In this document: positions 1-36,307 of the stretch, piece after piece
Layout of the letters: every line of letters starts with the position of its first letter
Numbering within the stretch: the first letter of the stretch is position 1
Source: a virus
DNA: 36,307 nucleotides
Virus record (IMG/VR): IMGVR_UViG_3300036780_000019
Location: 1 to 36,307 of that record
Reading direction: 5' to 3' (one strand)
Translations under genes and position numbers: made by a program
Notes under the pieces: model-generated
What the model was told of the DNA's origin: nothing
The model's database searches: none
The model's input: the letters and a program-made list of their open reading frames with translations, nothing else

Positions 1-647
1 TGCTCGGCGTCAAATACGACCCCGCGCGTTCTGAACAGTTGGACCTGTGGGTCGACATCATGCGCTCCGCCGGATGGTGGTGGCCGTACGAGAACTTCGT
101 GGTCTGCTCCGAACGCCCGAGCGTTGTGCACGTCGAGGTCAACCCTGGTCTCAGCTACCCGTACGGGGTGCCCGCACATCGGCTGCACAGTGAGCACGGA
201 CCCGCACTCGCGTTCTGCGACGGGTGGGCAGTGTCGTCATGGCACGGCCGGCGCATCCCCGCGACACCGGACGAGGTTCGCACCTGGGAAGCGGCGCGGA
301 TCCTGCAGGAGCCGAACACCGAGACCCGCCGCGCGCTGATCGAGATCCTCGGCTGGCCGCAGTTCATTGAGGCCGCGAAGTTTAAGCAGGTTGGGAAAAC
401 CTGCCCCGATCCCGGTAACGACGGCCAGGTCCTCGCGCTGTACGACGTGCCCGAGCAGATCTACAACGCACCCGTTCGGGTTCTCGTGTGCACGAACGGC
501 ACGCCGGAGCGTGACGAGACCGGTGGGATCTCGCGGCACACATTCGGCTTGACGGTACCGGCCACGATCGATGACCCGCTTGACGCCGCTGCGTGGACAT
601 ACGGAGTGCCCGTCGCCGCGTATCGGCAACTCGAAGTTCGCCGCTGA
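1..647 (+). CDS. DUF6745-like protein, 5' end outside the window
   Basis: The frame is open from the left edge, so the gene starts upstream and about 214 C-terminal codons are seen. The TTG at position 39 is only an internal codon. The protein has a Trp-rich start, an HRLHSEHGPALAFCDGW segment followed by a WHGRRIP segment, and then an EPNTETRRALIEILGW segment. I recognise this arrangement as the DUF6745 family of actinobacteria, whose biochemical role is unknown. It sits directly upstream of a small conserved protein and the annealing protein. The family call rests on motif memory and the function is not claimed. Confidence 0.7.
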   Translation, partial: LGVKYDPARSEQLDLWVDIMRSAGWWWPYENFVVCSERPSVVHVEVNPGLSYPYGVPAHRLHSEHGPALAFCDGWAVSSWHGRRIPATPDEVRTWEAARILQEPNTETRRALIEILGWPQFIEAAKFKQVGKTCPDPGNDGQVLALYDVPEQIYNAPVRVLVCTNGTPERDETGGISRHTFGLTVPATIDDPLDAAAWTYGVPVAAYRQLEVRR

Positions 648-688
648 TTTCTCCGCTCACACACAACCAACCGAAAGGGACCAATCCC

Positions 689-1093
689 ATGCTCGTAAGT
701 GAAGCTATCGAGGCGCACGGCGTCGACGTGTTCGACTACCTTGCGCGTGACGCCGAAGTGCCCCTCGTGACCCGCGCCGCTGCGCAGGGCGACGTGTTCG
801 TGCTTCGTGTCACCACGAAAGCCGCGACGGAAACCCCGATCACCAAGAAGGGCGTGCAGGTCGTTCGCGGCGAGAACGGCGGCAACACCCACTCGTTGCA
901 CGGTGACGGGTTCGTCGACTTCAAAAACGACACGTCCCGCGCGAACCTTGTCATCTGCACTCTCACCGTTCCTGAGGGCGGTCAGGCGGTCCTGGCTCAC
1001 CCGGAGCACGGGTTCCTCGAGATCGCACCTGGCACGTACGCGATCAGCCGTCAGCGTGAGCAAGCTGACGAGATTCGCATGGTCGCTGACTGA
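689..1093 (+). CDS. conserved small protein, unknown function
   Basis: This 134-residue protein starts at ATG 689, preceded by a gaaaggga ribosome site; the frame is open further upstream but has no better start. The C-terminal part reads HPEHGFLEIAPGTYAISRQ and ends in an acidic EIRMVAD tail. It resembles small proteins that I recall lying beside DUF6745 genes, so the two may work together, but that is inference. There is no signal peptide, membrane segment or obvious catalytic motif. A TGATG one-base overlap couples it to the next gene. Confidence 0.7.
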   Translation: MLVSEAIEAHGVDVFDYLARDAEVPLVTRAAAQGDVFVLRVTTKAATETPITKKGVQVVRGENGGNTHSLHGDGFVDFKNDTSRANLVICTLTVPEGGQAVLAHPEHGFLEIAPGTYAISRQREQADEIRMVAD

Positions 1094-1320
1094 TGCGACG
1101 TGGTGCGACTGCGGTCGCGAAACCAGCTTGGCGGCAGGAGCGACCGCGCAGGGTACGTAGGCCTGCGCGGGAGTTGACGCCGCGTGCGTTGAAGCGTGCG
1201 ACCGGTTTTCGCAACGACATGCCAGCCCTCGTCAAGGTGCTGATGGCGAACGCACGCCAGCGTGGTCCTGCGACGCCGAATGCTGACGCGCGACGCGCAG
1301 CTAAGGCCGGCTCGCGATGA
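1093..1320 (+). CDS. small highly basic protein
   Basis: This is 75 residues, very rich in Arg and Lys (for example RQERPRRVRRPARELTPRALKR), with almost no acidic residues. That composition suggests nucleic-acid binding, but no known fold is recognisable. The ATG overlaps the preceding stop by one base and its own stop overlaps the next ATG by four bases, so it appears translationally coupled in the operon just before the annealing protein. Confidence 0.6.
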   Translation: MRRGATAVAKPAWRQERPRRVRRPARELTPRALKRATGFRNDMPALVKVLMANARQRGPATPNADARRAAKAGSR

Positions 1321-2342
1321 CCGGCCCAACTCCTGCGGAGATTTTGCGCGCACCGTTCCCTGAGGATCAGATCGGGAAGCTGCCCAAGATCTACTGCACG
1401 CCGTGCGCGCGTTCCGAGGCGAAGGTCTGCACGAATCCGCAGCACACGAAGGTCCGCTGCGAGGTGTGCAAGGGCACGATCACATCGGCGCATCTGCACT
1501 TGGACTACGTCGGTCACGCCGCGGTCACGGATCGGCTGTTGAAGGCCGACCCGCAGTGGTCGTGGGAGCCGCTCGCCTTCGATGAGAACGGTCTGCCACG
1601 GCTCGACGCGCACGGTGGATTGTGGATCCGGCTGACGGTCGCCGGCGTTACGCGGCTCGGCTACGGGGATGCGCAGGGCAAGTCCGGTAACAACGCGATC
1701 AAGGAAACGCTCGGTGACGCCATTAGGAACAGTGCCATGCGCTTTGGTGTCGCACTCGATCTGTGGTCGAAGGAAGATCTGACCCCGCAGGAACACGACG
1801 ACGGTGTCGTGCCGATGGCTGCAGCTGCTGCGCCGAGGACGCGAGGTCGTCGCGCTGAGGCGCCTGCCGCCGAACCCGCTACCGACGCTGCACCCGCAGG
1901 TGTGGATGGCAAGACCGAGCTTGCGCAGACGCTCGCCGACACGGCTGCGATGGTCAAGACCACGACCCTGCTGCGTGGCGTGCACACGACAGCGAAAGAG
2001 AAGAGCCTGCTGACGGTCAAGATCGTTGTGCCGGTCACTGGCGAGGCGATGCTTCTGTCGAAGTACATCGCGGACCGGAAGGCCGAGATAGAGCGGCCCG
2101 AGCAGCCTCGACCGATCGAGCGCGCACCCGTACCTGAGCCTGAGAACGGCAAGCCTGCCTCTCAACCGGATGTTGACCCGGTGAGCCAAGAGACCGCGCT
2201 CGCGTCGTTTTATGACGCGGCGAAGCGGGCTGGGTTGTCGAAGTCGGAGGCCGACAACAAGTTCTGGGTGGAGACCGGCCGCGGTGTGCTCGAAGCTGAT
2301 CCGGCCGCGCTGTTGGCGTTCATCCACGCAGGTGCAGCGTGA
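1317..2342 (+). CDS. Rad52/ERF-like single-strand annealing protein with zinc-finger N-terminus
   Basis: The 341-residue protein probably binds single-stranded DNA and anneals complementary strands during phage recombination. Residues 27-51 carry C27-x2-C30, C38-x4-H43 and C48-x2-C51, a likely zinc site. Residues 100-151 carry the core: GLWIRLTVAGVTRLGYGD, then K122, and a helix KETLGDAIRNSAMRFGVALD. This matches the G-Y-G / A-K-E-A-x-D-A-R-x-FG logic of Rad52-type annealing proteins. An Ala/Pro-rich linker leads to a C-terminal helical segment near 285-335. A Cas4-type nuclease lies in the same operon (4567-5520), consistent with a Red-like pair. Start ATG overlaps the upstream stop (ATGA). 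Confidence 0.78.
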   Translation: MTGPTPAEILRAPFPEDQIGKLPKIYCTPCARSEAKVCTNPQHTKVRCEVCKGTITSAHLHLDYVGHAAVTDRLLKADPQWSWEPLAFDENGLPRLDAHGGLWIRLTVAGVTRLGYGDAQGKSGNNAIKETLGDAIRNSAMRFGVALDLWSKEDLTPQEHDDGVVPMAAAAAPRTRGRRAEAPAAEPATDAAPAGVDGKTELAQTLADTAAMVKTTTLLRGVHTTAKEKSLLTVKIVVPVTGEAMLLSKYIADRKAEIERPEQPRPIERAPVPEPENGKPASQPDVDPVSQETALASFYDAAKRAGLSKSEADNKFWVETGRGVLEADPAALLAFIHAGAA

Positions 2343-2938
2343 ACGGCGAGCAGGGAACGACGGAACTCTGTGGCGCGCCACCTCCATACGCCACGTTCGG
2401 GCCGTGTGACCGCCCGGCTGGCCACGTCGCGAAGTACGGCACGTGGCATGCGCACCTGAACCGCCCGCGGTCCACGCAACTTATGTGGTCTTACGCCGAA
2501 GAAAACCGTGCGGAGGCGGCCGAGTCGCGGGTAACGCCTGGTATCACTCCGTTTTCCAGCAGAGAGCGACTGGACGGACCAGGGGCCAGCCTTGATGCAG
2601 TGCTTAGCGTCAACGTCACGTGGATGGATGCGTGGCTCGACGAGAACGTGAGTGACGAGTACAAAGCCCAGCCACTCGCGCAGGACTGGGCGCGCGTATG
2701 CAAGCTCTTCGAAGAGGGCGGCGAGTCGATCGATGAGCTGATCGGCTTCACCGGTCAGAACCCGCGCAAGGGCTTGTACGGCACACGCGAGTCGATGCTC
2801 AACGAACTTGCCGACACTGCACTGACTGCGATCTACGCAATTCAGCACTTCACGAAGGATGTCAGCGAAACGCTCCGCATCGTCCGCGACAAGAGCGAGT
2901 ACCACTGCGTGCGTGTAGCGACTGCGAGGACTCAATGA
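2339..2938 (+). CDS. MazG-like NTP pyrophosphohydrolase with Cys/His N-terminal motif
   Basis: This 199-residue protein probably hydrolyses nucleoside triphosphates to monophosphates and pyrophosphate. The all-alpha NTP-PPase metal site is visible as E126-x2-E129 in FEEGGES and E156-x2-D159 in NELADTA, separated by a segment with NPRKG. The N-terminus has C11, C23, H29, H37 and H39, a small Cys/His module that often heads actinophage proteins. GTG start in a GTGA overlap with the annealing gene. It may control dNTP pools or alarmones; the substrate cannot be read from the sequence. Confidence 0.78.
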   Translation: MNGEQGTTELCGAPPPYATFGPCDRPAGHVAKYGTWHAHLNRPRSTQLMWSYAEENRAEAAESRVTPGITPFSSRERLDGPGASLDAVLSVNVTWMDAWLDENVSDEYKAQPLAQDWARVCKLFEEGGESIDELIGFTGQNPRKGLYGTRESMLNELADTALTAIYAIQHFTKDVSETLRIVRDKSEYHCVRVATARTQ

Positions 2939-3090
2939 CCCCGATATTCGTCGCAGGTGTCGCGCTCGGAATCGTCACTGCTGCTGGTCTTGTCGTGTGG
3001 GCGTTCGCATCGTCCGCACGCTGGGACGATGGGCTCGACGACGAGACCGAGGACTTTCGGGCGAAGCTCGAAGCATTGAGGCCCCGATGA
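2935..3090 (+). CDS. 51-residue membrane protein
   Basis: This short gene has an N-terminal hydrophobic segment (about residues 4-25, FVAGVALGIVTAAGLVVWAF) followed by an acidic tail with DDGLDDETED. It looks like a single-pass inner-membrane protein with a cytoplasmic tail. ATGA overlaps with both neighbours support translation. Function unknown. Confidence 0.6.
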   Translation: MTPIFVAGVALGIVTAAGLVVWAFASSARWDDGLDDETEDFRAKLEALRPR

Positions 3091-3158
3091 CCTGGCCATC
3101 GGATTGTGGCCTGCGGTTCCGTCGCGTCTGGCCGTGGACTCGGAGCGTCACCAAATGA
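3087..3158 (+). CDS. possible 23-residue peptide gene bridging two genes
   Basis: A 23-codon ORF begins at an ATG overlapping the stop of the 51-residue membrane gene and ends in a TGA overlapping the next ATG. It could encode MTWPSDCGLRFRRVWPWTRS plus three residues, or serve only as a coupling leader carrying ribosomes to the next start. About three quarters of its third codon positions are G or C. No homologue is recognised. Confidence 0.35.
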   Translation: MTWPSDCGLRFRRVWPWTRSVTK

Positions 3159-3397
3159 CCGCCGTCGCGCTCGTGCTGTTCGCCTTGTGGGTCGGGTTGT
3201 CGCTGGTCATCGCGAAAGCGTGCGCCCTCAACGACGTCGCCGAAGGCAAGCCGCCGGTTGTGGTCTCGGTGTATCTCGTGACGTGCGCGCACTGCGGCGA
3301 GGACTTGTGCACCGTGTTCACCCGCGAGCAAGCCGTACTCGAAGCGGAAACGCATCACCTAATCGTGCATTCGGAAGGGGCGTCATGGACGAGCTAA
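3155..3397 (+). CDS. small membrane protein with Cys/His motif
   Basis: This 80-residue protein starts at ATG 3155, which overlaps the upstream TGA; a longer reading from 3104 would run through the preceding ORFs. Residues 3-22 (AVALVLFALWVGLSLVIAKA) form a membrane helix. A later CAHCGEDL and ETHHLIVH arrangement resembles a C2H2-type zinc site. It overlaps the next gene by 13 bases. Function unknown. Confidence 0.55.
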   Translation: MTAVALVLFALWVGLSLVIAKACALNDVAEGKPPVVVSVYLVTCAHCGEDLCTVFTREQAVLEAETHHLIVHSEGASWTS

Positions 3398-3747
3398 AGA
3401 TCGAGGCCGAGGCTGATCGCAGGGTCGCGCTCGGCGCTGCACTACTCGACGGGGCGCTGCCAGATTGGGCGCAACGCATCGACCTCGGGAAGCTTGACGT
3501 AAGCGACACCGACACATGTGTGCTGGGCCAGCTGTTCGCCGAACGCAACGAAGAACGATCGCTAGTCGGTGCCAGATTCTGCGACTCAAACTACAAGGTC
3601 GGCCTGACCGTCCTCGGTCTTACCGGCGAAGTCTCCGTCCAGCACGGGTTCGACAAGACCGTCGGGCAGCCACGGCCGAACTTTACTGACCTCGATAAGG
3701 CATGGACGCGCGCCGTCAAAGCACGTCACGACGCAGGCGTCCTGTGA
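3385..3747 (+). CDS. conserved actinophage protein, unknown function
   Basis: The 120-residue protein starts at ATG 3385 after a ggaagggg ribosome site. It has the pattern ALLDGALPDWAQRIDLGKLD, then TCVLGQLF, then QHGFD, then DLDKAWTRAVKARH. This pattern is common in small actinobacterial and actinophage proteins of unknown role. It is soluble, with no membrane segment. It ends in a GTGA overlap with the following gene. Confidence 0.65.
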   Translation: MDELKIEAEADRRVALGAALLDGALPDWAQRIDLGKLDVSDTDTCVLGQLFAERNEERSLVGARFCDSNYKVGLTVLGLTGEVSVQHGFDKTVGQPRPNFTDLDKAWTRAVKARHDAGVL

Positions 3748-3926
3748 CCGCCGACGGCTTGAAGGACGGCGCGCTGGTGGTTGCCACGGTGCGCGGCAGG
3801 ATGCGCATCACCGCCGCCGGTCACTGCGTCGTTATTGCGACGGCCAACGGCGACGTTTGGTTGCCGGTCTCGCCGCAAGGCTCGTTCGATGAGGCCATCC
3901 GGATCACCGTTGAGGATGCCGCGTGA
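3744..3926 (+). CDS. 60-residue protein, unknown function
   Basis: GTG start in a four-base overlap with the upstream stop; a longer frame from 3702 would overlap the neighbour with no benefit. The sequence is mainly alternating hydrophobic and polar (GALVVATVRGRMRITAAGH, then VVIATANGDVWLPVS), suggesting a small beta-barrel-like fold. No family is recognised. It ends in a GTGA overlap with the J-domain gene. Confidence 0.5.
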   Translation: MTADGLKDGALVVATVRGRMRITAAGHCVVIATANGDVWLPVSPQGSFDEAIRITVEDAA

Positions 3927-4570
3927 TCCCCGGCGACTACCCGTCAAACCTCGACGTGCGCCCGTTGACAACGTGGCCCGGCGAGTTGACCCCTTACTCG
4001 AAGCAGGAACGTTCGCCATTCTCGACCACTCTAGGTAAGACCCTCGCGCAACTGTCGGTCGAACTGCGGGCACTTCATGCGCAGCATCCGATCCTTGAGG
4101 TCGCGATACCGCCCCAACAGTTTCGTGTTGACGGTCGTCCGTACGCGAATGCGCGGGCCGAGCACGCGGGCGTCGTGCTGTCCCTACCCAAGACATCGGA
4201 AGGACCGCTCCGCTACGCCACCGACCGGTTCACCACCTGGCAAGACAATCTGCGTGCCATCACGCTCGGGCTCGAAGCTCTCCGCAAGGTCGAGCGGTAC
4301 GGCATCACGCGCAGGGGCGAGCAGTACCAAGGATTTCGGGCGCTCCCTGCTGGTGACGGCTCCCTCGCAACGCGCATGACGCGAACGGGTGCAATCGAGG
4401 TTCTCGAAGCGACGACGGGCGTCCGGCTGGACCCGGCCGACATGGCGCCCATCTTTCGTAGCGCACGGGCCGCGGCGCACCCCGACCGGCATTCGGGTGA
4501 CCGAAAGCTTTGGGATCAAGTTGAGGACGCCGGTCGCGTGCTCGGCCTGCTGGCGAGCGTGACGCCATGA
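3923..4570 (+). CDS. J-domain (DnaJ-like) protein
   Basis: This 215-residue protein carries the signature of a J domain at its C-terminus: a helix FRSARAAAHPDRHSGD with the HPD tripeptide at about residues 186-188, followed by a helix LWDQVEDAGRVLGLL. The HPD loop is what stimulates Hsp70 ATPase activity, so the protein may recruit host DnaK to a phage complex, for example to remodel replication proteins; that is inference. The N-terminal 160 residues contain TWQDNLRAITLGLEALRKVERYG, common in phage proteins of this type. Unlike DnaJ, the J domain is C-terminal and there is no Gly/Phe or zinc region. GTG start in GTGA. Confidence 0.7.
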   Translation: MIPGDYPSNLDVRPLTTWPGELTPYSKQERSPFSTTLGKTLAQLSVELRALHAQHPILEVAIPPQQFRVDGRPYANARAEHAGVVLSLPKTSEGPLRYATDRFTTWQDNLRAITLGLEALRKVERYGITRRGEQYQGFRALPAGDGSLATRMTRTGAIEVLEATTGVRLDPADMAPIFRSARAAAHPDRHSGDRKLWDQVEDAGRVLGLLASVTP

Positions 4571-5520
4571 CGCTCACTCTCGCCGCTGCCGTCAAGACGT
4601 TGCAGGACAACGACGCGGCCACCGAACGCTCACTGCAAACCGCGATCGGCTGGTCATCACTTGCCGACTGCGAAGCCGCGATCGGCTATCAGTTGGAAGA
4701 CGCTTGGGCGTCAGATGATTCCGACCGGTGGCCGATGATTCGCGGGACCGCGCTGCACGAGTTCCTGCTGCCGATCTTGGCGAAGCTGTCCGACGAGCTC
4801 GTCGGCATCGAAGTCCCGACCGTGTACGGCGGCATCCCAGGCCACGCCGACCTCGTCGAAACGCACCGCGTCATCGACTTGAAGACCACGAAGATGGCGA
4901 ACCTCACCGCGTGGCAGCGCGACGAGACCGCGATGGCTTGGCACCAAGTGAACGGATACTGCGCTGGACTCATCGACGCCGGCCTTGTGCACGAACCGGC
5001 CACGGTCGCAATCCTTGCGGTACCAGTCGATGGGAAGTTCCCCGACTGGCAACTGTTCGAGCGACCATTCGACCGTGCTGTCGCCGACGGAGCCTTAATG
5101 CGCCTCGCCGACATTCAAGCCCGCAAGACCGCTGGCGAGCAGCTGCGCCGCGAACGCCCCTACGCGTGGTGCCAGGCCGTGTGCGATTTCTTCACGTTGT
5201 GCCGCGACGGCGCACCTGCCGAGAACGAGGTCATCACCGACGCCGAACTGGTAGCGGCGATCGACGCCTACGGGACAGCCGGGGAGATCAAGTCGGCGGC
5301 TGACAAAGAGCAGCGCACGCTAGCGCCGTTGATCCGTGGCCTGCGTGGCACCGCCAAAGGCTGGCGGATCTCGATGACCAATCCGTCCGGAACGAAGAGC
5401 GTTCTCGACGAGGACCAGGTGCGCGCCGACTACGCCGCTAACCAACTGTCCGTGCCGACTGTCGACGTCCCCTCGTCGAGTCCCTCTTTACGTGTGACCC
5501 GACTGAAGGAGACCACATGA
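4567..5520 (+). CDS. Cas4/RecB-type PD-(D/E)XK exonuclease with probable 4Fe-4S cluster
   Basis: This 317-residue protein has the nuclease motifs RGTALHE (R59-E65), a GHADLV strand with D95, DLKTT with D104 and K106, and a QVNGYC helix with Q127. Cysteines C35, C202, C206 and C212 are spaced as in Cas4/AddB nucleases that bind an iron-sulfur cluster. The C-terminal 90 residues contain a charged helix and a GWRISMTNPSGTKSVLDE beta segment, seen in YqaJ/lambda-exonuclease-like phage enzymes. Together with the annealing protein at 1317-2342 it probably processes DNA ends for recombination. No CRISPR array is nearby, so an adaptation role is unlikely. Confidence 0.78.
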   Translation: MTLTLAAAVKTLQDNDAATERSLQTAIGWSSLADCEAAIGYQLEDAWASDDSDRWPMIRGTALHEFLLPILAKLSDELVGIEVPTVYGGIPGHADLVETHRVIDLKTTKMANLTAWQRDETAMAWHQVNGYCAGLIDAGLVHEPATVAILAVPVDGKFPDWQLFERPFDRAVADGALMRLADIQARKTAGEQLRRERPYAWCQAVCDFFTLCRDGAPAENEVITDAELVAAIDAYGTAGEIKSAADKEQRTLAPLIRGLRGTAKGWRISMTNPSGTKSVLDEDQVRADYAANQLSVPTVDVPSSSPSLRVTRLKETT

Positions 5521-5813
5521 CGACCACTGAGCCGACGCTCGAAGAGGCCGCAAAGGCGCTCCTGAGCGCGCAAGGCTGGCACGGCCCGGGTGACTGCGAC
5601 CACGAGGACTGTGCCCCGGACTTCCTGACTCCCGACCCTGAGCCGTTGCTCGGCGTTGTACGCGAAACGGACGTGATTGGTTTGGCGCGCGCGTTCGAGC
5701 AGCTGCACAAGCTCGCGCATCCTGACCAGCCGCCGCACCTGTCGTTCTGCAAAGCCGAACCCTGCAGGTCGTTGCCGTGGGCTGTCGTCAACGAGATCGC
5801 GAAAGTCGCATGA
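5517..5813 (+). CDS. small Cys-containing protein, unknown function
   Basis: This 98-residue protein lies between the nuclease and clamp genes with ATGA overlaps on both sides. It has an acidic first half with CDHEDCAPDF and a later SFCKAEPCRSLPW, so four cysteines could bind a metal. A central helix LARAFEQLHKLAH separates them. No family is recognised. Confidence 0.6.
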   Translation: MTTTEPTLEEAAKALLSAQGWHGPGDCDHEDCAPDFLTPDPEPLLGVVRETDVIGLARAFEQLHKLAHPDQPPHLSFCKAEPCRSLPWAVVNEIAKVA

Positions 5814-6877
5814 CGCTAAAGCTCCGGTCGGAGCAGAAAGCCCTCCACGCAGCAATCGCAGCCGTCGCCCATGCAGTGCCGTCCCGCCCGACGCACCCGA
5901 TCCTCGCCGGGATCCTCCTCGAAACGCTCGACGGCAAACTCACCGCGAGCAGCTTCGACTACGAACTCGCCGCAACGTCGAGCCTCAACGTCGACGCACC
6001 GGACACCCGCATCCTCGTCCCCGGCCGGTACCTCGTGGATCTCCTCGGCCGGATGCCAGCCGGCCCGATCGATTTGGTATCCGACGACCGGCACCTCACG
6101 ATCGCCGCGGGCCGCGCGAAAGCGACGATCCCGCTGCTACCCATCGACGACTACCCCGCACTGCCCGCTATGCCGCCGTTGCTCGGCACAGTTGACGGCG
6201 AAGCCCTCGCCGCTGCGTTGAAGCACGGCGGCCAAGCGGTCGACCCTGACGGGCTGGGCAGCATTTGCGGGGTCCGGCTCCAATCCGCCGACGGGACCCT
6301 CGAGGTCACCGCAACAGACCGGTACCGGATCCACACGTTCAGCTTGCCGTGGGCCGGCGAGGACGTTGCGGCGACGATCCCGCTGCCATCACTGAAATCT
6401 GCCGCAGCGTTGGACGACGGCCAGGTGCGAATCCACGGCGACGAATCGACAATCGCGCTTGCCACAGACACTCGCACGTCGAGCACGCGGCTGATCGCTG
6501 ACGAGTACGTGAAATGGCGTTCCCTGCTACCAACCCCGAAACATGAAGTCACACTCGACGCCGCGGCGCTCATCGACGCGTTGAAGCGCACCGCAGCCGT
6601 CAACGAACGCAGCCTGCCGGTCACCCTCGCATTCGTCGACGGCACGTTGCACGTCGACTCCGGCACCGCCGAAGGGCCGAGCACATCCGAAGACCTTGAG
6701 TACGAGGGGAGTCTTCGGCTGCCGCTGCGGTTCAACGCCGCCTATCTGCTTGACGTGCTCGCACCGATAGTCGGCCAGGTGCGGCTCGGAGTCACCGATG
6801 CCAGCAAAGTTGTGATGTTCACCGCCGAGCCCGCCGACACGTACCGGGGACTGCTTATGCCGGTGCGACCCGCATGA
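5810..6877 (+). CDS. dnaN: DNA polymerase III beta subunit (sliding clamp)
   Basis: The 355-residue protein matches the usual length and three-domain layout of bacterial beta clamps: residues about 1-120, 121-240 and 241-355. Recognisable signatures are AVAHAVPSRPTHPILAGILL near the N-terminus, DDYPALP before domain 2, LEVTATDRYRI in domain 2, and the C-terminal GLLMPVRPA matching the clamp MPxR end. A clamp tethers replicative polymerase to DNA. No phage DNA polymerase is visible in the window, so this clamp may load host polymerase preferentially onto phage DNA. Start is ATG 5810 (ATGA overlap); an upstream in-frame start at 5777 would overlap the previous gene. Confidence 0.92.
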   Translation: MTLKLRSEQKALHAAIAAVAHAVPSRPTHPILAGILLETLDGKLTASSFDYELAATSSLNVDAPDTRILVPGRYLVDLLGRMPAGPIDLVSDDRHLTIAAGRAKATIPLLPIDDYPALPAMPPLLGTVDGEALAAALKHGGQAVDPDGLGSICGVRLQSADGTLEVTATDRYRIHTFSLPWAGEDVAATIPLPSLKSAAALDDGQVRIHGDESTIALATDTRTSSTRLIADEYVKWRSLLPTPKHEVTLDAAALIDALKRTAAVNERSLPVTLAFVDGTLHVDSGTAEGPSTSEDLEYEGSLRLPLRFNAAYLLDVLAPIVGQVRLGVTDASKVVMFTAEPADTYRGLLMPVRPA

Positions 6878-8526
6878 GCGCCCTGGACATGACGGATCTG
6901 TTCTGTGGCGCCGGCGGATCCAGTAGTGGCGCGATTCAGATCCCGGGCGTGACCGTTCGGATCGCGGCGAACCATTGGCAGCTGGCCGTCGACACGCATC
7001 AGGAGAACCACCCGGACACCGACCACGACTGCGCCGACATCTCCCAAACCGACCCGCGCCGCTATCCGGCCACGGACATCCTGTGGGCATCGCCGGAATG
7101 CACGAACCACTCACAGGCGCGTGGCAAGCGACGTGCGAGCACCGAGCCGGATCTGTTCGGTGACGTGCTGCCCGATGCTGCAGCGGATCGTTCGCGCGCC
7201 ACGATGTGGGACGTCTGCCGGTTCGTCGAAGCGATGACGCTACGAGGTCACCCGTACAAGGGTTTCGTCGTGGAGAACGTCGTCGACGTCCGCTACTGGA
7301 TGTACTTCGAGCCGTGGAAGATGGCGCTGCGCACCGCTGGCTACTGCCTGCATTTCGTATACCTGAACTCCATGCACGCCCAAGCCGGTGGCTTGCCGGC
7401 GCCGCAGTCACGCGACCGGTTCTACTGCGTTGGGCACCTCAACGCCATCCGCTGCCCCGACCTGAACCGGTGGACTCGCCCGGTCGCTTGGTGCTCGGTG
7501 TGCGACGACGTTGTGACCGCGATGCAGGCGTGGAAGAAGCCCGACGGCCAGTGGGGCCGCTACCGGCAGCAGTACCTCTACCGGTGCCCGAAGGCCGCGT
7601 GCCGAAATGCTGTCGTCGAACCCGCTTGGCTGCCCGCCGCAGCGGCGATCGACTGGACGATGCGCGGCCAACGGATCGGTGACCGCAAGAAGCCACTCGC
7701 AGCCAAAACCATCGCCCGCATCGAAGCAGGCCTGCGCAAGTTCGCGCGACCGATCACCCTCGAAGCGGCTGGCAACACTTACGAGCGGCCAGGATCCGGC
7801 TACATCCGCGCGTGGCCCGTTGACCAGTCACTCACCACGCCGACGACAACGCTGACCAAAGCGGTCGCCGTGCATCCCTTCCTGACGATCCACCGAGGCG
7901 ACACCGGCGACGGCCGGCAGCGCACCGCTGACCTGAAAGACGCGCTCCCGACCGCGACCGCGTCAGGCAACGTGTTCGGCCTGTTGGTGCCAGCTGGTGG
8001 TACTTGGAACGACGACGCGACGTCGACGGACGATGTGCTGCGAACCCGCACCGCACGCGAAGCCGAAGCGTTGCTCGTGCCCGTCGAAGGCCGAGAGGGC
8101 AAGGCCGCGTCGCCTGCGAGCGCCCCGATGCGAACGCAGACCGCACGCAATGAGACGGCCTTCGTGGTGCCGCTGCGCCAAAACAACACCACCCTCACGT
8201 CCGCAGGGCATCAGTCGCTCGTGTCGTGGCAACACATGGTTGTCGACTACAACGGGCCCGCTCGATCACCTGGCGAACCTCTGGGCACGCAGACCACCGT
8301 CGAAGGCGAAGCACTCGCATCGCTGGCCGTCGACGTCGACGACTGCGAGTTCCGGATGCTCGAACCGCACGAGATCCAGGCCGCGATGGCATTTGCCCCC
8401 GAGTACGTGCTGCTCGGCAACCGCCGCGAACGTGTGCGTCTCGCGGGCAACGCCGTCACGCCACCAGCGGCGCGCGATCTGATCGGCACACTTGCTGAGG
8501 CCATCACTGGCGAGTTGGTCGCCTAG
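6874..8526 (+). CDS. C5-cytosine DNA methyltransferase with zinc ribbon and 30-residue repeats
   Basis: The 550-residue enzyme carries motif I DLFCGAGG (residues 8-15), a motif IV cysteine C76 in ASPECTNHS, motif VI ENV (134-136), motif VIII QSRDR (178-182) and motif X GNAVTPPAARD (from 525). It should methylate cytosine at C5 using S-adenosylmethionine, probably to protect phage DNA from restriction. The catalytic Cys is preceded by Glu rather than the usual Pro. C207, C210, C237 and C242 form a probable zinc ribbon. Residues about 352-432 contain three 30-residue repeats ending in VP, inside the target-recognition region. No partner restriction enzyme is next to it. Confidence 0.88.
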   Translation: MSALDMTDLFCGAGGSSSGAIQIPGVTVRIAANHWQLAVDTHQENHPDTDHDCADISQTDPRRYPATDILWASPECTNHSQARGKRRASTEPDLFGDVLPDAAADRSRATMWDVCRFVEAMTLRGHPYKGFVVENVVDVRYWMYFEPWKMALRTAGYCLHFVYLNSMHAQAGGLPAPQSRDRFYCVGHLNAIRCPDLNRWTRPVAWCSVCDDVVTAMQAWKKPDGQWGRYRQQYLYRCPKAACRNAVVEPAWLPAAAAIDWTMRGQRIGDRKKPLAAKTIARIEAGLRKFARPITLEAAGNTYERPGSGYIRAWPVDQSLTTPTTTLTKAVAVHPFLTIHRGDTGDGRQRTADLKDALPTATASGNVFGLLVPAGGTWNDDATSTDDVLRTRTAREAEALLVPVEGREGKAASPASAPMRTQTARNETAFVVPLRQNNTTLTSAGHQSLVSWQHMVVDYNGPARSPGEPLGTQTTVEGEALASLAVDVDDCEFRMLEPHEIQAAMAFAPEYVLLGNRRERVRLAGNAVTPPAARDLIGTLAEAITGELVA

Positions 8527-9353
8527 TGGCGCGCATACGCAGTGTGAAGCCGGAGTTTTGGGTCGACCGGAAACTAGCCCGGGCGACAACGCGTGATGCC
8601 CGGATGCTGTACATCGGCCTGTGGAACCTCGCTGATGAGCATGCGCGGTTGATCGGCGGCAGGCAGTACTTGAAGGGCCAGATCTTCCCGTACGAGCCGG
8701 ACCTCAACGACGACGCTGTTGCGCGTCTGCGCGAGGAGCTCGTGACCGTCGGCGTTGCTGTGAAGTACACGGTCGGCGGCGAGACGTATCTGTTCTTGCC
8801 GATGCTCTCGAAGCATCAGCGACTCGACCCGAGGGTTGCCAGTAAGCACCCCGAACCACCCGCACAGATTTATGCGGACGCCACGCGCATTTCTTCCGAC
8901 GAGTCCGAAGAAATCCAGACGGACCAACCGGAAGACGAGCCCGCAGACGCATCTGCGCAGGTCAGCGCCCCAACGACACTCGATCCGGATTTATCCGCGC
9001 CCGATCCGGATAAATCAGCGCTTCTTTATGTAGCAGGGAGCATGGAGCATGTAGCAGGGAGCATGGTTGGCCGACGCAAGCGCGGCACCACACTCCCAGA
9101 CGACTTCGCAGTAACCGACGGTATGCGAGCTTGGGCCGCTACCGAGATCCCGCTCGTCGATGCCGACTCGCAGACCGCGAAGTTCCGCGACTTCCACACC
9201 GCCAAAGGCTCGACGTTCAAAGACTGGACGGCTGCCTGGCGGACGTGGATGCGCAACGCGCAGAGCTACGCCGAACGCGACGGCCGGCAAGCCGCGCCGC
9301 AAACGAGGCCGCCGGTGTCGACGGACCTTGAGTGGATGCGGGGCGGAGCATGA
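8526..9353 (+). CDS. phage replication initiation / helicase-loading protein
   Basis: This 275-residue protein has the N-terminal winged-helix pattern of phage replication initiators: RIRSVKPEFWVDRKLA, then LYIGLWNLADEHARL, then KGQIFPYEPDL and MLSKHQRLDPRVASKHPEPP (residues 1-115). An acidic low-complexity linker (about 120-175) is followed by a C-terminal TFKDWTAAWRTWMRNA helix typical of DnaD-like or helicase-loader proteins. The GTG start overlaps the methyltransferase TAG by one base. The helicase follows directly, as in many phages. The linker DNA (8981-9070) holds inverted and tandem repeats that may be the origin. Confidence 0.75.
   Translation: MARIRSVKPEFWVDRKLARATTRDARMLYIGLWNLADEHARLIGGRQYLKGQIFPYEPDLNDDAVARLREELVTVGVAVKYTVGGETYLFLPMLSKHQRLDPRVASKHPEPPAQIYADATRISSDESEEIQTDQPEDEPADASAQVSAPTTLDPDLSAPDPDKSALLYVAGSMEHVAGSMVGRRKRGTTLPDDFAVTDGMRAWAATEIPLVDADSQTAKFRDFHTAKGSTFKDWTAAWRTWMRNAQSYAERDGRQAAPQTRPPVSTDLEWMRGGA
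8981..9011 (+). repeat. 10-base direct repeat pair plus inverted repeat
   Basis: The word cgatccggat occurs at 8981-8990 and again at 9002-9011, 21 bases apart. Overlapping it, gatttatccg (8988-8997) and cggataaatc (9007-9016) form a perfect 10-base inverted repeat with a 9-base loop. It lies in the linker-coding part of the replication initiator gene. Confidence 0.7.
9028..9066 (+). repeat. two tandem 18-base repeats with 21-base period
   Basis: The word atgtagcagggagcatgg occurs exactly at 9028-9045 and 9049-9066. In the protein it gives VAGSM twice. The 21-base period is the same as that of the direct repeat just upstream, so the cluster looks like iterons within the initiator gene. Confidence 0.75.
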
Positions 9354-10597
9354 CCGCGGCCGTCGAGGATCTCGAGCCGCCGATCGGGCGGACCCCACCG
9401 CAGGACATCAACGCGGAGCAGGCGGTGCTCGGCGGCATGATGCTGTCCGACCGGGCCCGCGTCGAGGTCCTCGAGATCTTGTCGGCACGGGACTTTTACC
9501 GGCCGGCGCACGAGACGATCTTCGCGGTCATCGCGTCCTTGTCGGCGGAGCGGAAACCTGCGGATGCGGTCACGGTCGCGGCTGAGTTGATGGCCGCTGG
9601 GGAGATCGTGCGGGTCGGCGGGCACCCGTACCTGCACACCCTGATTTCGGCTGTTCCGACGGCGGCGAACGCGACGTACTACGCGGCGATCGTGCGTGAT
9701 CGGGCGATCCTGCGGGCCGTCATCCGGGGTTCTGAGCATGCGGCGCAGATGGCGTACAGCCCCGACGTGGACGCGCATGAGATCGCCGACCGGGCCGCGG
9801 CTGAGATGGCGGCGGTGCGCGATTTCGGGATGCAGCAGGAGGACTCGCAGACGCCGAACGCGGCCGAGTTCATGGCACAGCCGATGACGTACGACTGGCT
9901 CGTGCCTGGTCTGTTGGAGCGTGGTGACCGGCTGATCGTGACCGGCAACGAGGGCCTCGGGAAGTCGATGCTGATCCGGCAGATCGCGGTGTGCGTGTCG
10001 GCCGGGTTGCATCCGTTCGACTTCGAGCCGATCGACCCGCAGCTGGTCCTGATCGTCGACTGCGAGAACGGGTCGAAGCAGGTCAACCGGATGTTGCAGT
10101 CGTTGGAGTGGGCGACGAAACGCTACGACCTGACCCGTGAGGACTGGCTTTTGTGGATCGAAACCCGACCGTCCGGAATCAACTTGCTGGATCCGGCTGA
10201 TCGGCGCTGGTTGCTGCGCAAGGTGGAGCAGCATACGCCCGCGCTGCTGAGCATCGGGCCGGTGTACAAGCTGCACGACGGTGACCCGGACAAGGAAGAG
10301 TTCATCCGCAAGGTGCAGCGGGTCCTCGATGACTGCCGGGCGATGGGTTGCACGTTGCTGATGGAGCACCACGCGGGCCATGGGGACTCATCGAAAGGCC
10401 AGCGACCTGTGCGGCCGTCCGGTTCGTCGTTGTGGCTGCGGTGGCCGGAGTTCGGTTACGGGCTGCGGTTGGCATCCGATGAGCATGCGGAAGCTGAGCG
10501 GCTCGTTGACCTGGTGCCGTGGCGTGGGCCTCGCGAGGAACGGACGTGGCCGAAGCGGCTGCGTGCGGGGTCTCCGTGGCCGTGGGTGGCGGCATGA
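9350..10597 (+). CDS. DnaB-like replicative helicase / RepA-type ATPase
   Basis: The 415-residue protein begins with a DnaB N-terminal domain (residues about 18-160: DINAEQAVLGGMML, DFYRPAHETIF, YLHTLISAVPTAANATYYAAIV). The ATPase domain follows, with Walker A GNEGLGKS at 199-206, Walker B LVLIVDCENG around D237, and a LLMEHHAGHG segment. The ATPase part resembles RepA/AAA_25 enzymes more than classical DnaB, and is shorter. It probably unwinds phage DNA after loading by the upstream initiator. Start is ATG 9350 (ATGA); an upstream frame start at 9332 adds only six residues. Confidence 0.82.
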   Translation: MTAAVEDLEPPIGRTPPQDINAEQAVLGGMMLSDRARVEVLEILSARDFYRPAHETIFAVIASLSAERKPADAVTVAAELMAAGEIVRVGGHPYLHTLISAVPTAANATYYAAIVRDRAILRAVIRGSEHAAQMAYSPDVDAHEIADRAAAEMAAVRDFGMQQEDSQTPNAAEFMAQPMTYDWLVPGLLERGDRLIVTGNEGLGKSMLIRQIAVCVSAGLHPFDFEPIDPQLVLIVDCENGSKQVNRMLQSLEWATKRYDLTREDWLLWIETRPSGINLLDPADRRWLLRKVEQHTPALLSIGPVYKLHDGDPDKEEFIRKVQRVLDDCRAMGCTLLMEHHAGHGDSSKGQRPVRPSGSSLWLRWPEFGYGLRLASDEHAEAERLVDLVPWRGPREERTWPKRLRAGSPWPWVAA

Positions 10598-11043
10598 GCG
10601 ACCTCGACGTGGTTCCGATCAGTTTTCGTGACGCCTGCAAGTTCGTCGTGATGTGGCATCGCCATTTGGGGCCGCCGGTTGGCATGAAGTTCGCGCTCGG
10701 CGTTGCCGACGGCACGATTCTTGTCGGCGTCGCGATTGGCAGTCGTCCGGTCGCCCGGCACTTCGACGATGGCCGCACGATCGAGGTTGTCCGTGCCGCG
10801 ACCGACGGCACGAAGAATGTCGGCTCGATGCTGTACGGCGCCGCATGGCGCGCAGCGAAAGCGCTCGGATATCGGCGGCTGATCACCAATAACCAACTGG
10901 GCGAGTCAGGCGCGAGCTTGCGTGCAGCTGGCTATCGGATCATCGCCGAGCGACCCGCGCGTAAGGGCTGGGACACCCCATCGCGACCGCGCGAAAGCCA
11001 CGGCGCCGATGAGATCCCGCGCACCTTGTGGGAAGCCGTATGA
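10594..11043 (+). CDS. XF1762-family (acetyltransferase-like) protein
   Basis: This 149-residue protein matches the XF1762 family seen in phages: PISFRDACKFVVMWHRH, then KFALGVADGTILVGVAIGSR, then VRAATDGTKNVGSMLYGAAW, then GESGASLRAAGYRI and ERPARKGWDTPSRP. The fold resembles GNAT acetyltransferases, but no substrate is known. It is in an ATGA chain between the helicase and the HNH gene, so it is expressed with replication functions. The ATG at 10594 was chosen over an in-frame upstream start at 10519 inside the helicase gene. Confidence 0.75.
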   Translation: MSDLDVVPISFRDACKFVVMWHRHLGPPVGMKFALGVADGTILVGVAIGSRPVARHFDDGRTIEVVRAATDGTKNVGSMLYGAAWRAAKALGYRRLITNNQLGESGASLRAAGYRIIAERPARKGWDTPSRPRESHGADEIPRTLWEAV

Positions 11044-11522
11044 AGCCGTCGGGGCCGTTGAAGCGGACCACGCCGCTCGAACGGAAGACGCCGCTGCGGC
11101 GCACAAGTTTGCGGGCACGCCGGCCGAAGCCGGTGATTGGCACGTCCGGTCCGGGTACGCCGTCGGCGCAGGTTCGGCTCGTAGCGGTTCGGCGATCAGG
11201 TGGTCGGTGCGAGCGTTGCGGTTGCCCGTTCACGTTCTTCGTCGATGACCGCAGTGGCGAGGCGGTGTTCGACTTCGATGGGCATCACCGCCTGTTGCGG
11301 TCGCAAGGCGGCCCGGATCTGGTCGCGAACTGTGCGGCGCTGTGCCGGACGTGCCATTCGCGTTGCCACGCGTATCCGCTTGAGGCGCGCGCGTTGGGGT
11401 TCATCGTGCCGCCGATGCACGACCCGTACACGTGGGCTGTGATCCTCCACGACGGCAGAACCGTCAGATTCGATGAGTTCGGCGGGTACGACGAATGCTT
11501 CGAGCCGGTCGATGCCGCATGA
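11040..11522 (+). CDS. HNH endonuclease (early region)
   Basis: The 160-residue protein has a basic N-terminus (LKRTTPLERKTPLRRTSLRARR) and an HNH core: C57-x2-C60, DGHHRLLRSQGG with H82/H83, N98 in ANCAALC, and C102-x2-C105-H106 with H110. The cysteines probably bind a structural zinc and the histidines and Asn make the metal catalytic site. It may be a nicking or homing-type enzyme or act in recombination. It is distinct from the second HNH gene beside the terminase. ATGA overlap at the start. Confidence 0.8.
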   Translation: MKPSGPLKRTTPLERKTPLRRTSLRARRPKPVIGTSGPGTPSAQVRLVAVRRSGGRCERCGCPFTFFVDDRSGEAVFDFDGHHRLLRSQGGPDLVANCAALCRTCHSRCHAYPLEARALGFIVPPMHDPYTWAVILHDGRTVRFDEFGGYDECFEPVDAA

Positions 11523-12343
11523 CCGCCGAGACGCTGACGAAGCGCACCGAGTCGGAGATGATCGCGCTGCTGCGCGCACGGCACGCGCCGTCCGGTAGGG
11601 ACAACGGCGAGTGGGCGTTCATGACCGGCGTCCGCAACGAGGCCGGGTTCAAAGCGACCCGCACGATCGATGCACTCGCCCTGTCATTGTGGGAGTCGCG
11701 CGGGCACGAGCTCCACGGCTACGAAGTGAAAGTCAGCCGCTCCGATTGGTTGCGCGAGTTGGCCGATCCGGCGAAAGCGGACGGGTTCATCGCCCGTTGT
11801 GACCGTTGGTGGCTTGTCGCTGCCGAGGGTGTCGCGAAGGCGGCGGAGATGCCGACCGGTTGGGGCCTGTTGGTCGCGCAAGGCGACAAGCTGCGCGCTG
11901 TTGTGCAGGCGCCGAAGCTGCCGCGCACCCCGGAGCAGCGGGTCATCGACCGTTCGTGGCTCGTCTGTCTGCTGCGCGGCGCCGGCGCGGTACCGAAGAG
12001 CCGACCGGAGGACATTGAGGCCGCGCGTGATGCTGGGTTCAATGCGGGTGTCGCCTCACACGAGGGCGCCAATAAGCAGTGGCGCGACATGTACGAGCGT
12101 TGCCGAGATGAACTGACGGCGCTGCGGGACAGTATCCGCGCGTTCGAGCGCGAGGCCGGGTTCACCTTAAGCCAATACGGCGACGTGACCGGGGAACGTG
12201 GCGCACGCGCTGGGCAACTGGTACGCGCCGCGCTCGATGGTGACAGGCAGCTAGCGACCGAGCACTCGCGCCTGCTGCGCATGGCCGAGGAAATGACTCG
12301 GGCGGCTGAGCGGCTCCGCGAAATCGCAGGCGATGCCGCATGA
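11519..12343 (+). CDS. MmcB-like PD-(D/E)XK nuclease with coiled-coil tail
   Basis: The 274-residue protein has an N-terminal nuclease domain with E31 in GEWAFMTG, D51 in RTIDALALSLW, and E69-V-K71 in GYEVKVSRSDWLREL, followed by the RCDRWWLVA strand. These match the MmcB / RecB-like nuclease pattern associated with DNA repair. Residues about 180-274 are helical and charged, likely coiled coil. It lies in the replication-recombination operon with ATGA overlaps on both sides. The role may be processing of damaged or branched DNA; the substrate is unknown. Confidence 0.7.
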   Translation: MTAETLTKRTESEMIALLRARHAPSGRDNGEWAFMTGVRNEAGFKATRTIDALALSLWESRGHELHGYEVKVSRSDWLRELADPAKADGFIARCDRWWLVAAEGVAKAAEMPTGWGLLVAQGDKLRAVVQAPKLPRTPEQRVIDRSWLVCLLRGAGAVPKSRPEDIEAARDAGFNAGVASHEGANKQWRDMYERCRDELTALRDSIRAFEREAGFTLSQYGDVTGERGARAGQLVRAALDGDRQLATEHSRLLRMAEEMTRAAERLREIAGDAA

Positions 12344-12828
12344 GCGTCCTACTTCGCCCGCCAACCTGGACGTCGGGTGCGGCCTGCCTCGACGCAGATG
12401 CCGACTACTGGCACGACGACAGTTCGTGGCCGACCGCTAAAGCAATCTGCGACAGCTGTCCGGTGCTCGCGGAGTGCCGCAGTTGGGGGATGGCCGGTTT
12501 GCCGCTCGGTGTCGTCGAGGGCGTGTACGGCGGTTTGACGCCGGGGGAGTTGACGATGCTCGCCCGCGGCCTCGGGCTGCCTGCGCGCAGGGTCGCGCAG
12601 CACGGGACGCGTTCCCGCTATGTGGCTGGTGCGTGTTTGCCGGACGGGTCGCGGTGTCAGCCGTGCATCGAAGCGCACCGTATCTACGAAGCGGAACGAC
12701 GCCTCAGGCACCGGTTGGGGTTGGTGCTGCCACGTCGTGGACTTGTGTTGACGATGCCGTGCGGTCGCGGCCGTAAGCGTGCGTGGCCCGGTCAGATGTT
12801 GCTGTTCGACCAAAGGAGAACCGCATGA
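12340..12828 (+). CDS. WhiB-family iron-sulfur transcription factor with extra Cys motif
   Basis: The 162-residue protein has the four WhiB cysteines C16, C37, C40 and C46 (C-x20-C-x2-C-x5-C) that bind a 4Fe-4S cluster, and the GVYGG turn at 61-65. The C-terminal half holds a second motif, HGTRSRYVAGAC with C106-x2-C109, then a charged helix, and ends in a basic GRGRKR stretch. WhiB proteins bind the sigma factor region 4 of actinobacterial RNA polymerase. Phage copies can redirect host transcription or interfere with host WhiB2, as known for mycobacteriophage TM4. This strongly supports an actinobacterial host. Confidence 0.85.
   Translation: MSVLLRPPTWTSGAACLDADADYWHDDSSWPTAKAICDSCPVLAECRSWGMAGLPLGVVEGVYGGLTPGELTMLARGLGLPARRVAQHGTRSRYVAGACLPDGSRCQPCIEAHRIYEAERRLRHRLGLVLPRRGLVLTMPCGRGRKRAWPGQMLLFDQRRTA
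12812..12818 (+). promoter_or_regulatory. strong ribosome binding site for the 12825 gene
   Basis: aaaggag lies six bases before ATG 12825. This is stronger than most sites in the operon, where starts depend on overlap with the upstream stop. Confidence 0.6.
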
Positions 12829-13091
12829 ACGTTTACGAGCGTTTCATCGAAGAGGTCGATGCGCTGACGATCCACGCCAATCAGTCGGCCGTCTCCGTCG
12901 TGGCCGAACTGACGCGAGCCGTGAAGCGCGCGCAGCTGGTTGTGGACGGCGATCTGCGGCCAGTCGGCGACTCGGGTGTCGCCAAGATGTGCGTGCGGTG
13001 CGGGGCCGGGATGCCGGACCCTGGGGACGTTTCGCGGGGACTGGTGTGCTCGGCCTGCATCGTCCGTGAAATAACGCGGCCTGCGCCGTGA
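12825..13091 (+). CDS. small zinc-ribbon protein
   Basis: This 88-residue protein has an N-terminal helical part (YERFIEEVDALTIHANQSAV) and a C-terminal CVRCGAGMP / LVCSACI pair, a probable four-cysteine zinc ribbon. Its start has an aaaggag site and an ATGA overlap with the WhiB gene. Function unknown; it could bind DNA or the neighbouring regulator. Confidence 0.6.
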   Translation: MNVYERFIEEVDALTIHANQSAVSVVAELTRAVKRAQLVVDGDLRPVGDSGVAKMCVRCGAGMPDPGDVSRGLVCSACIVREITRPAP

Positions 13092-13699
13092 TCCGCCGTC
13101 TCGCAGCCCTCTGTGCTGTCGCGTTGCTGACGATCTCACTGACACCCGGGACTGCGAAAGGCTCAACAAAGGAGAACAATGACGTTCATTGGGTGGTATT
13201 GCTCGGTCGCCAGCCTGTCGCATCTTCAGTGCGTCGTGTTGACCTGCGAGTGCGCGTGTCACAAAGCGCCTCCCGCGATTGGCGTCGGCCAGCCCTGATC
13301 GTTGCGCCGCCCGCGTCCCCCGTCGCGGCGGCGCAACCCACCATTCCGGCGGTCAGAGCTTCGGGCCCATCGCTGCCGGATGTTCAGGTCCCGGACGTTC
13401 GACGTGGGGAAGCGTCGGCGTCCGGGACCACACCGACACTGAGCGCCCCGCAGGCCTACGCGCTCCGGTTGGTCGGTGTCGCGCAGTTCGCGTGCCTGCG
13501 GCCGTTGTGGGCACGTGAGAGCGGCTGGCGAGCGACTGCGAACAACCCGACCTCGACAGCGTTCGGGATCGCACAGCGGCTTGACGAGACGGCGACCGAT
13601 TGGCGAGTGCAAGTCGACAACGGCGTCGCCTACATAAAAGGCCGTTACGGTTCGGCGTGCGCGGCGGAAAGTCACGAGGTGCGCGATGGCTGGTATTGA
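13088..13699 (+). CDS. secreted transglycosylase-like protein
   Basis: The 203-residue reading starts at a GTG overlapping the upstream stop (GTGA). Residues 1-24 look like a signal peptide (RR, then LAALCAVALLTISL, then a likely cleavage near GTAKG). A Pro/Ala-rich linker leads to a C-terminal lysozyme-like domain: LWARESGWRATANNPTSTAFG with the catalytic Glu at 144, IAQ, and a final YIKGRYGSAC and GWY. This is the SLT/transglycosylase pattern that cuts peptidoglycan glycan strands outside the membrane. It lies far from the usual lysis module, so it may act at infection or in the cell wall of lysogens. Residues about 31-70 lie over a better-looking ORF in another frame and may not be translated as shown. 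Confidence 0.6.
   Translation: MIRRLAALCAVALLTISLTPGTAKGSTKENNDVHWVVLLGRQPVASSVRRVDLRVRVSQSASRDWRRPALIVAPPASPVAAAQPTIPAVRASGPSLPDVQVPDVRRGEASASGTTPTLSAPQAYALRLVGVAQFACLRPLWARESGWRATANNPTSTAFGIAQRLDETATDWRVQVDNGVAYIKGRYGSACAAESHEVRDGWY
13168..13174 (+). promoter_or_regulatory. ribosome binding site for the nested ORF
   Basis: aaaggag stands four bases before ATG 13179, inside the transglycosylase-like gene but in another frame. The site resembles the one before 12825. Confidence 0.55.
13179..13298 (+). CDS. 39-residue Cys-rich protein nested in another frame
   Basis: This ORF starts at ATG 13179 with an aaaggag site and encodes a protein with C8, C18 and a CECACH motif, a type of tiny Cys/His protein common in actinophages. 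By my count about 31 of 39 sense codons end in G or C, against about 24 of 42 for the overlapping long reading, so this frame looks more like the coding one here. Either both are translated, or the long gene has a different start. Function unknown. Confidence 0.5.
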   Translation: MTFIGWYCSVASLSHLQCVVLTCECACHKAPPAIGVGQP

Positions 13700-13982
13700 C
13701 CTTCGGACCAAGGCGCTCGGGTATCTGCGGCGTGGCGACGTCGAAGTGTCCGACGTCCGCACCGTCGCCGACAACGTGTTCGTCACTGCCGTCGTCAAGT
13801 CGCACGTTCCCGGCCGCGCGCACATCGTTGACGGTCACGTCGAGCCGGACGGTAGTGAGACGTGGCGCTGCACCTGCCCGAAGTACCTCGACCCGACGTG
13901 CGCTCACCGGGCAGCAGTTCAACTGGTGACCGGCGGCAAAACCGAAATCCGGCCAGAGCTTGGGGTGAGCAGTAATGGGTGA
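13686..13982 (+). CDS. SWIM zinc-finger protein
   Basis: This 98-residue protein contains C62-T-C64 ... C72-A-H74 (CTCPKYLDPTCAHRAAVQL), the CxC-xn-CxH SWIM zinc finger used for DNA or protein binding. The N-terminal half is a beta-rich segment (VFVTAVVKSHVPGRAHIVDG) that usually precedes SWIM fingers. The start overlaps the upstream gene by 14 bases. It may act in recombination, as SWIM proteins of the Shu/Sws1 type do, but a direct link is only inference. Confidence 0.7.
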   Translation: MAGIDLRTKALGYLRRGDVEVSDVRTVADNVFVTAVVKSHVPGRAHIVDGHVEPDGSETWRCTCPKYLDPTCAHRAAVQLVTGGKTEIRPELGVSSNG

Positions 13983-14370
13983 AGACAAAAAGGACTCGAC
14001 TACGACAGAGAACTTGGGCCGGGCGCCGCTTCTCGGGCACAGCGTCGAATGGTTCTTCGATGACTACTCATGCCGACCGACGGTGAAGTGCGACAGCGGC
14101 AGGTCGGCATGGTGCCACGAGTATTGCGTGCGCCCGGAGTGCGAAGAGGGCTGCGTTGCACCTGACCAACACGAGCAGAAGGTTAGCGACGAGTGCGGCA
14201 TTCTTCCGTGGGTCAACGAGGACGCGATTGAGGCTTACGACGGCCCGCACGATGCGAAGCCGATTGATGGGCCGATCGAGCTGGTTTGGGACGGCGACGG
14301 CTACCTGTGGCATTACGTCGGCCAGGTTTCCGGCGCCCCGTCTTCTGTCGTCGAGCAGGTAGCGCTGTGA
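13975..14370 (+). CDS. Cys-rich acidic protein, unknown function
   Basis: The 131-residue protein has about eight cysteines, most within residues 33-75 (YSCRPTVKC, AWCHEYCVRPECEEGC), suggesting metal binding, and an acidic C-terminal half with ELVWDGDGYLWHYVG. It overlaps its neighbours by 8 and 4 bases. No family is recognised. Confidence 0.6.
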   Translation: MGEDKKDSTTTENLGRAPLLGHSVEWFFDDYSCRPTVKCDSGRSAWCHEYCVRPECEEGCVAPDQHEQKVSDECGILPWVNEDAIEAYDGPHDAKPIDGPIELVWDGDGYLWHYVGQVSGAPSSVVEQVAL

Positions 14371-15344
14371 GTTCACCTACAGACAGCACCGACAGGGACG
14401 AACAGGGAAGTCCCGGGAACCCTGCGCTGGATGGCGAGCCCGTTCTTCGCAGACACAACGGGCACACCCTGGAGCTGCGGGAGACTGATTGGCGCTGCCT
14501 GCATTGCGGTCACTGGTTCGACGCTGCGGCTGAGGCCAACGGCTGGAAATGCGGCGATCCGTGCGTGCATCCGCACCACGCTGCCCAAAACGATCCCGAT
14601 CTGGGGAGCGAGGACGAGGGCCTGACTCTACGCCTGCGCCTACTGCTGCCTCCGGATCCAAGTTCTCTTTCGTCGTCGAGTTTTGGGGTTGAACGGGAAC
14701 AAGAACTCAACGAACAGAACCAGGCGGCGCTAGACCTCGACGCGCTGCAAGCACTCTGCGACAAGGCGACACCGGCACCGTGGTACCGGGAGTACGCATG
14801 GGTCGCCGCTGACGGCCCCGAGCCAGATGAAGGCGAGCCAGATGAGCGGTACGTTGCGGGCTTCGCGAGCGCGACGATTACGCGCGACGAGCAGCGCATA
14901 GCCGACGCGGCCTTCGTCGCCGCATCCCGCAGCGCCGTCCCTGCGCTCATCGCGGAGGTCGCCCGGCTCAAGTCTGCGCTCGTAAGTGAGTCTCGTCTTG
15001 CTCTACAAGAGAACTTAGCAACGAAAGAAAACTTGGCGCCGCTAGACGAGGCTCACTTTGAACGAGACCGTGCGCTGGCGTTGCTCTACATCGAGCACGT
15101 GGAACTTCACCCCACCTACGGGAACACGTCGCGCCGGGGCGGTGGCATTGGCGGCTCGGCGCTGACCCAACAGTGCTCAGTTGTCGACCCCGAGGAGCCT
15201 GAGTTCGCGCTGCTAGAAGTTATCGAGGACGCGTTGAATGAGGCGTTCCGCCGATGGGAGCGCGAAGGCCGCAAGTACGCCGAGATCCGGGCCGCCGCCT
15301 TGGTCCCTGTCGCTGAGTCCTTTGGGGAGGCCATCAGTGAGTGA
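14367..15344 (+). CDS. Ea22-like protein with N-terminal zinc-finger segment
   Basis: GTG 14367 overlaps the upstream stop and was chosen over a frame extension from 14286. The 325-residue protein has C44-x2-C47, C62, C66 and a VHPHH cluster at 67-71, then a low-complexity Leu/Ser stretch (about 86-107). From about 122 it matches the Ead/Ea22-like pattern: LDALQALCDKATPAPW, a FVAASRSAVPALIAEVARLKSAL segment and long helices. Such proteins are common accessory early genes of unknown role. The odd LTLRLRLLLPP linker could mark a fusion of two shorter genes. Confidence 0.6.
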   Translation: MSSPTDSTDRDEQGSPGNPALDGEPVLRRHNGHTLELRETDWRCLHCGHWFDAAAEANGWKCGDPCVHPHHAAQNDPDLGSEDEGLTLRLRLLLPPDPSSLSSSSFGVEREQELNEQNQAALDLDALQALCDKATPAPWYREYAWVAADGPEPDEGEPDERYVAGFASATITRDEQRIADAAFVAASRSAVPALIAEVARLKSALVSESRLALQENLATKENLAPLDEAHFERDRALALLYIEHVELHPTYGNTSRRGGGIGGSALTQQCSVVDPEEPEFALLEVIEDALNEAFRRWEREGRKYAEIRAAALVPVAESFGEAISE

Positions 15345-15687
15345 CACCGAAGCACTTGGACGCCGCGTCGATGATCTAGTTCTGTTCTGGGTCAGCCGCT
15401 ACGACTACCCGACCATGTTCAACGGTCTCACCGGCAGCATCATGGCTCTGCTCGCTGATCTTGGGGCTTCTACGGCTGGGAACGAGCTGCGGGCGAAGAT
15501 CGAGGCGCTGGAAGCCGAGAACAAGGCGCTGCGCAAAGAGATCGGGACGTGGCGCAACGGACAGCGGTCGCTGGAGGAAGAGGCCAGGACCGCCTTCCAA
15601 CGCGGTCGCACGGACATGGCCCAGTACCTAGCGCGCATGTATGACGCCGCACTGAACGACAAGCCCACCTCGGGGATCAAGCCATGA
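15337..15687 (+). CDS. coiled-coil protein, unknown function
   Basis: This 116-residue protein starts at GTG 15337 after a ggggagg site and overlaps the upstream stop by eight bases. Residues about 45-85 form a coiled coil (AKIEALEAENKALRKEI). The N-terminal part reads LGRRVDDLVLFWVSRYDYP. No family is recognised; it is probably an oligomeric accessory protein. Confidence 0.6.
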   Translation: MSDTEALGRRVDDLVLFWVSRYDYPTMFNGLTGSIMALLADLGASTAGNELRAKIEALEAENKALRKEIGTWRNGQRSLEEEARTAFQRGRTDMAQYLARMYDAALNDKPTSGIKP

Positions 15688-15938
15688 CCTGCGAGCACAT
15701 CTACGTGCGCGACGGGTGGACGCGCGGCGGCGTCTGGAACCTGCCAGTGCGGGCTTGGCGCTGCGTCAGGTGTCGGCTCCGCACTCGCACCTACGACAGC
15801 GTGGACGCCCAAGGGCAGCGCCCAGTCCACAAACACATGAGCGTCGCGGTTCCGGGATTCAACACAGTCCGCCGCGCCCCGCTTCCTTCCGTAATCGAGT
15901 CTGGTTCTACTCCTACCAGAGGACTCGACGGCGAATAG
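15684..15938 (+). CDS. small Cys/His protein
   Basis: This 84-residue protein has C3-x-H5 near its start and a CVRCRLRTRTY segment after a WNLPVRAWR stretch, together suggesting a small zinc-binding fold. ATGA overlap with the coiled-coil gene. The last 30 residues are polar and probably disordered. Function unknown. Confidence 0.55.
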   Translation: MTCEHIYVRDGWTRGGVWNLPVRAWRCVRCRLRTRTYDSVDAQGQRPVHKHMSVAVPGFNTVRRAPLPSVIESGSTPTRGLDGE

Positions 15939-15974
15939 CGACAACGCTGACACACCGGCCGTAACCCTTGCCGG

Positions 15975-16322
15975 ATGGGCCCGTTCATCGTTGCTGCGCT
16001 CGTAGGTCTCGCCGTTGGCGTCGTCTCAGCGTTCGTCTCCGACCGCAAACGCGTCTCATCGGAGAACAACATGCGGTTCGAATACAACCGCGAAGTCGAC
16101 CTGACAGCGAAGTACACGCGTGCTCGGACGCTCACCGACATGGCTGCAAACCTCGATTCACTGATCGGCATTTGTGAGCCAGCGGAGTCGCAAGGGCTGA
16201 AGTTGGCGTCGAAGGTCTGCCGCAACTGGGCCGGCCAAACGCTCGCGCCACCGTCCGTCACGGTCAATCTGACCGCAGACACATCGAAGTTCGATGACAA
16301 GCTCAACGGCGGTCTGCTGTGA
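15975..16322 (+). CDS. small membrane-anchored protein
   Basis: ATG 15975 follows a 36-base gap. Residues 3-21 (PFIVAALVGLAVGVVSAFV) form a membrane helix, followed by about 90 charged and helical residues that would lie in the cytoplasm. It ends in a GTGA overlap with the HslV-like gene, so the two are probably made together. Function unknown. Confidence 0.6.
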   Translation: MGPFIVAALVGLAVGVVSAFVSDRKRVSSENNMRFEYNREVDLTAKYTRARTLTDMAANLDSLIGICEPAESQGLKLASKVCRNWAGQTLAPPSVTVNLTADTSKFDDKLNGGLL

Positions 16323-16945
16323 CGTGCATCGTCGGTGTGGTCGATGGCGACCATGTGCTGATCGGCGGCGATTCGGCTGGCGTCGGCGGATGGGATCTGA
16401 CTGTTCGCTCCGACACGAAGGTCTTCCGCGTCGGCCCGTACGTCATGGGCTTCACCGCGTCGTTTCGCATGGGCCAACTGCTGCGCTACAGCCTCCGGCC
16501 GCCTGAGCCCAGCGGCTGGGACGTCGACAGGTTCATGGCAACCGCGTTCATCGACTCGGTACGGCAATGCCTCAAAGCTGGCGGATATGCCCGAGCGAAA
16601 GATGGCGGCGAGCAGGGCGGCACGTTCCTAGTCGCCATCGGTGGCCTGCTGTACGTGATCTACGAGGATTACCAGATCGGCCGCTCGGAGGATGGCTACA
16701 TCGCGGTCGGCTGCGGACGCGACTACGCACTTGGTGCGCTCCACGCGACGACGATCCCTCGCACCGAAGCGCATACACGTATCGAAATCGCGCTAGAGGC
16801 CGCCGCGCACCACTCGGCCGGCGTCTCTGGCCCGTTCACGATCATGTCAACACCCAAGCCAGAAGCTGAGCCGGTATATCGGCCGATCGCGCCGTTCCTC
16901 GGCATCCAGACGGTCACGCGCGCTCAGCTTGGCCTCGACAGGTGA
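16319..16945 (+). CDS. HslV/proteasome-like threonine peptidase (Ntn hydrolase)
   Basis: The 208-residue protein begins Met-Thr. If Met is removed, Thr1, Asp17 (in GGDSAG) and Lys33 (in TKVF) fall exactly at the proteasome/HslV catalytic positions. The first 18 residues align with HslV, including the shared H11-V12 and I14 and the GD at 16-17. A later IAVGCGRDYALGAL matches the family AIGSG-x-x-A motif with Cys for Ser. Family members are self-assembling peptidases fed by an ATPase (HslU or Mpa). No such ATPase is in the window. Actinobacteria usually have a 20S proteasome rather than HslV. It may degrade host factors or process phage proteins; both are inference. GTG start in GTGA. Confidence 0.75.
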   Translation: MTCIVGVVDGDHVLIGGDSAGVGGWDLTVRSDTKVFRVGPYVMGFTASFRMGQLLRYSLRPPEPSGWDVDRFMATAFIDSVRQCLKAGGYARAKDGGEQGGTFLVAIGGLLYVIYEDYQIGRSEDGYIAVGCGRDYALGALHATTIPRTEAHTRIEIALEAAAHHSAGVSGPFTIMSTPKPEAEPVYRPIAPFLGIQTVTRAQLGLDR

Positions 16946-18072
16946 CCGAGGAGAAATGGAGCTGTCCCGGACCTCACGATGCCGATCAGCGGCCCGAGAC
17001 GGATCAGCCGCTGTGCGGCGACTGCCAATACGCCCTGCATTCGGCATTGGGCGATTTGCCGACCCTGTATGCCCGCCTGTGGCTCGCTTTGCAGCCCGGC
17101 ATGCGACCGGCACCGCCCGGCAATCAGGGTGGCCGCGTCAAACAGACCCACGCCCCTTTGCAGCTGGATGGTGGCGCGGACGCGATGATGCGCCGCTGCG
17201 TCGACATCCTCGGCTGCTGGATGGACGTCGTCACCGCCGCACAGCAACTAGCGCCCGCCCAGAGACGCTCACCTAGAACACTCAGAGTCGCCACCCGCCT
17301 GCGGCTAGTCGTCAAACAGTCGGATCTGCCCGCGCTACCGGATGAGACGGAGCGCGGCGAAACCGTCGAAATTGAGGCACATCAAGGCGTCGAAGCGATC
17401 GACCGACCCATCGACTCGGCCACCGGCTACCTGATCTCCCATTCGTGCGCCGTCCTGCGCACCCACCTGCAGACCCTGATCCGGCTACCCGCGACACCGG
17501 TGATGCGCCGGCGGCAAATCTCCGAACTGGCCGCCCTGACCGACGAAGCCCTCGGATCTTTGGTCACAACGGTCAACGACGACGAATGCCTCCACCTCCT
17601 CGACCTCACCGGTGTCGACGCAGCGAAAGAGCTCCTCGACCTGCGCCGCACAATCCGCCGATTCTTGGGCGATACCCGAGGCTGCCGCGTCGGCGTCGTC
17701 CCATGCCCCGATGAGGAATGCCGCGGCGCCCTGGTCATGTGGGACGGCGACGAACACGTGGAGTGCGTCGGCTGCAGACGTACTTGGACGCCCGCCGATT
17801 ACGAGCGACTGATTTTGGTCACCGCTGACGAAGCCCGCGCATCCGGACGTTGGGAAGGCACCAAAGCCGCCGAACAACTCGTCACCCAAGCCCGCGCAGC
17901 CGAATTGGCCGCCGTCGACCCGGCGACGGTCCGCACATGGGTCCACCGCAACCTCCTCACCCAAGCCGGACGCGACGGCTACGGCAGAGCCACATTCCGC
18001 CTCGGCGACGTGTTGGCGGTCGCGAAATCGACCTCCGACGAGCCACGCGGCAGACGCCGAAAACGGACATAA
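16942..18072 (+). CDS. zinc-ribbon and helix-turn-helix DNA-binding protein
   Basis: The 376-residue protein has an N-terminal C8/H12/C25/C28 motif, a long helical middle, a zinc ribbon C255-x4-C260 ... C275-x2-C278, and a C-terminal helix-turn-helix at about 317-362 (RAAELAAVDPATVRTWVHRN, then FRLGDVLAVA) of the MerR/excisionase kind. The tail is basic (RGRRRKRT). It is the last gene before the noncoding gap and terminator that separate early and late regions, so it could control late transcription; that is inferred from position. GTG start in GTGA. Confidence 0.72.
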   Translation: MTEEKWSCPGPHDADQRPETDQPLCGDCQYALHSALGDLPTLYARLWLALQPGMRPAPPGNQGGRVKQTHAPLQLDGGADAMMRRCVDILGCWMDVVTAAQQLAPAQRRSPRTLRVATRLRLVVKQSDLPALPDETERGETVEIEAHQGVEAIDRPIDSATGYLISHSCAVLRTHLQTLIRLPATPVMRRRQISELAALTDEALGSLVTTVNDDECLHLLDLTGVDAAKELLDLRRTIRRFLGDTRGCRVGVVPCPDEECRGALVMWDGDEHVECVGCRRTWTPADYERLILVTADEARASGRWEGTKAAEQLVTQARAAELAAVDPATVRTWVHRNLLTQAGRDGYGRATFRLGDVLAVAKSTSDEPRGRRRKRT

Positions 18073-18129
18073 CGGCGCGCTGACACATGAGGCCGTACGG
18101 TGTTTGACGCGCTGGGATTGTGGAAACGC

Positions 18130-18158
18130 TTGACCTTTGCGTGGACTTAGCGGAGTAT
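18130..18158 (+). promoter_or_regulatory. possible promoter, weak
   Basis: A ttgacc -35-like hexamer at 18130-18135 is followed after 17 bases by gagtat at 18153-18158. The -35 is good and the -10 poor. Transcripts from it would meet the terminator at 18196 unless antitermination occurs. Confidence 0.25.
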
Positions 18159-18195
18159 TTGCAACGTTCCCGAGCTTCAACTGCGCCCAAAACCT

Positions 18196-18235
18196 GCCCA
18201 CCGTCCAGCCATAGCGCTGCACTGGTGGGCTTTTT
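18196..18235 (+). terminator. rho-independent terminator ending the early block
   Basis: gcccacc (18196-18202) pairs with ggtgggc (18224-18230), with an inner cagc/gctg stem in the loop, followed directly by five Ts (18231-18235). It lies 123 bases after the helix-turn-helix gene and before the late genes. Confidence 0.75.
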
Positions 18236-18256
18236 GCCGTTCAGGCGGTGGCGCAC

Positions 18257-18436
18257 ATGACCTTGTTGCCGAACCGCCGCCAAGATCCAGCACGCGCCGG
18301 CATCCTCGCCCTGCTAGTCGAGCTACGGAAACTGCGCCTCGACTGCCCACCCGACGCGATCACCCGCCGCACCGACCTCGATTTGCGCATCGACGCCCTG
18401 CTGGACCGGCTCAACACCCTGACACCATCAGGCTGA
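18257..18436 (+). CDS. small helical protein at the start of the late operon
   Basis: The 59-residue reading starts at ATG 18257 (an in-frame GTG at 18248 is the alternative). It is amphipathic and helical (ARAGILALLVELRKLRLDC, then LDLRIDALLDRLNTL), so it may dimerise. No family is recognised. Good G/C at third positions supports coding. Confidence 0.5.
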   Translation: MTLLPNRRQDPARAGILALLVELRKLRLDCPPDAITRRTDLDLRIDALLDRLNTLTPSG

Positions 18437-18446
18437 CGATCACGCC

Positions 18447-18740
18447 ATGAAGCAACCCGCCTGGCTACGTGGCCGTCGACTCCAAGCCGCCTGGCACGTG
18501 CTGCGCGGTCACGGCGTCATCTGGCGCGCCGTACTCCAACAAGACCACGTTGACCCACGACGACTCCACGTCGCGCACTACCAAGGCTCAAAGCTGCACA
18601 TCACCCAGTCCGTCATCAACTTCACGCCGCACGACTACGGCCAAGCCGAGATCACCCGCAAGCAGATGCAGTCCCGACCGATCCCGCCGACCGCCCTAGT
18701 AGACCCACAGGGCAACGTGTGGGACACCAACGGCTGGTAG
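18447..18740 (+). CDS. small protein upstream of HNH gene, unknown function
   Basis: The 97-residue protein starts at ATG 18447 and has a basic, Trp-rich N-terminus (WLRGRRLQAAWHVLRGHGVIW), a beta-like middle, and a C-terminal PTALVDPQGNVWDTNGW. It lies just before the HNH and terminase genes. No family is recognised; a part in packaging is possible from position only. Confidence 0.5.
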   Translation: MKQPAWLRGRRLQAAWHVLRGHGVIWRAVLQQDHVDPRRLHVAHYQGSKLHITQSVINFTPHDYGQAEITRKQMQSRPIPPTALVDPQGNVWDTNGW

Positions 18741-18744
18741 TGCA

Positions 18745-19047
18745 GTGCCATGGCGACCCGGCAAGACAGCCGCCCGAGGCTACGGCTACGCCCACCAGCA
18801 GGAACGCCGCCGACTGCGCCCCATCGTCGAAGCAGGCAACGCCTACTGCGCACAACCCCGCTGCCTCTTCCCATCACGCTGGATTCAACCCGGAACCCCC
18901 TGGGATGTAGGCCACAACGATGACCGCACCGCACGCATCGGCCCCTGCCACCGCCCCTGCAACCAACAAGCGGGCGCCTCGAAAGGTGGCCGCGTCACAG
19001 CAGGGCGCAACCTCCGCCCCAAGCCATGGCGCAGCAGAGCCTGGTAA
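18745..19047 (+). CDS. HNH endonuclease next to terminase
   Basis: The 100-residue protein starts at GTG 18745. It has RGYGYAHQQERRRLRPIVEAG, a CAQPRC pair, WDVGHNDDR with the first His, and IGPCHRPCNQQAGASKGG with Cys, His and Asn, together an HNH/ββα-metal site. HNH enzymes beside the terminase, such as HK97 gp74, assist terminase in cleaving at cos. The position directly before the terminase genes and a candidate cos region fits this role. Confidence 0.8.
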   Translation: MPWRPGKTAARGYGYAHQQERRRLRPIVEAGNAYCAQPRCLFPSRWIQPGTPWDVGHNDDRTARIGPCHRPCNQQAGASKGGRVTAGRNLRPKPWRSRAW

Positions 19048-19129
19048 GGCGGGGGGTGGGGTAGACCCACAAAACGCGCAAAACACTGACCCGCCAGTCA
19101 GCAAAAATATCCCCCCGAATGGCGCTCGG
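19048..19129. other. candidate cos region
   Basis: This 82-base stretch between the HNH stop and the likely TerS start has no good coding frame. It holds a G-run (six Gs, 19051-19056) and its mirror C-run (19111-19116), and a ctgac/gtcag hairpin at 19086-19101. Location next to HNH and terminase genes is where many cos phages carry their packaging site. The overhang cannot be read from this. Confidence 0.4.
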
Positions 19130-19549
19130 ATGGCCGAGTCGGTCGTTCGGGCGGTTCCCGAGGGCCTGTCTGAGGGTGGTTTGGCACTCTGGTCGGCGTT
19201 CGCGGCCGCGACGATGCCGGCCGCTCAGGTGGCACTGCTGTTGGAGGCGTGCCGCGCGAAGGATCGGCTCGACAAGCTCGATTTGATCTTGCGCGGCGAG
19301 GTCGATACGTGGGCCCGGCTGGTCCATCGGACGCTCACCGAGGACTACGAGCTCCACATCGACGATGCGCTGGTGAAGGCCAACGCGACGGCGAGTTCCC
19401 TGCGGCAGTTGCTCGCCGCGCTCCCTGCTGATGCCCAGGCGAAACCGCAGGTGAAGAGTGCGCTCGACGAGCTCAGGGACCGCCGCGCTACTCGGGGTGC
19501 AAACGCCACGCGTGCGCCTCGTGCCCCGCGCGCGACTAAGCGAAGCTGA
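19130..19549 (+). CDS. terS: terminase small subunit
   Basis: The 139-residue protein has VPEGLSEGGLALWSAFAAAT, then QVALLLEACRAKDRLDKLD, then a long helix and a basic Arg/Ala-rich tail (RAPRAPRATKR). This is the pattern of P27-like small terminase subunits, which bind the packaging site and recruit the large subunit. An open frame reaches back to 18920, but it overlaps the HNH gene and has poor coding character, so ATG 19130 was chosen. No strong ribosome site is visible. It overlaps the large subunit by 53 bases. Confidence 0.72.
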   Translation: MAESVVRAVPEGLSEGGLALWSAFAAATMPAAQVALLLEACRAKDRLDKLDLILRGEVDTWARLVHRTLTEDYELHIDDALVKANATASSLRQLLAALPADAQAKPQVKSALDELRDRRATRGANATRAPRAPRATKRS

Positions 19550-21011
19550 CGACGCAGTCTTTCTGAGCGCCGCATATGGCCTCGTGCCGGACGACTGGCA
19601 AGAGGACGTGCTCGACGGCTGGCTCGGCCTTCGTCCGAACGGGCATTGGGCGTCGCCGCGGTGTGGTCTTGCGGTGCCGCGGCAGAACGGCAAGAACGCG
19701 GTCCTCGAGATCCGCGAGCTTTACGGCATGGTGCAACTCGGGGAGAAGTTCCTCCACACCGCCCACGAAGTGAAGACCGCGCGGAAGGCGTTCACGCGGC
19801 TGTTGCATTTCTTCGACAACGAGCGCAAGTTCCCGGAACTGCACGATCTGGTGCTCAGCATTCGGCGGACGAACGGCCAGGAAGCAATCTTCCTGGAAAA
19901 CGGCGCGTCGGTGGAGTTCGTCGCACGCTCGAAAGGCTCCGGCCGTGGATTCACCGTCGACGTGCTTGTCCTCGACGAGGCGCAAGACCTGTCGTTCGAC
20001 ACGCACGCCGCGTTGCGGCCGACGATCTCCGCCGCGCCGCTCGGGAACCCGCAGGAAATCATGACCGGCACCCCGCCGTCGCCGACGATGAACGGCGAAG
20101 TGTGGACGCGGATGCGCAAGGCGGGCAACGAAGGCAAGGACCCGCGCCTGTGTTGGCATGAGTGGTCGGTCGTGGCATCGAAAGACGGCCATGTTGACTA
20201 CGACGACCGCGCGAACTGGGCGAAAGCGAACCCGGCATTGGGTCGGCGGCTGTCGTATGACGCCACGATGGATGAGCGGGCTGCGATGGACGACACCACG
20301 TTCGGCCGGGAACGCCTCGGGATCTGGGATGACGGGCCCGAGGGCGATCAGTCCGACCTGGACCTGTCCGGATGGCCCGGCCTTGAGGATACTGAGTCGA
20401 CCCTCGCGAGCGTGGCCGCATTCGCCGTCGAGGTGAGTATCGACCGGGCATGGAGCTCAGTTGCTGCCGCAGGCCCGTCGTCGGGCGACCGGCTGCACCT
20501 CGAGATCGTCGAGCACCTGCCAGGTACGGCGTGGATCGTCGCCCGCTGCGTCGAGTTGAACACCGCGCATGGTCCGGCGGTGTTCGTCGTCGACTCGGTC
20601 GGGCCGGCCGCTTCACTGATCCCCGACCTCGAGGCCGCTGGGCTGTCCGTGTATGCGACGACAACCGATGACGTCGCGACCGCAACCGCGGATCTGATCG
20701 ACGGCATCGCGCAGCGGCTGTTCGTTCACGGCCCGCAGGTCGAGGTTGATGCGGCGATCGCCGTCGCGCGGAAACGGTCCATGGGGGACGGCCGGTTCAC
20801 GTTCGGCCGTGCGAAGTCCGGCGGCGACGTTTCACCGCTCGTCGCGATCACCTTGGCGGCATGGCGCGCCAGCGAGCAGACCGCATACGCGCACGTCATG
20901 TTCCCCGACGATCCCGAACCGCCTGCCGATGGCGTCCAGCGCGGCCCGGGTGGCGCGCGGATACTCAGCCAAGCCGAAACGACGACGGTCCGCTACGGCC
21001 CACCAACGTAG
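19497..21011 (+). CDS. terL: terminase large subunit
   Basis: The 504-residue protein has a Walker A-like PRQNGKN at 61-67, Walker B VDVLVLDEAQDL with D160 and E161, and a coupling motif TGTPPS. The C-terminal nuclease domain includes FVVDSVGP. It packages DNA into the prohead using ATP and cuts concatemers. GTG 19497 is the likely start (frame from 19458 lies within terS). The last residues LSQAETTTVRYG are nearly identical to a segment of the 62-residue protein at 26871-27059. Length is normal for the family. Confidence 0.92.
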   Translation: MQTPRVRLVPRARLSEADDAVFLSAAYGLVPDDWQEDVLDGWLGLRPNGHWASPRCGLAVPRQNGKNAVLEIRELYGMVQLGEKFLHTAHEVKTARKAFTRLLHFFDNERKFPELHDLVLSIRRTNGQEAIFLENGASVEFVARSKGSGRGFTVDVLVLDEAQDLSFDTHAALRPTISAAPLGNPQEIMTGTPPSPTMNGEVWTRMRKAGNEGKDPRLCWHEWSVVASKDGHVDYDDRANWAKANPALGRRLSYDATMDERAAMDDTTFGRERLGIWDDGPEGDQSDLDLSGWPGLEDTESTLASVAAFAVEVSIDRAWSSVAAAGPSSGDRLHLEIVEHLPGTAWIVARCVELNTAHGPAVFVVDSVGPAASLIPDLEAAGLSVYATTTDDVATATADLIDGIAQRLFVHGPQVEVDAAIAVARKRSMGDGRFTFGRAKSGGDVSPLVAITLAAWRASEQTAYAHVMFPDDPEPPADGVQRGPGGARILSQAETTTVRYGPPT

Positions 21012-21019
21012 GAGGCCCG

Positions 21020-21238
21020 ATGCAGCTGAACGTCGGGAACTTCTTGGAGATCGTCGGCGCCTGCCTCGGCATTTGGGGCACGTACCTGATCGCGGGCTTC
21101 GCAGTGATGTTGCTGGTCGCCTGCGTGTCGCTGGTGCTACTTGCCGAGTTCGTGTTCGACGCGTCGGTCATCCCGTTGCCGTCGCGGAAGCCACGGACTA
21201 AGGACGACGGCAACACGACGGTGCGTTACAAACCGTGA
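21020..21238 (+). CDS. small membrane protein between terminase and portal
   Basis: The 72-residue protein starts at ATG 21020 after a taggagg site. Residues about 8-47 are hydrophobic (IVGACLGIWGTYLIAGFAVM, then LLVACVSLVLLAEFVF), enough for two membrane helices. The tail is basic. A membrane protein inside the packaging genes is unusual; superinfection exclusion or an early membrane function are possible but not shown. It ends in a GTGA overlap with the portal gene. Confidence 0.6.
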   Translation: MQLNVGNFLEIVGACLGIWGTYLIAGFAVMLLVACVSLVLLAEFVFDASVIPLPSRKPRTKDDGNTTVRYKP

Positions 21239-22551
21239 CGGTTCGCGGCCGGAATGATGCGCGCCGTCAGCAGCGCGGGATGCCGATCGGTGGCGGCGGT
21301 TGGAACGGATGGATCTCAGACCCGTCCGTAATCCCGCCCAATAGCGCCAACTTCTTCGGCTCGACCGCCGGCGTGGTCGTCAACGAGCGCGCGGCGCTGT
21401 CGTTGATGGCCGTCGCGTCGTGCATCCGCGTGCTGGGTGATGCGATCGCCGAGATCGAGTGGCGGCAGTACCGGCTCGAAGCCGGCGAGCGGGTCATGGA
21501 GGATCCGCTGCCGATCCTGACGAACCCTTACGCCGATATTGATGAGGCTGACGGACGGTTCCGCTCCGTTGCGTCGCTCGCTTTGGGCGGCAACATGTAC
21601 GAGCACGTCATCGACCGAGACAAGCGCGGCAACACGACGATGATTGAGCTCCTCAATCCGTCGCGAGTGAGTTGCAAGATGGTCGACGGGATGCGCGAGT
21701 ACCGCGCGGGCGGCATGTCCGGGCCGATCATTCCGACCGCCGACCTGGTGCACACGCCGTGGATCGCCCTCGCTGGCGGGCTCGTGGGCCTGAACCCGAT
21801 CGAGATCGGTGCCACGTCGCTCGGGATCGCGCTCGCCGCGAACGACTACTCGTCACGCTGGTTCGGGCAGGGTGCACATCCGACCGGTGTCCTGTCGATG
21901 AAGAAGCCGATGCTGCAGCCCGACATGGACCGGCTGAAGCAGAAGCTCCTCGCCGACCATTCCGGTCTCGCGCAGTCGCATGTGCCGATCGTGCTCGACG
22001 CCGACGCGACGTGGACGCAGATCGGGCTCTCACCCGAAGCGTCTCAGCTGCTCGAGTCGCGGTCGTTCTCGCGTTCGGAGTTGGCCGGGTTTTACGGCGT
22101 CCCGCCGCATCTGATCGGCGATACGGCGGACAACGGCGGACCGTGGGGCAAGGGTCTGCAAGAGATGGTCATGGGTCTCGCGATGTTTACGTTGTCTGGC
22201 TACACGCGCCGGTTGAAGCGGTCCCGGTCGCGGCTGCTGCCGCCCGGGCATTTCGCTGACCTGCCGCTCAATGACCTGTTCAAGACGAACTCGGAGATGC
22301 TCGCCAAGCTCATCGCGGCGATGCGGATGATGTCAGTCGGTACCCCGAACGAGGCCCGGAAGATCATCGGCCTGCCGCCGACCCAGGAGCAGGGAAGCGA
22401 CAGCATTTTCGCGCCGATCAACAGCGCCCACGCCGACTTCTTGAACCCGACGGGCGCCGGAGTTGTCGGCGTCACAGACGACTCGGGCGAAGACACCGAC
22501 GACCCGGACGCGGCGGCTCTCGCCGCCGCTACTGCCGCACCCGACCAGTAA
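21235..22551 (+). CDS. portal protein, HK97 family
   Basis: The 438-residue protein matches HK97-type portals: VNERAALSLMAVASCIRVLG, LLNPSRVSCKM, a GLNPIEIGATSLGIALA segment, and SRSELAGFYGVPPHLIGDT. Twelve copies form the ring through which DNA enters the head. The C-terminal 60 residues are Asp/Ala-rich and probably disordered. GTG start in GTGA. Confidence 0.9.
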   Translation: MTVRGRNDARRQQRGMPIGGGGWNGWISDPSVIPPNSANFFGSTAGVVVNERAALSLMAVASCIRVLGDAIAEIEWRQYRLEAGERVMEDPLPILTNPYADIDEADGRFRSVASLALGGNMYEHVIDRDKRGNTTMIELLNPSRVSCKMVDGMREYRAGGMSGPIIPTADLVHTPWIALAGGLVGLNPIEIGATSLGIALAANDYSSRWFGQGAHPTGVLSMKKPMLQPDMDRLKQKLLADHSGLAQSHVPIVLDADATWTQIGLSPEASQLLESRSFSRSELAGFYGVPPHLIGDTADNGGPWGKGLQEMVMGLAMFTLSGYTRRLKRSRSRLLPPGHFADLPLNDLFKTNSEMLAKLIAAMRMMSVGTPNEARKIIGLPPTQEQGSDSIFAPINSAHADFLNPTGAGVVGVTDDSGEDTDDPDAAALAAATAAPDQ

Positions 22552-22619
22552 GCAATCCCTTCATCCTCAGCCGTTCGCGTCATGCGACCGGTCCTTTCCG
22601 TATGGCCGGAGGCAACCGC

Positions 22620-24086
22620 ATGGACCCGTTGAAGAAGGCGATCAAGGCGGCCAGCCTCGCCGGGACGGCTGAGCGTGCTGCGGTGATCGTCGAGGCGCGG
22701 GAGGCGAACCTTGCCGCGTTGATCCCCGCCGACTGGCAGGACGACGGAGCGCTCACCGTGCACCCCCGATTCTCGGAGCGCGCGGATGGTCGCACGTACG
22801 ACGACACCCGGCAGCTGGTGCAGGCAGCGATCTACGACACGCTGCCGCGCACCGTTGCCGAGGACTGCTACGTGTGCATCGTCGACATGACCGACGACTG
22901 GGCCGTCTACCAGTTGGACTGGTGCGGGGATCTGCTGCAGGTCAACTACGCGATCGACGCCGAGGGGGCCGTGACTCTCGAGCCTGCCGTGACGGTCGCC
23001 GAGACGACGACGTACACGCCGATCGAGGCGAAGGCGACCGCGCTCGTGAAGGCGCAGCCTCGCTCGGTCGCACTGCCGCGGGTCAAGGAATGGTGCTGGC
23101 CGCTCGACGCTAGCCCGCAGATCCGCATGGACGCTACCGAGGATGGCGCGCCGGCGCAGGTCGCGAACTTCCTCGGCTGGGCGTCGACGACGGACAGTGG
23201 CTACGACGTTCACGACTGGCTCGGCACCTACGTCGAGACGATCCGGTCGGGTGCGTTCGCGAAGAGCCTGCGCGAGACCCCGAACGTGATGATGTTCTTC
23301 GACCACGACGGCGTGCCGCTGGCTTCGACCGGCGCGGAAACGTCGCGGCTGTCGGAGGACAAGCAGGGTTTGCGCAACGAGGCAGATTGGGATCTGCGGT
23401 CGCCGTACAGCAACGGCATCGCGATCGCGGTGCAGCGCGGCGACCTGTCGAAGATGTCGTTCAGCTTCGCTGCGATGCAAGACGACTGGACGGCCGACTA
23501 TTCGGCGCGCACCGTCACCGAGCTCCGGCTCTACGACACGTCGGTCGTCAGCTTCCCCGCCAATCCGGAAACGTCGGCGATGCTGCGCAGTGAGATGCGC
23601 AGCGCGCTCGGCCGTGAAGGCATGGCGTTGATGGTCGCGACCCGCAGCATTACCGACGTGATGGCAGAAGTTCGCACAGGGCAGCTGCCGGATTCGGCCG
23701 AGCCGATCTTCGAGCAGTCCCTTACTGCGCTACTTGCGGCCGATGACCATGTGGCGAAGGTGCTTGGCCCGTACTGCCGTGCCCGTACCCGCGCCGTGGA
23801 GTTGGCGATCCTGTCAGCACGCGAAGGCAAAACGTTGTCGGGTGCGAACGAAAAGTTGCTCCGGCAGGCGCTCGCATCGTTGACCGATGCTGGCGAGTCG
23901 GTCACCGAAGTCCTCGGCGACCCGGAGGTCGCAGACGCCACGCCCGCCGATCCGCCCCAGTCGGGCGACACATCGAACCCGACAGCACCCGACGACGGTG
24001 CCGGCGCACGTGCGCTCGAGATCGAGCGTGAGCGCGCGCGTGTGCAACTCGAACTTTTGCGACGCAAGCGTCACCGCGCCGCCTGA
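22620..24086 (+). CDS. prohead protease, HK97 family, with N-terminal extension
   Basis: The 488-residue protein starts at ATG 22620 with a ggagg site; an in-frame ATG at 22602 is less likely. The protease core lies at about 185-330: AFAKSLRETPNVMMFFDHDG with catalytic His229, SKMSFSF around 278-283, and LYDTSVVSFPANP with the Ser region near 308-311. The first 150 residues form an extra domain (IPADWQDDGALTVHPRFSER, then DWAVYQLDWCGDLLQ). The last 100 residues include a helical tail with many Arg. It cleaves the capsid delta domain during maturation. Confidence 0.85.
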   Translation: MDPLKKAIKAASLAGTAERAAVIVEAREANLAALIPADWQDDGALTVHPRFSERADGRTYDDTRQLVQAAIYDTLPRTVAEDCYVCIVDMTDDWAVYQLDWCGDLLQVNYAIDAEGAVTLEPAVTVAETTTYTPIEAKATALVKAQPRSVALPRVKEWCWPLDASPQIRMDATEDGAPAQVANFLGWASTTDSGYDVHDWLGTYVETIRSGAFAKSLRETPNVMMFFDHDGVPLASTGAETSRLSEDKQGLRNEADWDLRSPYSNGIAIAVQRGDLSKMSFSFAAMQDDWTADYSARTVTELRLYDTSVVSFPANPETSAMLRSEMRSALGREGMALMVATRSITDVMAEVRTGQLPDSAEPIFEQSLTALLAADDHVAKVLGPYCRARTRAVELAILSAREGKTLSGANEKLLRQALASLTDAGESVTEVLGDPEVADATPADPPQSGDTSNPTAPDDGAGARALEIERERARVQLELLRRKRHRAA

Positions 24087-24241
24087 ACGATCCCCATTTT
24101 TTGAGCCGGACCCTGACAGTCCGAACTGACCCACTCGTTTGATCGGCGAGCCGGGCAGTCCGGCATGTCGATGGCACCACTCCGCAGGCCAGCGAAACGG
24201 CATCCCACCAACCGTTTTTCTCACCGAAGGAGTTGTGTGCC
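24087..24241. other. gap before the capsid gene
   Basis: This 155-base gap has no credible ORF. A six-T run occurs at 24097-24102 without a matching stem, and a small cggac/gtccg hairpin at 24107-24123. No promoter is clear. Confidence 0.4.
24227..24232 (+). promoter_or_regulatory. ribosome binding site of the capsid gene
   Basis: aaggag lies nine bases before ATG 24242 and decides this start over an in-frame TTG at 24233. A strong site fits the high expression of the major capsid protein. Confidence 0.7.
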
Positions 24242-25852
24242 ATGACGGCACTCATTCACCCCCGCACCCGGATGCGTCCGGTCGGGTACCGCAAGAACGG
24301 CTACCCGATCTGGCCTGTTCGTGGCGCAGACGGCACCGTCACCGACCCGGCGACGGAACTGATCGAAAAGCGCGAGACGGCGTTCAGTCGCCTCGACGAG
24401 CTTTCGACACGGTTCATCGCAGGCGAGACGCTCACCGAAGCTGAAGTCGTTGAGCGTTCTACGCTCGAAGCCGACATCGATGCACTCGACGCCCGCCTTG
24501 ACGCGGTCGAACTGCAGCGCTCACGCGTCGAGAAGGCAGCGGAAGCCCGCAAGAAGCTCGGACTTGGCGGCCAGCCTGCCAACGACCCCGGCGGCAACGT
24601 CACCGTCGTGTCGGAGCCGCACCTGTACCGCGAAGGCGGCCAGCACAGCTACATGATGGACCTGGTGCGCATGGGTTTCGGCCCCGGCGTCAACGGGTTC
24701 GACAGTGCGGTGCAGCGGCTCAAGAAGCACGCGAAGGAAATCTCGGTCGACGCCCGCGAAGCCGAAGACAAGGCAAAGGCCGGATCGGCGACCCGCTCGC
24801 AGCAGTACCTGATCCGCCAGACGATGGAGGTCATCAACAACCGCAAGGACGACAACGGCATTCACAACCGGGACTTGTCCACCGCGGCTGGTTCCGGTGG
24901 CGAGTTCGTCCCGCCGGCTTACCTGACCCAAAAGTACGTGCCCTATGCACGTCCCGGGCGGGTGTTCGCCGACGCATGTTCCCAGGAGGACCTCCCCGGC
25001 GGCACAATGTCGCTGAACATCCCGAAGGTCACCTCGGGTACGACGGTCGACACGCAAGGCGCGCAGAACAGCAACATCTCCGACACTGACCTCGAGACCG
25101 CGTTCATCACCTTCCCGGTGGTCACCGCGGCAGGTGGGCAGATCCTGTCGCTGCAGTTGCTGGAGCGTTCGCCGATCGCGTTCGACGAGATCACGTTCAA
25201 GGACCTGATGCTCGCGTTAGCGGCGAAGGTCGACTACAAGTGTCTCGTCGGCCCGGGTTCGGGTGACGTGACGGGTGCGTTGAACACGACCGGTCTCGGC
25301 GTGGCCAACGCGGCGCTGCCATGGAACACCGCAGACGGCGGATACGTCGGCGGCATCAAGGGCCTCTACGGGCGGCTCGCGTACGCCAAGGGCAACATCG
25401 CATCGAGTCGGTTCGTGCCGGCGACCCACGTCTTTATGACGCCGGACCGCTGGGAATGGATCGAGCAGACGGTCGACTCGAACAACCGGCCACTGATCCT
25501 TCCGGCGCAGAACATGCCGTACAACGCGGCGCAGATCGCTCCGTCCGACCCGGTGGCCGAAGGGTCAACGGGCGGCCGGATGTTGTCGCTGAACGTCGAG
25601 CAGGACTTCAACATCCCGGCGAACACCGGCGCGGGCACCAACCAGGACACGATCCTCGTCTGCAAGCCGGACGACTTCTGGTTGTTCGAAGCCCCTGTCG
25701 TCGCCCGGGCGCTGCCGCAGACGTTGGGCGCGCAGCTGTCGGTGCTGCTTCAGGTGTACGAGTACATGGCGTTCACAGCAGCGCGGTACCCGGTGTCGAT
25801 CCAGCCGATCACTGGTACGGCGATCACCAACCCGGTCGCGTTCAACGAGTGA
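24242..25852 (+). CDS. major capsid protein, HK97 fold, with delta/scaffold domain
   Basis: The 536-residue protein has an N-terminal helical scaffold-like domain at about 40-105 (ELIEKRETAFSRLDELSTRF and following coiled-coil helices). The HK97-fold part begins near 215 with AAGSGGEFVPPAYL and continues through the ERSPIAFDEITFKDLMLALA helix, a CLVGPGSGDVTGALN segment, and a C-terminal SVLLQVYEYMAFTAARYP strand. The protease just upstream probably removes the N-terminal domain after assembly. Confidence 0.9.
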   Translation: MTALIHPRTRMRPVGYRKNGYPIWPVRGADGTVTDPATELIEKRETAFSRLDELSTRFIAGETLTEAEVVERSTLEADIDALDARLDAVELQRSRVEKAAEARKKLGLGGQPANDPGGNVTVVSEPHLYREGGQHSYMMDLVRMGFGPGVNGFDSAVQRLKKHAKEISVDAREAEDKAKAGSATRSQQYLIRQTMEVINNRKDDNGIHNRDLSTAAGSGGEFVPPAYLTQKYVPYARPGRVFADACSQEDLPGGTMSLNIPKVTSGTTVDTQGAQNSNISDTDLETAFITFPVVTAAGGQILSLQLLERSPIAFDEITFKDLMLALAAKVDYKCLVGPGSGDVTGALNTTGLGVANAALPWNTADGGYVGGIKGLYGRLAYAKGNIASSRFVPATHVFMTPDRWEWIEQTVDSNNRPLILPAQNMPYNAAQIAPSDPVAEGSTGGRMLSLNVEQDFNIPANTGAGTNQDTILVCKPDDFWLFEAPVVARALPQTLGAQLSVLLQVYEYMAFTAARYPVSIQPITGTAITNPVAFNE

Positions 25853-26019
25853 CCGAACACGTGACAGATGCGGACCGGCCGAGCCCTAAGCAGCCGGTCC
25901 GCGCTGTCACGCGCGCAGCCCTCATCGAGGCGCTGCGACGACGCACCACGCGCCACCCTCACGACTTCGCTGAACGCGCGATCGATCGCGCACCCCGAGA
26001 GACAAGGACCGAAAGATGA
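25849..26019 (+). CDS. small basic protein after capsid
   Basis: This 56-residue protein has GTGA and ATGA overlaps on both sides. It is basic and helical (AALIEALRRRTTRHPHDFAE). No family is recognised. Perhaps a small head-associated protein. Confidence 0.55.
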   Translation: MTEHVTDADRPSPKQPVRAVTRAALIEALRRRTTRHPHDFAERAIDRAPRETRTER

Positions 26020-26867
26020 GCGGCAACATCTACTCAGGCGCGTTCGACAACGGCGACGGCTCGGACGGTGCACTCGTCTTCGACGGGACCACCACGATCC
26101 TTGGCCTCGCGCCTTCATCGAACGTGTACACGCTGACCCGCGACATTTTCGCGACGGGCATCACAGTCAACACCGGCGTCACGATCGTCACCGCCGGCTA
26201 CCGCATCCGCTCACAAGGGATGCTGATCAACAACGGCACCATCTCCGACATCGGCGCGGCAGCAGTGCTCGACGCGGCAGGTGCGGCTGGCACGGCTGGT
26301 TCGTTGACGCGAGGTACAGCAGGTGGCGCTGGTGGCACCTCGGCGACTGGTAACGCCGGGTCGAACCTCACTGCAGCACTCGGTGGGGCGGGCGGCAAGG
26401 GCGGTCTGTCGACGGGCGGGGCAGGTGGCACGGTCACCGCACCGACTGCGGCAAAGGGCTCTGTGCATGACCTGTCATTCGCTCTCATCGGCGCCCTCGT
26501 GTCCACGGCAGGTGTCACAGCTGCTGCTGGTGGCGCCGGCGGTGGTTCGGGTGCCGGTGACACCACGAACAAGGGCGGCGGCGGCGGCGCGGGCGGCGGA
26601 TTTGTGTTCATCAGCGCTCCGTCGATCGAAAACAACGGCACCATCTCCGCTGCAGGTGGCGCGGGTGGCGCTGGCGCGGCCGGCACCGCATCAGGTGGGG
26701 CAGGCGGCGGTGGCGGTGTGATCGTCCTCGCGTTCTCCCACGATCACATCAACTCCGGTACCGAGACGGTCGCCGGTGGCGTCGGCGGTGCGCCGTTCTC
26801 AACGGGCACCGTCGGTGCTGCGGGTGCGGTCGGCAAGATCTACCTCTTCGGCCCGGTCGACGCGTAA
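26016..26867 (+). CDS. glycine-rich structural (fibre or decoration) protein
   Basis: The 283-residue protein starts with a beta-rich 85-residue domain (YTLTRDIFATGITVNTGVTI, AGYRIRSQGMLINNGTISD). From about 88 on it is full of GGAGG-type tracts, interrupted near 150-170 by SVHDLSFALIGALVSTAG and near 195-210 by GGGFVFISAPSIENNGTIS. The tracts resemble the polyglycine-II bundles of phage adhesins. It probably sits on the particle surface. Its place right after the capsid gene suggests a head fibre or decoration, unless it is a tail component. Confidence 0.65.
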   Translation: MSGNIYSGAFDNGDGSDGALVFDGTTTILGLAPSSNVYTLTRDIFATGITVNTGVTIVTAGYRIRSQGMLINNGTISDIGAAAVLDAAGAAGTAGSLTRGTAGGAGGTSATGNAGSNLTAALGGAGGKGGLSTGGAGGTVTAPTAAKGSVHDLSFALIGALVSTAGVTAAAGGAGGGSGAGDTTNKGGGGGAGGGFVFISAPSIENNGTISAAGGAGGAGAAGTASGGAGGGGGVIVLAFSHDHINSGTETVAGGVGGAPFSTGTVGAAGAVGKIYLFGPVDA

Positions 26868-26870
26868 GCG

Positions 26871-27059
26871 TTGGACGAGCTCCGTTATCCGTCGCGCCGG
26901 GATCCGGCTGTTCCGCGCAGGCTCACCCAAGCTGAGACCACCACGGTCCGGTATGGGGAGCCTGCGCGGGCAGCCGATCCCGTCGTGCCAGAAACGGCTG
27001 CAGTGCCTGCTGTGAGGCGCGTGCAGCGGGTCCGAACGCGTCGTGGGCAGTCATCGTGA
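26871..27059 (+). CDS. 62-residue protein sharing the terminase C-terminal motif
   Basis: The frame starts at TTG 26871 just after the glycine-rich gene and ends in a GTGA overlap with the fibre gene, which supports translation. The key feature is LTQAETTTVRYGEPARAA at about residues 18-35, identical at 11 of 12 positions to LSQAETTTVRYG at the end of the large terminase. The rest is Arg-, Ala- and Pro-rich and likely disordered. No clear ribosome site. Function unknown. Confidence 0.5.
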   Translation: MDELRYPSRRDPAVPRRLTQAETTTVRYGEPARAADPVVPETAAVPAVRRVQRVRTRRGQSS

Positions 27060-29053
27060 CCTTCCAGTTCGCGGGGCTCTACACCAAGGGCATCACGTAC
27101 AAGTCGGGGCCGGCGGCGCCTGGTGTTGCGGTGACGATCAAGCCGCATGGCTCTGGGTCGTTGGCGACGATCTACACCGATCGCACCAAGGCCACGACGA
27201 CGTCGAACCCGGTGGCGACGGACTCCAACGGCAACCTGTCGTTCTTCGCCGACCCCGGGCAGTACGACTTCACTGCGCTCGGTGGCTCATTCACCGACCA
27301 GGTGCCACCTGATCCGCTTGAGTACCCGACGCCTGGGGTTTCGTCGGTCGATGCGCTCACCGGGAATGTTCTGGTGCCGGCGATCACCGGCGGTGAAGTC
27401 GCCGAGTCGGGTACGTGGACGGCGACTCCGAACAAGCGGCACCTCATTGACGCGACTGCGTCGACTACGGGCACCATTCTGGCCGCTACCGTCGACAAGA
27501 CGACGTACGAGTTCAAGGTCACCGCAGGTGGGGTGACGGGCACCGATGGTGCGTTGACGAACCCGGTGACGGTCAACTTGACCGGGCAGCACCTGAACAC
27601 CACGGGTGGGCCGACGTCGGTCACGTTGGCGACGTTGAACCAGCTGGTGCGGCTTGAGTATGACGCCGGGACTGGGCTGTTCACGGTCGTGAACGATTCG
27701 ATGGCGTTGTCGCAGTTGGACGCCCGGTACGTTCGCGGATCTATCGCAAATGGCACTTATGTACAGCCTGACGTGATCGCCCAAGCGGCCACCGGAGTGG
27801 CCGCAACGGATACCGCGAACCTGGCAGCCGCGATCGCGGCGTGCCCCGTGAATGGTTGGCTGCATATCCGCAAGGGGCGCTATTACCTGAACGCTGCGCT
27901 CGTGATCCCGCAGTCGATGAAGGTCACCGGGGCTGGGGTCTTTCAGGTCACGGGGTCTGCCGCGACGGGGATCGCCGACCTGCCGTTCGCTACGCCGTGG
28001 CTTTACGGCACGGTCCTCGTTCAGCAGACTGCGGCCACGAACGCCATCACGATCACGGGCGCCGGGAACCGCGTCGACCTGTCGGACTTCGGAATCGTGT
28101 TCGACACGGCGATCCAGTTCGCCAACACCGGGCACGGCATCGAATACACGCCGCCCGCTTACGCCAGCTATTTCGACAACGGCCTGTCGGTGGCCCAGTG
28201 GAACAACATCATCGTTTTCGGCCATGACGGTAACCACTACGCCTACAAGCTCGTCAACCCGATGCACTGCACACTTCGGACTATTCGCTCCATTGGCGGT
28301 GGCATCCTGTGGGTTCAGGCGAACTCGTCGGCGATCCAGTACGGCAACTTGGTGGTCGAGCACCCGTTCGGCGTGCTGTGCTCAGCGGGCACGGCTGACG
28401 CCTACCGGATGGAAGCGGCCGGTGCCGGTGGCACGATCCTGAACCTGATGCACTTCATTCGGCCGCAGGTCAACGCCGAGAACGTGACCGGCAACTCACA
28501 CTTCTCCGGTAGCACTCAGCCGACTTCAAGCCAGGCGCTATGGCGCGACGTCGGCACCGTCCACGACGTGACCCTCGACAATCCGGACCTCGAAAACGAC
28601 AACTCCGGCGTCACGCACCCGACCACCTTCGGCACCGGGACCTACGTGCGCGACGGTTACCTCTCGAAGTCTTGGCACCGCGCGAACAAGCCGTACAACC
28701 TCGCCTCACCCGGCACCGCTCATCCCACGGTCGCCACTGGGGCCGCGCTCGGATCGGGCGCTAGCGCGTCGATCACGAACACTGCGAATGGCTCGACAGA
28801 CCTAGCGCCCCTAGTTAGCGTCACCACCGGATCGAGTCCCGGTTCTGCGAACACGAACGTCTGTACCGTCACCTTCGCGACATCCATGGCGATCGTGCCC
28901 GCTGGCGTGAACCTGACCCCGACATACAGCCCGCCGCCGACAACGGGACAGTTTTGGGTCGTCTACTTCGACGCCAACCAAGTCATCATTCAGTGCTCCG
29001 GCGTGCTGGCCGCCAATACCACGTATCAGTTCTTCCTCAACGTGGTGCAGTAG
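27056..29053 (+). CDS. beta-helix fibre / tailspike-like protein
   Basis: The 665-residue protein has an N-terminal attachment domain (residues about 1-95: YTDRTKATTTSNPVATDSNG, LSFFADPGQYDFTALGG), a middle beta domain with NGTYVQPDVIAQ after LSQLDARYVRG (225), and a pectate-lyase-like beta-helix from about 250 to 560 with repeated VTGAG, ITGAG and GNRVDLSDFGI turns. The last 90 residues (ending TYQFFLNVVQ) look like a C-terminal trimerisation domain. It should bind or digest a cell-surface polymer. GTG start in GTGA. Its location between capsid and connector genes is unusual for a tail fibre. The 3' end overlaps the antisense acyltransferase by 17 bases. Confidence 0.78.
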   Translation: MTFQFAGLYTKGITYKSGPAAPGVAVTIKPHGSGSLATIYTDRTKATTTSNPVATDSNGNLSFFADPGQYDFTALGGSFTDQVPPDPLEYPTPGVSSVDALTGNVLVPAITGGEVAESGTWTATPNKRHLIDATASTTGTILAATVDKTTYEFKVTAGGVTGTDGALTNPVTVNLTGQHLNTTGGPTSVTLATLNQLVRLEYDAGTGLFTVVNDSMALSQLDARYVRGSIANGTYVQPDVIAQAATGVAATDTANLAAAIAACPVNGWLHIRKGRYYLNAALVIPQSMKVTGAGVFQVTGSAATGIADLPFATPWLYGTVLVQQTAATNAITITGAGNRVDLSDFGIVFDTAIQFANTGHGIEYTPPAYASYFDNGLSVAQWNNIIVFGHDGNHYAYKLVNPMHCTLRTIRSIGGGILWVQANSSAIQYGNLVVEHPFGVLCSAGTADAYRMEAAGAGGTILNLMHFIRPQVNAENVTGNSHFSGSTQPTSSQALWRDVGTVHDVTLDNPDLENDNSGVTHPTTFGTGTYVRDGYLSKSWHRANKPYNLASPGTAHPTVATGAALGSGASASITNTANGSTDLAPLVSVTTGSSPGSANTNVCTVTFATSMAIVPAGVNLTPTYSPPPTTGQFWVVYFDANQVIIQCSGVLAANTTYQFFLNVVQ

Positions 29054-30149
29054 CACGATGGCGGCGCGCTTTCGGCCGCGGGAGCCATTCATCTAGCTTT
29101 CGGTCCCCGAAGTACGCTAGAACGACCAGGATCACGAGCGCCACCACGAACCCCGCGGGCTTGGTCGCGAATGTCCAGTTGAGCAGCAGCGGGTAGTGGA
29201 ACACGTACAGGCCGTAAGAGATCGACGCGACGAAAGCGGCGGCTGGCGCGACCATGACAGCTACGCGCCGCAGAACCACCGTCAGCGGCGTCATGCAGAG
29301 GCAGGCGCACGCAAGCGCGAAAAGGAAGTGGCGAGCCGGAAGGACTGGGTACAGCCCGGCGCCGTGCGAGCCTCGGTACTTGATCGCAGCGACCGAGACC
29401 AGGCACAGCACGCCGAGCCAGAGCAGCGACACTTTGGCCGCTTCGACCTTCGTCCGGCGTTCGGTGATCGTCGCGTAACCGAGGATTGCCCCGACCCACC
29501 AGATCGAAAAGTACGCCACGACGAGCGCCCAGTGGTTCGGCCGTAGGACGTAGACGACGTAGCTGAGCACGCACACCAGCCCGACGACGTGGTTGGTGGC
29601 CGTGTGCCTGCGGTGCCAGTACCGGAGAACCACCGGGAACATCAGGTAGAACGCCATCTCATACGACAGCGACCACAGCGGGTTGTTGTTGAACACAGGG
29701 TCGGTGATCACACCGGGCTTCAGGGCGCTGATATCGGCCACGCTCAGCACGGTTCCGACAAAGCTCCTGGCCGTGTAGGTGCCGTTGTAACCGGAGTCAA
29801 GGGCGTAGAGGATCGCGCACAGCGCCAACGACAACAGCATCGGCGGGTAGATGCGGCGGACTCTTCGGATCAGGTAGGGCACTGGCGCCCGGTACGCGCG
29901 GTCGACCTCGTTGACGAAGATCACGTACCCGCTGAGTAGGAAAAACAGAATCACGGCCTCTTGACCGAACCGGAACGGCGCGCCAGCGATCCCATGCAGA
30001 TGGCGTTGCGCGACGTGGTAGGTGACGACGTAGACGGCCGCGAATGCTCGCACAAGGTTCAGCGCGGCTTTCAGGTCCGCTGGCAGTTTCCGCCGGCCCG
30101 GGCCGGTGACTTGCGCAGGGCTCAGTTCCTCGATCCCCCGTTGGGTCAT
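29037..30149 (-). CDS. acyltransferase-3 family membrane protein (cell-surface O-acylation)
   Basis: The 370-residue protein is on the opposite strand to everything around it. It has the catalytic R34-x10-H45 motif (RAFAAVYVVTYH), RxxR near 95-98 (IRRVRRIYP), a FFLLSGYVIF helix, and about ten membrane helices. The family transfers acyl groups, usually acetyl, to surface sugars, and phage copies change host surface antigens and block further infection. Start ATG 30149 is preferred; an in-frame GTG lies two codons earlier. A promoter with proper spacing stands directly upstream. It is convergent with the fibre gene, which it overlaps by 17 bases. Confidence 0.85.
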   Translation of the reverse strand: MTQRGIEELSPAQVTGPGRRKLPADLKAALNLVRAFAAVYVVTYHVAQRHLHGIAGAPFRFGQEAVILFFLLSGYVIFVNEVDRAYRAPVPYLIRRVRRIYPPMLLSLALCAILYALDSGYNGTYTARSFVGTVLSVADISALKPGVITDPVFNNNPLWSLSYEMAFYLMFPVVLRYWHRRHTATNHVVGLVCVLSYVVYVLRPNHWALVVAYFSIWWVGAILGYATITERRTKVEAAKVSLLWLGVLCLVSVAAIKYRGSHGAGLYPVLPARHFLFALACACLCMTPLTVVLRRVAVMVAPAAAFVASISYGLYVFHYPLLLNWTFATKPAGFVVALVILVVLAYFGDRKLDEWLPRPKARRHRATAPR

Positions 30150-30155
30150 GCGCAC

Positions 30156-30184
30156 AGGGTAGGGCCGATTTCGGTCGCTGTCAG
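30156..30184 (-). promoter_or_regulatory. promoter for the acyltransferase gene, probably leaderless
   Basis: Read on the minus strand: CTGACA at 30184-30179 (five of six bases match TTGACA), a 17-base spacer, then TACCCT at 30161-30156 matching the TAnnnT actinobacterial -10. The ATG begins seven bases after the -10, where transcription should start, and no ribosome site is present. This fits a leaderless mRNA. Confidence 0.55.
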
Positions 30185-30264
30185 CCCGTCCCAGAACTGC
30201 TCATAACGCGGGGTATCGGTAGTTCCCTCGATCACAACTGCACAGCGATGACCGGGGGTGACTG

Positions 30265-31254
30265 GTGCCCGTCATCCCGGACCCGTCGTCCAGTGATTTC
30301 ACCTACGTCCTGCTCACTGGCAGGTATCAGAACGATGACGGCTCGGCGCAGGCTGGGACGTTCACGTTCCGGCTGTCGGAGCCGATCGTCAACGACAGCA
30401 CCGTCCACGCTCCCACTGAGATCGTGGCGACGCTGGACGGCGGCGGGAACCTCGCGGTCACGTTGGCCGCGAATGACGACCCGGCGACTTTGCCGATCGG
30501 CACGTTCTACTCGGTCACTGAGAACATCACAGGGGCACCGCCTCGCGACTACGAGATACGTGTCCCCTCGGCCGCCGTGTCGGGCACGTGCTCCATTGAG
30601 TCGCTCGCGCCGACGGCTGTTGCTGGGGATACGGGCGGGTCGAACCGGTACGCCACCTACATCGACCTCACCGAGGCGAAGGACTGGCTGCGGTTCGTGG
30701 CCGGCAGCCCAACGACCTATGACTCGAACTTGCAGCGGATCATCGACATGGCGTGCACGCAGATCCAGACCCACATCGGGCGGCCCGTCGCACCGTTGAC
30801 CGTCGTGGAGCGCCACGACGGCTGGTCCGGCGAATACATCATGCTCAGCCAGTCGCCGTTCCTGTCGCTGAACTACTGCCACGAATGGCAATCGTCCGGC
30901 GGCCTCGTCAACCTGCCGGAATCGACGCCGGCGAACCCGGTCGACGGAATCCAGATCGACTACTCCACCGGCCGGCTGATGCGCACGTTCGCAGGGTATT
31001 CGTGGCCGCGGCCGTTCTTCCCCGGCTCGCGCAACATCGAAGTCTCCTATGTGGCCGGGTTCAATCCGATCCCGCCCGATATTTGGATGGCCACGGTCGA
31101 GTTGATCGCGCACTGGTGGAACATGAGCCAGGTGGGCCGCGGGTCGGCGCGCGGGCAGCAGTCCGGTGAGGATGCGACGGACGGCCTGTGGCAGGGGATG
31201 CCGAACCGGATCGTCAACTTGATCAACCCGTACCGCATGATCGCGATCGGCTGA
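30265..31254 (+). CDS. head-tail connector (gp6-like) with fibre-like N-terminal domain
   Basis: The 329-residue protein starts at GTG 30265 after a ggggg site. Residues about 130-329 match gp6-like connectors: YIDLTEAKDWLRFVAG, NLQRIIDMACTQIQTHIGRP, and a SYVAGFNPIPPDIWMATVEL segment. These form a ring beneath the portal. Residues about 1-115 form a beta domain (TFTFRLSEPIVNDSTVH, GNLAVTLAANDDP, FYSVTENITG) like attachment domains of phage fibres, not part of ordinary connectors. It is the first gene after the inverted acyltransferase. Confidence 0.75.
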   Translation: MPVIPDPSSSDFTYVLLTGRYQNDDGSAQAGTFTFRLSEPIVNDSTVHAPTEIVATLDGGGNLAVTLAANDDPATLPIGTFYSVTENITGAPPRDYEIRVPSAAVSGTCSIESLAPTAVAGDTGGSNRYATYIDLTEAKDWLRFVAGSPTTYDSNLQRIIDMACTQIQTHIGRPVAPLTVVERHDGWSGEYIMLSQSPFLSLNYCHEWQSSGGLVNLPESTPANPVDGIQIDYSTGRLMRTFAGYSWPRPFFPGSRNIEVSYVAGFNPIPPDIWMATVELIAHWWNMSQVGRGSARGQQSGEDATDGLWQGMPNRIVNLINPYRMIAIG

Positions 31255-31281
31255 CACCACGCGCCTAAGTATGGCCACGTG

Positions 31282-31530
31282 ATGACCTTCACTCGCGTCC
31301 GCGGCGGTGTCCTGATCTCAGATCCGGGGCCGCATGAGGAGTTCTCGCTCGAGTTCCTTGCCCAACTCGATCCCGAGTACGGCACATACGACCGGGAAAC
31401 CGAACTCGTCACGCTCACGGGCGTCAACCGGACCGTCGTCTATCACACCGGAATGCTCGCAGTCGGCATCGGCGAGGCGCCGAGTCACACGTCCGTCCAC
31501 GCGCATCTCGTCAGCGACACACCGAACTAG
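31282..31530 (+). CDS. small protein of the head-tail joining region
   Basis: The 82-residue protein starts at ATG 31282, or at GTG 31279 one codon earlier. It is beta-rich (GGVLISDPGPHEEFSLEF, RETELVTLTGVNRTVVYHTG) with no membrane segment. Its place between connector and tail terminator suggests a head-closure role, but no family motif confirms it. Confidence 0.5.
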   Translation: MTFTRVRGGVLISDPGPHEEFSLEFLAQLDPEYGTYDRETELVTLTGVNRTVVYHTGMLAVGIGEAPSHTSVHAHLVSDTPN

Positions 31531-31539
31531 GGAGACGCC

Positions 31540-31839
31540 ATGACGGCACCGCTGCAGTGGTTCAAACACACGTACCACCTCGCGCGTGACTACGGATGGC
31601 CGCACGGCACCGTGCAGCCAGGCGAAGTCATTCAGGCTGTGCAGCCTCCGGAGCCTGCGTTCTTCGAGAAGGTCGACGGCCCCGACGAAACCGCGCCGCA
31701 GGTCACTGACCCGGTCGAGGTCCCTGCTGTCGAGCCTGTGGTGACCACAGACGTACCGCCGGTCGAAGTGCCCGCCGAACCTGCGCCAGCCGTGACCACC
31801 GTTGAGGTCACCGCCGCGGCGTCGCCCGTCGTCGAGTAA
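31540..31839 (+). CDS. small protein with Pro/Val/Glu-rich tail
   Basis: The 99-residue protein starts at ATG 31540 after an agggag site. The first 45 residues are folded-looking (QWFKHTYHLARDYGWPHGTV). The rest is a repeated PVEVPAVEPV-type acidic tail, probably disordered. It is in the head-tail joining block. Function unknown. Confidence 0.55.
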   Translation: MTAPLQWFKHTYHLARDYGWPHGTVQPGEVIQAVQPPEPAFFEKVDGPDETAPQVTDPVEVPAVEPVVTTDVPPVEVPAEPAPAVTTVEVTAAASPVVE

Positions 31840-32319
31840 GTGTCCAGCCCGAACAGTTCCATCCCGGCGGTTGTCGACGCTCTCGTCGCGCTCATGACTG
31901 GCATCGCCGATGCGCCAGCCGCAGTCTACGACGGTGCGGAGAACACGAACGAGCCCGACGTGTACGCGATCATCGGCGGCACCATCGACCCGGTCGTCGA
32001 CGGCGACATGGAATGGGGCTCGATCGGCCGGCCGCCAGCGGTCACGTACGAAGAGTACGAAGTTCACGTCGAAATCTCCTACCTGCAGCACTCCGAAGAC
32101 CTTGAGGGTGTGCAGAAGATCGTTCGTGATGGCGCGTTCCTGATCTTCAACGAGTTCAAGGCTGCGATCCAAGCCGATCCGACGCTCGGGCAGATCTGCA
32201 TGTGGGCGTTGCCAGGCAAGCTCGGTTTGATCCAAACCGCCGCAGGTGACGCGGAGATCGCCACCGGTCGCCGGGCGGACATTCCGTTCGTTGTGCGCGT
32301 CCGTAACCGCATGCAGTAA
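31840..32319 (+). CDS. probable tail terminator / tail completion protein
   Basis: The 159-residue protein starts at GTG 31840 one base after the previous stop. It contains ALVALMTGIADAPAAVYDG near the N-terminus, a EEYEVHVEISYLQHSEDLEG segment, and a C-terminal RRADIPFVVRVRNR strand. This alpha/beta pattern and the position before the tube gene match tail terminator proteins that cap the tail tube. The call relies mainly on position and general pattern. Confidence 0.6.
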   Translation: MSSPNSSIPAVVDALVALMTGIADAPAAVYDGAENTNEPDVYAIIGGTIDPVVDGDMEWGSIGRPPAVTYEEYEVHVEISYLQHSEDLEGVQKIVRDGAFLIFNEFKAAIQADPTLGQICMWALPGKLGLIQTAAGDAEIATGRRADIPFVVRVRNRMQ

Positions 32320-32339
32320 CCCCAACCCCGAAGTTCCCG

Positions 32340-32364
32340 AGGCGACCCATTGGGCCGCCTTTTT
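32340..32364 (+). terminator. rho-independent terminator before the tail genes
   Basis: aggcg (32340-32344) and ccc (32346-32348) pair with ggg (32352-32354) and cgcct (32356-32360), with one mismatch, followed by a run of Ts to 32364. It lies inside the late operon after the tail terminator gene. Confidence 0.6.
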
Positions 32365-32387
32365 CGCATGCTCTCAGGAGGCCTGTC

Positions 32388-32735
32388 GTGGCGAAGTTCA
32401 CCAACGTGTCGGGCGAGTTGCGGTTCGTCAACCACGGCCTACGCGCCACCGTCGCCGTCCCCGCAGACGGTGACCTCGAGATCCCCGACGACGACGAGGT
32501 TGTGGCCGCGTACGCATGCCAGCCGGACGTGTGGGCCGCCGCTGACGACGTGGCGAAGAACGCAGCCGTGCGCCAAGCGCAGGCCGCCACGGACGCACAA
32601 GCAGCCTCCGAGGCCGCAGCGCAAGCAGACGCCGAAGAGCTCTCTCGCCTCGACGCGGAAGTCGCCGCCCAGACCGCAGCAGACGAGGCCGCAGCAGCGG
32701 CCACGGACACCGACGACGACCCTTCGAAGGGCTGA
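32388..32735 (+). CDS. Ala-rich helical protein before tail tube
   Basis: The 115-residue protein starts at GTG 32388 after an aggagg site. The N-terminal 45 residues are a small beta domain (GELRFVNHGLRATVAVPADG). The second half is Ala/Asp/Glu-rich helix. Its role is unknown; it is next to the tail tube gene, so it may be a tail accessory protein. Confidence 0.6.
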   Translation: MAKFTNVSGELRFVNHGLRATVAVPADGDLEIPDDDEVVAAYACQPDVWAAADDVAKNAAVRQAQAATDAQAASEAAAQADAEELSRLDAEVAAQTAADEAAAAATDTDDDPSKG

Positions 32736-32738
32736 GAT

Positions 32739-33767
32739 ATGACCACCGGTATCCCCTCAGGGCTTGGCGCCACTTGGGGTGTCGCCCCCGAAAGCGCAGT
32801 CGGCACCGCGACCACATCCGGTATGCGGTGGCCGCAGTTCGACAAGGCCCCGTTCAGTCTCGCCAAGAAGATCGTCCAATCACAAGGGCTGCACGGCGGT
32901 CTGTACGAGCAGGCACCCCGCCGCGCGTACACGAGTCGCACCGCCAAGGGTCAGGTCACCATGGACCTGATCGACAAGCAGCTCGGGCTGCTGTTCAAGC
33001 ACATGCTCGGGTCGAGCGCCACGACGACGCAGCAGGCATCGACGACCGCCTACCTACAGACCCACACCCCCGGCGACACCCTCGGACTGTCTCTTTCGGT
33101 ACAGATCGGGAAGCCGGAAACGTCCGGCACGATCCAGCAGTTCACCTACCCGGGCTGCAAAATCACCGACTGGTCGATATCGACGGCCGTCGATCAGATA
33201 GGCAAGCTGGATCTGACGTTCGACGGTTGGGACGAACAGACCACCACTGGGTACGCAGCGCCGTCATATGTCGCGGCAGACGTCCTCCACTTCGCCGAAG
33301 CGTCCCTACTGCTGGGGGGCACGGCGTCGACCACATCGGGTGTCGTATCGGTCTCCGGTGGCACCGCGCTCGCAGTCGTCAAGAGTGCGACGGTCAAGGG
33401 CACCAATGCTCTCGCCGCGGACCGGATCTTCATTGGCTCGGCCGGCCTCAAGGCGGAGCAGTTGTCCAACGGGTTCCGGAAGATCACCGGCGACATGGAA
33501 GTCGAGTTCGAGAACATCTCCGACACGTACGCCGCATTCACCGGCGACACGTCGCTGGCCCTGCAGTTGGTCTACACGGGCGGACTGATCGCGTCGACGT
33601 ATCACAACAGCGTGTCGATCACGATCCCCAACGTGCACTTCGACATGAACGAGATCGACGTGGACGGGCCGGCCGTTCTCACCCAAAAGGTCAGTTTTAC
33701 TGGCCTGGACGACGGCACTAACCCACCGATCCAGATCCAAGTGATCGGCACGGATACAAGCATCTAG
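32739..33767 (+). CDS. major tail tube protein
   Basis: The 342-residue protein starts at ATG 32739. It has the beginning GLGATWGVAPESAVGTATTS, a beta-sandwich middle with YPGCKITDWSISTAVDQIGK, and a C-terminal VSITIPNVHFDMNEIDVDG segment, matching phage tail tube proteins of actinophages. It precedes the chaperone pair and tape measure as expected. The tube channels DNA during infection. Confidence 0.82.
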   Translation: MTTGIPSGLGATWGVAPESAVGTATTSGMRWPQFDKAPFSLAKKIVQSQGLHGGLYEQAPRRAYTSRTAKGQVTMDLIDKQLGLLFKHMLGSSATTTQQASTTAYLQTHTPGDTLGLSLSVQIGKPETSGTIQQFTYPGCKITDWSISTAVDQIGKLDLTFDGWDEQTTTGYAAPSYVAADVLHFAEASLLLGGTASTTSGVVSVSGGTALAVVKSATVKGTNALAADRIFIGSAGLKAEQLSNGFRKITGDMEVEFENISDTYAAFTGDTSLALQLVYTGGLIASTYHNSVSITIPNVHFDMNEIDVDGPAVLTQKVSFTGLDDGTNPPIQIQVIGTDTSI

Positions 33768-33802
33768 CCATGCCCTGACACCGCGCACGCGAGGCTGAGG
33801 CC

Positions 33803-34180
33803 ATGAAGATCACAATCGGTGAGAACACGTATAGCCTCGACATGGATGCCGTGAGCGCCCGCGACATCGTAGCGATCGAAGCCGGTCTCAACGTCTCGTT
33901 CAGCCGGTGGATGCGAGAGCAGGGCGTCCGATTAAAAGATGGTGACATGTCGATGATGGATGCCATCGCGATGGTCTTTCTCGCTCGGCGACAGTCGGGT
34001 GAGAAAACCCTGAAGCTAGACGACGTTGACTTCGCATTCTCAGAGATGCTCGTCGATAACGAGGACACTCCCCCGGAGCCGGATTCGGAGCCAGCGCCGG
34101 ATGCCACGCTGGACCCCTCGGCTGGCTCGCCGCAAACCGTGAGCGAGCCAGCCGACGAGATTTCGCTGCCGAGCGCCTAG
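33803..34180 (+). CDS. tail assembly chaperone, short form (gpG-like)
   Basis: The 125-residue protein begins ITIGENTYSLDMDAVSARDI and has a helical core through AIAMVFLARRQSGEKTL, then a Pro/Glu-rich acidic tail. Position between the tube and tape measure genes marks it as the gpG-type chaperone that binds tape measure during tail assembly. The longer product needs a -1 shift near its end. Confidence 0.72.
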   Translation: MKITIGENTYSLDMDAVSARDIVAIEAGLNVSFSRWMREQGVRLKDGDMSMMDAIAMVFLARRQSGEKTLKLDDVDFAFSEMLVDNEDTPPEPDSEPAPDATLDPSAGSPQTVSEPADEISLPSA

Positions 34181-34326
34181 AGGCCAAACGGTTCGAGTAC
34201 CTGGCCCTGTTTGCGCACCTGTACGGCATTAAGCCGCACGAATGGTGGGATCTCACCCACGCCGAAATTGAGTATCTCATCGGGTGGGCGGATGTGTGGG
34301 TCGAAGCCCGTACGAAAGGCAGCTGA
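33803..34326 (+). CDS. tail assembly chaperone, frameshifted long form (gpGT-like)
   Basis: The -1 frame after the short form is open from 34060 to 34326 and encodes RLEAKRFEYLALFAHLYGIK, HEWWDLTHAEIEYLIGWADV and a short tail, typical of the T part. It contains no ATG, GTG or TTG before the conserved part, so it must be reached by frameshift. The shift must occur between 34060 and 34180. Candidate slip sites are the C-run at 34070-34074 and the four Cs at 34114-34117. The fusion would be about 174 residues. Confidence 0.65.
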
Positions 34327-34754
34327 TGGCCGGACGACGTGGTGCGTGGACGGTTGACGTCGGATCGGTCGGCAAGCTCGCGGCGGCGTTCAAGGTCGCG
34401 TCGCCATCTGTGGCTAAGTCGTTTCGTGCGTCCATGCGTGACGCTGCCGACGCGACTGTGAAAGACGCACGGCAGCGCATCGAGCCCCACTCGTCGAAGA
34501 TCGGTGGCACGATTCGGCGCGGCGGCTCCGTTGGCACGCTGACGGTGTCGGCTGGGGGCGCGAAAGCACCGAGTGCGGCCCCGTTTGAGAACGGCGGCGA
34601 AGAGGGCGACTTCCGGCATCCGGTGATGGGTGACATGGACGTGTGGGTGAACCAGAAAGCGCACCCGTTCCTGCACCCTGCCGCCGAGGCGCAATCGGAG
34701 GCGCTCGCCGTGAAGGTCGACGCCGCGATCGATGAGGCAATCAAAACCCTGTAG
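34326..34754 (+). CDS. HK97 gp10-like minor tail / joining protein
   Basis: The 142-residue protein starts at ATG 34326 in a one-base overlap with the chaperone stop. It begins WTVDVGSVGKLAAAFKVASP, has ATVKDARQRIEPHSSKIGGT, and ends with QKAHPFLHPAAEAQSEAL, the HPFLxPA motif common in HK97-gp10-like proteins. These proteins usually come before the tube gene, so its place between chaperones and tape measure is unusual. An open frame back to 34284 is not needed. Confidence 0.6.
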   Translation: MAGRRGAWTVDVGSVGKLAAAFKVASPSVAKSFRASMRDAADATVKDARQRIEPHSSKIGGTIRRGGSVGTLTVSAGGAKAPSAAPFENGGEEGDFRHPVMGDMDVWVNQKAHPFLHPAAEAQSEALAVKVDAAIDEAIKTL

Positions 34755-34770
34755 CGCCAGTCCGTTTCTC

Positions 34771-34803
34771 GCCCCCGCAGTCATCCGTGGCAGTGGGGGC
34801 TTT
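34771..34803 (+). terminator. hairpin, possible terminator before tape measure gene
   Basis: gcccccgc (34771-34778) pairs with gtgggggc (34793-34800), with one G-T pair, and is followed by ttt. The T-run is short, so termination would be partial at best. Confidence 0.45.
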
Positions 34804-34822
34804 CGCTGTTTGAGGGGGTCTG

Positions 34823-36307
34823 GTGGCGACGTCCTCTTCGACGAAGCGTGTGACCGTCATCTTGGCGGGCAGTGCCGCGGGCCTTGAGAAGACGTTCACT
34901 GAAGCGTCGGTTGCCGCGGATGCTGCGTCGAAGGAAATGTCGGGCGCGTTCGAGGTGTCCGGCGAGAAAACCGGTGGCGCGTTCAAGAAGCTCAGTTCAT
35001 TGTTCGCCGGTATCCCTGTGCTCGGTGCGTCGTTCGCGAAGATGGGCGAAGCGGTTGACGGCGCGGACACGAAGTCCGGCAAGTTCTTCACGAACCTCGC
35101 TAACGTCGGCAAGATCGCGACTGTTGCGGGTGTCGCCGGACTCGCAGCAGCTGGCGCCGAATCGATCCACCTCGCCGAGAAATATCAGACGGCGACCGCC
35201 ACGTTGCAGGGCTCGGCGAATATCAGCGCGGGCGCGGCGAAGCAGATCGGTGACGCGTTCCTTGGTACGGGTTTCAAGACGATCTTCTCGGCGCAGCAGC
35301 AAATGCAGGCGTTCTCGGGTGTCGCCGCGCAACTGGGCACGATCCAAGGCAAAGCTTTGGACGCAGCGCAGGCGCAGCAGTTCATGGCCGCTGCGGGTGA
35401 CCTCGCCGAAGGTTCGAGTACCGACCTCGGGACGACGACGGCGGCTCTCGCGGCGACGATGCAGGCATTCCACATCAGCACGTCCGGTGCCGCTTCCGCC
35501 GCCGATGAGCTGTTCAACGCGGCACGGTTTACGAACACCGGTATTGGCACGGTGTCAACCGCCGTCGACAAGCTCCACGCCAGGCTCGGTGTCGCTGTCC
35601 CGTCGTTGACGGACACCACGGCGTTGATGACGGAACTCGGCGAGCACGGCGTTGTCGGCACCAAAGGCATCACGACTGTCTCGACCGCCCTGACCACGTT
35701 GCTCGGTGGCAGCAAGGCGACGTCGGCTGAACTCACGTCGCTCGGCGTGCACGTGTTCGACGCCCAAGGCAAGTTCGTCGGCATGCAAGGCGTCATCGCC
35801 CAGCTAGGACCGAAGCTCGCGATGATGTCGCAGCAGTCGCAGCTAGCGGCGGAGAAGACCCTGTTCGGTGCGTCGGCTGCGCAGATCATGGGCCAAGTCA
35901 TGCAGGGCGGCGTCGCCGGCTACGACGCCGCAGCGGCAGCCGTGTCCCGTACCGGCAGTGCTGCGACAGCTGCAGCCGCGCAGAACCAGACGCTCGGCAA
36001 GCAGATCGACCTGCTGAAGGCCGGCGCTGAGGATCTGGGCGTCAAGTTCGGGCAGTGGCTGATCCCAAAAATGGAAGAAGCCGCGAAGGTCGCAGCTAAG
36101 GGCATCACGTGGCTTGAGCAGCACAAGCAGGTCGCTGAGGTACTCGCCGGCGTGATCGGCGGCGCGCTCGTTGTGGCGATCGCCGCTTACACGGTGTCGA
36201 TGATCGCAGCCGCAGCCGCGACGGTCGCAGCGACGTGGCCAGTGCTGGCGATCATCGCCGCGGTCGCTGCTGTCGGGGTCGGCATCTATGAGCTCGCGAC
36301 GCACTGG
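34823..36307 (+). CDS. tape measure protein, 3' end outside the window
   Basis: The frame starts at GTG 34823 after an agggggt site and stays open to the window end (495 codons seen). It begins STKRVTVILAGSAAGLEKTF and has long helical stretches with a SIHLAEKYQTATATLQGSA segment and DTTALMTELGEHGVVGTKG. Hydrophobic segments near the visible end (VLAGVIGGALVVAIAAYTV, WPVLAIIAAVAAVGVGIY) are typical membrane-active parts. It sets tail length and helps DNA enter the cell. Only part of the gene is visible. Confidence 0.9.
   Translation, partial: MATSSSTKRVTVILAGSAAGLEKTFTEASVAADAASKEMSGAFEVSGEKTGGAFKKLSSLFAGIPVLGASFAKMGEAVDGADTKSGKFFTNLANVGKIATVAGVAGLAAAGAESIHLAEKYQTATATLQGSANISAGAAKQIGDAFLGTGFKTIFSAQQQMQAFSGVAAQLGTIQGKALDAAQAQQFMAAAGDLAEGSSTDLGTTTAALAATMQAFHISTSGAASAADELFNAARFTNTGIGTVSTAVDKLHARLGVAVPSLTDTTALMTELGEHGVVGTKGITTVSTALTTLLGGSKATSAELTSLGVHVFDAQGKFVGMQGVIAQLGPKLAMMSQQSQLAAEKTLFGASAAQIMGQVMQGGVAGYDAAAAAVSRTGSAATAAAAQNQTLGKQIDLLKAGAEDLGVKFGQWLIPKMEEAAKVAAKGITWLEQHKQVAEVLAGVIGGALVVAIAAYTVSMIAAAAATVAATWPVLAIIAAVAAVGVGIYELATHW

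Follow-up and report, generated by a model that had tools for sequence, protein, structure and literature searches.

A phage-encoded proteasome homologue of the AAH family in an actinobacterial host context

Among the bacterial and phage proteasome homologues described by Fuchs, Alva and Lupas in 2021 (PMC8665760), AAH, the alpha-proteobacterial/actinobacterial proteasome homologue, belongs to group I, takes its name from the two taxa in which it occurs and is carried by many phages as well. PPH, the homologue of phages and their hosts, is shorter, with about 140 residues, and lacks helix H2. That survey reported no Actinobacteria-specific phage with an AAH, detected no transmission by phages within the phylum, and found no informative genomic context for the homologues (PMC8665760). 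In BPH, the related betaproteobacterial proteasome homologue, which forms a tetradecameric double ring, a classical mechanism was inferred from epoxomicin binding, no unfoldase was found, and the enzyme was inactive on model substrates; attack by Thr1, assisted by Lys33 and Asp17, is established in these relatives (PMC5777263). Our literature search returned neither an assayed AAH nor a reported function for phage proteasome homologues. We know of no AAH that has been assayed. The gene described here is a further member of a family already known but uncharacterised, in the host context that its describers sought without success.

The window, which is the whole 36.3 kb stretch of an IMG/VR virus record that was analysed, is an actinophage fragment or genome, and the record may be incomplete. 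The actinobacterial host context of the original prediction is upheld by a WhiB-family regulator, an actinobacterial phage marker (12340–12828, + strand; PF02467, 2.7e-10), and by an actinophage-type terminase large subunit (19458–21011, +; phrog_9, 3e-63) that is matched best by phages of Rhodococcus, Bifidobacterium and Gordonia. The terminase small subunit (18920–19549, +; phrog_1496, 8e-27), a capsid gene, a DnaB-like helicase, a sliding clamp and recombination genes are also encoded, together with an S78 prohead protease (22602–24086, +; PF04586, 1.6e-25) that constitutes a separate head-maturation protease. Other genes include a C-5 cytosine DNA methylase (6874–8526; PF00145, 3.7e-21) and, at the left edge of the record, a DUF6745 protein (39–647; 4.9e-27). 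The putative threonine hydrolase gene occupies 16319–16945 on the + strand, exactly as first delimited, with a GTG start and 208 encoded residues. Its N-terminus reads (M)TCIVG, and translation places the predicted nucleophile Thr1 (codon ACG, 16322–16324), Asp17 (16370–16372) and Lys33 (16418–16420; all + strand and mature numbering) at the proteasome positions, with H11-V12, I14 and G16-D17 where they had been located before. No propeptide is present, the start being aligned with those of all relatives, which open with M-T. The C-terminal tail (residues 181–208; 16859–16942, +) is predicted with low confidence and is missing from most relatives; several Streptomyces copies have a tail about as long.

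The assignment of this protein relies on profile searches, structure prediction and taxonomic distribution taken together. Pfam PF00227 scored 18.4 bits, under its threshold of 22.4, and where Pfam alone stayed sub-threshold the match to phrog_1040 (‘peptidase HslV family’, E=2e-24) is, at the level of sequence, decisive for the family. Other phages carry the gene too, as 211 phage records match the protein by tblastn. AlphaFold2, with 12 sequences in the alignment, returned an Ntn-hydrolase fold (pLDDT 85, pTM 0.79), as the original prediction would have it, with helices H1–H4 at 49–57, 69–87, 134–143 and 151–165 of the monomer, a strand at 173–177 followed by a disordered tail, no insertions, no S12/H5, and strands and helices in the expected order. 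The best solved structures in Foldseek were those of BPH (5ovs, 5ovt and 5ovu; E 9e-11 to 5e-10), followed by HslV and then by 20S beta subunits, and a family profile searched against the PDB likewise gave BPH 5ovu (3e-8) and HslV (3e-6), with very low similarity to PrcB. The predicted fold and the phage gene context thereby bear out a phage-encoded threonine enzyme of proteasome fold. Because the phrog_1040 match, the 211 phage records, the invariance of Thr1, Asp17 and Lys33 among relatives and the predicted fold agree, we regard the proteasome-like signature of this reading frame as no chance pattern. The protein almost certainly belongs to the AAH family, which corresponds to phrog_1040 in phage annotation; the label was set by the published description, by fold and by distribution. 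It follows from the presence of H2, the lack of a propeptide and of extra C-terminal elements, and the distribution of the genome relatives, which are mainly alphaproteobacterial and actinobacterial (including Streptomyces, Frankia, Actinomadura, Mycolicibacterium, Devosia, Bradyrhizobium and Mesorhizobium) with others in Bacillota and Bacteroidota. The catalytic set, the compact group I fold, the absent propeptide and the taxon distribution all agree with AAH. Rooting a tree with BPH and HslV failed on very long branches; in the unrooted tree the window groups with L002, L003, L049, L066, L073 and Frankia/Pseudofrankia copies, with support of 91/92 from a bootstrap that had not settled.

Relatives were drawn from IMG/VR, from bacterial genomes (one per species) and from annotated phages. 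Thr1, Asp17 and Lys33 are invariant in the 76 aligned relatives (76/76 each), a set in which Thr1 is partly conditioned, one of its two search patterns having held MTCIVG, and Asp17 and Lys33 are unconditioned. Neither outcome that the original prediction named as refuting it, a fold other than an Ntn hydrolase or homologues that vary at these three residues, was seen. Lys33 is also kept in 139 of 139 sequences of a larger set, for which residue counts are partly conditioned by selection on a start motif with Thr and an early Asp, and the 76-relative alignment is the fairer test. Many family members begin with MTV or MTA rather than MTC; among the Streptomyces copies (within L015–L067), most start with MTV, and their neighbours are varied. 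The GCG motif at the proteasome Ser129-type site (mature 130–132; 16709–16717, +) was correctly seen to stand in place of GSG, but it is no peculiarity of this protein: with Cys in 61 and Ser in 13 of the 76 relatives, it is a normal family trait. The oxyanion strand, which follows the first sheet, reads T-[ST]-S-F-R in AAH, and mature position 47 is Ser in 74 of the 76 relatives; by alignment, the oxyanion Gly of BPH falls one position earlier, where Gly occurs in 11/76. Most AAH sequences appear to carry Ser or Thr at the oxyanion Gly47 position, a change at the level of the family that, judged from the alignments, sets its active site apart. Because of this change and the usual Cys at the Ser129 site, AAH chemistry may be different. 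Clustered AAH paralogues with catalytic residues kept occur on two phage contigs, L010 (8001–8549, 8578–9123 and 11097–11765) and L009 (3243–3911 and 4364–4948), and could form hetero-oligomeric rings. In Moorella phage MTATph1 (OR602862; L074, 6001–6558), a TTG at 6001 gives (M)TCIAG, and the annotated HslV-family protein lacks the catalytic Thr1 because its deposited CDS starts downstream, at 6043.

AAH-bearing phages of Actinobacteria exist, as seen in the window and in prophages of Mycolicibacterium, Streptomyces and Aeromicrobium, and this fills the gap reported by the founding survey of 2021. Genes for terminase, portal, S78 and capsid stand next to AAH in Streptomyces sp. SID3212 (L027), Streptomyces sp. 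STR69 (L033) and Mycolicibacterium palauense (L049), and the copy in the Aeromicrobium sp. Root495 prophage (L044) is identical in sequence to that of an IMG/VR record (L005). Sequenced isolates with AAH in prophages are M. palauense, Aeromicrobium sp. Root495 and Devosia sp. Root436. Phages have plausibly moved AAH within Actinobacteria, because of two Streptomyces prophage copies, one lies beside the root of the Streptomyces AAH clade and the other inside it. An AAH relative was found in 35 of 395 sampled actinomycete genomes (about 9%). No conserved chromosomal neighbour of the Streptomyces copies stood out, and the inspected AAH loci outside prophages had no phage neighbours. A regular-expression search for WhiB, which is insensitive, yielded one further actinophage contig (L096).

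We lean, with slightly better than an even chance, towards an unfoldase-independent, self-compartmentalising threonine peptidase of an actinobacterial tailed phage. The gene product, a proteasome homologue of AAH type (group I, BPH-like), would probably lose its initiator Met to the host methionine aminopeptidase, exposing Thr1 as a nucleophile activated by Lys33 and Asp17; the subunits would probably form a homo-oligomeric chamber of stacked rings and, in the course of infection, cut polypeptides that are unfolded or specifically recognised, with no AAA+ unfoldase dedicated to the task. For the window protein itself, we infer maturation, oligomeric state, proteolysis, substrates and role in infection. 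The inactivity of BPH on model substrates, the active-site changes, the missing acidic pore loop and the possible incompleteness of the window all weaken this mechanism. As first noted, an ATPase partner is not visible: no unfoldase or HslU occurs among the scanned ORFs of the window, where a DnaB-like helicase is the sole ATPase found, in a record that may be a fragment, so that an unfoldase may be encoded elsewhere in the phage. The supposed need for HslU is disfavoured. In each of the seven sampled actinobacterial carriers of AAH, 20S PrcB passes its curated cut-off and HslU does not pass its own, with partial, ClpX-type matches only; the alphaproteobacterial carrier Devosia is HslU positive. 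HslU dependence is thus very unlikely in actinobacterial carriers, and because these seven lack HslU over the cut-off, AAH cannot generally rely on it.

The main rival is a narrow-specificity Ntn enzyme, such as a connectase-like ligase, a processing enzyme or an amidohydrolase, rather than a degradative protease. Connectase, a monomeric ligase, is itself a member of the proteasome-like family (PMC8665760), BPH is inactive on general substrates (PMC5777263), and the changes specific to AAH surround the active site (T-[ST]-S-F-R at the oxyanion strand and Cys at the Ser129 site), which fits such a specialisation. However, all four ring-contact helices are predicted in the window protein, whereas connectase lacks H1–H2 and has an insertion that is missing here (PMC8665760), so that we consider this reading possible but unlikely.

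A dedicated role in head assembly is doubtful, although gene order provides a concrete lead on AAH function. In this reading AAH would be co-expressed in unrelated phages with the terminase, portal and capsid genes and, next to the S78 protease, would clear or process scaffold and structural proteins that are misassembled or aborted. In many phage and prophage loci the gene adjoins the head module or sits within it, on the strand of that module: the order is S78–AAH–MCP with a 4-base overlap in L003, TerL–AAH–portal in L149 and L153, and MCP–AAH in L100, and AAH stands 0.7–3 kb before TerL in L004/L042, L007, L027, L033, L048, L049 and the window. Across 40 viral contigs of 20–65 kb, in a census of AAH-centred loci that holds some near-duplicate contigs and used queries of HK97-like types only, a recognised head gene occurred in the fetched stretch of 14 and within 3 kb in 11, and 31 of 31 recognised head genes were on the AAH strand. 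We regard this recurrent position beside or within head and packaging genes as a suggestive, new but weak functional clue, with no measured enrichment. The exact position varies, however; 26 of the 40 contigs have no recognised head gene nearby (with detection limited to HK97-like types), and several larger phages place AAH among other genes, some of them metabolic. The region ahead of TerL often carries cargo genes. The share of actinomycete genomes with AAH and the inspected non-prophage loci also speak against this reading. So does the S78 protease of the window, a prohead protease of the conventional kind, for which reason we rejected its AAH as the head-maturation protease; the AAH protein itself gave no Peptidase_S78 match. 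The immediate neighbours of the gene add little. The upstream ORF (15975–16322, +; 115 residues, hydrophobic N-terminus) does overlap the AAH start by 4 bases (GTGA), but its proposed part as a membrane anchor that localises the enzyme lacks comparative support: no homologue was found among phage records at E values of up to 1, with IMG/VR patterns or at about 140 AAH loci, and with none beside any AAH relative it was dropped as functional evidence. The downstream ORF (16942–18072, +; 376 residues), an HTH/MerR-like DNA-binding protein with a second 4-base overlap at the AAH stop, has no counterpart beside the other AAH genes examined.

HslV-like action with a borrowed host AAA+ partner, Mpa/ARC or ClpX, is quite improbable. 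The HslV-related fold and the 20S proteasome and ClpX-like ATPases of actinobacterial carriers would favour it, but these carriers lack HslU over the cut-off (0/7), the protein scores below the HslV models, and AAH has no alpha ring, the structure on which the Mpa C-terminus docks in the 20S particle. Perturbation of the host 20S, by co-assembly with PrcB or as a decoy, is hardly credible despite the presence of PrcB in host relatives, since the catalytic residues are invariant rather than decayed, similarity to PrcB is very low, and the AAH family extends to Alphaproteobacteria, Bacillota and Bacteroidota, which generally lack the 20S.

Returning to the preferred unfoldase-independent peptidase, comparison with known systems places the window protein nearest to AAH. 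Like PPH, it is a phage-encoded group I proteasome homologue, but PPH was rejected on length (208 residues against about 140) and on the predicted H2 at 69–87. With HslV (ClpQ) it shares the Ntn fold, Thr1/Asp17/Lys33 and GD at 16–17, and the description of the enzyme as HslV-like holds for its related fold and catalytic set; as a family assignment it gives way to AAH, nearer BPH than HslV, since the score of 12.7 bits against NF003964 is far under the equivalog cut-off of 137 and the actinobacterial carriers have no HslU partner. The HslV-annotated WJZ48484.1 of DSL-LC01 (OQ999401; L073), a metagenome-assembled Actinomycetia phage with a predicted actinobacterial host, also has a WhiB neighbour, yet it is only 34% identical, sits on a very long branch, and is of uncertain placement within group I. 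In that contig, the HslV-like gene, divergent from AAH, is followed directly by the WhiB gene (8001–8954); in the jumbo Escherichia phage 121Q (L078, 3065–5572), genes for a ClpP-like protease, an HslV-like protein and a Sir2-like protein stand together. By sequence profile and by fold alike, no solved structure comes closer than BPH (5ovs, 5ovt, 5ovu); 5ovu also starts with Thr-Cys, and no unfoldase is known for either BPH or AAH. The resemblance is nonetheless remote, at about 19–25% identity: the acidic, elongated pore loop of BPH is missing, the corresponding region (88–101, GGYARAKDGGEQGG) being of mixed charge, the Ser129-type site is Cys, and the oxyanion Gly is not retained. With published AAH, the window protein shares the compact group I architecture, Thr1/Asp17/Lys33, H1–H4, the absence of a propeptide and carriage by phages, and it differs in an extra C-terminal tail of about 28 residues and in its actinophage context, unseen in the 2021 survey.
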